Assembly: GCA_902587515.1 (NCBI GenBank)
Contig: CACILM010000005.1
Coordinates: 1-64,000 of the forward strand
DNA from: an uncultured Pelagibacteraceae bacterium
GTDB taxonomy: Bacteria; Pseudomonadota; Alphaproteobacteria; Pelagibacterales; Pelagibacteraceae
Length of the DNA stretch: 64,000 nucleotides
Direction: 5' to 3'
Part shown: positions 1-64,000 of the stretch, one piece after another
Numbering within the stretch: position 1 is the stretch's first letter
Layout of the letters: every line of letters starts with the position of its first letter
Position numbers and translations under genes: made by a program
The notes under the pieces: model-generated
Database searches by the model: none
What the model was told of the DNA's origin: nothing
The model's input: only the letters and a program-made list of their open reading frames with translations

Positions 1-984
1 TTTTCAGGCTTTAAAGGCTTAAATACTTTTAAAAAATCAGATTTAGAAACTCAAAAAGCCATTTTAGAACTTAAAGAAAAAGAACAAAAAACTATTCTAG
101 ATACTGCTTTTGCTTATTACGATCTAATCTATAAGACTAAAAATGAAAGGGACAATATTTTAAATGTGAATTTATTTGAAAGACAGGTGGAGTATGATAA
201 TGCTAGAGTGCAAAAAGGAGAAGTAAGTCTCACAGATTTAGCCCAATCGGAATCATCTCTTGCAGGCGCAAATGCAAATTTAATTAAAGCAAAAACTGAG
301 CTTTTATCTTCTATATCAAATTTTGAAAGAGTGACTAGAGTGAATGCACCAAATATTGAAAATCTAAATGGAAAAGAAATTTTAGTATTGCCTAACTCTT
401 TAAATTCTGCTCAAGAAATATCTAATTTAAACAATATAAATCTTTTAATTTCTAAATTAAATTTTGAAATTTCTAAAAAAGAACTTAATATAGAAAGATC
501 TAGATTTTCTCCATCAGCCTCAATTGAGGTGTCCAAAACTGAGAATAACGATTTTAGCTCAACCGTAGATGAAAAAGATGAGGAAAAAGTGAAGGCAACA
601 ATTACATGGCCAATAATAAAAGGTGGTGAAAATATTTCTGCTATAAAAAAGGCTACTTTTAATAAACAACGATATCAACTTCTTTTAGAGGACGCAAAAA
701 ATAAAATTTATATAGACACTTCAAATTCATGGTCTAAATACCAATCAACAAAAAGTGTGCTTGAAGCCACTAGGGCTCAACTTAAAGCGGCTGAAATTGC
801 TAATGAGGGAATTACACTTGAATATGATTCTGGTAACACTCGTACTACTCTCGAGGTTATTCAATCAAGAAGTCTTTTATTTGAGGCTAGGATAGCCTTC
901 GCAAAAGCGGAGAGAGACTTTATGACTTCTCAATTTGAGCTAGCCAAGCAAATAGGAACATTATCTAAAAATTCTTTAAAATAG
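1..984 (+). CDS. tolC: TolC-family outer-membrane efflux channel, 3' part only
   Basis: The reading frame is open from the first base of the window, so the gene begins upstream; 327 residues are visible. The protein is rich in long Ala/Glu/Lys helices with the Leu/Asn/Ser-rich heptads typical of the periplasmic helical barrel of TolC-type outer-membrane factors. The visible part ends in the usual pattern, a helix with a 'TLEVIQSRSLLFEA' segment followed by a short polar tail. TolC proteins trimerise in the outer membrane and dock with RND or ABC pumps for export. An internal ATG at 166 is not the true start because homologous coding sequence continues upstream. It lies 91 bp before recA in the same direction, probably in a separate unit. 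Confidence 0.85.
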   Translation, partial: FSGFKGLNTFKKSDLETQKAILELKEKEQKTILDTAFAYYDLIYKTKNERDNILNVNLFERQVEYDNARVQKGEVSLTDLAQSESSLAGANANLIKAKTELLSSISNFERVTRVNAPNIENLNGKEILVLPNSLNSAQEISNLNNINLLISKLNFEISKKELNIERSRFSPSASIEVSKTENNDFSSTVDEKDEEKVKATITWPIIKGGENISAIKKATFNKQRYQLLLEDAKNKIYIDTSNSWSKYQSTKSVLEATRAQLKAAEIANEGITLEYDSGNTRTTLEVIQSRSLLFEARIAFAKAERDFMTSQFELAKQIGTLSKNSLK

Positions 985-1008
985 TCATATTTTACTGAGT
1001 TATTTAAA

Positions 1009-1046
1009 GTTCTTGATAAAAAGAACAAAATGTGTACATTTAATAT
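1009..1046 (+). promoter_or_regulatory. Candidate recA promoter/operator region with a 6-bp inverted repeat
   Basis: A perfect inverted repeat, GTTCTT-N6-AAGAAC, occupies 1009-1026. The second arm also starts a GAAC-N7-GTAC element (1023-1037), one base away from the alphaproteobacterial SOS box form GAAC-N7-GAAC. A TTGATA hexamer (1013-1018) and AT-rich TAATAT (1041-1046) could be promoter elements, but their spacing is not ideal. This could be a LexA operator or simply a weak tolC terminator. I infer a control site only from its position and symmetry. Confidence 0.3.
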
Positions 1047-1075
1047 AACGATTCGAACATAAAAAAAGGATAAAA

Positions 1076-2179
1076 ATGACAAAAAATAACTTAAAAGTCG
1101 TAAAAACCGACAATAAAAAACAGCAAGAATTAAAGGAAAAAAATAAGTCTTTAGAGGCAGCCATTAGTCAAATAGATCAAAACTTCGGAAAAGGTTCTGT
1201 GATGAGACTTGGCCAGCAACAGGCTCTTGATGTAGAGGCCATTTCAACAGGTTCATTGAGTTTAGACCTAGCCTTAGGCATAGGAGGCCTGCCAAAAGGT
1301 AGAATTATTGAAATTTATGGACCTGAGTCCTCAGGAAAAACCACTTTAGCTTTGCAAGTAGTAGCTGAAGCTCAAAAAGCCGGTGGTATTTGTGCATTTG
1401 TTGATGCCGAACATGCGATGGACCCGGTTTATGCTAAAAAGTTAGGAGTAAAAACCGAAGAGCTATTAATTTCTCAACCAGATACTGGTGAACAAGCTTT
1501 AGAAATAACTGATACATTAATTAAGTCGGGATCCATCTCTGTTTTAGTGGTAGACTCAGTTGCTGCCCTAACTCCTAAAGCAGAGCTCGAAGGTGAAATG
1601 GGCGACCATCACGTTGGTTTACAATCTAGATTGATGAGTCAAGCTTTAAGAAAGATTACTGGATCAGTATCTAAATCAAACACAATGGTGATATTTATAA
1701 ACCAAATAAGAATGAAGATCGGAGTGATGTTTGGTAATCCCGAAACTACTTCCGGCGGAAATGCACTCAAATTTTATTCATCAGTAAGAATGGATATAAG
1801 AAGAATAGGAGCTATTAAAGAAAAAGATCAAATCATAGGAAACTCAACAAGAGTAAAAGTGATTAAGAACAAGGTAGCACCTCCATTCAAAGTTGTTGAA
1901 TTTGATTTAATGTACGGAAAAGGAATAAGCAAATTAGGTGAGTTAATCGACCTTGGAACTAAAGCAGGCGTGGTAGAAAAATCAGGCGCATGGTATGCTT
2001 ATAAAGGTGAGAAAATAGGTCAAGGTAGAGAAAATGCAAAAATCTACCTTCAAAAAAATCCAAATGTTGCTGGAGAAATAGAAAAAATTATTAGAGATGA
2101 GGCTTCAGCAATTAGTAAAGAGCTAGAGGGAAATCCTTCAGCAAGCGAAAAAATCAGCGATAAAAAAGAGGAAGAATAA
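1076..2179 (+). CDS. recA: Recombinase RecA
   Basis: RecA forms ATP-dependent filaments on single-stranded DNA, catalyses strand exchange and stimulates LexA-type self-cleavage. The 367-residue length is normal. The Walker A motif GPESSGKTT lies at about residues 82-90, and the family signatures '[14 protein letters not shown]' and '[17 protein letters not shown]' are intact. The C-terminus is the usual acidic, poorly conserved tail (KKEEE). The ATG at 1076 is preceded by AAAAAAAGGA, a good ribosome-binding site. A strong terminator follows at 2199, so recA looks like a single-gene unit. Identification is essentially certain. Confidence 0.98.
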
Positions 2180-2198
2180 TATCTAAGCCATCAATTCA

Positions 2199-2229
2199 AC
2201 GGGAGGTTTAATTTAAATCTCCCGTTTCT
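2199..2229 (+). terminator. Rho-independent terminator after recA
   Basis: ACGGGAG (2199-2205) pairs perfectly with CTCCCGT (2219-2225). The pairing extends inward through a G-T wobble and four A-T pairs to a three-base loop (2211-2213), about 12 bp of stem in all. A short T-rich stretch (TTTCT) follows. It sits 20 bp after the recA stop. It is the best intrinsic terminator in the window, where most gene ends have none. Confidence 0.8.
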
Positions 2230-2296
2230 CATGAAATATCAACTTTAAATTGACTTAATCTACATTTAGTAGCTTAAAAAAAAGTGTCAAAAATAC

Positions 2297-2336
2297 ATGT
2301 GTACAATCTAGTTCAGATTGGTTTTAATTATATATT
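2297..2336 (+). promoter_or_regulatory. Candidate operator/promoter of the aldehyde dehydrogenase gene
   Basis: A perfect inverted repeat CAATCT-N5-AGATTG (2304-2320) is followed by TATATT (2331-2336), a possible -10 box, about 20 bp before the start codon. The 9-mer ATGTGTACA (2297-2305) overlaps the repeat and also occurs upstream of recA at 1030-1038. The palindrome looks like a dimeric repressor site, but no regulator gene is adjacent. This call is inference from symmetry and position. Confidence 0.3.
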
Positions 2337-2354
2337 AGAACAAAAGGGGGAAAA

Positions 2355-3908
2355 ATGAGTACACAACAAGCATCAAGCTCGAAAGTGTCTTCATCTTTAG
2401 ATACCTCTCATTTGAAGGTTAAATTTCCATTTAAAGCTAAATATGGAAACTACATTAACGGAAAATTTGTAGAACCTAAATCAGGAAAGTATTTCGATAA
2501 TACTACTCCTATCACTAATGAAGTTATCTGTAAGGTGCCACGATCGAATGAAAAAGACGTAGATTTTGCTCTTGACGCAGCCCACGCAGCATTTCCTGCT
2601 TGGGGAAAAACATCAATCACTGAGAGATCAAATATACTCTTAAAGATTGCTGATGTTATAGAGAAAAATCTAAACGTTCTAGCAACAGCAGAGTGTTTAG
2701 ACAATGGTAAGCCTATCAGAGAATGTATGGCTGCAGATTTACCTTTGGTAATCGATCATTGGAGATATTTTGCGGGCGTAATAAGAGCAGAGGAAGGTTC
2801 AGTCGCTGAAATAAGTAACAGCGAATACTCTTACCATATACCTGAGCCATTAGGTGTAGTTGGTCAGATAATACCATGGAACTTCCCATTGTTAATGGCT
2901 ACATGGAAATTAGCTCCAGCACTGGCAGCTGGAAACTGTGTAGTTTTGAAACCAGCTGAACAAACACCAGCATCAATTATGCTTTTAATGGAACTTATAG
3001 GAGATCTGTTACCAGCAGGTGTTGTTAACGTTGTAAGCGGATATGGTCTTGAAGCAGGTAAACCTTTAGCTTCTTCAAAAAGAATTAAGAAGATTGCTTT
3101 TACAGGTGAAACTACAACTGGACGTTTGATCATGCAGTATGCATCTCAAAACTTAATTCCAATTACCTTAGAATTAGGTGGTAAATCGCCAAATATCTTC
3201 TTTGAAGATGTTATGGCTAAAGATGATGACTTCTTTGATAAATGTTTAGAAGGTTTCGCTATGTTTACGCTTAACCAAGGGGAAGTTTGTACTTGTCCAA
3301 GCAGAGCTTTAATTCAAAAATCTATCTATGATAAATTCATGGAAAAAGCGATTGCAAGAACTAAAGCTGTGAAACAAGACAATCCTTTGAAAATGGAAAC
3401 TATGATTGGAGCACAAGCTTCACTAGAACAAATGGAAAAAATTAAGTCTTATTTAGACTTAGGTAAAAAAGAAGGTGCCAAAGTTCTATGTGGTGGAAGT
3501 GCTGCAAAAATAAATAGTGGTCTGGAAAAAGGAAACTATATCCAACCAACAATTTTTGAGGGAAAAAACAACATGCGAATATTCCAAGAAGAGATCTTTG
3601 GACCAGTTGTATCAGTTACAACATTTAAAGATGAGAAAGAAGCATTAGAAATAGCTAATGATACTCTTTACGGATTAGGAGCAGGTGTTTGGACTAGAGA
3701 CGGAAACATTGCGTACAGAATGGGTAGAGGTATTGAAGCAGGTAGAGTTTGGACAAACTGTTACCATGCATACCCAGCTCACGCTGCGTTTGGTGGATAC
3801 AAACAATCTGGTATCGGAAGAGAAACTCACAAAATGATGCTAAATCATTACAGACAAGTGAAGAACTTACACGTGTCTTACAGTGAGAAAAAATTAGGCT
3901 TCTTTTAA
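2355..3908 (+). CDS. NAD-dependent aldehyde dehydrogenase, ExaC/AcoD (AldB) type
   Basis: This enzyme oxidises an aldehyde, for example acetaldehyde, to the acid with NAD(P)+ in the cytoplasm; the true substrate cannot be read from sequence. At 517 residues it has the usual ALDH length. Visible motifs are the cofactor segment '[19 protein letters not shown]' (about 172-190), the general-base motif LELGGKSP (Glu273) and the catalytic cysteine in [11 protein letters not shown] (Cys312). The CTCPSR form is typical of the ExaC/AcoD/AldB branch. The start follows AAAAGGGGGAAAA, a strong ribosome-binding site. The gene is bounded by a terminator upstream and a hairpin downstream, and is followed by a DUF779 gene, the known companion of this ALDH branch. 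Confidence 0.93.
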
Positions 3909-3923
3909 CCAATAATATATAAT

Positions 3924-3948
3924 GGCCCATGATTCTAAATCATGGGCC
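3924..3948 (+). other. Perfect 11-bp intergenic hairpin between the ALDH and DUF779 genes
   Basis: GGCCCATGATT (3924-3934) pairs without mismatch with AATCATGGGCC (3938-3948) around a three-base loop. It begins 16 bp after the ALDH stop. There is no T-run on either side, so it is not a canonical terminator; it may protect the upstream mRNA 3' end or attenuate the downstream gene. The second arm contains an ATG (3942) in frame with DUF779 that would be buried in the stem. Confidence 0.7.
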
Positions 3949-3959
3949 GAAATATAGAA

Positions 3960-4316
3960 ATGAAAGTATCATTTACATTATCAGCAAAAAAACTATTAAG
4001 TGAAATTAAAGAAGTTCACGGTGATGATCTTTTGTTTCATCAATCAGGCGGATGTTGTGATGGCAGTGCGCCTATGTGTTTTCCAGCAAAAGAATATCAA
4101 GTAGGTAATAGTGATGTAAAACTGGGGGAGGTAGATGGAACACCTTTTTATATGAATGAGGATCAATACGAAAAGTGGAAACACACAGATCTTACAATTG
4201 ATGCAGTTAAAGGAATTGGAGGGATGTTTTCATTAGATAATGGTACAGGACAAAGATTTCTTACAAAATCTGAAATATGCGTTGTTGTAGACAACGATAA
4301 AAAGCAGACTAATTAA
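3960..4316 (+). CDS. DUF779 protein, companion of ExaC/AcoD-type ALDH
   Basis: This small protein (about 118 residues from ATG 3960) matches the DUF779 family, whose genes usually sit beside ExaC/AcoD-type aldehyde dehydrogenase genes. The Cys-containing segment 'HQSGGCCDGSAPMC' near the N-terminus and 'GGMFSLDNGTGQRFLTKSEIC' at the C-terminus are family features. The biochemical role is unknown; maturation or regulation of the neighbouring dehydrogenase is a guess from context. An in-frame ATG at 3942 lies inside the hairpin and would add six residues with no family similarity, so I prefer 3960, although no clear ribosome-binding site precedes either. Confidence 0.85.
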   Translation: MKVSFTLSAKKLLSEIKEVHGDDLLFHQSGGCCDGSAPMCFPAKEYQVGNSDVKLGEVDGTPFYMNEDQYEKWKHTDLTIDAVKGIGGMFSLDNGTGQRFLTKSEICVVVDNDKKQTN

Positions 4317-4359
4317 TCTCTTTATAGACAAGTTCTAAAATATCTGTATTTAATTAAAT

Positions 4360-7035
4360 ATGGGCCAAATTTTACTTACTGATGTCAGAAAAAAATTCTT
4401 AGATTATTTTAAAAAAAACAATCATAAGATTGTAGACTCTAGCAACTTAGTTCCAAATAATGATCCTACCTTGATGTTTACCAACTCAGGCATGGTTCAA
4501 TTTAAAAATGTTTTCACAGGTTTAGAAAAAAGAGATTATAAAACTGCTACAACATCTCAAAAATGTGTAAGGGCAGGAGGAAAACATAATGATTTAGAAA
4601 ATGTTGGTTACACTCCTAGACACCACACTTTTTTTGAAATGTTGGGAAATTTCTCTTTCGGAGATTATTTCAAAGAACAAGCTATTCATCATGCTTGGAA
4701 TCTTTTAACTAAAGACTTTAATTTATCTAAAGAAAAATTATTAGTTACTGTTTTTCATGAAGATAATGATGCATTTAATCTTTGGAAAAAAATTGCTGGA
4801 TTAAATGAAAGTAAAATTATAAAAATTTCAACATCTGATAACTTTTGGTCAATGGGAGACACAGGACCTTGTGGTCCTTGTTCTGAAATTTTTTATGATC
4901 ATGGCGACAAGTTACAAGGTGGTCCACCTGGAAGTCCTGACGAAGACGGTGACAGATTTATAGAAATTTGGAACCTTGTATTTATGCAGTACGAACAAAT
5001 ATCAAAAGAAAAAAGAATTGAACTGCCAAAACCCTCAGTAGATACAGGTATGGGACTTGAAAGGATGACAGCAGTTTTACAAGGTACTCACGATAACTAT
5101 AAAATTGATCACTTTCAAAAAATAATGGCTGCTTCATCTGATTTAACAAAAACTCCAATCGACAGCAAAACAATAGCAAGCCACAGAGTTATCGCTGATC
5201 ACTTAAGAGCATCTAGTTTTTTAATTGCTGAAGGAATATTACCTTCTAATGAAGGTCGAGGATATGTTTTAAGAAGAATTATGAGAAGAGGGATGAGACA
5301 CGCTCATTCTTTAGGTAGCAAAAATCCTGTTTTTTATAAACTTTTTGAAGTTTTACTTAACGAGATGCAAAACAGTTATCCAGAATTAATAAACGGTAGA
5401 GAGTTGATAGTTGAAACTCTTAAAAACGAGGAAGAGAAATTTTCTTCTCTTTTAGTGCGCGGTATGAAAATACTCGAAGAAAATTTAAATAAAGTCCAAA
5501 ATAAAACCTTTCCAGGTTTAGAAGCCTTTAAATTATATGATACCTATGGTTTCCCTTTAGATTTGACCGCTGATATCTTAAGAAGTAAAGACATTAAAGT
5601 AGATAGTGACGGATTTGAGAGGGAGATGGAAAAAAGTAAAAATTTAGCTAGAGCAAATTGGAAAGGATCTGGAGATAAGTCTGTTGAGGAAAGATGGTTT
5701 AAAGTTAGAGAGGAACTAAGCCCTACTGAATTTTTAGGTTATGAATTTGATAAAGCTGAAGGTGTAATAATAAAAATTTCAAAAAAAGAAAAATTCGTTG
5801 AATCTGCTAGCGCTGGAGATGAAATAGAAGTCATAACTAATCAAACTCCATTTTACGGAGAGTCTGGCGGCCAAGTAGGTGATCAGGGTTATATTTTTAA
5901 CTCAAGTTGTAAAATTAAAATAAATGATACACAAAAAAAAATGGGCGATTTATTTGTTCACCATGGAAAAGTTGAAAAAGGTTCAATTTCAATTGGGCAA
6001 AGCGTTAATTTAAAAATAGATGTGTTAAAAAGAAATAATTCTAAAGCAAATCATTCAGCCACTCATTTATTGCATGAGTCATTAAGAAGAACACTGGGAA
6101 AGCATGTGACACAAAAAGGATCATTAGTCTCACCTGAAAGGTTAAGATTTGATTTTAGTCATAACAAACCTATTGAAAAAGAGGAAATGACTAAAATTAA
6201 TAATATGGTTAATGAAATAGTAGAGGGTTCTTCTGATGTGCAAACAAGAATAATGACCCCAAAGGAGGCAGTTAATATGGGTGCTCTTGCATTATTTGGG
6301 GAGAAGTATGGGGATGAAGTAAGAGTAGTTTTTATGGGTAAGGAAAATAATGGTTTCTTCTCAACAGAATTATGTGGAGGAACTCATGTAAAAAATACTA
6401 AAGAAGTTGGTAAGTTTAAAGTAATAAGCCAATCATCTATTGCATCAGGAGTGAGAAGGGTCGAGGCATTAAGAGACAAGAAATTAGAAGAATACGAAAA
6501 AATACAAAAGAAAGACAAATCTCTGAAAGAATCTAATCTTAAAAAAGATATAAAACTTATTAAAAATGAACTACTAAAATTGAAAATTGAACCTTATTAT
6601 AAAGAAGATTTAGATCTGTCTGAAAATTTAAAAAATTTGAATAAACAGCTTAACAAAGTAAAAATTGAAGGTATCAAGAAAGATAAAAGTAAAAATATAA
6701 TCAAGGATAAAAAAATCGGGAATGTATTAATTCGAGAACAAACTTTAAAAGATTTTCCTCCAAAAGAATTGAGGAGTGTAATTGATCAAGGAAAAAAAGA
6801 TATCAAATCTGGAATAATAATTAGTATTTCGACTTTTGAAGATAAGGTCGGTTTAGCTGTAGGAATTTCTAAAGACTTAACATCAAAATATGATGCTGTC
6901 GATTTAGTAAAAGCTGCATCTGCTATTTTGGGTGGCAAAGGTGGTGGTGGTAGAAAAGATTTTGCTCAAGCCGGTGGTGTAGATCAAAACAAAATTGAGG
7001 ATGCTTTTAAAGAAATATCTAAAAAAATTAGTTAA
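4360..7035 (+). CDS. alaS: Alanyl-tRNA synthetase
   Basis: This class II synthetase charges tRNA-Ala. The 891-residue protein has the standard order: catalytic core (motif 1 region '[15 protein letters not shown]', then '[15 protein letters not shown]'), a tRNA-recognition domain, the editing domain with the zinc ligands HSATH and CGGTH, and the C-Ala/DHHA1 region ending in [16 protein letters not shown]. The length is normal. Its last 8 bp overlap the end of icd, which runs the other way, so no terminator fits between them. Identification is certain. Confidence 0.98.
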
Positions 7036-8242
7036 GTTTCTTCTTTAAATTTCCATCAATAGCTTCCAAGAATTGACTCGTGGTTAGATATTTATTTGAT
7101 TTATCTATTAAAATTGCTAAATCTTTAGTCATTGAACCGCTTTCTACTGTTTTAACACATACTTCCTCAACATTATTAGAAAATTTAACTAGTTCCTCGT
7201 TCCCATCAAGTTTTCCTCTGTGAGCTAAACCCCTTGTCCAAGCAAATATAGATGCTATTGGGTTTGTAGAAGTTTCTTTACCTTGTTGGTGCATTCTATA
7301 ATGTCTAGTAACAGTTCCATGAGCAGCTTCTGACTCGACTGTTTTGCCGTCTGGCGTCATTAACACGCTAGTCATGAGACCTAAAGATCCAAATCCCTGA
7401 GCAACAGTGTCAGACTGTACGTCACCATCGTAATTCTTACACGCCCAAACGTATCCACCATTCCATTTCATAGCGCATGCAACCATGTCATCAATTAATC
7501 TATGTTCGTAAGTAATATTTGCCTTTTTAAAATTATCAGAAAATTCTTTTTCAAAAACTTCTTGGAAAAGATCTTTAAACCTTCCATCATATGCTTTAAG
7601 GATTGTGTTTTTAGTAGACAAATAAACTGGCCATTTTCTTCCAAGACCGTAATTCATACATGCTCTTGCAAAATTTTTAATAGAATCATCTAAATTGTAC
7701 ATTGTAAGAGCAGTTCCAGATCCGGGAAAATCAAAAACTTTAAACTCTTTCTTATCTTTTCCATTTTTTGAAGTCCATTTGACTTCCAAATTTCCTTCAC
7801 CTGGTATAAGAAAATCAGTGGCTCGGTACTGATCACCAAAAGCATGTCTTCCTATCACTATTGGTTTTGTCCAACCGGGAACTAATTTAGGAACATTTTT
7901 ACAAATAATTGGCTCTCTAAAAACTGTACCACCTAAGATATTTCTAATAGTACCATTTGGCGATCTCCACATTTTTTTTAGTTTAAATTCTTCTACACGA
8001 GCTTCGTCGGGTGTAATAGTTGCACATTTCACGCCTACTCCATGTTGTTTGATTGCATTTGCCGCATCTACCGTAATTTGGTCATCAGTTTTGTCTCGAC
8101 TCTCCATACCAAGATCATAGTATTTAAGATCTATCTCAAGATATGGCTTAATTAGCTTATCTTTTATAAACGACCATATAATTCTGGTCATTTCGTCACC
8201 ATCTAATTCAACTACCGGATTTTTAACTTTTATTTTTGCCAT
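7028..8242 (-). CDS. icd: Isocitrate dehydrogenase, NADP-dependent (homodimeric, eukaryote-like type)
   Basis: The enzyme converts isocitrate to 2-oxoglutarate and CO2 in the TCA cycle. At 404 residues, with the N-terminal '[16 protein letters not shown]' and substrate segment '[21 protein letters not shown]', it belongs to the subfamily shared by alphaproteobacteria and mitochondria rather than the E. coli Icd type. The metal-binding segment '[20 protein letters not shown]' and the '[16 protein letters not shown]' cofactor region are intact. The 64-bp gap to psd is a divergent promoter region. The 3' end overlaps alaS by 8 bp. Confidence 0.97.
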
Positions 8243-8306
8243 AAAATATTGATTGATAAACTTTGATTTTTATACATATTAGAAAAAAATTAGCAAACTT
8301 AAAATT

Positions 8307-8957
8307 ATGTTTAATACAATTTTTCCAAAGATACACAAAGAGGGCTACAAATTTTTAGCTATTTCCATTATTGTTACATTTGTTGTCTTATTTTTTTCAA
8401 AATTTATAGGTTCTATTTTGATAATTATAACAGTTTGGGTATATTATTTTTTTCGTGATCCTGAGCGTTATCCAATTAATGATGAGTCTTACTTAGTAAG
8501 TCCAGCTGATGGATTAATTACTGATGTATCTGAAAGATCTGGACCAGAAGAACTTAGATTGGAAAACACCACGTACACAAGGGTGAGTATATTTATGAAT
8601 GTTTTTAATTGTCATGTAAATAGAGTGCCTACTGCTGGTAAAATTGATGAAATTTACTATAAACCCGGAAAGTTTTTAAATGCATCTTTAGATAAGGCTA
8701 GTGAGGAAAATGAAAGAAATTTCTATAAATTAATATCAAACAAAAATAATGAAGAAATAATTATTGTTCAAATAGCAGGATTAATTGCTAGAAGAATAGT
8801 CTGTGAGGCTGAACAAGGTCAAGAATTGAAACAAGGTGATAGAATTGGAATGATAAGATTTGGTAGTAGAGTTGATTTGTATTTTAAAAACAAAAAAGTT
8901 TTAGTTAAACTAGGACAAAACGTGGTTGCTGGTGAAAGCCTAATTGCAGCAGAATAA
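8307..8957 (+). CDS. psd: Phosphatidylserine decarboxylase proenzyme (short type)
   Basis: Psd makes phosphatidylethanolamine from phosphatidylserine at the inner membrane. The 216-residue length and two N-terminal hydrophobic segments (about 15-46) fit the short PSD-A group. The self-cleavage site is the GS pair in IRFGSRVD, with Ser187 expected to become the pyruvoyl group of the small alpha chain. The conserved 'FMNVFNCHVNRVP' segment (about 96-108) is present. It overlaps pssA by one base (TAATG), which fits translational coupling of two consecutive pathway steps. Confidence 0.96.
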   Translation: MFNTIFPKIHKEGYKFLAISIIVTFVVLFFSKFIGSILIIITVWVYYFFRDPERYPINDESYLVSPADGLITDVSERSGPEELRLENTTYTRVSIFMNVFNCHVNRVPTAGKIDEIYYKPGKFLNASLDKASEENERNFYKLISNKNNEEIIIVQIAGLIARRIVCEAEQGQELKQGDRIGMIRFGSRVDLYFKNKKVLVKLGQNVVAGESLIAAE

Positions 8958-9748
8958 TGGAACCAAATAAAAAATTTAAATTAGTAACTTCAAAAAAAAC
9001 AAGATATCTTCTACCAAATATTCTTACTTTAGGTGGAGTTTGTCTTGGCATCAGCTCTATAAAATTTTCAATTGATGGTAATTTTAATCTTGCAGTTACA
9101 CTAATTTTACTTGCAGCTATTTTAGATGCCCTTGATGGCAGAGTAGCAAGATTAATAAAAGGAACTTCAGAATTTGGAAAAGAATTAGACTCTTTAACTG
9201 ATTTTGTTAGTTTTGGTATTGCGCCAGTTTTAATTTTATATTTTTGGGAACTTAATAATTATGGAAAATTAGGTTGGGCCATTGCTTTAATATATTCTGT
9301 TTGTTGTGTTCTAAGGCTAGCTAGATTTAATTTAACTAAAAATGAAAATGATCAAGATTGGAAAAATAATTTTTTTGAAGGCATTCCATCTCCTGCAGGA
9401 GGACTACTAATATTAACTCCATTAATTTACGATTTGACAGAGTTTAATCTCAATTTAAATATAAAAAGTTTTACACCTTTTCTTACAATATTAATAGCTT
9501 TGTTACTAGTAAGTAAAATACCAACACCTTCATTGAAAAAAATATCTATATCATCTAAAACGACAGTTTTTTTATTACTAACTGCTGGGATAATTTTTAT
9601 TGCACTTTTATTTTATACTTTTGAAACTCTTTTAGTATTTGGAGTTATTTATTTAATCTCAATACCGTTAAGTATTTTAATATATAAAAAACAAGAAAAA
9701 AAACACTCCTCAAAAATATCTGATGAAGATCACGAAGATGTTTTGTAA
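8957..9748 (+). CDS. pssA: Phosphatidylserine synthase (CDP-alcohol phosphatidyltransferase)
   Basis: PssA condenses CDP-diacylglycerol with serine, supplying the substrate of the psd product encoded just upstream. The CDP-alcohol phosphatidyltransferase signature DG-x2-AR-x8-G-x3-D-x3-D is complete (Asp60, Gly61, Ala64, Arg65, Gly74, Asp78, Asp82). Several membrane-spanning segments follow, for example around 90-110, 170-190 and 200-245. The 263-residue length is normal. It overlaps both neighbours by one base, so psd-pssA-rlmE form one operon. Confidence 0.95.
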   Translation: MEPNKKFKLVTSKKTRYLLPNILTLGGVCLGISSIKFSIDGNFNLAVTLILLAAILDALDGRVARLIKGTSEFGKELDSLTDFVSFGIAPVLILYFWELNNYGKLGWAIALIYSVCCVLRLARFNLTKNENDQDWKNNFFEGIPSPAGGLLILTPLIYDLTEFNLNLNIKSFTPFLTILIALLLVSKIPTPSLKKISISSKTTVFLLLTAGIIFIALLFYTFETLLVFGVIYLISIPLSILIYKKQEKKHSSKISDEDHEDVL

Positions 9749-10374
9749 TGAAAAAATCGAAAAGAGTAAAAAAAAGTAATACTTGGAAAATTAAACAGCA
9801 TAGAGATCAATTTTTTAAAAAATCAAAAACTTTAGGTTATAGATCAAGAGCAGCTTTTAAACTTATAGAACTTAATGATAAATTTAAATTTATAAGAAAA
9901 AATACAAATTTGCTAGATCTAGGGTCATGTCCAGGAGGATGGTCGCAAGTAGCTAGTAAAATTATCACTGAAGGAAAAGTTCTATCTATTGACATCAAAC
10001 AAATGAGGCCAATTTATAATGTAAAATTTTTACACTGCAATTTTTTCGAATCAAGCACAAAGGATAAAATAAATAATTATATAAAAGGAAGGTTAGATGT
10101 AATCGTCTCTGATATGGCTGCAGATACTACAGGAAATAAGTCATTAGATTCTATCAGAACAAATCAACTTTGCACTGAAGCAATAAATTTTTCGTCAAAA
10201 ATTCTTAAAAAGGATGGAATATTTGTATCAAAGCTGTTTATGGGCGAAGATTTTATTGAGGTAAAAAATCTAGCTAAATCAATATTTAAAAATGTTAATT
10301 TTTTTAAACCAAATTCTAGTAGAAAAGAATCAAAAGAAACTTATTTACATTGCCAAATTTTAAAGACTTTATAA
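9748..10374 (+). CDS. rlmE: 23S rRNA 2'-O-ribose methyltransferase RlmE (FtsJ)
   Basis: RlmE methylates U2552 of 23S rRNA late in large-subunit assembly, using S-adenosylmethionine. The 208-residue protein has the basic N-terminus and 'YRSRAAFKLIELNDKF' segment (Lys catalytic residue), the SAM-binding 'LLDLGSCPGGWSQVA' motif and the catalytic 'VSDMAAD' Asp region, followed by the C-terminal 'SKETYLHC' segment. It is coupled to pssA by a one-base overlap and followed 26 bp later by guaB. Confidence 0.95.
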   Translation: MKKSKRVKKSNTWKIKQHRDQFFKKSKTLGYRSRAAFKLIELNDKFKFIRKNTNLLDLGSCPGGWSQVASKIITEGKVLSIDIKQMRPIYNVKFLHCNFFESSTKDKINNYIKGRLDVIVSDMAADTTGNKSLDSIRTNQLCTEAINFSSKILKKDGIFVSKLFMGEDFIEVKNLAKSIFKNVNFFKPNSSRKESKETYLHCQILKTL

Positions 10375-10400
10375 ATCTTAAAAATTGTATATAAGTTTAT

Positions 10401-11480
10401 ATGGTATCAATTAAAGAATCTTTAACTTTTGATGATGTACTGTTACTTCCGCAATACTCTGATGTATTGCCTCGCGAAACAGATATTTCTTTAAACTTAA
10501 CAAATAAATTAAATTTAAGAGTACCATTTTTATCTTCTGCAATGGATACGGTAACTGAGTCTAAAATGGCTATTGCAATTGCTAAAGCAGGAGGTATTGG
10601 AATAATTCATCGAAACCTGAATATCAAAGAGCAAACAAAAGAAATAATTAAGGTTAAGAAAAAAAAATTACTTGTAGGTGCTGCAGTTGGCACTAATGAG
10701 GAAGATGTTGAAAGAGCAAAATCTTTAATAACTAATGGATGTGACCTAATTGTAATTGATACAGCACATGGTCATAGCAAAAAAGTATTAAAAACGCTAT
10801 CAAAGTTAAAAACAATTGATGACTCAATTCCTTTTTGTGTAGGAAATATTGCTACAGGAGAAGCTGCTAAAAAATTGTACAATTCAGGAGCAGATATTAT
10901 CAAAGTTGGTATTGGACCAGGTTCAATCTGCACAACAAGAATGGTTGCCGGAATTGGCGTACCGCAAATATCTGCAATTTTAGAAGTTAAGAATGCACTA
11001 AAGAAAAAAAAAATTAAAATTATTTCTGATGGTGGAATAAAATTTTCTGGTGATATTGCAAAAGCGTTAGCAGCTGGTGCAGATGCAATTATGATGGGTT
11101 CTATTTTTGCTGGAACAGATGAGAGTCCAGGTCAAAAATTTAAAATAAAGGGTAAATTCTATAAACAATACAGAGGAATGGGATCAATTGGAGCAATGTC
11201 TTCAGGTTCTGCGAATAGGTATTTTCAAAAAAATTACAAAGATAAATCAAAATTTGTTCCAGAAGGTGTCGAAGGTAGAGTAGAATATAAAGGAAGTGTA
11301 TCAAAAATTATTTATCAACTTAAGGGAGGGTTAAGATCATCAATGGGTTATATAGGCGCGCAAAATTTAGGTCAAATAACTAGAAACGCTAAGTTTATTA
11401 AAATTACAAAAGCTGGATTCTATGAGAGTATGGTACATAGTGTTGAAATGACGCAAAAAACAATTAATTATAAGTTATGA
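10401..11480 (+). CDS. guaB: IMP dehydrogenase lacking the CBS regulatory module
   Basis: GuaB oxidises IMP to XMP, the committed step to GMP. The catalytic barrel is complete: 'FDDVLLLPQYSDV' at the N-terminus, the catalytic loop GPGSICTTR (Cys177), the IMP-phosphate loops and the flap segment 'GMGSIGAMSSGSANRYF'. However, the protein has only 359 residues, against about 485 in the family. The sequence passes from 'IIHRNLNIKEQ' (about 68-78) almost directly into 'KLLVGAAVG' (about 89-97), exactly where the roughly 120-residue CBS pair is normally inserted. No frame break is seen, so this looks like a genuine CBS-less enzyme. It overlaps the next gene by four bases (ATGA). Confidence 0.96.
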   Translation: MVSIKESLTFDDVLLLPQYSDVLPRETDISLNLTNKLNLRVPFLSSAMDTVTESKMAIAIAKAGGIGIIHRNLNIKEQTKEIIKVKKKKLLVGAAVGTNEEDVERAKSLITNGCDLIVIDTAHGHSKKVLKTLSKLKTIDDSIPFCVGNIATGEAAKKLYNSGADIIKVGIGPGSICTTRMVAGIGVPQISAILEVKNALKKKKIKIISDGGIKFSGDIAKALAAGADAIMMGSIFAGTDESPGQKFKIKGKFYKQYRGMGSIGAMSSGSANRYFQKNYKDKSKFVPEGVEGRVEYKGSVSKIIYQLKGGLRSSMGYIGAQNLGQITRNAKFIKITKAGFYESMVHSVEMTQKTINYKL

Positions 11481-11902
11481 CAAATAAAGTCTTTAAAATT
11501 TTTTTAATAATACTTTTCTTTTATCCAAATATTTTGCTAGCTAATACTGAATATTTTGAAGAGGGCTTAAGCCTTTTTAAAAATAAAAAATTTAATGAAG
11601 CAAAGTTCAAATTTGAGCAAGATATAGTTTTTAACCCTAAAAGTGAAATGTCATATTTATATCTTTCAAAAATTTTTAGAAGTTTCGATGATAAAAATTT
11701 AGAAGAACAAAATTTGAATACTGTAATTTTAATCAATCCAAAGAATGAGGAGGCTATCTATAATTTAGCAAAATTAAAATTAGACTCATCAGATTATAAG
11801 AAAAGTGAAGAGCTAAATGATAGACTGATGATGCTGTGTAATAACTTTTGTGAAAAAAGTAAAAAGTTAAAAAAAGAAATTGAAAATTTATCAAAAAAAT
11901 AA
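11477..11902 (+). CDS. Secreted TPR-like protein inside the gua operon
   Basis: The protein has 141 residues. It starts with a signal peptide (Lys-containing n-region, hydrophobic core about 5-21, probable cleavage after LLA-N). The rest is alpha-helical with two or three TPR-like units, for example 'EEGLSLFKNKKFNEAKFKFEQ', 'AIYNLAKLKLDSSDYKKSEEL'. Three cysteines are present, two near the C-terminus (CNNFC). It overlaps guaB by four bases and abuts guaA directly, so it is co-transcribed with GMP synthesis genes although it should be periplasmic. I do not recognise a named family beyond TPR. Confidence 0.75.
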   Translation: MTNKVFKIFLIILFFYPNILLANTEYFEEGLSLFKNKKFNEAKFKFEQDIVFNPKSEMSYLYLSKIFRSFDDKNLEEQNLNTVILINPKNEEAIYNLAKLKLDSSDYKKSEELNDRLMMLCNNFCEKSKKLKKEIENLSKK

Positions 11903-13462
11903 ATGCAATTTCAAAAGGAAAAGAAAAAAATTTTAATTATAGATTTTGGTTCACAAGTAACAAAATTAATTGCTAGAAGAATAAGAGATTTAGGTGTTTA
12001 TTCTGAGGTGATAACACCTATTGAAATTAAAAGAATTAAAAGTTTCGATTTGATAAAAGGAATTGTACTTTCAGGTGGCCCATCATCAGTAACAAGTCAT
12101 GAATTTCAAAGTGTACCGAAAAATATATTTTTAAAAAAAATTCCAATACTTGGCATATGTTATGGATTACAACTTATTTCAAAACTGAAGGGTGGAAAGA
12201 TAAAATCATCAAAAAAAAGGAGAGAATTTGGAAGAGCTTATATTTTTAAAAAAAGAAACTCATTATTAACAAAAAATTTTTTCAAACCAAAAATGTCTGT
12301 TTGGATGAGTCACGAAGATGCAGTAGTAAAATTACCACAAAACTTTTCCGCAATCGCATACACTAAAGATTCGAAACTAACTATTATAGAAAATAAAAAG
12401 CAGAAAATTTATGGTGTCCAGTTTCATCCTGAAGTAACTCATACTGACAATGGAAAACAAATATTTAAAAATTTTTTATTTTCAATATGTAAAATAAAAA
12501 AAAATTGGAGTGTAGTTTCACAAAAAAAGCGCCTAATAAAAGAAGTTAAAAATAAAATTAAAAAAGACAGAGTTATCTGCGCTCTCTCAGGAGGTGTTGA
12601 TAGCAGTGTAGTTGCTTTATTAATAAACAAGGCAATTAAAAAAAAATTAATTTGTATTATGGTTGACACAGGACTAATGAGAAAAAATGAGTTTAAATAT
12701 ACCTATAAAGCTTTCAAAGAAAAATATGGACTTAATGTAAAATTGATTAATGCTTCAAAAATTTTTCTCAAAAAACTTAAAAATATCTCAAATCCTGAAA
12801 AAAAAAGAAAAATTATTGGAAATTTATTTATTAAGATTTTTGAAAATGAAGCAAAAAAATACCGGAATGTTAAATATTTAGCACAAGGAACACTCTATCC
12901 AGATATCATTGAAAGTAAATCTTCAACAGGAAGTAAAACGTCCAAAATCAAATCTCATCACAATGTTGGTGGGTTGCCAAAACAAATGAATTTTAAATTA
13001 ATCGAGCCATTAAAAGAGTTCTTTAAAGATGAAGTAAGAATTTTGGGAAAATCTTTAGGTCTTTCAAATGATATTTGTAATAGACATCCCTTTCCTGGAC
13101 CAGGTCTTGCCATAAGGATAATAGGTAACATTAACCAAGAAAAAATTAGAATACTTCAAGAAGCAGACCAAATTTATGTAAATGAATTAAATAAAAATAA
13201 ACTTTATGATAAAATTTGGCAAGCTTATGCAGCTCTTCTTCCTTTTAAAACTGTTGGAGTTATGGGAGACTCGAGAACTTATGAGTACACTTGTTTAATA
13301 AGAGCTGTAACTTCTGAAGATGGTATGACTGCAGATTATTTCAATTTTCCAAAAGAATTTTTAGATAAAATCTCTAATAAAATTGTAAATAATGTTAAAG
13401 GAATTAATAGAGTAGTATATGATATTAGCTCTAAACCACCAAGCACTATTGAATTAGAATAA
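11903..13462 (+). CDS. guaA: GMP synthase (glutamine-hydrolysing)
   Basis: GuaA aminates XMP to GMP using glutamine and ATP. The class I glutamine amidotransferase domain (about 1-195) shows the nucleophile motif GICYGLQL and the His/Glu pair in QFHPEVTHT. The ATP-pyrophosphatase P-loop ALSGGVDSS follows at about residue 228, and the C-terminal dimerisation domain ends with '[13 protein letters not shown]'. The 519-residue length is normal. It begins immediately after the TPR gene, placing both enzymes from IMP to GMP in one operon. Confidence 0.97.
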
Positions 13463-13473
13463 AAGTTTTTGAA

Positions 13474-14265
13474 ATGAATATAAAAATAAGAAATATTTTA
13501 AAAAAAAAAAATAAATCAAAAATAGTTTGTTTGACTGCTTATTCAAAAAATATTGCAAAAATTTTAGATAATCACTGTGATATAGTTTTAGTAGGTGACT
13601 CTATGGCTAATGTTTTATATGGATTAGAAGATACCCATAAATTAAATTTGGATACTGTAATAAATCATACATTAAGTGTAAAAAAAGGAATTAAAAAGTC
13701 ACTCTTAATAGTCGATATGCCTAAAGGAACTTACAATAACAAAAAAAAAGCAAAAAAAAATGCTAAATTAATTATGAAGCTTACAAAATGTGATGCCGTA
13801 AAATTAGAAAGTAACAAAAAAAATTTTAATATAATTAAAGAATTAGTAAAATCTAAAATTCCAGTAATGGGTCATATAGGCTACACTCCACAATATAAAA
13901 AAAAGTTTAAAATCGAAGGACAATCAAGTTATGCAGCAAATAAACTTTTAAAAGAGGCAAAATTAATTGAAAAGGCCGGTGCATTTTCGATAGTACTTGA
14001 ATGTTTGACGCCAAATTCATCTGCGTTGATAACAAAAAATATTAATATTCCAACTATAGGCATAGGATCATCAAATCAATGTGATGGTCAAATACTAGTG
14101 ACAGATGATATGCTTGGAATGAGTGGTTTTTACCCTAAATTTGTAAAAAAATATGCAATACTTAACAGAACAATTGAAAAAGCTGTGAAAAAATATACTA
14201 GGGACGTAAAAAAAGGAATATTTCCCCAAAAAAAAAACTTTCTTAATGGAACAAAATTTAAATAA
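13474..14265 (+). CDS. panB: 3-methyl-2-oxobutanoate hydroxymethyltransferase
   Basis: PanB adds a hydroxymethyl group from methylene-tetrahydrofolate to 2-oxoisovalerate, the first committed step of pantothenate synthesis. The 263-residue barrel shows 'ILVGDSMANVLYG'-like metal-site residues ('IVLVGDSMANVLYGLEDT'), the catalytic region 'PVMGHIGYTPQ' and 'TIGIGSSNQCDGQILVTDDMLG'. No panC or panD is adjacent. The protein is very lysine-rich, like its neighbours. Its last 20 bp overlap the start of the next gene. Confidence 0.94.
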   Translation: MNIKIRNILKKKNKSKIVCLTAYSKNIAKILDNHCDIVLVGDSMANVLYGLEDTHKLNLDTVINHTLSVKKGIKKSLLIVDMPKGTYNNKKKAKKNAKLIMKLTKCDAVKLESNKKNFNIIKELVKSKIPVMGHIGYTPQYKKKFKIEGQSSYAANKLLKEAKLIEKAGAFSIVLECLTPNSSALITKNINIPTIGIGSSNQCDGQILVTDDMLGMSGFYPKFVKKYAILNRTIEKAVKKYTRDVKKGIFPQKKNFLNGTKFK

Positions 14266-14755
14266 TAAAATTGAAATTAAAACAAGACTAATAAGCTTTT
14301 ATAAAGAGAACAGAATTAAAATACAAATTTTTTTTATATTAATATTAGTTTTAGTAGTAGTTACTTCTTTTTTAAAAATTAATAATGAAAAGAAAAATAA
14401 CATTATTTCTGAAAAATATATTGAGGCAGGGATACTATTTACAAATAATGAAAAGGATAAATCCAAAAAAATTTATGAAGACATATTAAAATCAAATAAT
14501 AGGTTTTATTCATCTTTAGCTCTCAACATTATTTTAGAAAAAAACTTGGAAAAAAATAAAGAAAAAATTTTAGAATATTTTGATAAAGTCGAAAATTTAC
14601 AAAACAATAAAGAGCAAAAAGATATTTTGAAACTTAAAAAAGCTTTATTCTTTTTAAAAAATTCTGAAGATGAAAAAGCAAAAAAACTATTAAACGAATT
14701 AATAAAATCTGAGTCAAAGATTAAAGATCTAGCTGAAAAAATATTAGTTTATTGA
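14246..14755 (+). CDS. Membrane-anchored TPR-like protein (YfgM-like position upstream of BamB)
   Basis: The protein has 169 residues: a short cytoplasmic N-terminus, one transmembrane segment (about 28-45, 'IFFILILVLVVVTSF'), then a helical, Lys/Glu-rich periplasmic domain with weak TPR-like periodicity. In many proteobacteria a single-pass TPR-like protein of this size (YfgM family) is encoded next to bamB and works with the periplasmic side of the translocon. The assignment rests on topology and synteny; sequence conservation is low. It overlaps panB by 20 bp and is followed by bamB after 12 bp. Confidence 0.65.
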   Translation: MEQNLNNKIEIKTRLISFYKENRIKIQIFFILILVLVVVTSFLKINNEKKNNIISEKYIEAGILFTNNEKDKSKKIYEDILKSNNRFYSSLALNIILEKNLEKNKEKILEYFDKVENLQNNKEQKDILKLKKALFFLKNSEDEKAKKLLNELIKSESKIKDLAEKILVY

Positions 14756-14767
14756 TAAAAAGGTGTT

Positions 14768-16093
14768 ATGAGAATATTTTTAATTTTAATAATCTCTATA
14801 ATATTTCAAAGTTGCTCATTTGATAATAAATCAGGTATATGGAAAAGAGAGTCTTTCTCAGAGAAAGAGGAAAAAGATGACTTTTCACAATTTGAAGAAC
14901 TTTCTAGTGTTAAAAATACTTTTAATGAAGAAATAATTATCAAAAATGATTTTAAGTTTAGTTTACCTTCCTCATTTAATAACTCTGAGTGGCCTGATAT
15001 TTTTTACAATAAGACAAATAATTCTAAAAATTTTAGCTATAGTGAATTAAATCGTAAATCTTTTAATAGTAAAAAGATATCTAATCAGAAAATAAATGAT
15101 TTTATCTTGTATGATAATGAAAATATAATTTCAACTGACACAAAAGGTAATATAATTGTTTATTCATTAACTTACAAAAAAAAAATTTTAAACTTTAATT
15201 TTTATAAAAAAAAGTTCAAAAAAAATATTAAAAAACTTAATATTATCGTAAATGAAAAAATTATATATGTATCTGATAATTTAGGTTATCTTTATTCGCT
15301 TGATTATAATGACAACAAAGTTTTATGGGCAAAAAATTTTAAAATACCATTTAGATCAAATATTAAAATATTTGAAGATAAATTAATTTTATCAAATCAA
15401 AATAATCAAATTTTTTATGTAGATAAAAATAATGGTAATATTTTAAAATTAATTCCAACTGAAGAAACAACTGTAAAAAATAAATTTATAAATAATATTT
15501 CTTTGGACAACGATTCAACCTTTTTCTTAAACACTTTCGGATCTTTATACTCTATTGACAACAAAAGAATGCAAATAAACTGGTTTATAAATTTAAATCA
15601 AACTACAAATGTCGATCCAAGTAATTTATTTTTAGGAAATACATTAGTGAAAACACAAGATAAAATTGTTGTAACCACTAATCATTTTACTTATGTCTTA
15701 GATAGCAATACAGGAACAATACTCTTCAAAAAAAATTTTTCTTCATTTATTAAACCATTAATAATAAGTAAATATTTATTTTTAATCACTAAAAATGACT
15801 TACTCGTCGCTTTAGATTTGAATTCTGGTCAAATTATTTACTCTCATAATATTAATAATAAAATCTCAAAATTTATTAATACAAAAAGACGAAAAGCTGA
15901 ATTTAAAAATATTTATATGATAAATAGTAAATTATTTATATTTTTGAAAAATTCTTATGTAATAGTTTTTAATACTAATGGAAATATTGAAAAAATTGTA
16001 AAATTGCCCTCTAAAATTAACTCTCAACCGATATTTATAAATGACTATATTATTTTTATTGACAGTAGAAAAAGAGTTTTCATTGTTAATTAA
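14768..16093 (+). CDS. bamB: BamB-like outer-membrane assembly lipoprotein (PQQ-type beta-propeller)
   Basis: The N-terminus is a lipoprotein signal ending in the lipobox FQSC (lipidated Cys16). The remaining roughly 425 residues contain repeated beta-propeller blades with PQQ-like signatures such as 'YVSDNLGYLYSLDYNDNKVLWAKNF' (shortened sense: blade ending in W-x-N/F) and 'VLDSNTGTILFKKNF'. BamB is a scaffold of the BAM complex that inserts outer-membrane beta-barrels. The start follows AAAAAGGTG, a good ribosome-binding site. In many proteobacteria der follows bamB, but here purF converges on it with a four-base TTAA overlap. Confidence 0.82.
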   Translation: MRIFLILIISIIFQSCSFDNKSGIWKRESFSEKEEKDDFSQFEELSSVKNTFNEEIIIKNDFKFSLPSSFNNSEWPDIFYNKTNNSKNFSYSELNRKSFNSKKISNQKINDFILYDNENIISTDTKGNIIVYSLTYKKKILNFNFYKKKFKKNIKKLNIIVNEKIIYVSDNLGYLYSLDYNDNKVLWAKNFKIPFRSNIKIFEDKLILSNQNNQIFYVDKNNGNILKLIPTEETTVKNKFINNISLDNDSTFFLNTFGSLYSIDNKRMQINWFINLNQTTNVDPSNLFLGNTLVKTQDKIVVTTNHFTYVLDSNTGTILFKKNFSSFIKPLIISKYLFLITKNDLLVALDLNSGQIIYSHNINNKISKFINTKRRKAEFKNIYMINSKLFIFLKNSYVIVFNTNGNIEKIVKLPSKINSQPIFINDYIIFIDSRKRVFIVN

Positions 16094-17541
16094 CTGTTAG
16101 ATTTTCCGCTCAAAAGAGAAAGTTGTTTTACTTTCAAACCTTCTAAATTATCTGATGGTTTAACTGGATAGTCTCCAGTGAAATAATGATCACTAAATTG
16201 AGGATATACTATATTTCTCTTTTCTCCAATTAAAGCTTTATATAATCCATCCAAACTTAAAAATTTTAAACTTTTTGCTTTGATGTATTTAGTCATCTCA
16301 GAAATGCATCTGTTATGGGCCAATAACTCTTCTTTAGTGGGCATATCCACCCCATAAAAATCAGGAAATTTAATTTGAGGACAAGCAATTCTTACATGTA
16401 CCTCAGCAGCACCAGCTTCATAAAGCATTTTAACAATTTTATGACAAGTAGTTCCACGAACTAAAGAGTCATCTATCAAAATAATAGATTTATTTTTTAC
16501 AATTGTTTTAGTGGAACTAAGTTTAAGCTTAACTCCTAAACTTCTTATATTTTGTGAAGGTTCAATAAAAGTTCTACCAACGTAATGATTTCTTATTAAT
16601 CCAAGCTCAAATTTTTTATTTGATTGTTCAGCATACCCTAATGCAGCTGGAACTCCCGAGTCAGGCACCGGTACTACCATATCAGCTGAAAGATCGGTTT
16701 CTTTTGCTAGTTCTTTACCAAGATTTTTTCTATATTCATAAGCACACTTACCACTGATAAGACTATCTGGTCTTGCAAAATAAATGTATTCAAAAATACA
16801 TGGCCTAGGTTTTTGTTTAGGAAAAGGCTTTATACTTGAAAGTTTTCCCTTCTCAACTATAACAATTTCACCATTTTCAATTTCTCTAACAAATTCTGCT
16901 CCTATAATGTCTAAAGCGCAAGTTTCAGATGCAAAAATATATGATTTTTTTAACTTTCCAATCACAAGCGGCCTAATACCAAATGGGTCGCGAACCCCTA
17001 CTAATTTTTTGTTTGTCATTAAGATTAAAGAATAACCACCTTGAATTTGAAAAAGAGCCTCAATTAATTTGTCTATAAATTTATCTCTTTTTGATTTTGC
17101 TATCAGCTGCACTATAGTTTCTGTATCGCTGGTAGTTCTAAAAATAGCTCCATCTTTTACCAAACTTTCTCTTAGATAAAGTGCATTAGTTAAATTTCCG
17201 TTATGTGCTAGGCTTAATCCTCCCATGTGTAAATCAGCAAAAAAAGGCTGTATATTTCTCAATGATGTTTCACCTGTTGTGGAATATCTATTGTGACCAA
17301 CAGCAAATTCTCCTGGAAGTTTTTTTAAAGTTTCTGGATCTGTAAAGTGATCACCTACAAGACCTTGCCTCTTTTCTGAGTGATAATTTGTTCCATCAAA
17401 TGAAACTATACCACAACCCTCTTGTCCTCTATGTTGCAGAGCATGAAGTCCTAGAGCTACTAAAGCAGAGGCATCTTCGTGATTGGAAATACCAAATACT
17501 CCACATTCTTCATTAAGTTTATCCAGACTAGATTTTTTCAA
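16090..17541 (-). CDS. purF: Amidophosphoribosyltransferase without Fe-S ligands
   Basis: PurF makes phosphoribosylamine from PRPP and glutamine, the first step of purine synthesis. Cys13 after an 11-12 residue propeptide (EE/CGVFGI) would be the glutaminase nucleophile after processing, and the PRPP loop 'ILIDDSLVRGTT' is intact (about 354-365). In the [4Fe-4S] PurF type of Bacillus, four cysteines bind the cluster. Here only the first is kept (Cys248 in PCIFEYIYF); the second is Asp394 (FPDFYG) and the C-terminal pair region before FTGDYP (about 446-453) has no cysteine. The enzyme thus looks like a former Fe-S type that lost the cluster. It overlaps cvpA by 14 bp. Confidence 0.96.
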   Translation of the reverse strand: MKKSSLDKLNEECGVFGISNHEDASALVALGLHALQHRGQEGCGIVSFDGTNYHSEKRQGLVGDHFTDPETLKKLPGEFAVGHNRYSTTGETSLRNIQPFFADLHMGGLSLAHNGNLTNALYLRESLVKDGAIFRTTSDTETIVQLIAKSKRDKFIDKLIEALFQIQGGYSLILMTNKKLVGVRDPFGIRPLVIGKLKKSYIFASETCALDIIGAEFVREIENGEIVIVEKGKLSSIKPFPKQKPRPCIFEYIYFARPDSLISGKCAYEYRKNLGKELAKETDLSADMVVPVPDSGVPAALGYAEQSNKKFELGLIRNHYVGRTFIEPSQNIRSLGVKLKLSSTKTIVKNKSIILIDDSLVRGTTCHKIVKMLYEAGAAEVHVRIACPQIKFPDFYGVDMPTKEELLAHNRCISEMTKYIKAKSLKFLSLDGLYKALIGEKRNIVYPQFSDHYFTGDYPVKPSDNLEGLKVKQLSLLSGKSNS

Positions 17542-18073
17542 TTTTTTCTTTCGTATCTATAAAATCTTCACTAGAGGGGAATTCCTCTATAAGTATTTTA
17601 CTACTTTTATTTATTAAATTAAAACTAAGAGCACTTTCAGCTGATATACCCCAATTTTGATATGGATAAAACCAATTTAATATAGAAAATATACACACAG
17701 ACACAACATATCCTTTAAAAATTCCAAATAACAATCCAAAAGTTTTATCAATTGAACCAACACCAGTCCATGTCATAGCTTTTCCTAAAGCTTTTCCAAT
17801 TATAATAGTAAAAAATAGAGTAAATATAAATATCACTATACCAATACCTACATTATTTATGAATTCAGATTTTATGTAATCACCTACCAAGGGTTGAGTC
17901 TTAGGAACTAAAATAATTGTAATAATCGTAGAAAAAACCCATTTCATGAAAGAAATAAGACTAAGAGAGAAACCTTTTACAAAACACTGAATAATGAAGT
18001 AAATCAAAATAATTATAAAAACTACGTCAAAAATATGAATTTTATTTAAAATTTTTAAAAATTCCTCAATCAT
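17528..18073 (-). CDS. cvpA: CvpA-family membrane protein
   Basis: The protein has about 181 residues and four predicted transmembrane segments. The family segment 'IHIFDVVFIIILIYFIIQCFVKGF' corresponds to the first helix and loop, and 'GFSLSLISF' and a Gly-rich turn before the last helix are also typical. CvpA proteins of inner membranes are linked to colicin V production in E. coli and commonly lie just upstream of purF, as here. I place the start at ATG 18073, overlapping the upstream stop by 8 bp; an in-frame ATG at 18100 would add nine residues inside the upstream gene. The molecular function is not established. Confidence 0.85.
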   Translation of the reverse strand: MIEEFLKILNKIHIFDVVFIIILIYFIIQCFVKGFSLSLISFMKWVFSTIITIILVPKTQPLVGDYIKSEFINNVGIGIVIFIFTLFFTIIIGKALGKAMTWTGVGSIDKTFGLLFGIFKGYVVSVCIFSILNWFYPYQNWGISAESALSFNLINKSSKILIEEFPSSEDFIDTKEKIEKI

Positions 18074-20555
18074 AATTTGGAGTTCTAGTTTCTTCCCCAA
18101 ATGGCTTAAAAATCAAAATTAATTGTGGCAAAAGAGTTAAGACCGAAATCATTGCAAGTAACATCGCTATTCCAGTAAATATACCAAAATAAATTGTAGG
18201 GATAAAGTTTGATAAAACAAGGATTGAGAATCCAAAAACGATTGTGATTGAAGTATTTAAAATTGCTATACCAACAGTTCTATGACACCTGTCTAACGTT
18301 TTTTTATAATCTTTAATTTTTTTAAATTCCTCCTTAAACCTGTAAATATAATGTATGCTATTATCTACTGCTATCCCAATAGTAATTGCTGCAATTGTTA
18401 TTGTCATCATGTCTAAAGGTATTTTAGCTAGACCAATTATTCCTAAAATAAAAAAAGCTGCAATAAAATTTGGAACTACTCCAATTAATGATAAATTAAT
18501 ATTTCTAAAAAGTATAAAGAACATAATGATAATTCCCACCATTACTATTCCTAGAGTAAGTATTTGAGACTTGAAGAGACTTTGTAACAAATTGTTAAAT
18601 AGAATAAGAACCCCAGAAAGTTTATATTCTTCTTTACTAAACCCAAGTTCTTTATTTAAATCTAAATTAATTTTATTAATAAGATCATCTCTTCTTAAAT
18701 TTTCCAGAGAGTCTTTTATTCTTACACTTATTCTGGCTTCATCTTTCTCTACAGAGATGTATGGAGATATGATTTCTTTTTTTATTTCGGGAGGTATTTT
18801 ACTATAAAGTACAGCAATTTCTAAACTTTGTAATTTTTTATTATTTAAATCTTCTGCTACTCTTAAAATTGATCCGAAAGATAAAACTTTTCCAATCTCA
18901 GGTAAAGAGTCTAAATAGTCATGCACTTTTAAAATTTTATCCATTTTGTCTCTAGTGAACCAATATTTAGCTTTATTTTCTTCCTCCTTACTATCATTTT
19001 CCCATTCTGAAAACTCATCATCTTTTTCATCACCCGTTTTTTTTATGGGGAACTTGATAATAATGTTTAAAGGTGTAGTACCGCCTAAATCATCATCAAT
19101 TTTTTTCATACCTTTGTAAATTTCTGTTTTTTTATCAAAGTAATTAATAAAACTGTTTTCAACTTCTAATTTTGAAATTCCAATAAAACTTGCAATGATA
19201 ATTAATCCTGTAACTAGAAAAATTATGTACTTATATTTTTTTGAAATTGATCCCAGAATTGAAGTGATCATCGATTTTTCTGTATCTTTAATATTAATTT
19301 CATTTTCTGATGAAAATATATTTAGAAGTGAAGGCAAAAGTAAAAAAGTTATTACAAATGAAACAATTAATCCTAAAGTCATCATCCAACCAAAATCGAT
19401 TATCGGTTTTATTCCGCTAAATATTAATGATAAAAAAGCACAAATTGTAGTCAGCACAGTATAAAGAATTGGCAACATCATTTTTTTACTTGAAATTAAA
19501 ACCGCTTGTGACTTTGATAACTCGGGATATTCTTTTTTTAATTGAAGAAATCTGACGGTTACATGAATATTCATCGCCATATTTAAAATCAACATTAAAG
19601 CAATAAAATTTGAGGAAATCACAGTTACCTTCCATCCAATTAATCCTAATAGGCCAATCATTACAATTACCGAAGTCAGACATCCCACTAAAGGCATTAA
19701 AACCCATTTTATATTTTTAAAAATGAACCAAAGTGTAAAAATAATAAAAACAAACACCCCTATACCAAAAACGACAATATCATTTTTAATATAACTCATC
19801 ATATCGTCAGCAATCATAGGAATTCCCCCTAGATGTATTTTTGCATTTTCACCATATTTACTTATTACATCTCTAATTTCTTTAATATTCTGATGATTTC
19901 TTAAGTTGTGTAAATTTTTATAGTCTTCGTATTCTTTAATAAATTTTTTATAATTTTTTTTTTCTTCTTTAGTTAATCCTGTCTCCTCTGATTGAATAAA
20001 ATATTTTTCCTTAATTTTGATGTATTCGGCCAATCTTTCATCTTTTTTCAAATAAACAACTATACCAGATGTTTTTCCATCCTCACTGATGACATAATTT
20101 TTATATATAGGACTATTTAAAATTTCTTCAAAACCTCTTTTTCTATCAATTTCTGGATAGGCTAAATTTTTATAATTTTTTAATCTATCCATTAAATTTT
20201 CGTCAGTGCTTTTTAATAATGGCACGTCAATAACAGTTATTACGCTATCAACCCATGTAAGTTTTTCAATTTTTGATTTGAGCAACTGTAAATTTAAAAT
20301 GGTTTCCTTTTCCATAAAACTAGAAACCGGTGCATAAGTTAAAACTAAAAATTCTTTTGACCCATATCTATCATTTATTTCTCTTAAATATTTTAAATCT
20401 TTGTCACCTTCTAAAAGAAGTGCGTCAGATGAAGCGTCTAAATTAAAATTTTTTGAGTTATATAAAGAAAAACCTATTAATAATAATATTATTATTAATG
20501 TAACTTTTGAAAAATCTATAACCAACTTTTTATAAATATTCGATAGCATCAACAA
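18066..20555 (-). CDS. RND/MMPL-superfamily exporter
   Basis: The 829-residue protein has the duplicated RND layout: one N-terminal transmembrane helix (about 13-31), a large periplasmic loop, a five-helix bundle (about 255-410), a second single helix near 440, a second periplasmic loop and a final five-helix bundle ending about residue 815. The motif 'GIAVDNSIHYIYRF' in the second half is typical of COG1033-type exporters. No membrane-fusion partner is adjacent, which is usual for MMPL/HpnN-like members that move lipids or other hydrophobic compounds. The substrate cannot be deduced. It is the first gene of the unit with cvpA and purF. Confidence 0.85.
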   Translation of the reverse strand: MLMLSNIYKKLVIDFSKVTLIIILLLIGFSLYNSKNFNLDASSDALLLEGDKDLKYLREINDRYGSKEFLVLTYAPVSSFMEKETILNLQLLKSKIEKLTWVDSVITVIDVPLLKSTDENLMDRLKNYKNLAYPEIDRKRGFEEILNSPIYKNYVISEDGKTSGIVVYLKKDERLAEYIKIKEKYFIQSEETGLTKEEKKNYKKFIKEYEDYKNLHNLRNHQNIKEIRDVISKYGENAKIHLGGIPMIADDMMSYIKNDIVVFGIGVFVFIIFTLWFIFKNIKWVLMPLVGCLTSVIVMIGLLGLIGWKVTVISSNFIALMLILNMAMNIHVTVRFLQLKKEYPELSKSQAVLISSKKMMLPILYTVLTTICAFLSLIFSGIKPIIDFGWMMTLGLIVSFVITFLLLPSLLNIFSSENEINIKDTEKSMITSILGSISKKYKYIIFLVTGLIIIASFIGISKLEVENSFINYFDKKTEIYKGMKKIDDDLGGTTPLNIIIKFPIKKTGDEKDDEFSEWENDSKEEENKAKYWFTRDKMDKILKVHDYLDSLPEIGKVLSFGSILRVAEDLNNKKLQSLEIAVLYSKIPPEIKKEIISPYISVEKDEARISVRIKDSLENLRRDDLINKINLDLNKELGFSKEEYKLSGVLILFNNLLQSLFKSQILTLGIVMVGIIIMFFILFRNINLSLIGVVPNFIAAFFILGIIGLAKIPLDMMTITIAAITIGIAVDNSIHYIYRFKEEFKKIKDYKKTLDRCHRTVGIAILNTSITIVFGFSILVLSNFIPTIYFGIFTGIAMLLAMISVLTLLPQLILIFKPFGEETRTPNYD

Positions 20556-20599
20556 TTCAGATATAACTGAATTTTTTTATAACTAAAGAAAAATTAAGT

Positions 20600-22027
20600 C
20601 TAATTTTTGCTTAAATCTTTGAATTTTGTATAAATTCCTTCAAACTCGACTTTAATAGTGCCCGTTGGGCCATGTCTTTGCTTACCTAAAATTATATCAG
20701 CTAAACCATTAACATCATTCATTTTAGATTGCCACTCTGCATGCTCAATAGATCCAAGCTTAGGTTGTTTTCTCTCTAAATAATATGCCTCTCTATATAC
20801 AAACATTACTACATCAGCATCTTGCTCTATTGACCCAGACTCTCTTAAATCTGCTAATTGAGGCTGCTTATCATCTCTTTGTTCAACTGCTCTTGAGAGT
20901 TGTGATAAAGCTAAAACAGGTACCGAGAGCTCTTTTGCAATAGCTTTAAGTCCTTGAGTAATTTCTGAAATTTCTTGAACTCTACCTTCATTTTTATTTG
21001 AGCTAGACCTCATTAATTGAATATAATCTACAACAATTAAACTTAGGCCATTCAATCTTTTAATCCTTCTTGCTCTGTTACTCAGTGTAGCGATGGTAAT
21101 TGCCGGTGTTTCATCTATAAATAAAGGTAAATTATAAATATTTCTTGAAGTTTCAATATATCTATTTATCTCCTCCTCAGTAACATTTCCTTGTCTTATT
21201 GAATCCGATTTAATTCTTGCTTGCTCAGACAATATTCTAGTCGATAATTGTTCAGAGGACATTTCTAGAGAAAAAAAAGCGACAGAAGACTTTTCTTGTC
21301 TAGATAAAATATTTTGCGCTGCATAATATGCTATATTAGTAGCTAACGCAGTTTTACCCATAGAGGGTCTTCCTGCTAAAATTATTAAATCTGATTTGTG
21401 CAGCCCTCCTAATTTTTCGTCTAAATCGGTTAAACCTGTGGGAACACCAACAATACCGCGGTCGCTTTGCATGGCAAGAGTTGCCAATTCAATTGTTTTA
21501 TCTACAGCTTTTTTAAACTCAATAAATGACTGTGAAAAACTTCCTCTTTCAGCTAAATTAAATAGTGATCTTTCTGTGCCTTCAATAATACTTTCTGCAT
21601 TTTGCTCCTGAGTATTAGCATTTAATGTGTCATAAGAAAGTTTTTCTGAGATTGATACTAACTCCCTTCTCAAATACATTTCATGAATAATTTTAGCATA
21701 ATCTATCGCTTGTTTCGTAGATCCAGAAAATCTTGTAAGCTTCACAAGATACTCAGTGCCCCCGACCTCATTTAACATATTATCTTTTTCAAAATAATTT
21801 TTTAGAGTAATTGGGTTAGCTATCATTCCTCTATTATTTAAATTTTCAATTACTTCATAAATCTTAACATGAGCAGGATCATAAAAAATTGCAGGTTTAA
21901 TAAATGTTGAAACTTCATCTATAATATCATTATTTACCATAACAGATCCAATAAGAGCTTGTTCTGCTTCTAAATTAGATGGCTGTTTATTTTGCGAGTT
22001 ATTTTTTATCGATTGAACTTCTTTCAC
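20600..22027 (-). CDS. dnaB: Replicative DNA helicase DnaB
   Basis: DnaB is the hexameric 5'-3' helicase of the replication fork. The 475-residue protein has the N-terminal dimerisation domain ('NLEAEQALIGSVM', about 18-120), a linker, and the RecA-like motor with Walker A GRPSMGKTAL, Walker B 'LIVVDYIQLM' and 'ALSQLSRAVEQR'. No intein is present. It lies 75 bp downstream of rplI in the same direction, a common arrangement after the rpsF-rpsR-rplI ribosomal cluster. Confidence 0.97.
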   Translation of the reverse strand: MKEVQSIKNNSQNKQPSNLEAEQALIGSVMVNNDIIDEVSTFIKPAIFYDPAHVKIYEVIENLNNRGMIANPITLKNYFEKDNMLNEVGGTEYLVKLTRFSGSTKQAIDYAKIIHEMYLRRELVSISEKLSYDTLNANTQEQNAESIIEGTERSLFNLAERGSFSQSFIEFKKAVDKTIELATLAMQSDRGIVGVPTGLTDLDEKLGGLHKSDLIILAGRPSMGKTALATNIAYYAAQNILSRQEKSSVAFFSLEMSSEQLSTRILSEQARIKSDSIRQGNVTEEEINRYIETSRNIYNLPLFIDETPAITIATLSNRARRIKRLNGLSLIVVDYIQLMRSSSNKNEGRVQEISEITQGLKAIAKELSVPVLALSQLSRAVEQRDDKQPQLADLRESGSIEQDADVVMFVYREAYYLERKQPKLGSIEHAEWQSKMNDVNGLADIILGKQRHGPTGTIKVEFEGIYTKFKDLSKN

Positions 22028-22102
22028 TCATAAATAATAGTTGAACAAGATATAATTTGGTATCAAAAAGTTACACACTTTTTTTTGTTTTCTGTGGAAA
22101 AG

Positions 22103-22558
22103 TTATTTTGATTGAATTTTATCTATTTTAATAGAGACATACGCTTTTACCTCAGAGTGAAAATTTATGTCAATCTTATAGACTCCAATTTTATTTAATT
22201 CATCCTTGATAATAATTTGTGAGGGGCTTACTTCTGCTTTTGCTTGATCTTTTATAAGATTTGTTATTTCTTTAGGTTTTATTGACCCGTATAGATCACC
22301 ATTTTCTTTACTTTCACGGTTAAATACGAAAGTTTTTTTATTAACTAATTTTGCAATCTCCTTAAATTTATTTTTGACCTCAATATTTTTTTTATTTAAC
22401 TCTTCTTTTTTACCATTAACGTAACTTAGGTTTTCTTTACTAAATCTCAATGCTTTACCTTGTTTTAGTAAAAAATTTCTGCCATACCCATTTTTTACTT
22501 TAACTTTATCTCCTATATTCCCTAAATTAAAAATATTTTCTAATAAAATAACTTCCAT
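22103..22558 (-). CDS. rplI: Ribosomal protein bL9
   Basis: L9 is a two-domain protein of the large subunit that binds 23S rRNA at the L1 stalk base. The N-terminal domain matches the family signature ('VILLENIFNLGNIGDKVKVK', 'GYGRNFLL', residues 1-37). A long connecting helix (about 40-75) and a C-terminal domain complete the 151 residues. It starts one base after the rpsR stop. Confidence 0.96.
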   Translation of the reverse strand: MEVILLENIFNLGNIGDKVKVKNGYGRNFLLKQGKALRFSKENLSYVNGKKEELNKKNIEVKNKFKEIAKLVNKKTFVFNRESKENGDLYGSIKPKEITNLIKDQAKAEVSPSQIIIKDELNKIGVYKIDINFHSEVKAYVSIKIDKIQSK

Positions 22559-22559
22559 A

Positions 22560-22832
22560 TTATAATAGTCCTAGAATTTTAGCTCTCTTTATTTCTTTAG
22601 TAAGTTTTCTTTGTTTGTTAAACGAGACAGAAGTAATTTTTGAGGAAATAATTTTCCCATTTTCTGATATATATTTTTTTAATAATCCGATATTTTTATA
22701 ATCTACAACTGGTGCATTTTTTACTGAGAGAGGACATTTTTTTGAAAATTTACCTTCTGCTTTCTGAAATAAACTTAATTTATTTATAGAGTTCGCACTT
22801 TTTTTAAATTTCTTTTTATTATTTCGTTTCAT
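22560..22832 (-). CDS. rpsR: Ribosomal protein bS18
   Basis: S18 pairs with S6 on the small-subunit platform. The 90-residue protein has a long basic N-terminus and the conserved core '[19 protein letters not shown]' followed by '[17 protein letters not shown]', which is diagnostic. It lies between rpsF (5-bp gap) and rplI (1-bp gap) in the universal cluster. Confidence 0.96.
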
Positions 22833-22837
22833 ATTTA

Positions 22838-23161
22838 TTAATTAGCTTTTTTGAAAAATTCACTTTCAGTATCAAGCTTTTTATATTTGACAGTCAAATG
22901 TCTTATTATAGAACTATCTAATTTAATTTTTTTTTCAATTTCATTTAATGTGTTCGTATTTCCCTCGAATTTAAAATGTATATAAAATCCTCTTTTATAA
23001 TTTTTAATTTTATTTGCTAAATTTAATAAACCCCATTCTTCAATTTTAACAACCTTTCCAGAGGATTTGTTTATAATTTCATTATATTTGTCTTTTAATA
23101 TTTTTAATTCTTTTTCTGCTAAATCTTGTTTAGCAACTATAGTGTTTTCGTAAAAAGCCAT
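22838..23161 (-). CDS. rpsF: Ribosomal protein bS6
   Basis: S6 binds 16S rRNA together with S18. The 107-residue protein starts with the family beta strand ('[14 protein letters not shown]'), has the '[27 protein letters not shown]' central segment and ends with '[12 protein letters not shown]'. It is the first gene of rpsF-rpsR-rplI(-dnaB), transcribed away from fabD from a 100-bp divergent promoter region. Confidence 0.96.
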
Positions 23162-23261
23162 AAAATTTTGTTAACTTAGGTTTATTATTTATTTATAAAA
23201 GCTGGTTTATACTATAATAAAGAATTATATCAATACTAATAATGTTAATAATTTAGACTAA
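23162..23261. promoter_or_regulatory. Divergent promoter region between rpsF and fabD
   Basis: This 100-bp spacer separates two outward-facing operons. A consensus -10 TATAAT lies on the plus strand at 23213-23218, about 44 bp before fabD. Another TATAAT lies on the minus strand at 23229-23224 toward rpsF. Neither has a clear -35 at 17 bp. The two boxes are only a few bases apart, so the promoters may overlap and compete; that is inference. Confidence 0.4.
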
Positions 23262-24203
23262 ATGAGCGCTTTGATATTTCCAGGACAGGGATCACAGTTA
23301 GTTGGTATGGGGTCAGAATTTTATAACAAATTCGAACGGGTTAAAAATATTTTTAAAACAGCAGATGAAAAATTAAATTTTTCGATTTCTAAATTGATAC
23401 TTGAAGGCCCGTCAGACAAATTGCAATTAACTAAAAATACTCAACCTGCTATTCTAACTGTAAGTTATTCAATTTTTGAGATATTAAAAAAAGAATTTAA
23501 TTTTGATTTTTCGTTTTTTAAGTATTTTGCAGGACATTCTTTAGGTGAATATAGTGCTCTGGTTTGCTCTGAGTCTTTAAAATTTGAAGATGCTCTTTAT
23601 TTATTACATCAAAGAGGCTTAGCAATGCAAGATGCTGTCCCAATCGGGACTGGCAGTATGGTAGCTGTTTTAGGAACAAAAATAAATTTTATACAAGATT
23701 TAATTCGAACTAATCTTGATGAAAAAGAAATTTGTGAAATTGCGAATGATAACTCAGAAGGCCAGGTAATAGTTAGCGGAAGAAAAGAAAGCATAGAAAA
23801 TTTTCAAAATATTTTAAAAGAAAAAAAAATTAAATCTTTACCTCTTAAGGTCAGCGCACCATTTCACTGTTCACTAATGAAACCCGCTGCAAATTATATG
23901 CAGGATAAAATTGAAAAAATAGAATTTAAGAAACCAAAGTATGAAATTATAAGCAATGTAACTGCCGACAAGATATCACAACCAGAAAACATAAAAAAAT
24001 TACTAGTAAAACAAATTTACTCAAGTGTGAAATGGAGAGAGTCTATTTTAAAAATGTCAGAAGAAAAAGTAAGAAATTTTATAGAAATAGGTCCTGGAAA
24101 AGTTTTAACTGGTATGGTGAAAAGAACTATAAAGGACGTAAATTGCTTTTCAATCAACTCAATTGCTGATATTAAAAATTTGCAAAATGAATTTAAAAAA
24201 TAA
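23262..24203 (+). CDS. fabD: Malonyl-CoA:ACP transacylase
   Basis: FabD loads malonate from CoA onto acyl-carrier protein for fatty-acid synthesis. The 313-residue protein begins with 'FPGQGSQLVGMG' and carries the nucleophile motif GHSLGEY (Ser93), a downstream 'APFHCSLMKPA' catalytic His and 'EIGPGKVLTGMVKR' near the C-terminus. It starts the fabD-fabG-acpP run and overlaps fabG by 17 bp. Confidence 0.97.
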   Translation: MSALIFPGQGSQLVGMGSEFYNKFERVKNIFKTADEKLNFSISKLILEGPSDKLQLTKNTQPAILTVSYSIFEILKKEFNFDFSFFKYFAGHSLGEYSALVCSESLKFEDALYLLHQRGLAMQDAVPIGTGSMVAVLGTKINFIQDLIRTNLDEKEICEIANDNSEGQVIVSGRKESIENFQNILKEKKIKSLPLKVSAPFHCSLMKPAANYMQDKIEKIEFKKPKYEIISNVTADKISQPENIKKLLVKQIYSSVKWRESILKMSEEKVRNFIEIGPGKVLTGMVKRTIKDVNCFSINSIADIKNLQNEFKK

Positions 24204-24918
24204 AAAAATTTTAATTACAGGAGCCACTGGCGGTATTGGAAACTGTATCGTAGAAAAATTAAATAGTTTTGATTCTAAAATTATTGCAACAGGAACAAAT
24301 GAGGAAAAACTAGAAAATCTGAAAAAAAAATTTCCGAAAATTTACATTGAAAAATTTAAACTTGATGAGCATGAAAAAATTGATGAGTTTATAAATAGTG
24401 TGGAAAAAAAATTAGATGGCTTAGATATTCTGGTAAATAATGCCGGAATTACTTTAGACAATTTATCTATAAGACTTTCAGAGGAACATTGGAAAAAAGT
24501 TCTAGACATCAATCTAACATCTACTTTTTTAATGTGTAAAGCAGCAATAAAAAAAATGTTAAGAAAAAAATATGGAAAGATAATCAATATAACTTCTATA
24601 GTTGGACACACCGGAAATTTAGGACAGGCTAACTACTCAGCCTCAAAAGCTGGCATAGTCGCATTTTCAAAAAGTTTAGCAATCGAGTATGCAAAAAAAA
24701 ATATAAATATTAATTGTGTGTCGCCAGGTTTCATTAAAACTGAAATGACTGAAAAAATAAATGAAGAATTTAGAAAATCTCTTATAAATAAAATACCATC
24801 TGGTAAACTGGGCACAGGCGAAGACGTTTCAAATTGTGTAGCGTTTTTAGCATCCGATTTGTCAAACTACATTAACGGTGAAACTATCCATGTTAATGGT
24901 GGAATGTATATGGCTTGA
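24187..24918 (+). CDS. fabG: 3-oxoacyl-ACP reductase
   Basis: FabG reduces 3-oxoacyl-ACP with NADPH. This short-chain dehydrogenase has the cofactor motif TGATGGIG, NNAG, the catalytic Ser in 'INITSIVG' and the Y-x3-K pair in NYSASKAG; the C-terminus 'GETIHVNGGMYMA' is typical. I choose ATG 24187 (243 residues, starting MNLKNKKILITG), because an upstream in-frame ATG at 24163 would add eight residues unlike the family. It overlaps the end of fabD. Confidence 0.96.
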   Translation: MNLKNKKILITGATGGIGNCIVEKLNSFDSKIIATGTNEEKLENLKKKFPKIYIEKFKLDEHEKIDEFINSVEKKLDGLDILVNNAGITLDNLSIRLSEEHWKKVLDINLTSTFLMCKAAIKKMLRKKYGKIINITSIVGHTGNLGQANYSASKAGIVAFSKSLAIEYAKKNININCVSPGFIKTEMTEKINEEFRKSLINKIPSGKLGTGEDVSNCVAFLASDLSNYINGETIHVNGGMYMA

Positions 24919-24967
24919 CAATTCTGTTTAATAATTTATTAAGAAATCATATACACGAAAGGAATTC

Positions 24968-25207
24968 ATGTCAGAGGATATAAAAAGCAAGATAAAAAAA
25001 ATAGTTGCAGATCACTTGGGTATCGAAGAAGAGAAAGTAACGGAAGAAGCAAGTTTCATTGATGATTTAGGAGCTGATAGTTTAGACACAGTAGAACTAG
25101 TTATGGCTTTTGAGGAGGAATTCGGATCAGAGATTTCTGACAGTGAAGCAGAAAAGATTTTGACTGTTGGAGATGCAATTAAATTTATTGAAAATAAGAA
25201 TAGTTAA
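24968..25207 (+). CDS. acpP: Acyl carrier protein
   Basis: AcpP carries growing fatty acyl chains on a phosphopantetheine arm attached to Ser38 in the motif [13 protein letters not shown]. The 79-residue acidic protein is canonical. ATG 24968 follows ACGAAAGGAA, a good ribosome-binding site, and the 49-bp gap after fabG is large for this genome and may hold an extra promoter. The next gene is gmk, not fabF as in most alphaproteobacteria. Confidence 0.98.
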
Positions 25208-25227
25208 TTATTTTAGCTAATTTCAAA

Positions 25228-25824
25228 ATGCACGGTGGAGAAAATGTAATGGTTATTTTATCTTCTCCATCTGGCGTGGGCAAAACAACAATTACAAAAA
25301 AACTACAGCAAAAGTATCAGTCTTTTAAAATCTCTGTTTCTCATACAACAAGATCTCCAAGGTCAAATGAAGTAGATGGAGTAGATTATAATTTTGTTTC
25401 AATTAAAAAATTTGAAGAACTCATTAAAGAAAAAAAATTTTATGAATATGCAAAAATATTTGAAAATTATTATGGGACACTAAAAAAAAATGTTGATGAA
25501 TCAATTAAAAAAAATGATTTACTTTTTGACATAGACTGGCAAGGAACAAAACAGTTATCAAATTTTAAAAATTTAAGAATGATTAAAATATACTTGATTA
25601 CAAGTAACAAAAATGACCTCAAGAATAGACTTATTAAAAGAAATCAAAATTCACTTGAGGAAATAGAAAAAAGATTCAATGCTTTTGATGAAGACATCAA
25701 ACACTGGAATGATTATGATTACATCATAATTAATGAGAATTTAGATATTTGCTTCAAACAGATTGAAAGTATTATTAATAATTTTAAGAGAAAAATCTCT
25801 AATTTTTCTCAAATAATTCAGTAA
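25228..25824 (+). CDS. gmk: Guanylate kinase
   Basis: Gmk phosphorylates GMP to GDP with ATP. The P-loop SSPSGVGKTT, the GMP-binding 'SVSHTTRSPRSNEVDGVDYNF' region (Tyr/Arg contacts) and 'FDIDWQGTKQL' are present in 198 residues. The start could be ATG 25228 or ATG 25249; the second has a GGTGGAG ribosome-binding site about 11 bases upstream and yields MVILSSPSG. It starts 20 bp after acpP. If the convergent rsmA is read to its true end, the two genes overlap by about 26 bp. Confidence 0.95.
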   Translation: MHGGENVMVILSSPSGVGKTTITKKLQQKYQSFKISVSHTTRSPRSNEVDGVDYNFVSIKKFEELIKEKKFYEYAKIFENYYGTLKKNVDESIKKNDLLFDIDWQGTKQLSNFKNLRMIKIYLITSNKNDLKNRLIKRNQNSLEEIEKRFNAFDEDIKHWNDYDYIIINENLDICFKQIESIINNFKRKISNFSQIIQ

Positions 25825-26583
25825 TTTTATAATAGCTCCCTGGTTTTATTTCTGATGGCCTTAAATTGAGTTTAAGTCCTTTGATACTTTCTATTTGACT
25901 TTTTTTAAAATTTTTTTTAGACTTTTATTAATCATTTTTCTTTTTTTTGAAAATAAAATATTAGTAACTTTTTCTAGACTTAGAAGATTTTTAATTTTGT
26001 ATAATCTATTTTGTTTTGGTTTAAAAAGAATAACCATTGAAACGACTTTTGGTCTTGGAGAGAAACAATTTTGAGAAACTAAAAATTTATCTACAAGCTT
26101 TAATCTAAAACTAGACAAAATTGATAATCTACCATAATTTCTACTAAGATATTTTCCTAAAATTTTCTCTCCTAATTCTTTTTGAAACATAAAAATTAAA
26201 TTTTTGAAGTTAGGAGGCCATTTTTTGAATCTTAAGATTTTTACAAGTATTTGTGATGAAATATTGTAAGGCAAATTTCCAAAAATTATAGTATTTTTTT
26301 TAACTATTTTTTCTAGATCAAAATCAAGAATGTCGTTATTATATATTTTTAAATTCTGGAAATTAGAATATTTTGTTTTTAACTCTTTATATAAAGAAAT
26401 ATCTTTCTCAATAATATTAACTTGCTTAGGTTTTTTCTTCAATATTTCATCTGTCAAAGCACCATAGCCAGGCCCAATTTCAATAATATCCTTATCTTTA
26501 ATTTTAACTAAATTGACTATTTTTTTTATAATATTTTTATCTATGAGAAAATTTTGACCTAAAGACTTTTTTCCAAACATCAT
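25799..26583 (-). CDS. rsmA: 16S rRNA dimethyladenosine transferase RsmA, with a frame break near the 3' end
   Basis: RsmA (KsgA) dimethylates A1518 and A1519 of 16S rRNA. Motifs are GKKSLGQNFLID at the N-terminus, SAM-binding 'EIGPGYGALTDEI' and catalytic FGNLPYNISS. The continuous frame stops at 25891 after 230 residues, which is short for the family. In the -1 adjacent frame the sequence continues, reading SQIESIKGLKLNLRPSEI and then KPGSYYKITELFEKN to a stop at 25799-25801. This is the expected C-terminal helical tail with its RPSE motif. One extra A in the A8-TTTT-A7 run (25900-25918) would restore a protein of about 261 residues, the normal length. The start overlaps pdxA by four bases. 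Confidence 0.88.
25900..25918 (-). other. Homopolymer run at the rsmA frame break
   Basis: On the coding (minus) strand the run is eight A, four T, seven A. The 0 frame ends at a TAG just after it (25891-25893), while the rest of RsmA is encoded in the neighbouring frame. Insertion of one A in either A-run joins the frames. It can be a sequencing or assembly error, a real mutation, or a site of polymerase or ribosome slippage. Confidence 0.8.
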
Positions 26584-27542
26584 GAGCCATATTTATTTAT
26601 AAAGTTTATACATTCAATTAAACTTTTTGGATTTGCTTTATTTTTGAGAATTAGTTCTTTTGCAACTCCGTGATCAGGTGAAACCCTTAAGTATTTTAAT
26701 CCTAATGTTATATTAATTGCATTAAACTTAAAGATAGTTTTAAATGGAGTTAAAACTTGATCATGATACATACCAACTACTACATCAAAATTTTTGAAAT
26801 CGTTTATAAACAGTGTATCAGAAATCAAAGGTCCTTTTACTTTTATCCCTTTTTTTCTTAATTTAATAATAGAAGGCACAATTATCTTTTTTTCCTCAGA
26901 ACTTTTTCTCATCTCTGCATTATGTGGATTTAAACCAGAAATACCAATAAACGGTTTTTTTTTTAAAAAGCTTTTGAAGAAACTATTTATTGTAATTACT
27001 TTATTAATGATTAGTTGAGATTTCAAAACTTTTGGAACAATTTTAACATCCAGATGTGTTGTAATAGGGCTTACCGAAAATTTTTTATTCCAAATTAACA
27101 TTACCTCAGAATTATTTTTAATTTTACATTTAGATGCCAAAAACTCTGTTACACCTGTATTCTTTTTCTTTAATAAACTTTTATCTATTGGACAATTGAT
27201 CATACCTAGAACATCATTATTCAAAGAAAGTTTATGAGCTAAAATGAGGGATTTTTTAATAAATTTTGATGCTTCTTCAAAAGAAACTTTAAAAGCATCT
27301 TTAAATTTTAAATTTACATCAATTATTTTTAGTGAATTATCATTATTTCTATCGTTTAAATTTTTAACTTTACAAATTTTTGTAGAGTAATTTAATTTTT
27401 TAAATTGAGCTTTTATTAAATTATAATTTGAAATCAAATAGATTTTTTTCTTTTTAATTTTATCTATTTTTTTCCAACTTTTAATTATTAACTCTGAGTT
27501 AATACTATTTGGGTCACCGCTAACAATAATAATTTTCTTCAT
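26580..27542 (-). CDS. pdxA: 4-hydroxythreonine-4-phosphate dehydrogenase
   Basis: PdxA oxidises 4-phosphohydroxy-threonine in the DXP-dependent pyridoxal phosphate pathway. The 320-residue protein shows 'ISGLNPHNAEMRKSSEE', 'VVGMYHDQVLTPFK' with the metal-binding His, and 'RVSPDHGVA' near the C-terminus, all family landmarks. The N-terminal 'VSGDPNSI' replaces the more usual T/GDPxGIG. It is embedded between surA and rsmA with four-base overlaps on both sides, the usual proteobacterial surA-pdxA-rsmA order. Confidence 0.95.
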   Translation of the reverse strand: MKKIIIVSGDPNSINSELIIKSWKKIDKIKKKKIYLISNYNLIKAQFKKLNYSTKICKVKNLNDRNNDNSLKIIDVNLKFKDAFKVSFEEASKFIKKSLILAHKLSLNNDVLGMINCPIDKSLLKKKNTGVTEFLASKCKIKNNSEVMLIWNKKFSVSPITTHLDVKIVPKVLKSQLIINKVITINSFFKSFLKKKPFIGISGLNPHNAEMRKSSEEKKIIVPSIIKLRKKGIKVKGPLISDTLFINDFKNFDVVVGMYHDQVLTPFKTIFKFNAINITLGLKYLRVSPDHGVAKELILKNKANPKSLIECINFINKYGS

Positions 27543-28468
27543 TTGTATTCAATCAAGGAATTGTTTTTTAACTTAGATAAATGGCTTCTTGAAAATAAAG
27601 CGAAAAGCTCATTTTTTTTTTGGTTTATAATTTTTTTTTTTAATTCTTCTGAATTTATTTCATTAACCTTAGTAATTCTACGGTCAGTTAATTTCAAAAA
27701 TAACAAAGTATCCAAATTTTTAATAGGTGGAGAAACTTCTCCAATTTTCAAATTATCTAAAATTTTACTTACTCTAGGAGTTAAACTTTCTTTATTGATC
27801 CATCCAATGTTACCAAAATCTTTTGAAGACATAGAAGCACTAAATTTTAATGCTGTATTCTCAAAACCATTTTCATTAATTTCTTTTTTTATAAAGTCAA
27901 CCTCATTTTCGTAATTTATATTTTTCTCTAAATTAATTTCTATCTCAGAAATTTTAAATTCTGTAACTTCTGAATTTTCCTTTATAAAAATAAGAACTTG
28001 CTTATCTATTTCATCATTAGAAATTTTTACTTTCTCATTATATATTTTGTACATAAGCTGCTTCCATCCTGTCTCTATCTTAAGCTCATAAACGAATAAA
28101 TCAAAATTAATTCCTAGTTTTTGAAATTTTTTTTCAAAGTTATTTATATCATTAGAAGATATAGAAAGAAGCTGATCGTTGACATTTAATGAGTCAATTT
28201 TAACATCATATTTTTTCAACTCATTTTTTTTTATTTCTAAATCAATTAAATAAGAAAGCGCTCTACTTTTATTTTTATCAATATTCGATTGATTAATTTC
28301 TTGATTTGAAAGTATCAATGAAGTTTTTAATTTATTTTTAAGTTCATAAGATGTTATTATGCTTTCATTAATTTTTACAATTATTTTGTTTTCGATTGCT
28401 CTCACATTTTTAAAACTGAAGTTTAAAATAATTATTGTTGAAAAAAAAAGAAAATATTTTTTAAACAT
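27539..28468 (-). CDS. surA: SurA-like periplasmic chaperone / peptidyl-prolyl isomerase
   Basis: The protein has a signal peptide (hydrophobic core about 4-20), a SurA-type N-terminal helical domain beginning 'IVVKINESIITSYEL'-like ('IIVKINESIITSYELKNKL') and one parvulin-type domain with 'SKDFGNIGWINKESL' and 'IGEVSPPIK' (about 210-260). SurA escorts outer-membrane proteins through the periplasm. At 309 residues it carries a single rotamase domain, shorter than E. coli SurA, which has two. It overlaps lptD by one base and pdxA by four. Confidence 0.88.
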   Translation of the reverse strand: MFKKYFLFFSTIIILNFSFKNVRAIENKIIVKINESIITSYELKNKLKTSLILSNQEINQSNIDKNKSRALSYLIDLEIKKNELKKYDVKIDSLNVNDQLLSISSNDINNFEKKFQKLGINFDLFVYELKIETGWKQLMYKIYNEKVKISNDEIDKQVLIFIKENSEVTEFKISEIEINLEKNINYENEVDFIKKEINENGFENTALKFSASMSSKDFGNIGWINKESLTPRVSKILDNLKIGEVSPPIKNLDTLLFLKLTDRRITKVNEINSEELKKKIINQKKNELFALFSRSHLSKLKNNSLIEYK

Positions 28469-30867
28469 TAATTCAAGGCAGGAGTATCAATGCCTCCAAA
28501 AGGAGTTAAAGTAATTTTAAAGAATATTGAGTTTTCAGCTTCAAGCTCTGAGTCGTTATAGAACTCTCGTCTATACACTAGGCCTGCTCGTAAACAATCA
28601 TTTATATATTCATAGCTCAAGTTATAGAACTCTGATGAGTTTGTGATTAAATTACGCTTAGTTTGGAAAGAGAGTATTCCGTTATTTTTGTTATTATAAG
28701 TCAATTTAGTTTTGAAGTAATCTTTATCACCAATATGATTTTTCTCTTGTAAATAATTAAAATCGATATCCAATGCTCCATAATTCATTTTAGCTCCTAA
28801 ATCGTTATAATTTAATTCTTTGTAATTCTGATCTAAAGCAAAATTATAGGTAATATTTACATTTTCATTTATATCAAAATTAGCCACTCCAACTAAATCA
28901 GAAAGTTTCTCATCTAAGCTGCTTTCGCTTGACATTTTTTTGTTTTCCTCATTATTAATTATCTGAGCAATCGAAAAATCTAAACTTTTATCATTATTTT
29001 TTATTTCGTAATCTATACCTAAAGCGCCCGTAAATCCTGTTTCAAAATTATTTATATGATCTAAACGATCCATACTGAATGCACTTATGGGATTTAATCT
29101 AGAGCCAGAATTCTCTTTTCTCATACCGCCCGGAGCATACCTAGCAAAGATTTTAGGTATTAGAAAATGCTGATTTTTCCCATTATTTTTTTCAAATTTT
29201 ATTTCAGATTGATATCCGAATGCACCGTATATTTCACTTGTAGGATCTTCCTTGTATAAATTTACATTTTTGGTTTCGTAATTTATATTTTTAAAATTAC
29301 TTAAAAATTTTGATTTAACACCAGATTTATGAAGAAAGTCTTTAGAACTCCAGCTTAAATCATTAACAATAAAATTTGTTAATTTATTTGTATCATAATT
29401 ATGTACTTTCAAATTAGATTGAAGATCTAAACTTCCTAAGCTTTCACTAACAAATAAATTTTTACTTAATGTCATCTCAGGCGCAATATATTCATATTTA
29501 TCTTCATAATTTTCTTTCAATGTTTCAAATACACTCGCATTAAAACCAAAAAAAATATCTTCATCTTCATGAGAAAAATCTAAAGAGTTTTCCAAAGTGT
29601 CTAGATTGTAATCAACTAAATTTGATTTTAACTTGTAAAGTTTTAAGTATTTATCATTTGAAACTGTTTGTAGCGAGAGGCCTAGTGAATTTTCTGAATT
29701 ATTTTTACCTTTAAAATTTTTTACAAACTTAGAAAAAAAATGAGATTTTTTACCTTCAGCTTTATTAATTGTGGTTTCGTTATATCCCTCCGTGTATCCA
29801 AAGTCTGCTATGAAATTTGAGTTTTTAAATACTTGATGATACTCCCCTGTAAATAAAGGATGCTCATTTGCATACAACTTGGTTGTTAAAGTAAAATTTT
29901 TATCATGATCGATATCGAAAAAATATGGAACTGATGCCCCAAAACCTAAATTTTTAGAGTCAGAAATACTAGGGACTAAAAAACCTGATCTTCTTTTAAC
30001 CGAGGGATCTGGATGAGATAATTTTGGAAAATAAAAAACAGGAAAGTCATAAACTTTTACTACTGCATTGTCATAATAAATAGTCTTTTTCTCACTGTCA
30101 TGAAACATTTTAGATGCGCGAATAGACCAGGGTGGACACTTGTCATTCTTTCTATAATCACAAAGAGTAAAAATACTTTTATTAAACTGAGTTTCTTTTT
30201 CATTCATTTTTAATGTGTTCGCAAATACCCTAGGTTTGTTTTTTTTATTAATTTTAAAATTTCTATCATTTAAATAAGATTTAATATCAGTACCTAAAAT
30301 TTCTTTTTTCTTTGTATCTATATAAATTTGTGAAAATTCATATTTATTCTTTTTATTGTCTATAACTTGTATATTTCCAATTGATTTGAAAATACTATTT
30401 TTAGTTTCAAAATCAAAATTATCTACAAATATTTGATTTTTATCTTGATCAGTAACAATAGTTTTTTTTTCTGAAAAAATTCGTTTTTCAGAATTGTTCA
30501 ACGTAATGTCAAAGCTTTCAATAATATATTTTTCAGATGATATGATTTTAGTTGGACCATTTGTTACTAAAATTTTTGTTTTTTCATTGTACTTTGCAAA
30601 ATTAGTTTTAATGGTATTATTTTCCTTATCAATACCTGTAATGTTTTTTCGCAAAATTAAGATTCCGGTGCTTTTATTATATTCAGCTAAATCACTATTA
30701 ATTTTGTAACCATCTTCAGTAATTACTTTAACTTCATTCTCAAATAAGGATATCTGATTATTTTTATCTAATGAAATATTTTTTGCTTCAATAAAAATAT
30801 TTTCTGCTAAAAGTTTTGAGCTCAAAAATGATAAAAAGAAGAGAAAAAATAAAATTTTATTTTTCAT
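28468..30867 (-). CDS. lptD: LPS-assembly protein LptD
   Basis: LptD is the outer-membrane beta-barrel that inserts lipopolysaccharide. The 799-residue protein has a signal peptide (about 1-21), an OstA/LptA-like N-terminal domain of short beta repeats (about 25-210, e.g. 'YNKSTGILILRKNI'), and the long C-terminal barrel domain starting around 'PVFYFPKLSHPDPSVKRRSGFL'. Cysteines near 'TLCDYRKNDKCPPW' and at the C-terminus (NDCLRAG) may form a disulphide. Its start overlaps lptG by 11 bp, joining the three Lpt genes in one operon. Confidence 0.93.
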   Translation of the reverse strand: MKNKILFFLFFLSFLSSKLLAENIFIEAKNISLDKNNQISLFENEVKVITEDGYKINSDLAEYNKSTGILILRKNITGIDKENNTIKTNFAKYNEKTKILVTNGPTKIISSEKYIIESFDITLNNSEKRIFSEKKTIVTDQDKNQIFVDNFDFETKNSIFKSIGNIQVIDNKKNKYEFSQIYIDTKKKEILGTDIKSYLNDRNFKINKKNKPRVFANTLKMNEKETQFNKSIFTLCDYRKNDKCPPWSIRASKMFHDSEKKTIYYDNAVVKVYDFPVFYFPKLSHPDPSVKRRSGFLVPSISDSKNLGFGASVPYFFDIDHDKNFTLTTKLYANEHPLFTGEYHQVFKNSNFIADFGYTEGYNETTINKAEGKKSHFFSKFVKNFKGKNNSENSLGLSLQTVSNDKYLKLYKLKSNLVDYNLDTLENSLDFSHEDEDIFFGFNASVFETLKENYEDKYEYIAPEMTLSKNLFVSESLGSLDLQSNLKVHNYDTNKLTNFIVNDLSWSSKDFLHKSGVKSKFLSNFKNINYETKNVNLYKEDPTSEIYGAFGYQSEIKFEKNNGKNQHFLIPKIFARYAPGGMRKENSGSRLNPISAFSMDRLDHINNFETGFTGALGIDYEIKNNDKSLDFSIAQIINNEENKKMSSESSLDEKLSDLVGVANFDINENVNITYNFALDQNYKELNYNDLGAKMNYGALDIDFNYLQEKNHIGDKDYFKTKLTYNNKNNGILSFQTKRNLITNSSEFYNLSYEYINDCLRAGLVYRREFYNDSELEAENSIFFKITLTPFGGIDTPALN

Positions 30868-31945
30868 TTATTTGTATTACTCCTATTGAGGTAAAAAGCG
30901 ACAAGGCTATCACTGGCGCCCAAACAGATAAAATCAAAGGTATTCTGTTCGTTTGTCCTAATGCTAATGATAGATCTTTAAAATAAAAAATCACAACACT
31001 AACTAATAGCCCAATAATTATATACCTAATATTGTCAGATCTCTTTAAAGTGTTCATTGTTAGTATAGAAGCTAAGCCAGTCATCAAAAATAAAAAGAAA
31101 GGCATTGAAAGCATAGAGTGCAAACTTTGATTAAGAAAAGGTTTGCTGTAGCCGTTGTTAATAAGATTTTTATAATTTAATGCTAAATCTAAGAAAGACA
31201 TTGTGTCAAAATTTTTAAATAAACTGTTAATTTTTTCAAAATCGTAAATTGAGTTTATTTTGTACTCTCTAAAATTATTTTTTTCCAAAACACCATTTGT
31301 TGGATTAAAAACTATAGCATCATTTAAGATCCAAGTATTATTTTCAATATTTACTTTTTCTGAATATATTTTTTCTCTTAAATTAGAATTTTGATCAATA
31401 TGGAAAATAGTAACATCTATCAAATTTTTATCCTCTGGTTTTGCAGCTGTAATAATTCTTTGACCCGATTTTATATTTTCTTTAATCCAAAGACCGTTTT
31501 TATTAAATGTCACTAGGTGATCAATATCTCTTGAATAATTTGATTTTGTTTTTTCATAAAATTTTGACATTGATGAAGTAATAGGATTTACGAAAAGTAA
31601 AATTAAACATCCTAAAAAAAATGAAGTCAAAGCTAAAACAAGAAAAATTTTTAAATTTGAAAAACCAAAAATTTTTAAAGTTAAGAGATCACGACTATTT
31701 CTTATTTTCATCATAAACCACATACTAGAAAGAAAAACAATAAAAGGTAAAATTTTGATTATCATACTTGGGATAAAAATACTTGTGAGCATAAGTGGAA
31801 CTAATATACTGACATCTATATTTTTGAAAAATTCAATTTCTTCAAATAAATTTAAGATCATGCCAAAACAGTAGAAGACAAGAACAAAAATTAAAAACGT
31901 TTTTAAAAAATTTACTAAAAGATAATTTAAAAAAATTCTATTCAT
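30857..31945 (-). CDS. lptG: LPS export permease LptG
   Basis: LptG is one of the two permease subunits of the LptB2FG ABC exporter that extracts LPS from the inner membrane. The 362-residue protein has three N-terminal transmembrane helices (about 10-120), a periplasmic beta-jellyroll domain (about 135-260) and three C-terminal helices (about 275-358), with the YjgP/YjgQ family pattern. It overlaps lptF by four bases and lptD by 11. LptF comes first, as in most proteobacteria. Confidence 0.88.
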   Translation of the reverse strand: MNRIFLNYLLVNFLKTFLIFVLVFYCFGMILNLFEEIEFFKNIDVSILVPLMLTSIFIPSMIIKILPFIVFLSSMWFMMKIRNSRDLLTLKIFGFSNLKIFLVLALTSFFLGCLILLFVNPITSSMSKFYEKTKSNYSRDIDHLVTFNKNGLWIKENIKSGQRIITAAKPEDKNLIDVTIFHIDQNSNLREKIYSEKVNIENNTWILNDAIVFNPTNGVLEKNNFREYKINSIYDFEKINSLFKNFDTMSFLDLALNYKNLINNGYSKPFLNQSLHSMLSMPFFLFLMTGLASILTMNTLKRSDNIRYIIIGLLVSVVIFYFKDLSLALGQTNRIPLILSVWAPVIALSLFTSIGVIQINEK

Positions 31946-33066
31946 GATTTGAAAGATTCATTAGAAAATTTATAAATTAAATAGGTATATAAAACTAACA
32001 ATAAAGAAAAGGGCATTAAAATAAAAATATATAGAATAAATGTATTGATGCCTGTATATCTTACAGCAAGTTCAGTAAACAATAAAATTATAAAACAACA
32101 TACAAATACATTTATTTTTTGAAAATAGTTTCTTTTAGACTTCACTAAAAGAAACGAACAGATAAGTGATAAAACTGGGATATAGAACGGAATAATGATT
32201 CTTCTATTCAATGTGGATAAAATTTCCTTTTTAAAATCATTATTACAAAAACTTTTTTCCATGGAATTTTTATCAAATAAACATTTTAGAAGAGCAATAG
32301 TTGTAGTCTCTTGTATTTTTGGTTCTTTAATGGTGGTGTTTCTAAGTGAACTTAAATCAATATTTAATTGTTCAAATTTAATAATCTCATTTTCTAAATT
32401 TTTTTTTGTTGATATAATTTGGCCATTAAACAATACTAGAGCTTTATCATTTGCTATTCCGCTCTCAGCCAATATTGTTGTAGACTCTATTTTTGAAGTA
32501 TTTGAAGACAAGTTTACTAGATTATTACCTTTATCATGTAAAAAAATATTTTTAAGTTCATTATTAAATTTTTTTTCTACGATAAATGTAAATCCCTTAA
32601 AGGAGTCACTGAATTGTTGTGTTCTTACAGTAGGCACAAATGAACCAAAATTTTCATTGCTTAGAAGAAGTCTAGATTTATTTAAAGCTAAAGGAGTTAT
32701 AAATGTAGAAAGTAACAAATAAAGCATCAACACCATTGATGCTGCCATGAAAAAAAGATTCACTAAATAAATTTTTTTAACCCCTGAGGTCCATAAAATT
32801 ATAAACTCACTGTCTTGCTTATGCTTAAATATGAAAATTATCAATGAAAGTAAAAATGACAAAGGAATAAACTTAGGGGCTATACCGAAGAGATTCAAAA
32901 TTGAATAGTTGAAGTAAGTGGTAACATCATAACCACTATCAACAATTAAGTCTAAGAAGTTTACCGCTCTTACTGTAAGAGCGATAACTGATAGTCCAAA
33001 CAATATTATTAGAAATGTTTTACAAATTTCAATTAAATAGTTATAATAAATTTTGTTTTGAAGCAT
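31942..33066 (-). CDS. lptF: LPS export permease LptF
   Basis: This is the partner permease of LptG and has the same three-helix, periplasmic domain, three-helix layout. I choose ATG 33066 (MLQNKIYYNYLIEICKTF), which matches the family's N-terminal helix; an in-frame ATG at 33096 adds ten residues with no family similarity. The segment 'ALNKSRLLLSNENFGSFVPTVR' after helix 3 and 'STLNRRIIIPFYIPVLSLICS' before helix 4 are typical. It is the promoter-proximal gene of lptF-lptG-lptD-surA-pdxA-rsmA. Confidence 0.88.
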   Translation of the reverse strand: MLQNKIYYNYLIEICKTFLIILFGLSVIALTVRAVNFLDLIVDSGYDVTTYFNYSILNLFGIAPKFIPLSFLLSLIIFIFKHKQDSEFIILWTSGVKKIYLVNLFFMAASMVLMLYLLLSTFITPLALNKSRLLLSNENFGSFVPTVRTQQFSDSFKGFTFIVEKKFNNELKNIFLHDKGNNLVNLSSNTSKIESTTILAESGIANDKALVLFNGQIISTKKNLENEIIKFEQLNIDLSSLRNTTIKEPKIQETTTIALLKCLFDKNSMEKSFCNNDFKKEILSTLNRRIIIPFYIPVLSLICSFLLVKSKRNYFQKINVFVCCFIILLFTELAVRYTGINTFILYIFILMPFSLLLVLYTYLIYKFSNESFKS

Positions 33067-33196
33067 TGGAATATCGTATATAAATAGAACATCCATAAAT
33101 TAAATTCAACTAATGGTTTAACTATGACTAAATATACATTGAAAACTAACATATTTGGACTTATATCACTGACAAATTAAGGTTTATTAAAAAATT

Positions 33197-34651
33197 ATGG
33201 CTTTAAAAATCAATTATTTAAAAACAGAGAATAAAAAACCTTCAAACATAGTTTTATTTTCTGACGAAAAATTTAAAATTAGTAGTCTTGAAAGGTATAT
33301 TGATAAAAATGAAATTTCATACATTAGTGATTTACTTAAGACTAGTGACTTAAAAAAAAATTTATTAGTTTTTGAATTAAACTCTAAAAAAAAGATAGTT
33401 TTAGTTTCTGTAAAAGACAAACTAAAAAGCTCAGATATTGAAGGTTTAGGCGCTGAGTTCTACACTCGTATAAATTTAGGGAAAAATAGTGAATATTCAG
33501 TAATCTCTGACAGTTTGAAAAGTAAACATGAAAATTTTTTAAGTTATTTTCTTCACGGTATTAAACTTAAATCTTACTCATTTAATAAGTATAAAACAAA
33601 AAAAGAAGACAGAAAAATATCAATTAATGTAATTGGAAAAAAAAATATACCATCTGCTCAATTAAAATTAAAATTTAAAGCTTTGGAGGAAGGCACTTTT
33701 TATGCTAGGGACTTAGTTTCAGAACCAGGTAATATTTTACATCCAGATGAATATGCCAAAAGAATCAGTTCTTTAAAAAAAGACGGTTTAAAAGTTACTA
33801 TCTATGATGAAAAAAAATTAAAAAAACTTGGTATGCATGCTCTGTTAGGTGTTGGTCAGGGAAGTATAAGAGGATCATATTTAGTCACGATGGAGTGGAA
33901 TGGAAAAAAAAATAATTCTAAACCATTAGCATTTGTTGGAAAAGGAGTTTGTTTTGATACTGGAGGTTATTCTTTGAAACCAGCTAGATTTATGGAAGAT
34001 ATGACTTACGACATGGCTGGATCAGCAACCGTAGTAGGTTTGATGAAAAGTTTAGCATTAAGAAAAGCAAAAATTAACGCTGTCGGTGTAGTTGGGTTGG
34101 TAGAAAATATGGTCAGCGGAAATGCTCAAAGACCAGGAGATATTGTAAAATCATACAGTGGAAAAACTATAGAAGTTTTAAATACAGATGCAGAAGGCCG
34201 TCTAGTTTTAGCAGATGCTTTAACTTTTACAGAAAAAAGATTTAAACCACAATTTATTGTTGATTTAGCTACTTTGACAGGCGCAATTATTGTTTGTTTA
34301 GGCTCAGAATACGCAGGCCTTTTTTCTAATGACGATAAGTTGTCAAAACAGATATTTAGTGCAGGTGAGCAAGTAGAAGAAAAAGTGTGGAGAATGCCAT
34401 TACATAAAAATTATGATAAGCTTATGAATTCTAAAAATGCTGATATGCAAAATATAAATTATGTAGGTGGAGCAGGGTCCACAACTGCAGCTCAATTTTT
34501 ACAAAGATTTATTTTAAATAAAACACCATGGGCACACCTTGATATTGCTGGCATGGCTTTTTCAAAATATGGTGGTGCATTGAATTCAGGCGGCGCAACT
34601 GGTTTTGGTGTAAGGTTGCTAAATAAGTTAGTAGAAGAAAATTATGAGTAA
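33197..34651 (+). CDS. pepA: Leucyl (cytosol) aminopeptidase
   Basis: PepA is an M17 di-metal exopeptidase that releases N-terminal residues. The C-terminal catalytic domain shows 'VGKGVCFDTGGYSLKPA', the metal-ligand signature NTDAEGRLVLADAL and 'WAHLDIAGMAFSK'. The N-terminal macrodomain-like half is more divergent. The 484-residue length is normal. It faces away from lptF across about 130 bp and overlaps ndk by 8 bp; the holC gene often found between them is absent. Confidence 0.96.
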   Translation: MALKINYLKTENKKPSNIVLFSDEKFKISSLERYIDKNEISYISDLLKTSDLKKNLLVFELNSKKKIVLVSVKDKLKSSDIEGLGAEFYTRINLGKNSEYSVISDSLKSKHENFLSYFLHGIKLKSYSFNKYKTKKEDRKISINVIGKKNIPSAQLKLKFKALEEGTFYARDLVSEPGNILHPDEYAKRISSLKKDGLKVTIYDEKKLKKLGMHALLGVGQGSIRGSYLVTMEWNGKKNNSKPLAFVGKGVCFDTGGYSLKPARFMEDMTYDMAGSATVVGLMKSLALRKAKINAVGVVGLVENMVSGNAQRPGDIVKSYSGKTIEVLNTDAEGRLVLADALTFTEKRFKPQFIVDLATLTGAIIVCLGSEYAGLFSNDDKLSKQIFSAGEQVEEKVWRMPLHKNYDKLMNSKNADMQNINYVGGAGSTTAAQFLQRFILNKTPWAHLDIAGMAFSKYGGALNSGGATGFGVRLLNKLVEENYE

Positions 34652-35054
34652 TGTAGAGCAAACCTTATCCATAATTAAACCGGATGCTGTGGAAAGAAAC
34701 TTAACTGAGGAAATAAAAATAATTTTCAAAAAAAATAATTTACAAATTAAAAATCATAAAAAAATACATATTACTAAAGAGGAAGCGGCTGAATTCTACA
34801 AAATTCATCAATCTAAGCCATTTTATAACGACCTATGCAATTATCTTTCTTCTGGACCGATTGTTGTAATTATATTGGAAGGAGAGGATGCGGTTTTAAA
34901 AAATAGAAAAATCATGGGCGCTACTGATCCAAATAATGCAGCAGAAAACACTATTAGAAAATTATATGGAATTTCTATAGATAAAAATTCTGTACATGGA
35001 TCAGATTCTTTAGAAAACGCAAAGAAAGAAATAGGATTTTTTTTTAATAATTAA
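34644..35054 (+). CDS. ndk: Nucleoside diphosphate kinase
   Basis: Ndk transfers phosphate between nucleoside di- and triphosphates through a phosphohistidine. His118 in the motif NSVHGSDS is the expected catalytic residue, and 'TLSIIKPDAVERN' opens the fold. The 136-residue length is standard. It is translated from within the end of pepA and overlaps the convergent purN by 11 bp. Confidence 0.97.
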   Translation: MSNVEQTLSIIKPDAVERNLTEEIKIIFKKNNLQIKNHKKIHITKEEAAEFYKIHQSKPFYNDLCNYLSSGPIVVIILEGEDAVLKNRKIMGATDPNNAAENTIRKLYGISIDKNSVHGSDSLENAKKEIGFFFNN

Positions 35055-35603
35055 TTCTGGAAATCTTCACAATTGCTTCTGGATAAGCAATGTGTTCGAG
35101 ATTTTGAGTCCTTTTTTTTAATTCAAATTCGCTAAAATTTGACATTATGTAAAAACTTTTTTGAGTAATAATTCTTCCCCCATCAAGTTTTTCATTTACA
35201 AAATGCACAGTGCAACCTGTTTTTATCTCTTTTTTTCTTAAAATTCTCTTAAAAGTATTTAATCCTTTAAACTTTGGTAGAAGAGAAGGATGAATATTTA
35301 TAATTTGTTTTTTAAATGATCTTAAAAATTTTTTTGAGATTATTTTCATATATCCTGCTAAACAAATAATATTAATTCCATTTTTTTTTAAATTATTCAA
35401 AATTAAATTTTCAAAATTTCTTAATTTTGTATTTATGATTAAATAGGGGATTGAGTACTTTTTAGCAAAATTAATCCCCCTCGCTTTAGAATTGTTTGAG
35501 ATAACTAATTTAATAGTAATAGGAAAATTATAATCTCTAGAACGTTTTAAAAGATTTCTTAAATTTGATCCTTCTCCAGAAATAAATACACAAGCTTTTT
35601 TTT

Positions 35604-35610
<7 letters not shown>
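35044..35610 (-). CDS. purN: Phosphoribosylglycinamide formyltransferase
   Basis: PurN transfers the formyl group of 10-formyl-tetrahydrofolate to GAR, the third step of purine synthesis. The 188-residue protein has 'FISGEGSNLRNLL', 'CLAGYMKIIS', the catalytic Asn/His in 'IINIHPSLLPKFKGL' and 'GCTVHFVNEKLDGGRII'. It overlaps purM by 7 bp and so forms purM-purN, translated in order on the minus strand. Confidence 0.96.
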
Positions 35611-36632
<1,022 letters not shown>

Positions 36633-36655
36633 TAATAAAATGATATTTATTTTTT

Positions 36656-37705
36656 ATGAAAAGTTTTAAATTAATTTTATTTATTTTAGTTATTTTTTTC
36701 AAAACTGGAAATGTTTTGTCCGAAAGCACATTGTTTAATGTTAATAATGTTGAAATTTCCGGTAAACTTTCTGCGAATAATCAATTTTTTTCCGATGAGG
36801 CTATAAAAAAAGGTTTTAAAGAGCTAATTAATAAAGTTTTACTTGAAAAAGACGTGGATAAACTCAAAAATTTAAATTCAAGTAAAATAAAAGATTTAGT
36901 TTCTTACTATCAAATTTCTAAAACTATCGAAAACAGAAGTGCTGATAAAGTAACTAAAAGCTACAATATTTTTTTTGATAAAGAAAAGGTGCATGATTTA
37001 TTTTATAACTTTGAAATTTCATATTCTGATTTAACACAGTACGAAGTGTATTTTTTACCCATTCATAAAAAAAAAGATAAACTTTATGTGTATAACCAAA
37101 ATTACTTTTATGACAAATGGAATGTAATAGATAGTAATGACCTTATAGAGTTCATTTTACCAATAGAGAAAATTGAAATTTTACAAGATATTAATGATTA
37201 TAAAAATAATTTATTCGATCTTAATATTGAAAAGATTTTTAAAGAGTATTCAAAAAAAAACTTTGTACTAATAATTGTAGAGGAAAATAATTTAGAAAGA
37301 GATAAGATATTTCTAAAAACGAATATCATGGGAAAAAATATAAACAAAAGTTTTTTATTTAAAGAAATTAAAAAAAATAGCGAAGATTTTTATGATGATA
37401 TAATTTTAAAAGCGAAAAGTGAAATTATAAATTTAATTAAATCTCAAAATTTAGTCGATATTAGAACTCCATCTTTCATTAATATTAAATTTTTTCTTAA
37501 TAAAAAAAATAATTTAGTTGAATTAGACAATCGAATAAAAAAAATAGATTTGATTGAAAATTTATATTTTCTAGAAATAAATAAAAAATATGTTCTTCTC
37601 AAAATTAAGTATTTGGGCAAGATAAATAAAATAATAAATCAACTGAAAGATCAAAATATTTTATTAGAATTAAAAAATGATCAGTGGAGTTTGAAAATAA
37701 TATAA
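36656..37705 (+). CDS. DUF2066-domain exported protein
   Basis: The 349-residue protein has an N-terminal signal peptide (hydrophobic core about 5-20, cleavage probably after VLSES region) and then the beginning of a DUF2066 domain ('VNNVEISGKLSANNQFFSDEAIKKGFKELINKVL'-like region, about 26-140). The remainder is helical and poorly conserved. DUF2066 proteins are widespread in proteobacteria near purM and hda-type genes, and their function is unknown. It is followed almost immediately by hdaA, so the two are probably one transcription unit. Confidence 0.75.
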   Translation: MKSFKLILFILVIFFKTGNVLSESTLFNVNNVEISGKLSANNQFFSDEAIKKGFKELINKVLLEKDVDKLKNLNSSKIKDLVSYYQISKTIENRSADKVTKSYNIFFDKEKVHDLFYNFEISYSDLTQYEVYFLPIHKKKDKLYVYNQNYFYDKWNVIDSNDLIEFILPIEKIEILQDINDYKNNLFDLNIEKIFKEYSKKNFVLIIVEENNLERDKIFLKTNIMGKNINKSFLFKEIKKNSEDFYDDIILKAKSEIINLIKSQNLVDIRTPSFINIKFFLNKKNNLVELDNRIKKIDLIENLYFLEINKKYVLLKIKYLGKINKIINQLKDQNILLELKNDQWSLKII

Positions 37706-37707
37706 TA

Positions 37708-38367
37708 ATGAGTCAATTGATTTTTAAATTTCCTTTTAAAACCGAATATTACAAACAGGATTTTTACGTCTCAACTAATAATTTTTCGGCCTATAAATTA
37801 ATAGAAAGTTGGCCTAACTGGTCTGGCAAATGGTTGAATGTGTTTGGAGACACTGGATCAGGAAAAACTCATTTAACAAAAATTTTAGAGAAAAAAATAA
37901 ATAATGCAAAATTATTAAGTTCAAAAGAAGTAAATAATAAGTTTTTAACTACTCTAGAAAATTTTGAGTGTGTTATAATTGATGATTTTAAGAATGATAT
38001 AGACCACAAAATACTATACTCGTTATTAAATCAATCTAAGCAACTCGAAAAATATATATTGATTAACAGCGTAAAGCCATTGAAGGATTTTCAATTTGAA
38101 ACTAAAGATTTAAAATCAAGAATTAATAGTTTTTTATCAATTGGTATTGAATTACCAACTGACGATTTATTAAAAGTAATCATAATGAAGTCTTTTTCAG
38201 ATAAACAAGTAAGCCTGGATCCAAAATTATGTGATTATATAATTAAAAATGTTGAGAGATCTTATGAAAAAATGATTAAATTTCTAAAAGATATTGATGA
38301 ATTATCATTATCATCTGGAAAATCAATAAATATTAATTTAATAAAAAAAGTATTAAATAAATCATGA
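37708..38367 (+). CDS. hdaA: DnaA-like regulatory inactivator Hda
   Basis: This 219-residue protein is a DnaA AAA+ homologue without the DNA-binding domain. It has the N-terminal 'LIFKFPFKTEYYKQDFYVS', a Walker A motif GDTGSGKTHL, Walker B 'CVIIDDF' and the C-terminal lid. Hda with the beta clamp stimulates ATP hydrolysis by DnaA to limit re-initiation. The N-terminal 'MSQLIFKF' resembles the clamp-binding QL-LF segment. ATG 37708 is preferred over ATG 37684, which lies inside the upstream gene. It overlaps aspS by four bases. Confidence 0.88.
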   Translation: MSQLIFKFPFKTEYYKQDFYVSTNNFSAYKLIESWPNWSGKWLNVFGDTGSGKTHLTKILEKKINNAKLLSSKEVNNKFLTTLENFECVIIDDFKNDIDHKILYSLLNQSKQLEKYILINSVKPLKDFQFETKDLKSRINSFLSIGIELPTDDLLKVIIMKSFSDKQVSLDPKLCDYIIKNVERSYEKMIKFLKDIDELSLSSGKSININLIKKVLNKS

Positions 38368-40151
38368 ATAAATTCAGAACCCATACTTGTGCAGAAATAG
38401 GTGAAAAAGATATTGACAAAAATATTTCTTTATCAGGATGGATACATAGAAAACGAGATCACGGAAATTTACTTTTTATTGATTTAAGAGATCATTACGG
38501 GATTACTCAATGTGTAATTGAGAATGATAATAAAAATTTTCCTTTATTAGAAAAAACTCGACCCGAGTCAGTAGTGAAAATTACTGGGAAAGTCGTCAAA
38601 AGAGATAGCGGTACTGAAAATCTTGATTTGAAAACTGGTAAAGTTGAAGTTAGTATTGAGAAATTGGAAATTTTATCAGATGCAAATGAACTTCCTCTAC
38701 CAGTTTTTGGAGAGCAAGATTATCCAGAAGATTTAAGACTGAAGTATAGATTTTTAGACCTCAGGCGTTCATCAATGCACAAAAATATAATTTTAAGATC
38801 GAAAGTTATTTCATTTATAAGAAATGAAATGCTCAAACTTGGCTTTCTTGAGTATCAAACACCAATTTTAACTTCCTCTAGCCCCGAAGGAGCAAGAGAT
38901 TTTTTAGTACCTAGTAGATTGAATCCAGGAAAATTTTACGCATTACCTCAAGCACCGCAACAATTCAAACAGTTAATTATGGTTTCTGGTTTTGATAAAT
39001 ATTTTCAAATAGCACCTTGTTTTAGAGACGAAGATGCGAGAGCAGACAGAAGCCCTGGAGAATTTTACCAGCTAGATCTAGAAATGTCATTTGTGGAACA
39101 AGAAGATGTGTTTAATGTCGTTGAAAAATTAATGGTGAGTGTATTTAAGGAATTTTCAAAAAAAAAAATTATCTCAGAAAAATTTCCTAGAATTCCTTTC
39201 CACGATTCTATGAAAAAGTATGGTACAGACAAACCAGATTTAAGAAATCCATTAATAATTCAAGATATTACAGAACTTTTCAGTAGATCAGATGTGAAAT
39301 TTGAAATATTTAAAAAATTAGTTAAGAGTGGATCCGTAGTAAAATGTATAGTAACAAAAGATACCAAAAATAGACCTAGAAGTTTTTTTGATAACATAGA
39401 TAATTGGGCGAAAGATCAAGGTGCATCAGGTTTAGCCTATTTTACTCTAGAAAAAGAAAATAAAATTGTTGGTAAGGGTCCTATTGGAAAATTTTTTAGT
39501 GAAGAAGCGCTAAAAGAATTTATGAAAAACTGTAAAGCAAATTTAGGTGATAGTGTATTTTTAGCATGTGGAAAAATAAGTGATGTGGAACAAATTTTAT
39601 CAAAGGCGAGAGAAAAAATTGCTAAAGACTTAAATTTAATCGATGAAAATAAATTTGCCTTTTGTTGGATCGTAGATTATCCAATGTTTGAACTAGATGA
39701 AAATACAAAAAAAATAATTTTCAGTCACAACCCTTTTTCTATGCCTCAAGGAGATATCAAAAATTTGAATTTTAATAATCCTCTGGAAATAAAGGCCTAT
39801 CAATATGACATAGTTTGTAATGGCGTCGAATTATCATCAGGAGCTATAAGAAATCATATTCCTAGCCTAATGTATAAATTATTTTCTATAGTGGGTTACG
39901 ATCAAAATCAGGTTAATGAAAAATTTAGCGGAATGATAAATGCTTTAAGTTATGGAGCACCTCCTCATGGAGGTATTGCGCCTGGTTTAGATAGAATAGT
40001 CATGCTGCTAGCTGATAAAAAAAATATTAGAGAAATTACTTTATTTCCAATGAATCAAAATGCGCAGGACTTAATGATGAAAGCACCTTCTAAAATTGAA
40101 GAGAAACAACTTAAAGAATTAGGATTAAAACTTAATTTAAAAAAAAATTAA
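38364..40151 (+). CDS. aspS: Aspartyl-tRNA synthetase
   Basis: This class IIb synthetase charges tRNA-Asp. The 595-residue protein has the OB-fold anticodon domain (about 1-110), the catalytic core with '[20 protein letters not shown]' (shortened: [14 protein letters not shown]), motif 2 '[16 protein letters not shown]', a bacterial-type insertion (GAD) domain (about 285-420) and motif 3 '[14 protein letters not shown]'. Length and domain order are those of bacterial AspRS. It converges on the TSCPD gene with a TTAA overlap. Confidence 0.97.
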
Positions 40152-40966
40152 TTTTTACTTTTCAAATTTATTCTTACATCAGATAGATCAACCAATTTCT
40201 CCTCATAATTGCTTCTCACAAACCCCTTTGATGTAATATTTTTAACAATTTTTAAAAATTTATCATCTGCGTCCTCGATGGAATTGGTTTTAGAAGTGGC
40301 TATCGATGGTGTGTGAGCCAAGTCCTCTTTTCCAAGATATGAAATTGCTAGTTCTCTAAAGACATAATCAAGAATAGAAGATGCACTCAAAATTCTATCA
40401 TTTCCAATTACATTTCCTGAGGGTTCAAATTTAGTATCTAAAAAAGCATCAACATACTCATCTAAAGGCACCCCGTATTGTAATCCTAAAGAAATAGCTA
40501 TAGCAAAATTGTTCATCATAGCTTTGACAAGTTCCCCTTCTTTATTTGTATCAATAAATATTTCTCCTATTTTTCCATCATTGTACTCGCCAGTATGAAG
40601 ATAAACTTTATGATCTCCAATTTGAGCCTTTTGAATATATCCTTTTCGTCTATCAGGCATTTTAAATCTTAAATTATTTTTTATTTTTATTCTTGTAGCG
40701 TCATTTAATTTGCTAGTTTTATTATTTTGTATTTTATTAGACAAATTATGATCTGTTGGACTGCTAATTTTAATATTTTTTTTCTGCGAGTCTTTAATTT
40801 CTCCAATTTTTTTTGTTTTTCTATTATTTAATTTGACGTCAATAACCTCAACTTCACCATCTGTTCTGCTATTTATTTTAGATAATTCCTGATCGTTTAA
40901 GTCGTTTAACTTATGAACAGTTTTGAATGTACAAGTATAATAAGTCTCAACAATAAATTTTTTCAT
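40148..40966 (-). CDS. Free-standing protein with the C-terminal (TSCPD) domain of class II ribonucleotide reductase NrdJ
   Basis: Residues about 102-235 match the extreme C-terminal region of B12-dependent ribonucleotide reductase NrdJ: '[20 protein letters not shown]', '[12 protein letters not shown]', '[19 protein letters not shown]' and '[17 protein letters not shown]'. The RNR catalytic barrel is absent. The N-terminal 60 residues ('[20 protein letters not shown]', '[18 protein letters not shown]') are a separate small segment I do not recognise, followed by a polar linker. It is not a truncated remnant in appearance: the frame is open and the context is conserved-looking. It could assist a separate NrdJ, like NrdJb of split enzymes, or be a regulator. 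Function unknown. Confidence 0.75.
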
Positions 40967-41065
40967 AAATAAATGGAATCTTTTATGTTAAAGATATATA
41001 TTATTATTATGCGTGTCTATTCTATAATAATACAATTATTAATTGTGTGGATTTAAAAGTTTAAT

Positions 41066-41413
41066 ATGAAAATTTTTTTTACTTGGTGGAATAAACAGAC
41101 GATTGGAACTTTGTTAAAAACTTTTTTTACTGGGACATTAGTTGGAAAAGATGAATTTGGAAATAAATATTACAAAAATAAACGAAATGAAAGGTGGGTA
41201 ATTTATTCTTCGGAAATTGAAGCGACAAAAATTACCTCAGATTGGTATTTATGGATGCATCACACTGTTGATAAAATCCCAAATAATAAATTAGATAAGA
41301 AGCATCAATGGCAAAAAAATCATCTTGAAAATAAAACTGGTACAGAGGATAAATATAAACCAATCAAAATAAGAAAAGATAATGTTAAAAAAAAATATGA
41401 AACTTGGAAGTAA
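41066..41413 (+). CDS. NDUFA12-family complex I accessory subunit (B17.2-like)
   Basis: The 115-residue protein matches the NDUFA12/B17.2 family: 'WWNKQTIGTLLKTFFTG' (about 7-23), 'VGKDEFGNKYYKNKRNERWV' and 'ITSDWYLWMHHTVDKIP'. In alphaproteobacteria and mitochondria this is an accessory subunit of NADH:ubiquinone oxidoreductase on the matrix/cytoplasmic arm. It is diagnostic of alphaproteobacterial ancestry. The nuo operon is not in the window. It overlaps the DUF2155 gene by 17-32 bp, depending on that gene's start. Confidence 0.93.
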   Translation: MKIFFTWWNKQTIGTLLKTFFTGTLVGKDEFGNKYYKNKRNERWVIYSSEIEATKITSDWYLWMHHTVDKIPNNKLDKKHQWQKNHLENKTGTEDKYKPIKIRKDNVKKKYETWK

Positions 41414-41903
41414 TTTTAAGTATTTAATAACTTTTATTTCCTTTTTATTTTGCTTTTCCTCGTTTGCTGAAAATGAAATTACAAGCACTCCTTTGATTAA
41501 TTTGGAAAAGCTTAAGCCAAGTTTTGAAGAGACTGAAAATGATATTATCAATACTTCAAACAGTAAAAAAATTAAAAATAAAAAAAAAACTAATACCTCT
41601 CAAGGAAAATTTAATGCAACTTTAATTGGATTGGATAAAATAACAGCAAAATCCTCACAAATTTTAGTCAAATTAAATGAACCAAAAAAATTTGGCCCCT
41701 TAGAAATTAAAATACTAAAATGTGGAAAAGTGGAAAATAATAATATTTTAGACGATGTGGCGTACATGCAGGTAAAGGATTTATCTAAAAATGATAATGA
41801 AAAAGTTTTTATCTTTAATGGCTGGACTTTTGCATCGGATCCCAATTTAACTCCTTTTGATCACGCTATTTATGATTTGCAATTAGTGAATTGTAAAGTC
41901 TAA
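41382..41903 (+). CDS. DUF2155-domain exported protein
   Basis: A signal peptide (hydrophobic segment about 13-29, ending CFSSFAEN) is followed by a variable linker and a DUF2155 domain (about 85-172) with 'LIGLDKITAKSSQILVKL', 'FGPLEIKILKCGKV' and 'VFIFNGWTFASDP'. Such proteins often follow the NDUFA12 gene in alphaproteobacteria, exactly as here; function is unknown. The start may be ATG 41382 or, more likely by signal-peptide shape, ATG 41397. The 3' end overlaps accC by four bases (CTAA). Confidence 0.85.
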   Translation: MLKKNMKLGSNFKYLITFISFLFCFSSFAENEITSTPLINLEKLKPSFEETENDIINTSNSKKIKNKKKTNTSQGKFNATLIGLDKITAKSSQILVKLNEPKKFGPLEIKILKCGKVENNNILDDVAYMQVKDLSKNDNEKVFIFNGWTFASDPNLTPFDHAIYDLQLVNCKV

Positions 41904-43237
41904 AAAAATTTTTCTTTTGATAACCAATTAGTATCAAAATCAGATTCAATAAATTTTTTGTGCTTTAGAATTTTTTTGTGTAATTCAATTGTTGTTGTAA
42001 TTCCCTCTAAAACAAATTCATCTAAAGACCTGAGGGTTCTTTGAATAGCTTCGGTTCTATTTCTGCCTTTACAAATTACTTTAGCAATTAAGCTATCGTA
42101 ATAAGGTGTTATTTTACAGCCCTGAAAAATTGACCCATCTACTCTTGTTCTAAAACCTGAAGGTTGGTGACAAACGCTTATTACTCCTGGACTCGGTTGA
42201 AAATTTAATGCTGGATTTTCTGCATTTACTCTACATTCTATTGAATGACCTCTTGGTTTTATATCAGTTTGTTTAAGAGCAGTTTCTCCAGTGAAGGCTA
42301 TCCATAATTGCTCTTTAACAATATCTATTCCAGTTTGAACTTCTGTAACGGGATGTTCTACTTGAACCCTTGTGTTCATTTCTAAAAAGTAAAATTTTCC
42401 ATCTTCATAAATAAACTCAACTGTTCCAGCACCTTCATAATTAATTTGTTCAACCATTTTTACCGTTTTTTCAAGAAGACTATTTCTCTGATCATCGCTT
42501 AAAACTGGGCTTGGTGTTTCTTCTATTAATTTTTGATGTCTTCTTTGAACTGAACAATCTCTCTCACCTAAATGAACTGTTTTATTTTTCCCTGACATAA
42601 TTTGAACTTCAATATGTCTTGGATTTTTAAAATATTTTTCTATGTACAACTCATCATTTCCAAAAAATTTTTTTGCTTCAGTTTTAGCAGTAAGAAATAA
42701 ATTTTCTAATTTACTCTCATCTTCAACAATTTTCATACCTTTACCTCCACCGCCACCAGCAGCTTTTATTAAAACAGGATATCCAATTTCTTTACAAATA
42801 GATTTTGCTTCAGAAAAAGATTTTACACCACCTTCGGAACCCTCAATAATTGGTAAACCATATTTTTTAGCGATTCTTTTTGCTTCAATTTTGTCACCCA
42901 TTTTTGAAATTATTTCAGCGCTTGGACCTATGAATTTAATTCCATGTTTATTTACTATTTCAGAAAATTTTGCATTTTCTGATAAAAATCCATACCCGGG
43001 ATGTATTGCTTCAGCCCCAGTCAAATCTACCGCTGACATTATTGCAGAAACATTTAAATAACTATTTTGAGGTTGGTGTGAACCGATACATACACTTTCA
43101 TCAGCTAATCTTACATGCATTGATTCGGAGTCTACATCTGAGTGAACTGCTACAGTATTTATGCCCCACTCCTTACAAGCTCTAATAACCCTGACGGCTA
43201 TTTCACCTCTATTAGCTATTAAAACTTTTTTGAACAT
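41900..43237 (-). CDS. accC: Biotin carboxylase subunit of acetyl-CoA carboxylase
   Basis: AccC carboxylates biotin on AccB using ATP and bicarbonate. The 445-residue ATP-grasp protein has 'LIANRGEIAVRVIRAC', the glycine-rich loop 'IKAAGGGGGKGMKIV', 'FLEMNTRVQVEHPVTE' and the C-terminal 'RTLRSLDEFVLEGITT'. It follows accB after 4 bp in the standard accB-accC pair that starts fatty-acid synthesis. Confidence 0.98.
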   Translation of the reverse strand: MFKKVLIANRGEIAVRVIRACKEWGINTVAVHSDVDSESMHVRLADESVCIGSHQPQNSYLNVSAIMSAVDLTGAEAIHPGYGFLSENAKFSEIVNKHGIKFIGPSAEIISKMGDKIEAKRIAKKYGLPIIEGSEGGVKSFSEAKSICKEIGYPVLIKAAGGGGGKGMKIVEDESKLENLFLTAKTEAKKFFGNDELYIEKYFKNPRHIEVQIMSGKNKTVHLGERDCSVQRRHQKLIEETPSPVLSDDQRNSLLEKTVKMVEQINYEGAGTVEFIYEDGKFYFLEMNTRVQVEHPVTEVQTGIDIVKEQLWIAFTGETALKQTDIKPRGHSIECRVNAENPALNFQPSPGVISVCHQPSGFRTRVDGSIFQGCKITPYYDSLIAKVICKGRNRTEAIQRTLRSLDEFVLEGITTTIELHKKILKHKKFIESDFDTNWLSKEKFF

Positions 43238-43241
43238 TTCT

Positions 43242-43667
43242 TTATTTTAGAATAACTAAAGTTTGTCCGAATTCAACTGGCTGTCCATCTTCTACAAGAA
43301 TTTTTTTTATTTCACCATCACTAGTCGATGGTACGTGATTCATTGTTTTCATTGCTTCAACAATCATGACTGTTTGACCTTTTTTAATTTTAGCTCCAAC
43401 CTCTACAAACTTTTTTGCCCCAGGCTCAGGAGCAAGATAAGCCGTTCCTATAATTGGAGACTTTATTCTAGTTCCTTCGCTGTCTTCTGGACTCTTCAAA
43501 ACAGATTTGTTTGGAGAAACAATTGCACCAGTTTTTAAACTTTCAATACTTGTAGAAGTTTTTGAAACTTTTATTTTAGATTGTCCTTCTTGGTACTCTA
43601 ATTCAGTAAGATTGAATTCTCTCAAATAATCTACTAATTCTTTAATTAATTTTTTGTCTATCTTCAT
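43242..43667 (-). CDS. accB: Biotin carboxyl carrier protein of acetyl-CoA carboxylase
   Basis: AccB carries biotin on Lys107 in the motif VEAMKTMNHV. The N-terminal 'LIKELVDYLREFNLTELEY' helix and a Pro/Ser-rich linker precede the C-terminal biotinyl domain; 141 residues is normal. It starts within the aroQ stop (four-base overlap) and is followed by accC. Confidence 0.97.
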   Translation of the reverse strand: MKIDKKLIKELVDYLREFNLTELEYQEGQSKIKVSKTSTSIESLKTGAIVSPNKSVLKSPEDSEGTRIKSPIIGTAYLAPEPGAKKFVEVGAKIKKGQTVMIVEAMKTMNHVPSTSDGEIKKILVEDGQPVEFGQTLVILK

Positions 43668-44101
43668 TTATCTAAAAATTTTTTCATTGCTTCTAATGCC
43701 ATTATATATCCGTGTGCACCAAAACCGCAAATTACTCCGTTTGCAATTTTGCTAATTAAAGATTTGTGCCTAAAATCTTCTCTATTATAAATATTACTTA
43801 TATGCAATTCAATAATTGGGATCTTAATAATCTTTAAAGCATCATGAATAGCTACTGAGGTATGTGTATAACCACCAGCATTAATTATCAAACCATTTTG
43901 ATTTTTTCTAGAATTTTGAATTTTTTCCACAATCTCACCCTCAATATTTGATTGATATAAATTAATATCTAAATTGTTTTTTTCTCCAAATTTCTTACAA
44001 TTTTTTTCGATATCTTTTAAAGTAAAACTCCCATATTGATTTTTCTCCCTCTCACCTAAAAGGTTGAGATTTGGACCATTAACAATTATAATTTTTTTCA
44101 T
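43664..44101 (-). CDS. aroQ: 3-dehydroquinate dehydratase, type II
   Basis: AroQ dehydrates 3-dehydroquinate in the shikimate pathway. The 145-residue protein has 'IVNGPNLNLLGERE' with the active-site loop, 'LIINAGGYTHTSVAIHDAL' and 'ELHISNIYNREDFRHKS'. It is the leading gene of aroQ-accB-accC, a common alphaproteobacterial arrangement, and is divergent from thiS with a 33-bp spacer. Confidence 0.96.
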   Translation of the reverse strand: MKKIIIVNGPNLNLLGEREKNQYGSFTLKDIEKNCKKFGEKNNLDINLYQSNIEGEIVEKIQNSRKNQNGLIINAGGYTHTSVAIHDALKIIKIPIIELHISNIYNREDFRHKSLISKIANGVICGFGAHGYIMALEAMKKFLDK

Positions 44102-44134
44102 TGTTATTTATTATTAGCATTGATTAACTGAATT

Positions 44135-44338
44135 ATGGCAAAAATACAATTAAATGGTAAGAAAATCACGATTAAAACAAAATCAACAATAATGGATTTA
44201 TTAAAAAAGTATAAATTAAATAATAAAAAAATTGCAATTGAGTATAACGGAGCGATTCTTCCAAAATTGAAATGCAATAAAAAGTATTTAAAAAATAATG
44301 ATAGACTTGAAATAGTTCATTTTATAGGTGGCGGTTAA
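44135..44338 (+). CDS. thiS: Sulphur-carrier protein ThiS
   Basis: ThiS is a ubiquitin-like sulphur carrier for thiazole formation. The 67-residue protein has the beta-grasp pattern ('[11 protein letters not shown]', '[12 protein letters not shown]', '[10 protein letters not shown]') and the essential C-terminal Gly-Gly that is adenylated and thiocarboxylated. It is directly followed by thiG. No thiO, thiE or thiF is adjacent. Confidence 0.92.
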
Positions 44339-44339
44339 G

Positions 44340-45113
44340 TTGAAAAAAGATTTTTTTAAAATTTCTAATATCAAATTAAAATCTAGATTGATCGTTGGAA
44401 CCGGCAAATATAAAAGTTTTAAAGAAACCGCTAAAGCTGTAAAAGCCTCTGGGGCGGATATGGTTACTGTTGCTTTAAGAAGGGTAAACATTTTGGATAA
44501 AAAAAAACCCATTCTCACAGATTATCTAAATCCAAAAAAAATTAAATTTTTACCTAATACTGCTGGTTGCTTTAACTCTGAAGAAGCTTTAAGAACTTTA
44601 CGATTAGCTCGAGAAATGGGTGGTTGGAAATTAGTTAAGTTAGAAGTTTTAGGTGATAAAAAAACTTTATATCCAAATATGATAGAAACAATAAAATCTA
44701 CAAAAATTCTTGTTAAAGAAGGATTTAAAGTAATGGTTTATTGTACTGATGATCCACTGCTTGCTAAAAAATTAGAGGATTGCGGAGCTTCAGCTATAAT
44801 GCCTTTAGCCTCGCCCATAGGTTCTGGCTTAGGATTACAAAATAAAGTTAACATTTCATTAATAATAAAACAAAGTAAAGTTCCTGTAATTGTGGATGCT
44901 GGAATAGGTACAGCCTCAGATGCAACAATTGCTATGGAACTGGGCTGTGATGGAGTATTAATTAATAGTGCTATAGCAAATGCAAACAAACCTACATTGA
45001 TGGCTAAAGCTTTTAAGGATGCTGTTATTTCTGGAAGAAATGCTTTTCTCGCAGGAAGAATGAAAAAAAATGTTTTTGCTTCTCCAAGTTCTCCTATTAA
45101 AGGTTTAATTTAA
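44340..45113 (+). CDS. thiG: Thiazole synthase
   Basis: ThiG builds the thiazole phosphate from DXP, dehydroglycine and ThiS-thiocarboxylate. The barrel shows '[11 protein letters not shown]', '[15 protein letters not shown]', '[14 protein letters not shown]', '[13 protein letters not shown]' and '[22 protein letters not shown]'. There is no ATG; I favour TTG 44340, one base after the thiS stop, because GGTGGCGG in the Gly codons of thiS (44327-44334) is a ribosome-binding site at good spacing. GTG 44328 is an alternative. It overlaps rne by TTAA. Confidence 0.95.
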
Positions 45114-46960
45114 TTTTTTTTTCTTCTCACCCACAAAGTTCGTAAAATTTTTTTTGTTTTTAGTTTTTTTGAAGTAGATTTGTTTTTTTTCCCTTGCTTT
45201 ATTTCTTTTACTTTAATTTTTTTCTCTTTTTCTCCTAAATTAATTTTATCAAAATTTTCAAAAGATTTGATTAATTTTTTTGACTTATTCAATAAATCAA
45301 TTTTGTATTCTGGTATAATAAAATTTTGATCCGATAATATTTCAATTTTAAGAGGATACTTTTTTTGAAAAAATTTCAATTCCTCAATTAGATTATTTTC
45401 GATAAAAAATTTCACTTTTTCGGGAACATAAGACTTTATTATTTTGACTTTATCAGTAAATGCCAAATGTTGTATCTTTTTACAAATTTTTTGAGCAAAA
45501 GACTCTAAAGATAATTGTGTTTCCCACTTAATCGATCCTTCTTTTAATCTTTGTCTTGTCATTTCGAGGAGTCCAAAATTACTTATTCTACCAATTTGAA
45601 TTCTAGCCCTATCTTTTCTAATACTTTCTCTCATTTTTTTTTCAACTATACGTCTGTTGTAAAAATTAATCATATCTATAAAATCAATAACGATTAATCC
45701 AGACAGATCTCTAAGCTTTATCTGATGAGCAATTTCTTCAGCAGCCTCTAAATTTGTATTAAGAGCAGTTTTTTCAATATTAATCTGCTTTGTTGATTGT
45801 CCTGAATTTATATCAATTGCAACTAATGCCTCAGTTGGGTTAATAACTAAATAGCCTCCAGATTTTAGTTTTACTGTAGGTTCAAAAATATTATTTAATT
45901 CCTTTTCAATATTTGCATCATGAAATAAAGGAATTTTTCCTCTATACTTTTTTATATTTTTAACGTTTTTTGGCATTAAATCTTTCATAAATTTTTTAGC
46001 TTTTTGATAAGCTTCATTGCCATCTATATAAATGTTTTTAGTTTCATTATCGTAAATATCTCGTATAGTTCTTTTAATAATATCACCCTCCTCATAAACT
46101 AAAGAAGGTGCGTTAGACTCAAGAGCCTTATCTTTAATTGTATCCCAAGTTTTCAATGTACTTTGAAAATCTTTCTCTATTTCATTTTTTGTTTTATTTG
46201 CGCCTGCTGTCCTCACAATAACGCCCATACTTTTTGGTATGTCGATTTCATTCAAAATATCTCTAATTTTTTGCCTATCCGAGGAGCCAAAAATTTTCCT
46301 TGATATACCCCCTCCTTTGGGAGTGTTTGGCATTAAAACCATATATTTTCCTGCTAAGGAAATAAAAGTTGTTAATGCAGCTCCTTTTTGACCTCTCTCT
46401 TCTTTAATAACTTGCACAAGAATTATCTGACCTGGTTTTATAACTTCTTGTATTCTGTATCTTTTTATTCCAAAAGAAGATTTTACTTCTTCTCTAAATT
46501 TTCTTTTTTGAACAGTATCTTTGTTGTTTGCATTACTATTCTCTTTGCTGTTATCCTCAGACTGTATATTTGTTTCCTGTCCATCACCTCTTTGATCTGT
46601 GTTTTCGACTGAATTATTAATTTCGATACTCTCTTCAACTCCATTTACAGCTTTATTTTTTAAATCTTCTCTAATTTTTTCCTCTGCAATTCTTATTTTT
46701 TCTTTATCTTCAGAAGGTAGCTGATAGTAATCTGATTGAATATCATTAAAAGCTAAAAAGCCGTGTCTGTCTCTTCCGTAGTTTACAAAAGCAGCTTGAA
46801 GCGAGGGCTCGACTCTACTGACTGTTCCTAAATAAATATTATTTTTAAAATTTAAATTATTTTTATCTTCAAATTCGTATTCTTCAATTGAATTATTTGA
46901 TTTAAGAACAATCCGAGTTTCATTAGGATGCGATGCATCAATATATAAATTTTTTTCCAT
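45110..46960 (-). CDS. rne: Ribonuclease E/G without the zinc-link cysteines
   Basis: This endonuclease starts RNA decay and rRNA processing. The S1 domain (about 36-78 and 165-205) is split by a polar insertion (about 80-165), usual in alphaproteobacteria. The catalytic DNase I-like domain has Asp383 (AIDINSGQ) and Asp426 (VIDFIDM). After LLEMTRQRL, where the family has CPxCxG, the sequence runs [15 protein letters not shown] with no cysteine; the only cysteine is Cys493. The protein ends at 616 residues with a short Lys-rich tail (about 577-616), so it has almost no degradosome scaffold. An AAGGAA ribosome-binding site precedes the start. Confidence 0.93.
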
Positions 46961-47103
46961 TTTAATTGAATTCCTTTAAATTTTTTGAAATCTGTGAAAT
47001 TTGTTAATATCATTACCTTCATTTTATACAATTTTTCATATAAATACAGTTAATTAAATTTTTAATGCCTAAAGAAAGTCAAATTTATTAATAAAATAGC
47101 AAA

Positions 47104-49470
47104 ATGTTAAGATTTATTAACTTTTCTACAAAATTTGTGATCTTATTTATCATAATATTACTAATTTTTAGTTTATCTACTTTTTGGTATTTTTCTATTG
47201 GCTTACCAGATTATAAAAAATTATCCAATTATCAGCCCCCAATATCGAGTAGAGTTTATTCGGAGGACGGTAAATTAATTGCTGAATATGCTTTACAAAA
47301 GAGACTATTTGTTCCTTACGAGTCTATCCCGGACAAGGTTATTAATTCTTTTTTGTCAGCAGAAGATAAGAATTTTTTTAATCATCCTGGAGTAGATGCA
47401 AAAGGAATTTTGAGGGCAATTATCAAAAATTTAAAAAATATCTCTCAAAATAAAAGACTAGAAGGTGCCTCTACAATTACACAACAAGTTGCAAAAAACT
47501 TTCTTCTGACGAATGAAGTTTCAATAAAAAGAAAGATAAAAGAGGCTATTTTGGCTTTTAGAATTGAAAGAGCTTACTCAAAAGAAAGAATTTTAGAATT
47601 ATATTTGAACCAAATATACTTGGGTCAAGGGACATATGGAATTGCAGCAGCAAGTTTAGAATATTTTGATAAATCGATAAAAGAACTTAATTACTCAGAT
47701 GCTGCATTGCTTGCAGCTTTACCTAAAGCTCCTAGTAAATATAATCCTTATAAGTACCCAGATGTTGGAAAATTCAGAAGAAATTTAGTTTTAAAAAATC
47801 TTAGAGACAACAATTTTATTACAGAAAAAGAACTTGAAGAATATAAAAATTCAGATTTAAAATTAAAAAAAAGAAAAATTGAAATTGTAAATGAGGCCAA
47901 TTCATATACCGAGGAAGTTAGAAGATCTGTTAATGAAAATTATGGTTTTGAAAAATTATACTCGCAAGGCTTAAGTATTAAAACACCTTTAAATATTAAT
48001 TATCAGATTCAAGCTTTAAAATCTTTAAGAAAAGGCATCGAGGACTACGATAAAAGAAGAGGCTGGAGAGGACCGATTTCAAATAAACTTAAAAATCCAA
48101 ATTGGAAGAGTAAGATTGAAAAATACAAGTTAGATCCAACCCTATCTTGGCATTTTGCAGTAATTACAGAAGTCAATAATTTTAAAGTAAATTTTGAAAC
48201 TTTAAACCAAAAAGATAAAAAAAAAAGTGTATCTGGTGAAATAACTTTTAATAATCTAAAATGGATTATTCCCTCAAAAAAAACAATTTCAGATAAATTA
48301 AAAGTAGGTGATATTATTTTTGTAAAAAAAGAGAATAATAACTGGAAATTAAAACAATATCCTAAAGTTAATGGTGGAATCGTTGCAATCGACCCGTTTA
48401 CAGGAGATGTTAAAGCATTAGTTGGAGGATTTAATTTTAAATCAAGTGAATTTAATAGAGTAACTCAGGCCAAGAGACAGCCTGGTTCAGCATTTAAACC
48501 TATTGTCTATGCTGCAGCTTTAGATAATGGATTTGCACCGAACTCAATTATTTTAGATGCACCTTTTGTAGAAAGTCAGGGAGTAGGATTAAAAAATTGG
48601 AAACCTGAAAATTACGGAAAAAAATTCTATGGACCAACAACATTAAGAAAAGGCATCGAATATTCGCGAAATTTAATGACAGTGAGAATAGCAAAAATAT
48701 TAGGATTAAGCAAAATTTTAAACCTTTCAAAAAAATTAAATGTTTACGAGGAAATACCAGAACTATTATCAGTTTCTCTAGGAGCAGCTGAAACCAGTTT
48801 GATAAATTTAACTTCAGCATACGCTCCTTTTGTAAATGGAGGAATAAAAATTGAACCAAAACTTATTTCCAGAATACAAGATCGGAGAGGCAAAACTATT
48901 TTTAAAATTGAGAGTAGAGAATGTATAGGATGTGATAAATTTATAAATGAAACTTCAGAATATCCTATTATAAAGAATATGAATGAGAGAGTTTTAACCG
49001 AGGAAACAGCATATCAAATGGTAACAATTTTAAATGGAGCAGTTAAAAGGGGTACAGCTAAAAAATTAAAATCTCTTAAAGTCCCGATTGCGGGCAAAAC
49101 TGGAACTACAAATGATAATTATGATGCATGGTTTATTGGTTTTACATCTAATCTTGTAGTAGGTGTTTATATTGGATTTGATAACCCAAAAACTTTAGGT
49201 AAATTCGAGACAGGCTCAAAAGCTGCTTTACCTATATTTAAAGATTTTATAGAAAATTCACTATACAAAGAGGATTTTGAAGAATTTAAAATACCTGAAA
49301 ATATCTATTTAACTTCTCTCAACTATGACACTGGTCGCAAATCATCACCCAATGACAAAAATATTATTGTTGAAGCTTTAAAATTAAAAGATATAAATAA
49401 TATTGATAAAAACGCCTTAATATCAATTAATGATAACGACACACTAAAAATGTTCAGACAGTTTTACTAA
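47104..49470 (+). CDS. mrcA: Penicillin-binding protein 1A (bifunctional)
   Basis: PBP1A polymerises and cross-links peptidoglycan. The 788-residue protein has an N-terminal membrane anchor (about 11-30), a glycosyltransferase domain with 'SAEDKNFFNHPGVDAKGILR' and 'EGASTITQQVAKNFLL', and a transpeptidase domain with SAFK (in RQPGSAFKPIV), SRN in 'GIEYSRNLMT' and KTGT. An OB-like insertion lies around 330-410. It starts 143 bp from the divergent rne and overlaps prfB by one base. Confidence 0.96.
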   Translation: MLRFINFSTKFVILFIIILLIFSLSTFWYFSIGLPDYKKLSNYQPPISSRVYSEDGKLIAEYALQKRLFVPYESIPDKVINSFLSAEDKNFFNHPGVDAKGILRAIIKNLKNISQNKRLEGASTITQQVAKNFLLTNEVSIKRKIKEAILAFRIERAYSKERILELYLNQIYLGQGTYGIAAASLEYFDKSIKELNYSDAALLAALPKAPSKYNPYKYPDVGKFRRNLVLKNLRDNNFITEKELEEYKNSDLKLKKRKIEIVNEANSYTEEVRRSVNENYGFEKLYSQGLSIKTPLNINYQIQALKSLRKGIEDYDKRRGWRGPISNKLKNPNWKSKIEKYKLDPTLSWHFAVITEVNNFKVNFETLNQKDKKKSVSGEITFNNLKWIIPSKKTISDKLKVGDIIFVKKENNNWKLKQYPKVNGGIVAIDPFTGDVKALVGGFNFKSSEFNRVTQAKRQPGSAFKPIVYAAALDNGFAPNSIILDAPFVESQGVGLKNWKPENYGKKFYGPTTLRKGIEYSRNLMTVRIAKILGLSKILNLSKKLNVYEEIPELLSVSLGAAETSLINLTSAYAPFVNGGIKIEPKLISRIQDRRGKTIFKIESRECIGCDKFINETSEYPIIKNMNERVLTEETAYQMVTILNGAVKRGTAKKLKSLKVPIAGKTGTTNDNYDAWFIGFTSNLVVGVYIGFDNPKTLGKFETGSKAALPIFKDFIENSLYKEDFEEFKIPENIYLTSLNYDTGRKSSPNDKNIIVEALKLKDINNIDKNALISINDNDTLKMFRQFY

Positions 49471-50559
49471 TGGAAAGCTTTGAAAACAAATTATTAAAAA
49501 TTGAGAACACTCTTAAAAATATCAGGGGGTATCTTTGATAAAAATCGAGTTGAAATAAAACTTGATGAAATAGAAAAAACTCTCCAAAATAAAAATTTCT
49601 GGAAAGACCAAGATGCTGCTAAAAAAACTATTAAGCAAAAAAAAATTTTTGAAAATATTTTTTCATCTTATAAAAACTGTGTCGTAGAAATATCAAATGT
49701 AAAAGATTTACTGAAACTTGCACAAGAAGAAAAAAATGAGGAAATTATAAAAGATTGTGAACACAAAATTAATGAAATTCAAAGTAATTTAAAAAAAAGT
49801 GAGATTAATTGTTTTCTTTCTGGAGAAAATGATGATTTAAACATTTTTCTTGAAATTCATGCTGGAGCAGGTGGAACTGAAAGTCAAGATTGGGCGGATA
49901 TGCTAAGGCGAATGTATATGAAGTGGTTTGATAAAAAAGGTTTTAATTATGAGATTATAAGTGAACATAGAGGAGAAGAGGCTGGAATAAAATCATCTAC
50001 AATTAAAGTTGAGGGAGATTATTTGTATGGTTTAATGAGAGCAGAGTCCGGAGTTCACAGACTGGTAAGAATCTCGCCATTTGACAGTGGAGCAAGAAGA
50101 CATACAAGTTTCGCTAGTGTATGGGTATATCCTTCCGTTGAAGATGATATTAATATTCAAATTGATGAAAAAGATTTAAGGATTGATACTTACAGATCTA
50201 GCGGTGCAGGAGGTCAACATGTTAATACAACTGATAGTGCAGTTAGAATAACTCATTTACCAACAAAAATAGTTGTACAATGTCAAAATGAAAGATCCCA
50301 ACATAAAAATAAAGAAACTTGTTTTAAAATGTTAAAAGCGAGATTATATGAAAACGAAATTCAAAAAAGAGAAGAGGAAAACCAAAAAGAGTTAAATGCT
50401 AAAACAGACATTGGATGGGGTCATCAGATTAGATCTTATATTCTGCAACCATATCAATTAGTCAAAGATCTTAGAAACAAAGTAGAAAATACTAATCCCT
50501 CAAGTGTTTTAGATGGAAATATTGATCAATTCATTGAAGAAGGAATCAAAAATAGATAA
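49470..50559 (+). CDS. prfB: Peptide chain release factor 2 with programmed +1 frameshift
   Basis: RF2 terminates translation at UGA and UAA. ATG 49470 opens a 22-codon frame that ends in an in-frame TGA (49536-49538); a +1 shift at CTT-T continues into the main frame from GAT 49537, giving about 362 residues. The protein carries the RF2 recognition tripeptide SPF (about 202-204) and the catalytic GGQ (about 247-249). A TTG at 49501 in the main frame is not the start. The ATG overlaps the mrcA stop by one base. Confidence 0.95.
49524..49538 (+). promoter_or_regulatory. RF2 programmed +1 frameshift signal
   Basis: The element AGGGGGTATCTTTGA combines a Shine-Dalgarno-like AGGGGG (49524-49529), the slippery CTT (49533-49535) and the in-frame UGA stop (49536-49538), with the three-base spacing known from bacterial prfB genes. 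Low RF2 lets the ribosome slip +1 at CUU and make more RF2. Confidence 0.95.
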
Positions 50560-52742
50560 TGAAAAGATTAATAACTGCAGCTTTTTCATTAACTCTAATT
50601 TTTTTGTTATCTTTTATTATTTTATTATCAACTTCTGGATTTCAAACAAAGCATTTTAATAATTTTATATCCCAAAAAATAAATCAAAATAATAAAAATG
50701 TAAAATTAAATTTTGGGGAGATAAAGTTTAAGCTTGATATAAAAGAATTAAGTTTATTTTTGGAGACAAAAAATCCAAATATTTTTTATAGAAATATTCT
50801 TATTCCCTCAAAGAATTTAAAAGTTTATGTAAATTTTCTATCGCTTATAAAATCTGAAACTAAAATTAATAAAGTAATCCTTAATTTAAATCAGATTAAT
50901 ATTTCACAACTAAAAATGCTTTCGAAATCTTTTAAGCCATCGAATTTTAAAAGTTTTATTAATAATAAACTCAAAGATGGAGTGATTAACACGGAAATTG
51001 AATTTTATTTGGATAAAAACAATTCATTAAATAATTTTATAGCGCGAGGTGAAATAAAGCTATTAAAAGCAAAAATAATCAAGGGTGTTGAATTAAAAAA
51101 GACTTCCTTTTCCTTTTTAGCTGATAAAACGGATTTGCTTGTAAAAAATTTTTATGGTGAATCTGAATTATTCACTATTAAAGAAGGTGATATAAAAGTT
51201 GATTTGTCAAATGATATAAACATCAACGCAAATTTTATAAGCATTTTTAATCAAAATGAGGATTTAAGAGAAATTGAAAAGTTTTCATCTAATTTAAAAA
51301 ATTTAAAATATTTATCATTTATTCAAGCTAAACTAAATAATTCTATTAATTTAAAATTTGACAAAACATATAAAATTAAAGATTTTGAATATAGAAATAA
51401 TGGAAAAATAACAAAAGCTGACTTAAATTTAAAAAATTTAAATTTAAATAATATTTCTAATCAAAAAATAAAACAATTATCTTTTATTGAAACTGACATA
51501 TTAACAAATTTAAATTCAAAAAAAAATACTGTAAATCTCTCAGGAAAATATTCTTTGAATGATAGCAGTATTCTCAATTTTAAACTAAATAGTGACATTA
51601 AAAAGAGTTTATTAAAAATAGATTTAACAGCAGATTATGACGAATATTTTGAGGTGAAAATTTTAAATTATTTTAAAAGCAAAGGTGATAAAGCTAAAAT
51701 CAAATTTAATTTTGTCAAAGAAAATAATTCTTTAAAGGTAAAACAATTTGATTATGGAGAGGGTAGAAATTCATTATTACTTAAAGATGTGATTTTTTCC
51801 AAAGGAAAATTGATCTCTTTTAATGAGGTTTCAGTTAGAACATATAAAGACAATATTAAAAATAATGATTTTTCAATATCATTAAATAATAATATTTTTA
51901 TTAAGGGAGAGAAGTATGACGCTAGATATATACCTAAAATTTTTAATCAAAATACTAATAATCATTTGTTATCAAAAATTTCAAAAAATATAGAGATCGA
52001 CTTAAAAAATATAATTGCTCCAGTATCTGAAAAATTAAAAAACTTTAAGTTAGTCGGAAGAATTGAAAATGGAGAGTTTATAAAAATTTCATCAAAAGGA
52101 GAATTCGGCAGTAATAAATTTTTAGATATATCAATAAAAAATGATAAAAATAATAAAAAAAAATATTTAGAGATTTACTCAGATATCTCTAAAATTCTTC
52201 TATCTGAGTATAAATTTTTCGAGGGCTTAACGGGTGGCAATTTACTTTTTTCGTCAGTCATAAATGAAAATTCGTCAAATTCAAAATTAAGAATTGAAAA
52301 TTTTAAAGTGATTAATGCTCCTGGAATGGTAAAATTATTGTCTCTTGCCGATCTTGGTGGTTTAGCAGATTTAGCTGAAGGTGAAGGAATATCTTTCGAA
52401 ACTCTTGAAATAAATATGGAAAAAAATAAAGATACTTTAAAAATTAACGAAATACTTGCACTAGGTCCTAGTGTTTCAGTTTTAATGGAAGGTTACCAAG
52501 ATCAAAACGTAACAAGTTTGAGAGGCACATTAGTTCCAGCTAAAACTTTGAATACGTTGATTTCAAAGATACCTGTGATAGGTGATATTGTTATTCCAAA
52601 AGAAGTTGGCGAAGGATTATTCGGAATTAGTTTTAAGATGAAAGGCCCACCAGGAAAAATTAAAACTACTATAAATCCAATTAGAACAATTACACCAAGA
52701 TTTATACAAAAAATTATAGATAAAAAAAAAAATATTAGATAA
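50559..52742 (+). CDS. AsmA-like/DUF3971-type envelope protein
   Basis: The 727-residue protein has one N-terminal transmembrane helix (about 5-26) and a long periplasmic region rich in short beta strands, ending in the AsmA-like C-terminal domain with 'APGMVKLLSLADLGGLADL' and 'PVIGDIVIPKEVGEGLFGISFKM'. YhdP/AsmA family proteins are thought to form lipid-transfer bridges between inner and outer membranes. It overlaps the prfB stop by one base and converges on tyrS with an 8-bp overlap. Confidence 0.85.
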   Translation: MKRLITAAFSLTLIFLLSFIILLSTSGFQTKHFNNFISQKINQNNKNVKLNFGEIKFKLDIKELSLFLETKNPNIFYRNILIPSKNLKVYVNFLSLIKSETKINKVILNLNQINISQLKMLSKSFKPSNFKSFINNKLKDGVINTEIEFYLDKNNSLNNFIARGEIKLLKAKIIKGVELKKTSFSFLADKTDLLVKNFYGESELFTIKEGDIKVDLSNDININANFISIFNQNEDLREIEKFSSNLKNLKYLSFIQAKLNNSINLKFDKTYKIKDFEYRNNGKITKADLNLKNLNLNNISNQKIKQLSFIETDILTNLNSKKNTVNLSGKYSLNDSSILNFKLNSDIKKSLLKIDLTADYDEYFEVKILNYFKSKGDKAKIKFNFVKENNSLKVKQFDYGEGRNSLLLKDVIFSKGKLISFNEVSVRTYKDNIKNNDFSISLNNNIFIKGEKYDARYIPKIFNQNTNNHLLSKISKNIEIDLKNIIAPVSEKLKNFKLVGRIENGEFIKISSKGEFGSNKFLDISIKNDKNNKKKYLEIYSDISKILLSEYKFFEGLTGGNLLFSSVINENSSNSKLRIENFKVINAPGMVKLLSLADLGGLADLAEGEGISFETLEINMEKNKDTLKINEILALGPSVSVLMEGYQDQNVTSLRGTLVPAKTLNTLISKIPVIGDIVIPKEVGEGLFGISFKMKGPPGKIKTTINPIRTITPRFIQKIIDKKKNIR

Positions 52743-53973
52743 TTTTTACCAGAAAATGTCTCTTTTTTCCGTAAGAAATCTTTAAAATTTTATCTTTAAA
52801 ATCATTCTCCGTCAGCATTTTTTTTTCATCAACTATTAGAATATTATTAATTTTTAATCCTTTATTGTTAATTAACCTTCTAGCTTCACTTTTTGATATC
52901 ACAATTTTATTTTTTGATAAAAAATCTAAAAGGGTAATACCTTTTTTTATATCTAAAGTTTTTACTCTTATTTCAGGTAGATTTTTACTAAATCCTTTTC
53001 CTTCAAAAGTTTCTTTAGCAGTTTTTTCAGCTTTTACAGAAGCATTCTTTCCATGTAAAATCTTAGTAGCTTCATTTGCTAATATAATTTTTAATTTGTT
53101 AATATTTGTTTCTTTTTCACAAAGATTATTAATTTCTGCAGGCTCAATCTCGGTAAAAAAGTTTAGAAACCTTTTTACATCACGGTCATCAGTATTTCTC
53201 CAAAATTGCCAATATTCATATGAAGAAAATAATTCTTCGTTTAACCATATTGCTCCTTTTTCTGTTTTACCCATTTTAGCACCCGAAGCTAAAGTAATAA
53301 GAGGAGAAGTTAAACCAAATGACTCTTTTTTAATCATTCGTCTAATTAATTCAACTCCATTTACTATATTTCCCCATTGGTCGGAACCACCAATTTGAAG
53401 TAAACAATTCTTTTTTTTAAATAGTTGATAAAAATCATAAGCTTGTAAAATCATATAATTGAACTCCATATAGCTCAGAGATTGTTCACGTTCTAATCTT
53501 AATTTTACACTATCAAACGTAAGCATTTTATTAATTGTAAATTGGCTTCCAATATCTCTTAAGAATTGGATATAATTTAATTTTGTCAACCATTCAGCAT
53601 TATTAAAAAATATTGGTTTTGTGCTTCTATCTGAAAAATTTAAAATTTTTCTAAAAACATTTTTAACGCTTTGTATATTTTTTTTGATTTCACTTTCTTT
53701 CAAAATTTTTCTTGTCGAGTCTTTGCCCGAAGGGTCTCCAATCAATGTTGTTCCCCCTCCTAAAAGAATGATGGGTCTATGCCCATGTTTTTGCATTAAC
53801 TTTAAAATCATTATTTGTAACAAACTTCCAACATGTAAACTGCTTGCAGTACAGTCAAATCCAATATAACCAGAAATTGGTTTTTTGCTGCAAATATCAT
53901 CTAATTTTTCTAGGTCTGTGCATTGGTTTAGATAACCACGAGATTGCATCTCTAAAAGAAATTTATTTTTCAT
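52735..53973 (-). CDS. tyrS: Tyrosyl-tRNA synthetase
   Basis: This class I synthetase charges tRNA-Tyr. The 412-residue protein has the HIGH-equivalent 'ASSLHVGSLLQI', 'LLGGGTTLIGDPSGKD', the tyrosine pocket 'QIGGSDQWGNIVNG', the KMSKS-equivalent KMGKTEKG and a C-terminal S4-like domain ('SEARRLINNKGLKIN'). Its end overlaps the upstream convergent gene by 8 bp, and a 55-bp spacer separates it from the divergent anmK. Confidence 0.96.
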   Translation of the reverse strand: MKNKFLLEMQSRGYLNQCTDLEKLDDICSKKPISGYIGFDCTASSLHVGSLLQIMILKLMQKHGHRPIILLGGGTTLIGDPSGKDSTRKILKESEIKKNIQSVKNVFRKILNFSDRSTKPIFFNNAEWLTKLNYIQFLRDIGSQFTINKMLTFDSVKLRLEREQSLSYMEFNYMILQAYDFYQLFKKKNCLLQIGGSDQWGNIVNGVELIRRMIKKESFGLTSPLITLASGAKMGKTEKGAIWLNEELFSSYEYWQFWRNTDDRDVKRFLNFFTEIEPAEINNLCEKETNINKLKIILANEATKILHGKNASVKAEKTAKETFEGKGFSKNLPEIRVKTLDIKKGITLLDFLSKNKIVISKSEARRLINNKGLKINNILIVDEKKMLTENDFKDKILKISYGKKRHFLVKII

Positions 53974-54028
53974 AGCACAATTAATTAAAACTACTATTAT
54001 ACAAAAATTATTATAAATAAATAAAAAT

Positions 54029-55150
54029 ATGCAAAAATATTATACTTCATTGGGCTTAATGAGCGGAACATCTGGAGATGGTGTTGATGCTTCTATTATA
54101 AATTCCAACGGTATTGACCAATTTGAAGTAATTAAAGACAAGTACTATGAGTATGATACAACTATTTATAGTGGAATTCATTCTCTTAAAAAAAAAATTC
54201 ATTCTCTAAGTGATATAAATAAATACTTAAAAGAATCGAAGGAGATTGAGAGAAAAATTACATTATTTCATGCAAAAATAATAAAGGATTTAAGTTTTGA
54301 AAAAAGGAAAAACGGTTTGGTAGGGTTCCATGGACAAACCGTTTATCATAACTCAGAGGAAAAAGTTTCAATTCAATTAGGTGACGGACAATTATTAAAT
54401 CAACTCACAAAAAATAAAATAATATACAATTTTAGAAAAAATGACTTATTAAATGGAGGTGAAGGGGCACCGCTTTCTCCTTTGTTTCATCAATTAATTG
54501 CAACTCAGCAAAATGTTAATTTACCTACTTGTTTTTTAAATATTGGTGGGATTTCAAACATTACAATTATAAAAAAACCCGTTGGCTCAATGGAAATCTA
54601 TAGCAAAGATATAGGCCCAGGAAATTGTCTAATTGACGAATGGGTGAGAAATAATTGCAATAAAAAATTTGATAATGATGGAAAATTAGCAGCATATGGG
54701 AAAATTAATGAAATAATTTTAGAACAAGCTCAAGAGCTTTATATAAATAGAAAAAACAAAGAAAAACTCTCATTTGACACAGGTGATTTTGATATTTCGT
54801 TCTCAAGAGGACTTACACTAGAAGATGGTGCTGCGACTTTAACAGAACTAACCGCAAATATAATTAGTGAAGCTTTATCATTAATTTTAAAAAAAGAAAC
54901 TTCAATTAAAGATATTTTAATTTGCGGAGGCGGTAGAAAAAATAAATTACTGATGAAAAAAATATCAAAATATCTTACTTCTAAAGTTCAACTCAAGTTA
55001 ATTGATGATATTGGTGTTGATGGTGATTTTGTAGAGTCTCAGGCTTTTGCCTTTTTGGCAATTAGATCGATTAAAAAGTTACATATTAGTTTTCCTAATA
55101 CTACAAATTGTAAAGTTTCTTGTTCAGGAGGAGAATTGATAGATAATTAA
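54029..55150 (+). CDS. anmK: Anhydro-N-acetylmuramic acid kinase
   Basis: AnmK cleaves and phosphorylates 1,6-anhydro-MurNAc to MurNAc-6-phosphate in cell-wall recycling. The 373-residue ASKHA-fold protein has GLMSGTSGDGVDA near the N-terminus, 'VGFHGQTVYHN', 'LNIGGISNITII', 'DIGPGNCLIDEW' and 'ILICGGGRKNKLLM'. No murQ or nag genes lie beside it in this window. It ends in a TTAA overlap with the convergent hydrolase gene. Confidence 0.95.
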   Translation: MQKYYTSLGLMSGTSGDGVDASIINSNGIDQFEVIKDKYYEYDTTIYSGIHSLKKKIHSLSDINKYLKESKEIERKITLFHAKIIKDLSFEKRKNGLVGFHGQTVYHNSEEKVSIQLGDGQLLNQLTKNKIIYNFRKNDLLNGGEGAPLSPLFHQLIATQQNVNLPTCFLNIGGISNITIIKKPVGSMEIYSKDIGPGNCLIDEWVRNNCNKKFDNDGKLAAYGKINEIILEQAQELYINRKNKEKLSFDTGDFDISFSRGLTLEDGAATLTELTANIISEALSLILKKETSIKDILICGGGRKNKLLMKKISKYLTSKVQLKLIDDIGVDGDFVESQAFAFLAIRSIKKLHISFPNTTNCKVSCSGGELIDN

Positions 55151-55803
55151 ATCAGAGCAGTTTTTTCTTTTAGGTATTTTTGTATTTCTATTTGAAGCTC
55201 TTTCTCTTTATTTTTAAAAAAATGATTTGAATTTTTGATTTTTGAAAAAATAACCTCCACACCTTTTTGACTTTTGATTCTATTATCAAGCTCAACTATG
55301 CTTTCTTTTGTGACAAGCTCATCATTTTCACTATATAAAACCTGTCCAGAAGTGGGGCAAGGCGCTAAAAATGAAAAATCATAAACATTAGGTTGAGGCG
55401 ACACTGCAATAAAATTATTTACCTCTGGTCTTCTCATAATTAACTGCATACATATTAGCGAGCCGAATGAAAAACCAGAAACCCAACATTGACTATAATC
55501 TAAGTTTTGTCTTTCAATCCAATCTAATGCTGCAGCAGCATCTGAAAGCTCTCCTAAACCATTATCAAATACCCCTTCACTTTTTCCTACTCCTCTAAAA
55601 TTAACTTTAATTACAGAAAATCCATTTTCTAAAAAAATATTATACATCAGCTGCACTATTCTATTGTTCATTGTTCCTCCATACTGAGGATGGGGATGCA
55701 ACACTATAGCAACTGGAGAACCAAATTTTGGATTTTTATAATATTTTGCCTCAAGCCTACCAGCTGGACCAGGTATAAAAATTTCTAAACTTTTTGGTTT
55801 CAT
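55147..55803 (-). CDS. Alpha/beta hydrolase of the COG2945 type
   Basis: The 218-residue protein has the strand-loop 'AIVLHPHPQYGGTMNNRI' (His-Pro-His-Pro), 'VNFRGVGKSEG', a nucleophile elbow GFSFG with Ser112, an acid in 'YSENDELV' and a catalytic His in 'NSNHFF'. Family members are annotated as predicted dienelactone-hydrolase-like enzymes, but the substrate is unknown. It lies divergently to iscR across 130 bp. Confidence 0.88.
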   Translation of the reverse strand: MKPKSLEIFIPGPAGRLEAKYYKNPKFGSPVAIVLHPHPQYGGTMNNRIVQLMYNIFLENGFSVIKVNFRGVGKSEGVFDNGLGELSDAAAALDWIERQNLDYSQCWVSGFSFGSLICMQLIMRRPEVNNFIAVSPQPNVYDFSFLAPCPTSGQVLYSENDELVTKESIVELDNRIKSQKGVEVIFSKIKNSNHFFKNKEKELQIEIQKYLKEKTALI

Positions 55804-55881
55804 AATTGATAATGATTACTATTAAAAAAAAAAGTACTGAGTTATAGCATGTTTTTATGCGACAAATATTTTTTTTTAATC

Positions 55882-55898
55882 CCTACTAAAATGGTAGG
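55882..55898 (+). promoter_or_regulatory. Candidate IscR operator upstream of iscR-suf
   Basis: The imperfect palindrome CCTACTAAAATGGTAGG lies 35 bp before the iscR start in the only spacer upstream of the suf operon. Its shape, a CYxACT half-site, A-rich centre and mirrored GTAGG, resembles type 1 IscR sites. Autorepression of iscR-suf is well known in other proteobacteria; here it is inference from position and resemblance. Confidence 0.5.
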
Positions 55899-55933
55899 AA
55901 TTATTCAAAAACTATTATATTACAACATTTATT

Positions 55934-56344
55934 ATGAAATTAACTAATAAAGGCAGATACGCAGTGATGGCTATGGCTGACTTAGCATCTTACGCGAGTA
56001 ATGGTCCTATAAGTCTAACGGAAATATCTATTAGACAAAATATTTCCTTGGCTTATCTCGAGCAGATTTTTATTAAGCTTAAAGAAAATAAACTTGTTAG
56101 AAGTTCAAGAGGAGCTAATGGGGGATATGTTTTAGAAAAACCAGCTTCAGAGATAAGATTGTCTAATATAATTTATGCTGTGAATGAAGAAGTAAAAACA
56201 CTTAATTGTAAAAAAAGTTCAAAAAAGGGATGTACCCACAAACTTACAAAGTGTATCACTCATAATTTATGGGATCAATTAGATCAACATATCAACGGAT
56301 TTTTTGAGAAAGTTAAATTACAAGATTTAACTAAAAATATTTAA
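55934..56344 (+). CDS. iscR: Rrf2-family Fe-S cluster regulator, IscR-like
   Basis: The 136-residue protein has the Rrf2 winged-helix N-terminus ('[18 protein letters not shown]', recognition helix about 28-48, wing '[14 protein letters not shown]'). Possible cluster ligands are Cys92, Cys100, Cys107 and His110; the C-x2-H end matches IscR, whereas the x7/x6 cysteine spacing is longer than the x5/x5 of E. coli IscR and recalls RirA. It leads the suf operon, with a 4-bp gap to sufB, so it probably senses Fe-S supply and controls the operon. Confidence 0.92.
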
Positions 56345-56348
56345 ATTT

Positions 56349-57782
56349 ATGAAAAGTGAGGAATTTAAAAATCAGGAATATAAATACGGTTTTACAACTG
56401 AAATAGAAAACTTTAAAGCGCCTAAAGGTCTTTCAAATGAAACTATTAAATTTATTTCCAAAGTAAAAAAAGAACCACAATGGATGTTAGATTGGAGGTT
56501 GAAGGCTTTTAATAGACTTAAAGCTTTAAAAGAACCTAATTGGCAAAAACCCAAGTATCCAAAAATCGATTATCAAAATTTATATTATTATTCAGCTCCA
56601 AAAAGTATGAAAGATAAGCCAAAAAGCTTAGATGATGTAGATCCAAAACTCATTGAAACATATAACAAGTTGGGTATCCCCCTTAATGAGCAAAAAAGAT
56701 TGAGTGGTGTGGCAGTTGATGCAGTCTTTGACTCAGTTTCTGTCGCAACAACTTTTAAAGGTGAACTTGATAAAAAAGGAATAATTTTTTGTCCAATTTC
56801 TGAAGCAATACAAAAACACCCTGAATTAGTAAAAAAATACTTGGGTTCAGTAATTCCAATCAGTGACCATTATTTTGCAACACTTAATTCTGCAGTTTTT
56901 ACAGATGGTTCTTTTGTCTATATTCCACCTAATACAAGATGCCCAATGGAACTTTCGACTTACTTCAGAATTAATGCATCAGAAACAGGACAATTTGAGA
57001 GGACACTTATAATTGCAGATAAAGGTAGTTACGTTAGTTATCTAGAAGGCTGTACCGCACCCATGAGAGATGAGAACCAACTTCATGCCGCTAACGTAGA
57101 ATTAATAGCATTAGATGATGCAGAAATAAAATACTCTACAGTTCAAAATTGGTATCCTGGTGATAAAGATGGTGTTGGAGGTATTTATAACTTCGTGACA
57201 AAAAGAGGAGCTTGTAGAGGAAAGAATTCGAAAATTTCTTGGACACAAGTAGAGACAGGCTCTGCGATAACATGGAAATATCCAAGTTGTATTTTACAGG
57301 GTGATAATTCTGTAGGTGAATTCTATTCTATAGCAATTACAAACAACTATCAAAAAGCTGATACTGGCACAAAAATGATACACTTAGGTAAAAATACAAG
57401 AAGTAAAATTATTTCTAAGGGAATTTCAGCTGGTAAAGCAGACAATACTTACAGGGGATTAGTCGATATTGGAACGAAAGCTTTAAATTCAAGAAATTAT
57501 ACGCAATGCGATTCATTACTTATGGGAAATAAATGTGGTGCTCATACTGTGCCGTATATAAAAAACAAGAATTCATCCTCAACAGTTGAACACGAGGCTA
57601 CAACATCAAAGATTAACGAAGATCAATTATTTTACTGTAATCAAAGGGGACTTAATCAAGAGGAAGCAGTCGGTCTTATAGTCAACGGTTTTTGTAAAGA
57701 GGTATTACAACAACTCCCCATGGAGTTTGCTGTAGAGGCTCAAAAACTTGTTTCAATTAGTTTAGAAGGAAGTGTGGGATAA
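56349..57782 (+). CDS. sufB: Fe-S cluster scaffold SufB
   Basis: SufB is the main scaffold subunit of the SufBC2D complex. The 477-residue protein has the family beta-helix core and characteristic segments '[20 protein letters not shown]', '[20 protein letters not shown]' and '[20 protein letters not shown]' with the C-terminal conserved Cys and Glu. It overlaps sufC by one base. Confidence 0.97.
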
Positions 57783-58516
57783 TGCTTGAATTACAAAATT
57801 TAAAAGCTTCGGTAAATGATAAGTCAATTTTAAACGGTTTAAATTTAGAAATAAATTCTGGAGAGGTTCATGCAATTATGGGTCCTAATGGATCAGGAAA
57901 AAGTACTTTGGCCAATATACTTTCTGGAAAAAATGGCTATAAAGTAAGTGGAAGTTTGAAGTACCAAGGTAAGGACTTACAAAGCATCCCTATTGAGGAA
58001 AGAGCACAAAAAGGAATATTTTTAGCCTTTCAATATCCTTTAGAAATTCCAGGGGTAAATACAACAAATTTTTTAAAAACATCATTGAATTCTATTAGAA
58101 AAGCAAAAGGGAAAAAAGAATTAGATACTCTATCTCTTTTGAAATTAATAAAAGAAAAAGCTTCAGAACTTAACATTGACGAAAAATTTTTAAATAGACA
58201 ATTAAATGTAGGTTTTTCAGGCGGAGAAAAAAAGAAAAATGAAATACTTCAAATGAAACTTCTAGAACCAAAACTGGCAATATTGGATGAAACAGATTCT
58301 GGTTTAGACATAGATGCCCTTAGAATAGTTGCAGATGGAGTAAATTCACATAAAAATAAAAACAATGCATTTTTAATTATTACTCATTATCAGCGATTGC
58401 TTGATTACATTAAACCAGATTTTATTCATGTTCTATCGAATGGTAAAATTGTTAAAACAGGATGTGCTGAATTAGGTCAAGAATTAGAAAAAACAGGATA
58501 TGAAAATTTAAAATAA
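57782..58516 (+). CDS. sufC: SufC ATPase
   Basis: SufC is the ABC-type ATPase that drives conformational change in SufBC2D. The 244-residue protein has Walker A GPNGSGKST, the SufC-type Q-loop 'FLAFQYPLEIPGV', signature GFSGGEKKKNEI and Walker B 'LAILDETDSGLDIDAL'. It overlaps sufB and sufD by one base each, suggesting coupled translation. Confidence 0.97.
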   Translation: MLELQNLKASVNDKSILNGLNLEINSGEVHAIMGPNGSGKSTLANILSGKNGYKVSGSLKYQGKDLQSIPIEERAQKGIFLAFQYPLEIPGVNTTNFLKTSLNSIRKAKGKKELDTLSLLKLIKEKASELNIDEKFLNRQLNVGFSGGEKKKNEILQMKLLEPKLAILDETDSGLDIDALRIVADGVNSHKNKNNAFLIITHYQRLLDYIKPDFIHVLSNGKIVKTGCAELGQELEKTGYENLK

Positions 58517-59757
58517 TGGAACAATTATTTAATATTGATTTAAAGAAAATATTAACTAACTCAAACAAAGAGTTAAACGAAAGAAAAAAAAATCTAAATC
58601 TATTTTTAGAAAGTGGTCTTCCAAATAAAAAAGATGAAGATTGGAAATTTACTGATTTAAATGCCATAATAAAAAAAAATTTTAAAACAATTGTTAATAA
58701 TCAAGAATTTACTTTTCATAAAAGAATAGAAATTATCAAAGACTTTGAGCACAATCACATCATATTGATTAATGGATCATATAAATCAAGTGATTTTAAA
58801 TTTGAAGAAAAAGAAAAAGTTCAAATTAAAAGTATTAAATCACCGAAAGTAAATTCTGACTATTCAAGCAATAATCTTTATTGTTTGAATAGAGCTTTAA
58901 CAGTAGGAGGATTTAATCTAGAAATTCAAAAAAATTATAAATGTAAAAAACCAATAATAATTTATAATCATTTTACCTCAAACTTAGATAACAAGATTAT
59001 TAATAATTCAAATAAGATCAAATTACACCAAAACTCTGAGTGCACATTAATTGAATATAATATTGATGAGGGTTGCAAGTTTATAAAAAATACTTTTGAA
59101 TTTGTAGAAATTGAAAATGGATCTATATTAAAAAGTATTATTCTACAGAAAACTAAAAGTAATGGCTATTTTTATAAAAGTATATCTGGATCCCAAGAAT
59201 ATAACTCAAGTTATGAAAATTTTATTCTTAGCTCAGGGTTAAGATTTAATAAAATTGATTTAGAAATAGATTTAAACAAAGAGAATAGCAATTGTTTTGT
59301 TTTATCAGGACTATGTTTAGGCAAAACAGAGCATCAAGAAATAAGAACTCGAATTAATCACTTGGCACCTAATTGTAAGAGTTATCAAAAAATCAAAAAT
59401 GTTTTAGAAGGTGACAGTAAAGGAGTTTATCAAGGAAAAATATTTGTAAAAGATATTGCTCAAAAAACAGATGCATATCAATTAAGTAAAGCTCTTATTT
59501 TAGATGATCAAGCTGAATTTAACGCAAAGCCAGAACTAGAAATATATGCTGACGACGTAAAGTGCTCTCACGGGTCCACATCGGGAAGTATCGATGAGGA
59601 TGCAATTCATTATTTGATGACAAGAGGGATAGAATTATCAGTCGCCAAAAAACTTTTAATTAATGGTTTTTTAAGTGAAATTTTCGAAAATTTTTCTGAA
59701 AAAAAAATTAAAAACTTTCTTGAAAAAAGTATGGAGGATCAGATTGATGGAATTTAA
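58516..59757 (+). CDS. sufD: SufD
   Basis: SufD is the SufB paralogue of the SufBC2D scaffold. The 413-residue protein has a divergent N-terminal half and the conserved C-terminal region 'KNVLEGDSKGVYQGKIFV', 'DDVKCSHGSTSGSIDEDAIH' with the conserved Cys-x-His, then 'YLMTRGIELSVAKKLLINGF'. It overlaps sufS by 11 bp, and its end carries the sufS ribosome-binding site. Confidence 0.94.
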   Translation: MEQLFNIDLKKILTNSNKELNERKKNLNLFLESGLPNKKDEDWKFTDLNAIIKKNFKTIVNNQEFTFHKRIEIIKDFEHNHIILINGSYKSSDFKFEEKEKVQIKSIKSPKVNSDYSSNNLYCLNRALTVGGFNLEIQKNYKCKKPIIIYNHFTSNLDNKIINNSNKIKLHQNSECTLIEYNIDEGCKFIKNTFEFVEIENGSILKSIILQKTKSNGYFYKSISGSQEYNSSYENFILSSGLRFNKIDLEIDLNKENSNCFVLSGLCLGKTEHQEIRTRINHLAPNCKSYQKIKNVLEGDSKGVYQGKIFVKDIAQKTDAYQLSKALILDDQAEFNAKPELEIYADDVKCSHGSTSGSIDEDAIHYLMTRGIELSVAKKLLINGFLSEIFENFSEKKIKNFLEKSMEDQIDGI

Positions 59758-60964
59758 AAATATTAAATCGAAATTTCCAATCTTTAAACAAAAAATTAAT
59801 GGTAAGCCGTTAATATATTTAGATAGCGCCAACTCCTCACAAAAACCAAAAACAGTAATTGATGAGATGTCCAGGTTTTATGAAACCGAATTTTCCAACG
59901 TTGGACGAAGTGTCCACACACTAGCTGTTAAAGCAACCAATAAATTTGAGGAAACAAGAGATATAGTAAAATCTTATATTAACGCTAAATACAGAGAAGA
60001 AATAATTTTTACTAAAGGGGCAACAGAGGCAATAAATTTAGTAGCCAGTACATACGGAGAAAAGTTTATTAAATCTGGAGATGAAATACTTGTAACAGAA
60101 TTAGAGCATCATTCAAATTATGTTCCTTGGCATTATTTAAGAAAAAAAAAGGGTGCCGTTATTAAATTTGCCTCGGTAGATGAAAATGGAGAAGTAAATA
60201 TTGATGAGTTTAAAAAACAAATTACTGAAAAAACTAAGATGATCACATTTACTCACATTTCAAACGTTACAGGCACTATTATGCCGGTAAAAAAAATTGT
60301 TGATTTAGCGAGATCGAAAAATATACCAGTTTTAATTGATGGAACTCAAGGAGCTCCACATTCAGTTTTAGATGTACAAGATTTAGGTTGTGATTTTTAT
60401 GCTATTTCTTGTCATAAAATGTATGGCCCTAATGGACTCGGTATTCTGTACTCAAAAAAAAAATGGGTCGATGATCTACCACCATATCAAGGCGGCGGTG
60501 GAATGATTAGTGAGGTTAAAAAAGATGAAGTAACTTATGCAGACTCACCCACAAAATTTGAAGCAGGAACAATGCAAACTGCTGAAGTTGTAGCTTTCGC
60601 AAAGTCTATAAAATTTATTCAAGATTTAGGTATAAAAAATATAGAGAAACATGAAAGTCTGGTGCTAGAATATGGCTTAGAAAAATTACGAAAAGACAAT
60701 TCTGTGAATATAATTGGCAACCCTAAAGAAAGAGCGTCAATTATTTCTTTTACTATTAATGGAATTCACCCTCATGACATAGCTACAATTTTAGATGATA
60801 ATGGAGTGGCTATTAGGGCAGGCCATCATTGTTGTCAAATTTTACATGATAAACTAGGTATTCCTGCCTCAGCTAGAGCTTCTATTGGAGTTTATAATAG
60901 CAAAGAAGATATTGATGTTTTAACTAACTCAATTCAAAAATGTAAAAAGGTATTTCAAATTTAA
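59747..60964 (+). CDS. sufS: Cysteine desulphurase SufS
   Basis: SufS takes sulphur from cysteine with PLP and passes it to the Suf machinery. The PLP-lysine motif is ISCHKMYGPNG and the sulphur-accepting cysteine is in RAGHHCCQILHDK. I choose ATG 59747 (405 residues, MEFKNIKSKFPIF) because GGAGG sits nine bases upstream (59733-59737); an upstream in-frame ATG at 59675 would add 24 residues read through sufD in another frame. It abuts sufU with no gap. Confidence 0.96.
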   Translation: MEFKNIKSKFPIFKQKINGKPLIYLDSANSSQKPKTVIDEMSRFYETEFSNVGRSVHTLAVKATNKFEETRDIVKSYINAKYREEIIFTKGATEAINLVASTYGEKFIKSGDEILVTELEHHSNYVPWHYLRKKKGAVIKFASVDENGEVNIDEFKKQITEKTKMITFTHISNVTGTIMPVKKIVDLARSKNIPVLIDGTQGAPHSVLDVQDLGCDFYAISCHKMYGPNGLGILYSKKKWVDDLPPYQGGGGMISEVKKDEVTYADSPTKFEAGTMQTAEVVAFAKSIKFIQDLGIKNIEKHESLVLEYGLEKLRKDNSVNIIGNPKERASIISFTINGIHPHDIATILDDNGVAIRAGHHCCQILHDKLGIPASARASIGVYNSKEDIDVLTNSIQKCKKVFQI

Positions 60965-61408
60965 ATGGATCTTAAAGAACTTTATCAAGAAATTATTTTA
61001 GATCATGCAAAAAATCCTAGAAATAAAGGTAAATGCGAGGGATTTAATCATGATGCAAAAGCACACAATCCTCTTTGTGGAGATAAAGTTCATATTTATT
61101 TAAAGTTAGACAAAGAAAAAAATATTTCAGGTCTCACTTTTGAAGGTGAGGGATGTGCTATATCTTTGGCATCAGCCTCAATTCTCACTGATACTTTAAA
61201 AGGCAGAGATTTACAATTTTCGAGAAAAGTTACTGATGATTTTTTAAATATGCTAAAAAATAAATCAAAAATTACCTTAAATAGTTTAACGGAGGATCAA
61301 ATAACAACTATTTCCTCACTATCTGGTGTTCAAGAATTTCCTATGCGAATAAAATGTGCGACTATGGCGTGGCATACACTTTTATCAGCTCTAGAAAAAA
61401 AAAATTAA
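60965..61408 (+). CDS. sufU: SufU/NifU-type Fe-S assembly protein
   Basis: The 147-residue protein has the three-cysteine IscU/SufU pattern: 'NPLCGDKV', 'GEGCAISLASASIL' and 'RIKCATMAW', with the SufU-type arrangement GCAIS. 'DHAKNPRNKG' near the N-terminus is also conserved. It may accept sulphur from SufS or act as a scaffold. Confidence 0.94.
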   Translation: MDLKELYQEIILDHAKNPRNKGKCEGFNHDAKAHNPLCGDKVHIYLKLDKEKNISGLTFEGEGCAISLASASILTDTLKGRDLQFSRKVTDDFLNMLKNKSKITLNSLTEDQITTISSLSGVQEFPMRIKCATMAWHTLLSALEKKN

Positions 61409-61409
61409 T

Positions 61410-61709
61410 ATGAATATTCTTAAAGAAAAAGTAATAAATGAAATTAAGAAGATTTACGATCCAGAGATACCTGTAAACATTTATGAATTGGGCCTTATTT
61501 ACAAGATAGAGGTAAAGGACAATAAAGTTATCATTGAAATGACTTTGACTTCACCTAATTGCCCGGTAGCGGAGAGTTTGCCTAATTCTGTTAAAGAGAA
61601 TATACTAAAGATAGATGAAATTAACGATGTTGATTTAAAATTAGTCTGGGATCCACCTTGGACAAAGGATAAAATGTCCGAGGCAGCTAAAGTAGAGTTG
61701 AACTTATGA
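61410..61709 (+). CDS. sufT: SufT / MIP18 (DUF59) family protein
   Basis: The 99-residue protein has the DUF59 signature 'YDPEIPVNIYELGLIY', then 'MTLTSPNCPVAESLP' with the conserved cysteine and 'LVWDPPWTKDKMSEAAK'. Members help mature Fe-S proteins and are common in suf operons. It overlaps the next gene by four bases. Confidence 0.93.
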   Translation: MNILKEKVINEIKKIYDPEIPVNIYELGLIYKIEVKDNKVIIEMTLTSPNCPVAESLPNSVKENILKIDEINDVDLKLVWDPPWTKDKMSEAAKVELNL

Positions 61710-62041
61710 GCGAACAAATAATTAAATTAAGCGATAATGCTGCTGAGAGGATTAAGATTATTATGTCTAAAGCTGAAAGTTCTGCTATCGGTGTGAGAGT
61801 AGGAGTTAAGTCTGGTGGTTGTGCCGGCATGTCATACGTAATGGAGTACGCAAAAGAAATTAAACCTAACGAGGAAATTATAGAAGATAAAGGGGTGAAA
61901 GTATTAATTGACCCAAAAGCTATAATATATCTATTAGGAACCGAGATGGACTATAAAAAAGAAAAATTTTCCTCTCAGTTCGTATTTAAAAATCCAAACG
62001 AAAGTGAAAGATGTGGTTGCGGTGAATCTTTCAAAATCTAG
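61706..62041 (+). CDS. sufA: A-type Fe-S carrier (SufA/IscA/ErpA family)
   Basis: The 111-residue protein carries the HesB/IscA cysteines in 'VKSGGCAGMSYVM' and 'ERCGCGESF'. A-type carriers receive clusters and pass them to targets. SufA is assigned from operon position; ErpA or IscA cannot be excluded. It ends in a CTAG overlap in which sufA and glnA share their TAG stops. Confidence 0.92.
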   Translation: MSEQIIKLSDNAAERIKIIMSKAESSAIGVRVGVKSGGCAGMSYVMEYAKEIKPNEEIIEDKGVKVLIDPKAIIYLLGTEMDYKKEKFSSQFVFKNPNESERCGCGESFKI

Positions 62042-63444
62042 CCGCTATAATACATTTCAAATTCTATAGGATGTGGCGTATGTTCGAAATTGTAAATTTC
62101 TTGAAATTTTAATTCAATGTATGCGTCGATTTGATCATCAGTAAATACACCACCTTCAGTAAGAAACTTTCTATCTTTATCAAGGTTTTGCATTGCTTCT
62201 CTTAAAGAACCACATACTGTTGGAAGTTTTTTTACTTCATCTTCAGATAAAGAATACAAGTCTTGATCAAAAGCTTTCCCAGGATCAATTTTATTCTTAA
62301 TCCCATCAATACCTGCCATTAACATTGACGCGAAAGTTAAGTAAGGATTCCCAGCAGCATCAGGGAATCTTATTTCCATTCTAGCCGCTTTTGGATTCAT
62401 TATTACAGGAATTCTGCAAGAAGCAGATCTATTTCTAGCAGAGTACGCTAAAATAACAGGAGCCTCGAATCCAGGAATTAGTCTTTTGTAGCTATTTGTA
62501 GTAGCGTTTGAAAAGGCATTAATTGCTCTTGCATGTTTTAAAATTCCACCAATGTAATATAATGCTTCCTTGGATAAACCAGCATACTCTTTACCCATAA
62601 ATACAGGTGTATTGCCTTTCCAGATAGATTGATGGCAATGCATTCCAGATCCATTATCACCTTTTACAGGTTTAGGCATAAATGTTGCGGTTTTACCAAA
62701 AGAATGTGTTACCATTTGCACTGCGTATTTATAAAGCTGAACGTTATCTGCTTGATCTGTTAACGTTCCAAAATACATTCCTAATTCGTGTTGGCTAGGA
62801 GCAACCTCGTGGTGATGTTTTTCAACTTTTACACCCATATCTTTGAGTGCTTTTAAGTACTCACCTCTCATATCTTGGGCGCTATCAACAGGAGGCACTG
62901 GAAAATATCCCCCTTTTATTCCAGGTCTGTGGCCCATGTTTCCATTTTCATATTTTTTTCCTGTATTATAAGGTCCCTCTGAGCTATCGATGGTGAAACT
63001 TGTTTCATTCATATCATTTTTAAATCTCACATCATCAAAAACAAAAAACTCAGGCTCAGGTCCAAAGTAAGATTTATCTCCAATACCAGTTTTTTTTAAA
63101 TATGCCTCAGCTTTTTTGGCTGTGCCCCTTGGATCTCTTTCATAAGGATCTTTTTTCACTGCATCTAAAATATCACAAAATATATTTAGAGTTGTATGAG
63201 AATTGAAAGGATCAATTATTGGTCTATTTAAATCTGGTTTTAAAATCATGTCAGACTCATTTATCGCTTTCCAACCAGCAATAGATGATCCGTCAAAAAA
63301 CACACCTTTATCTAACATATCTTCGTCAACTACTGTGGCGTCCATAGTTAAGTGTTGTAGTTTTCCTTTAGGGTCTGTAAATCTCAAGTCCACGTATTCA
63401 ACTTGCTTATCTTTCATAAGCTTAAGAATGTTTTTTGAACTCAT
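62038..63444 (-). CDS. glnA: Glutamine synthetase, type I
   Basis: GlnA makes glutamine from glutamate, ammonia and ATP. The 468-residue protein has 'VFFDGSSIAGW', 'YFGPEPEFFVFDDV', 'NGSGMHCHQSIWK', 'KRLIPGFEAPV' and the adenylylation-site Tyr397 in DLYSLSEDE, so it is probably controlled by GlnE in the usual GSI-beta way. AAGGAG five bases before ATG 63444 is a strong ribosome-binding site. It is transcribed away from the EamA gene across 127 bp. Confidence 0.97.
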   Translation of the reverse strand: MSSKNILKLMKDKQVEYVDLRFTDPKGKLQHLTMDATVVDEDMLDKGVFFDGSSIAGWKAINESDMILKPDLNRPIIDPFNSHTTLNIFCDILDAVKKDPYERDPRGTAKKAEAYLKKTGIGDKSYFGPEPEFFVFDDVRFKNDMNETSFTIDSSEGPYNTGKKYENGNMGHRPGIKGGYFPVPPVDSAQDMRGEYLKALKDMGVKVEKHHHEVAPSQHELGMYFGTLTDQADNVQLYKYAVQMVTHSFGKTATFMPKPVKGDNGSGMHCHQSIWKGNTPVFMGKEYAGLSKEALYYIGGILKHARAINAFSNATTNSYKRLIPGFEAPVILAYSARNRSASCRIPVIMNPKAARMEIRFPDAAGNPYLTFASMLMAGIDGIKNKIDPGKAFDQDLYSLSEDEVKKLPTVCGSLREAMQNLDKDRKFLTEGGVFTDDQIDAYIELKFQEIYNFEHTPHPIEFEMYYSG

Positions 63445-63571
63445 TTTGCTCCTTATAATATAAAAATTTGTTTTATTTTCGAAACGAACATATATAAGGG
63501 GCTTTTTTAGAGTATAATTAAAAATATATACCAGCTATGCATTTATCACATATCCAAATCCAAGGATTACT
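63445..63571. promoter_or_regulatory. Divergent regulatory region between glnA and the EamA transporter gene
   Basis: This 127-bp AT-rich spacer must hold promoters for two outward genes. On the minus strand, the glnA ribosome-binding site AAGGAG lies at 63450-63455. TATA-rich boxes occur around 63461, 63490 and 63512. I see no convincing stem-loop riboswitch or sigma-54 site, so the regulator of glnA cannot be named. Confidence 0.35.
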
Positions 63572-64000
63572 ATGAGAGAAGCAAATACATTAGATTTTTC
63601 ATTACTAATTTTATTAGCTTTAATTTGGGGATCATCTTTTTTTAATATAAAGATAGCTACATATTCTTATGAACCAATCACACTTGCCTTAGTAAGAGTA
63701 ATATTTGCAAGTATTCCATTGTTAATTCTTTGTAAAATTAGTGAAATTAAAATTGAAGCATTCAGCCGAAATTGGAAATGGTATGCTCTAATAGGACTAT
63801 GCAACATTGCAATACCTTTCGTTCTAATTGCTATCGGAACTGCAAAAATTAATAGTTATCTTGCAGCTATATTAATGAGCACGACTCCTTTGAGTGGATC
63901 AATACTCGCACATTTTTTTACTAAAGATGAAAAATTATCTTATCTTAAATCATTGGGTGTTTTAATTGGTTTCAGTGGAATTATATTATTATTTTTTGAT
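63572..64000 (+). CDS. EamA/DMT-family transporter, 5' part only
   Basis: The frame starts at ATG 63572 and stays open to the window end (143 codons). The N-terminus 'FSLLILLALIWGSSFFNIKI' is the classical EamA opening helix with its WGSSF motif, followed by 'EPITLALVRVIFASIPLLIL' and three further hydrophobic helices. Such ten-helix proteins export amino acids or other metabolites; the substrate is unknown. Confidence 0.88.
   Translation, partial: MREANTLDFSLLILLALIWGSSFFNIKIATYSYEPITLALVRVIFASIPLLILCKISEIKIEAFSRNWKWYALIGLCNIAIPFVLIAIGTAKINSYLAAILMSTTPLSGSILAHFFTKDEKLSYLKSLGVLIGFSGIILLFFD

Follow-up and report, generated by a model that had tools for sequence, protein, structure and literature searches.

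Two classes of amidophosphoribosyltransferase (PurF) are distinguished in PMC7056826, a study on the structure of the Arabidopsis enzyme, one with a propeptide and an Fe-S centre, as in Bacillus subtilis, and the other with neither, as in Escherichia coli. For the human enzyme PPAT, PMC13421311 describes 4Fe-4S clusters and an absence of density for the propeptide, which was read as the mature form. Here we describe a PurF encoded in a 64,000-nucleotide stretch of DNA from an uncultured Pelagibacteraceae bacterium (hereafter the window). It falls outside both classes, because one defining feature of each is lacking: it does not have the four Cys ligands of the [4Fe-4S] enzymes, its residues being C-D-S-Y, and it has a propeptide of 12 residues, which sets it apart from the E. 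coli type.

The PurF of the window and its ligand positions

The purF gene (16090..17541, minus strand) starts with TTG, codes for 483 residues and overlaps the end of a cvpA-like gene (Colicin_V, PF02674; 17528..18100, minus strand) located directly upstream, which is preceded in turn by an MMPL-family gene and dnaB. The TTG start triplet recurs in the upstream DNA at 11 of 13 loci, the exceptions being L036 and L037. The product scored 482.9 bits against the TIGR01134 purF model (cut-off 350), and it is the single match above the cut-off in its 1.05-Mb assembly, with two more below (108.8 and 19 bits). In an 85-row alignment, the nucleophile C13 and residues D357, D358, S359, V361, R362, G363 and T365 of the PRPP loop DDSxVRGxT are invariant. 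By its family score, nucleophile Cys and PRPP loop, the window protein is PurF, and its sequence suggests a working enzyme with normal activity.

As the earlier note had described, the protein has a propeptide, the catalytic Cys13 and an FTGDYP tail. The propeptide (residues 1-12; 17506..17541, minus strand), recognized from the sequence and modelled with pLDDT <50 over residues 1-11, ends in Glu-Glu just before Cys13 (17503..17505, minus strand). The latter is the mature N-terminal nucleophile and aligns with Cys1 of 1GPH. Glu-Glu precedes the catalytic Cys in 106 of the 123 rows of the window's clade type defined below. By analogy with the known enzymes, the propeptide of the window PurF would be cleaved, here without a cluster.

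We take positions 236, 382, 437 and 440 of mature B. subtilis PurF to be the ligands of its [4Fe-4S] cluster. All four are Cys in 1GPH, and they align with Cys248 (16798..16800), Asp394 (16360..16362), Ser450 (16192..16194) and Tyr453 (16183..16185, all on the minus strand) of the window protein; below, four-letter codes such as CDSY give the residues at these window positions. The alignment thus bears out that three ligand positions are not Cys. The segment before the FTGDYP motif (16165..16182, minus strand) is devoid of Cys as well, since the tail, from F449 through S450, D451, H452 and Y453, reads FSDHYFTGDYP. The same four residues, C-D-S-Y, were found in all 15 other genomes of the genus with a match (18 searched), and C-D-T-C in 12 of 12 loci of a neighbouring family of the same order.

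Position 394 is Asp in 122 of the 123 clade-type rows and Cys in all 128 four-Cys rows. In the clade-type rows, position 450 is most often Thr (98/123) and position 453 Cys (91/123). Ser450 and Tyr453 occur together in 21 rows, namely the window, the 15 genus loci and five named Pelagibacteraceae loci. His452 (16186..16188, minus strand) is the signature of the cluster-free type, as it is found in 123/123 clade-type and 0/128 four-Cys rows. The adjacent Asp451 (16189..16191, minus strand) is no replacement residue, because it is conserved on both sides (123/123 clade-type and 125/128 four-Cys rows). The idea that Cys248 is a relic ligand did not survive the comparison, since this position is also Cys in 19 of 20 rows of the E. 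coli type, which is cluster-free. The window PurF has Cys residues at positions 13, 43, 208, 248, 266, 366, 387 and 412, and no conserved replacement among them was found. Cys387, seven residues before Asp394, was rejected as a replacement ligand, being Cys in 40 of the 123 clade-type rows.

An AlphaFold model of the window PurF (85 aligned rows) had a mean pLDDT of 90.5 and a pTM of 0.89, with an average of 97 for residues 441-460 and values below 50 for segments 1-11, 321-329 and 476-483. Its top structural matches, 1ao0 (Z 47.4, rmsd 2.5, 44% identity), 6lbp (46.9) and 1gph (46.3), are all four-Cys enzymes, and E. coli PurF (1ecb) ranks next with a Z of 44.4. By sequence, the solved structure nearest to the window protein is that of Arabidopsis GPRAT2 (6LBP; 458.5 bits), a [4Fe-4S] enzyme with all four Cys. 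The cluster-free propeptide type is not represented among the 13 PDB entries matched by sequence. The window protein resembles the B. subtilis type (1GPH, 1AO0) in its fold, its catalytic Cys after a propeptide, a C-x-x-E-Y-I-Y-F segment and the FTGxYP tail, but it differs by its three non-Cys ligand positions out of four and by His452 instead of Ala or Gly. With the E. coli type (1ECB and kin; no propeptide, no cluster) it shares an incomplete ligand set, Cys248 and the same family model. However, a branch with SH-aLRT 100 separates the window from the 20 E. coli-type rows, which have no propeptide (E. coli purF, L308, begins with Met-Cys). The states of these 20 rows are C-N-D/E-V/C within the 337 rows of the final set, with Asn394 in 19/20, Ser452 in 18/20, and Val or Cys at position 453.

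Spread and ancestry of the ligand states

The ligand columns were read in an alignment of the window PurF and those of 277 loci (278 sequences) with B. subtilis and Arabidopsis PurF. In a later set, all four positions were present in 302 of 307 rows, representing 296 distinct mature sequences, and the final set, which includes a second phylum, comprises 337 rows, with repeats (L297 = L119, L311 = L078 and near-identical genus loci) and two typed rows counted. The four-position counts exclude the truncated rows L227-L230 (alphaproteobacterial) and L337 and L344 (second phylum), as well as L306, which has a gap at ligand 1. The main states among the 337 rows are CCCC (156), CDTC (99), CDSY (21) and CDTY (15), others being rare. 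These pooled counts are not frequencies, as the class-sample genomes that were read (135 of the 217 with a PurF match) were picked by score, family and pattern. The tail pattern D-H-[C/Y]-F-[T/S]-G-x-Y-P was detected in 35 of the 289 genomes of the even class sample itself (217 with a PurF match). These 35 belong to 18 families, CCTC and CCTY families included, and the reversed pattern was detected in none of the 289. Among the best 80 of 582 relatives, 79 named loci have His452, Asp394 and no third Cys, and thus no Cys at ligands 2 and 3; the exception is a four-Cys Rhodospirillales MAG (L106). Record titles in this loss group include Bosea thiooxidans, Methylobacterium, Methylosinus, Rhodoplanes elegans and Filomicrobium insigne.

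His452 is present in 138 of the 296 distinct rows, i.e. 134 with the states of the window's clade and four CCTY rows. It was found in 134/134 distinct clade-state rows and in 0/134 four-Cys rows, where Ala (130) or Gly (4) takes its place. All 39 distinct Tyr453 rows carry His452 and 35 of them carry Asp394, and the Asp-His pair thus outlasts the tail Cys. The 138 His452 rows have no residue other than Cys or Tyr at position 453, Cys or Asp at 248, and Asp or Cys at 394.

A few rows stand apart. L225 (DDTC) and L152 (DCEV), both with Asp at position 248, look propeptide-less, with Met directly before the catalytic Cys, and L295 (DDTC) retains its propeptide. L306, from a Fusobacterium vincentii record, is a PurF homologue with Met-Gly at the catalytic Cys site and a single Cys among the ligand positions; it might be ammonia-dependent or a paralogue. 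Two genomes that share a genus code differ in their PurF: L281 (G273) is of the SAR11-like CDTY kind, 80.8% identical to L036, and L222 (G059) is a divergent four-Cys protein, a mismatch that may reflect either transfer or bin contamination.

For phylogeny, rows were thinned by identity, a careful tree was built without the four ligand columns and column 452, and the long branches L226 and L222 were left out of the careful and last trees. The 38 rows whose states begin with CD or are DDTC or CCTC all group in a single clade of their own (100/100), nested among four-Cys alphaproteobacterial PurFs; this clade received a support of 99 in the quick trees. The nearest rows outside it all have four Cys (L122, L139, L144 and L111 in the last tree; L122, L165 and L198 in the quick tree), which argues that the window-type PurF lost the ligands. 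That the close outgroup keeps all four Cys had been set beforehand as the test of the Fe-S ancestry claimed in the earlier note, and this ancestry is upheld by the nested position of the window (100/100). Across the Alphaproteobacteria surveyed, the trees support the view that ligands 2 and 3 had already been lost by the ancestor of a large clade, with Hyphomicrobiales, SAR11, SAR116 and more as members. On the careful tree, we counted at least five changes between four-Cys and lost states, six changes at position 453 within the clade, and three each at 394 and 248; these counts carry no direction. Scattered losses outside the clade were found in L158 (CYCP), L143 (CYSC) and L152 (DCEV).

One small family informs the order of loss. 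The CCTC rows of family f87 (L136, L283 and L284; three distinct rows from three genera) have Cys at positions 248, 394 and 453 together with Thr450 and His452, and in the last tree they are sister to all Asp394 rows (96/80). They may thus represent a three-Cys-plus-His stage, and they look like a living intermediate. Because f87 has His452 and still Cys394, the most parsimonious order would be Cys450 to Thr along with Ala452 to His, then Cys394 to Asp, and finally Cys453 to Tyr more than once, as Tyr453 is found on several branches within the clade, in Pelagibacteraceae and elsewhere. This order hangs on one short branch (96/80), which the quick tree leaves unresolved, and Cys394 may have been regained. 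The CCTY rows (L220, L286 and L287 of family f10, and L221 of f60; four distinct) have a TDHY tail with His452 and Tyr453, and they retain Cys394. They were placed outside the clade in the quick trees, and uniting them with the clade was not rejected (p-AU 0.131). Their tail may have been gained separately or transferred, or the rows may be misplaced. Since L220, L286 and L221 have His452 outside the clade, this residue alone does not define it.

From these sequences, we propose that the window's clade is a third PurF type, in which the propeptide is retained, the ligand set is gone and His452 is new; the window protein belongs to it by its His452 and its place in the alphaproteobacterial clade. 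We found neither ligand loss in alphaproteobacterial PurF nor such a third type described in the literature searched, which covered few subscription journals, and earlier notice is possible.

Putatively cluster-free purF genes in a second phylum

The D-H tail was also detected in eight of 30 genomes of a second phylum, whose name rests on the title of the L078 record, Candidatus Dadabacteria. These eight genomes measure 0.8-1.0 Mb, against 1.1-3.3 Mb for the remaining 22 (rounded sizes). Each of the 30 genomes has one PurF match at E <= 1e-40, with states CDTC in eight, CCCC in 20 and truncated sequences in two (one ending before ligand 3 and one before ligand 2). The CDTC loci (L311, L338-L343 and L345, in genomes G450, G479, G469, G467, G480, G462, G463 and G481) code for PurFs 74-80% identical to L030, from a family of the window's order. 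In the last tree, the eight group together (100/100) and nest beside L030 (100/95), and the native four-Cys rows of the phylum (eight of 20 used) form a separate clade.

The gene order rpoB-rpoC-valS-purF-purL is common to G463 and G467, with CDTC PurFs, and to G474, with a CCCC PurF. Compared with the PurL of G467, that of G464, which adjoins a four-Cys PurF, is 73% identical, those of five further four-Cys genomes from this phylum are 53-55% identical, and those of nine genomes from the window's order 49-51%. Similarly, RpoC is 68-69% identical to its counterparts in four four-Cys genomes versus 55-58% for seven genomes of the window's order (near-full matches), and rpoB and valS show 61% and 44% identity, respectively, to those of G474, these two being compared within the second phylum only. 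Since the order of the locus is kept, the neighbours purL and rpoC side with their own phylum and purF nests in the window's order, the sequences indicate that a native four-Cys purF was replaced at its own locus by a cluster-free purF from that order, most simply in a single event. Misbinning was rejected: each genome has a single PurF, the three contigs inspected are 132,682, 191,080 and 153,498 bases long, and PurL and RpoC are nearer to those of their own phylum than to those of the window's order. An apparent transfer into Verrucomicrobia (L058, in a record titled as a Verrucomicrobiales MAG) was discarded, as that genome has a second PurF (L309) with an FCMACYDG tail; L058, on a 10,818-base contig, is likely contamination.

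What may have taken the place of the cluster

In B. subtilis PurF, ligands 2 and 4 bind the same cluster, and Asp394 and His452 are thus expected to be close together. We consider it likely that the window protein is a working PurF from propeptide-[4Fe-4S] stock that has kept its propeptide, has no cluster and has its tail pinned by side chains. The ancestral cluster would have anchored the C-terminal tail to the phosphoribosyltransferase domain at two of its segments, and this anchoring would now be provided by side chains, most likely by Asp394, at the old ligand 2, with His452, beside the old ligand 4. Such an Asp-His contact would clamp the tail onto the phosphoribosyltransferase core in place of the cluster; we infer both this contact and the absence of iron from the sequences. 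The near-invariance of Asp394 and His452, the nested position in the tree and the confidently modelled tail are consistent with this mechanism. Nevertheless, the CCTC and CCTY rows (three and four distinct, respectively) have His452 without Asp394, and the restriction of position 453 to Cys or Tyr in His452 rows would not be predicted if that residue were a mere filler.

The latter restriction could be accounted for if the site was changed rather than emptied, with a single ion of zinc or iron bound by Cys or Asp248, Asp394, His452 and Cys or Tyr453, or, in the CCTC family, with three Cys plus His still carrying an Fe-S cluster. The residues allowed at positions 453, 248 and 394 in the 138 His452 rows can all bind metals, and the E. 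coli type, with Asn394, Ser452 and Val or Cys453, indicates that filling the site alone permits other residues. However, position 453 switches between Cys and Tyr six times within the clade, and among the E. coli-type rows, too, Cys is seen at 248 and at 453, so we regard a metal site as unlikely. A fuller scenario, in which the [4Fe-4S] site became another metal site through the three-Cys-plus-His stage of f87 and the enzyme was then passed between phyla in the plankton, replacing an iron-sulfur PurF gene in place, seems to us slightly more doubtful. Neutral decay of a cluster that was dispensable in these hosts and drifted away would fit the at least five changes between four-Cys and lost states and the scattered losses outside the clade, in L158, L143, L152 and the CCTY rows. 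Yet drift would not predict the near-constant Asp394 and His452 seen throughout a deep clade, and L158, L143 and L152 are without both residues, which makes this explanation improbable. An alignment or assembly artefact is very hard to credit, given that these residues recur in 15 further genomes from the genus and that the reading frames are open, with no stops.

The earlier note had suggested that scarcity of iron in the surface ocean favoured the loss. The cluster-free type does occur in all 16 genomes of the window's genus with PurF, and it was acquired by second-phylum genomes of 0.8-1.0 Mb, displacing a four-Cys PurF. However, ligands 2 and 3 were lost before SAR11 arose, and many other bacteria living in soil and water, land bacteria included, have lost them as well; Bosea thiooxidans, Methylobacterium, Filomicrobium, Rhodoplanes and others are on record with this loss. 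Tyr453 is also found in Sinorhizobium (bean nodule) and Shinella (L298 and L299; placed by alignment alone, in no tree), and 17 of the 35 D-H-tail genomes of the even class sample exceed 2 Mb. We thus rejected an ocean-specific loss, and iron scarcity is a poor candidate for its cause. The word purF is absent from a study on iron limitation of Pelagibacter (PMC2864753), and none of five PurF terms is present in PMC8003979. A benefit to plankton once the type existed, through iron, oxygen or something else, is compatible with the data. The transfer into small genomes agrees with a benefit of this kind without showing iron to be its reason.

The Alphaproteobacteria would thus harbour a large third group of PurFs, with a propeptide but without the ligand set, including a family that resembles a living intermediate. 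Its gene swapped for a four-Cys gene in another phylum amounts to a natural experiment. Such a third type would make it possible to test the role of the structural cluster, and whether processing of the propeptide needs it.
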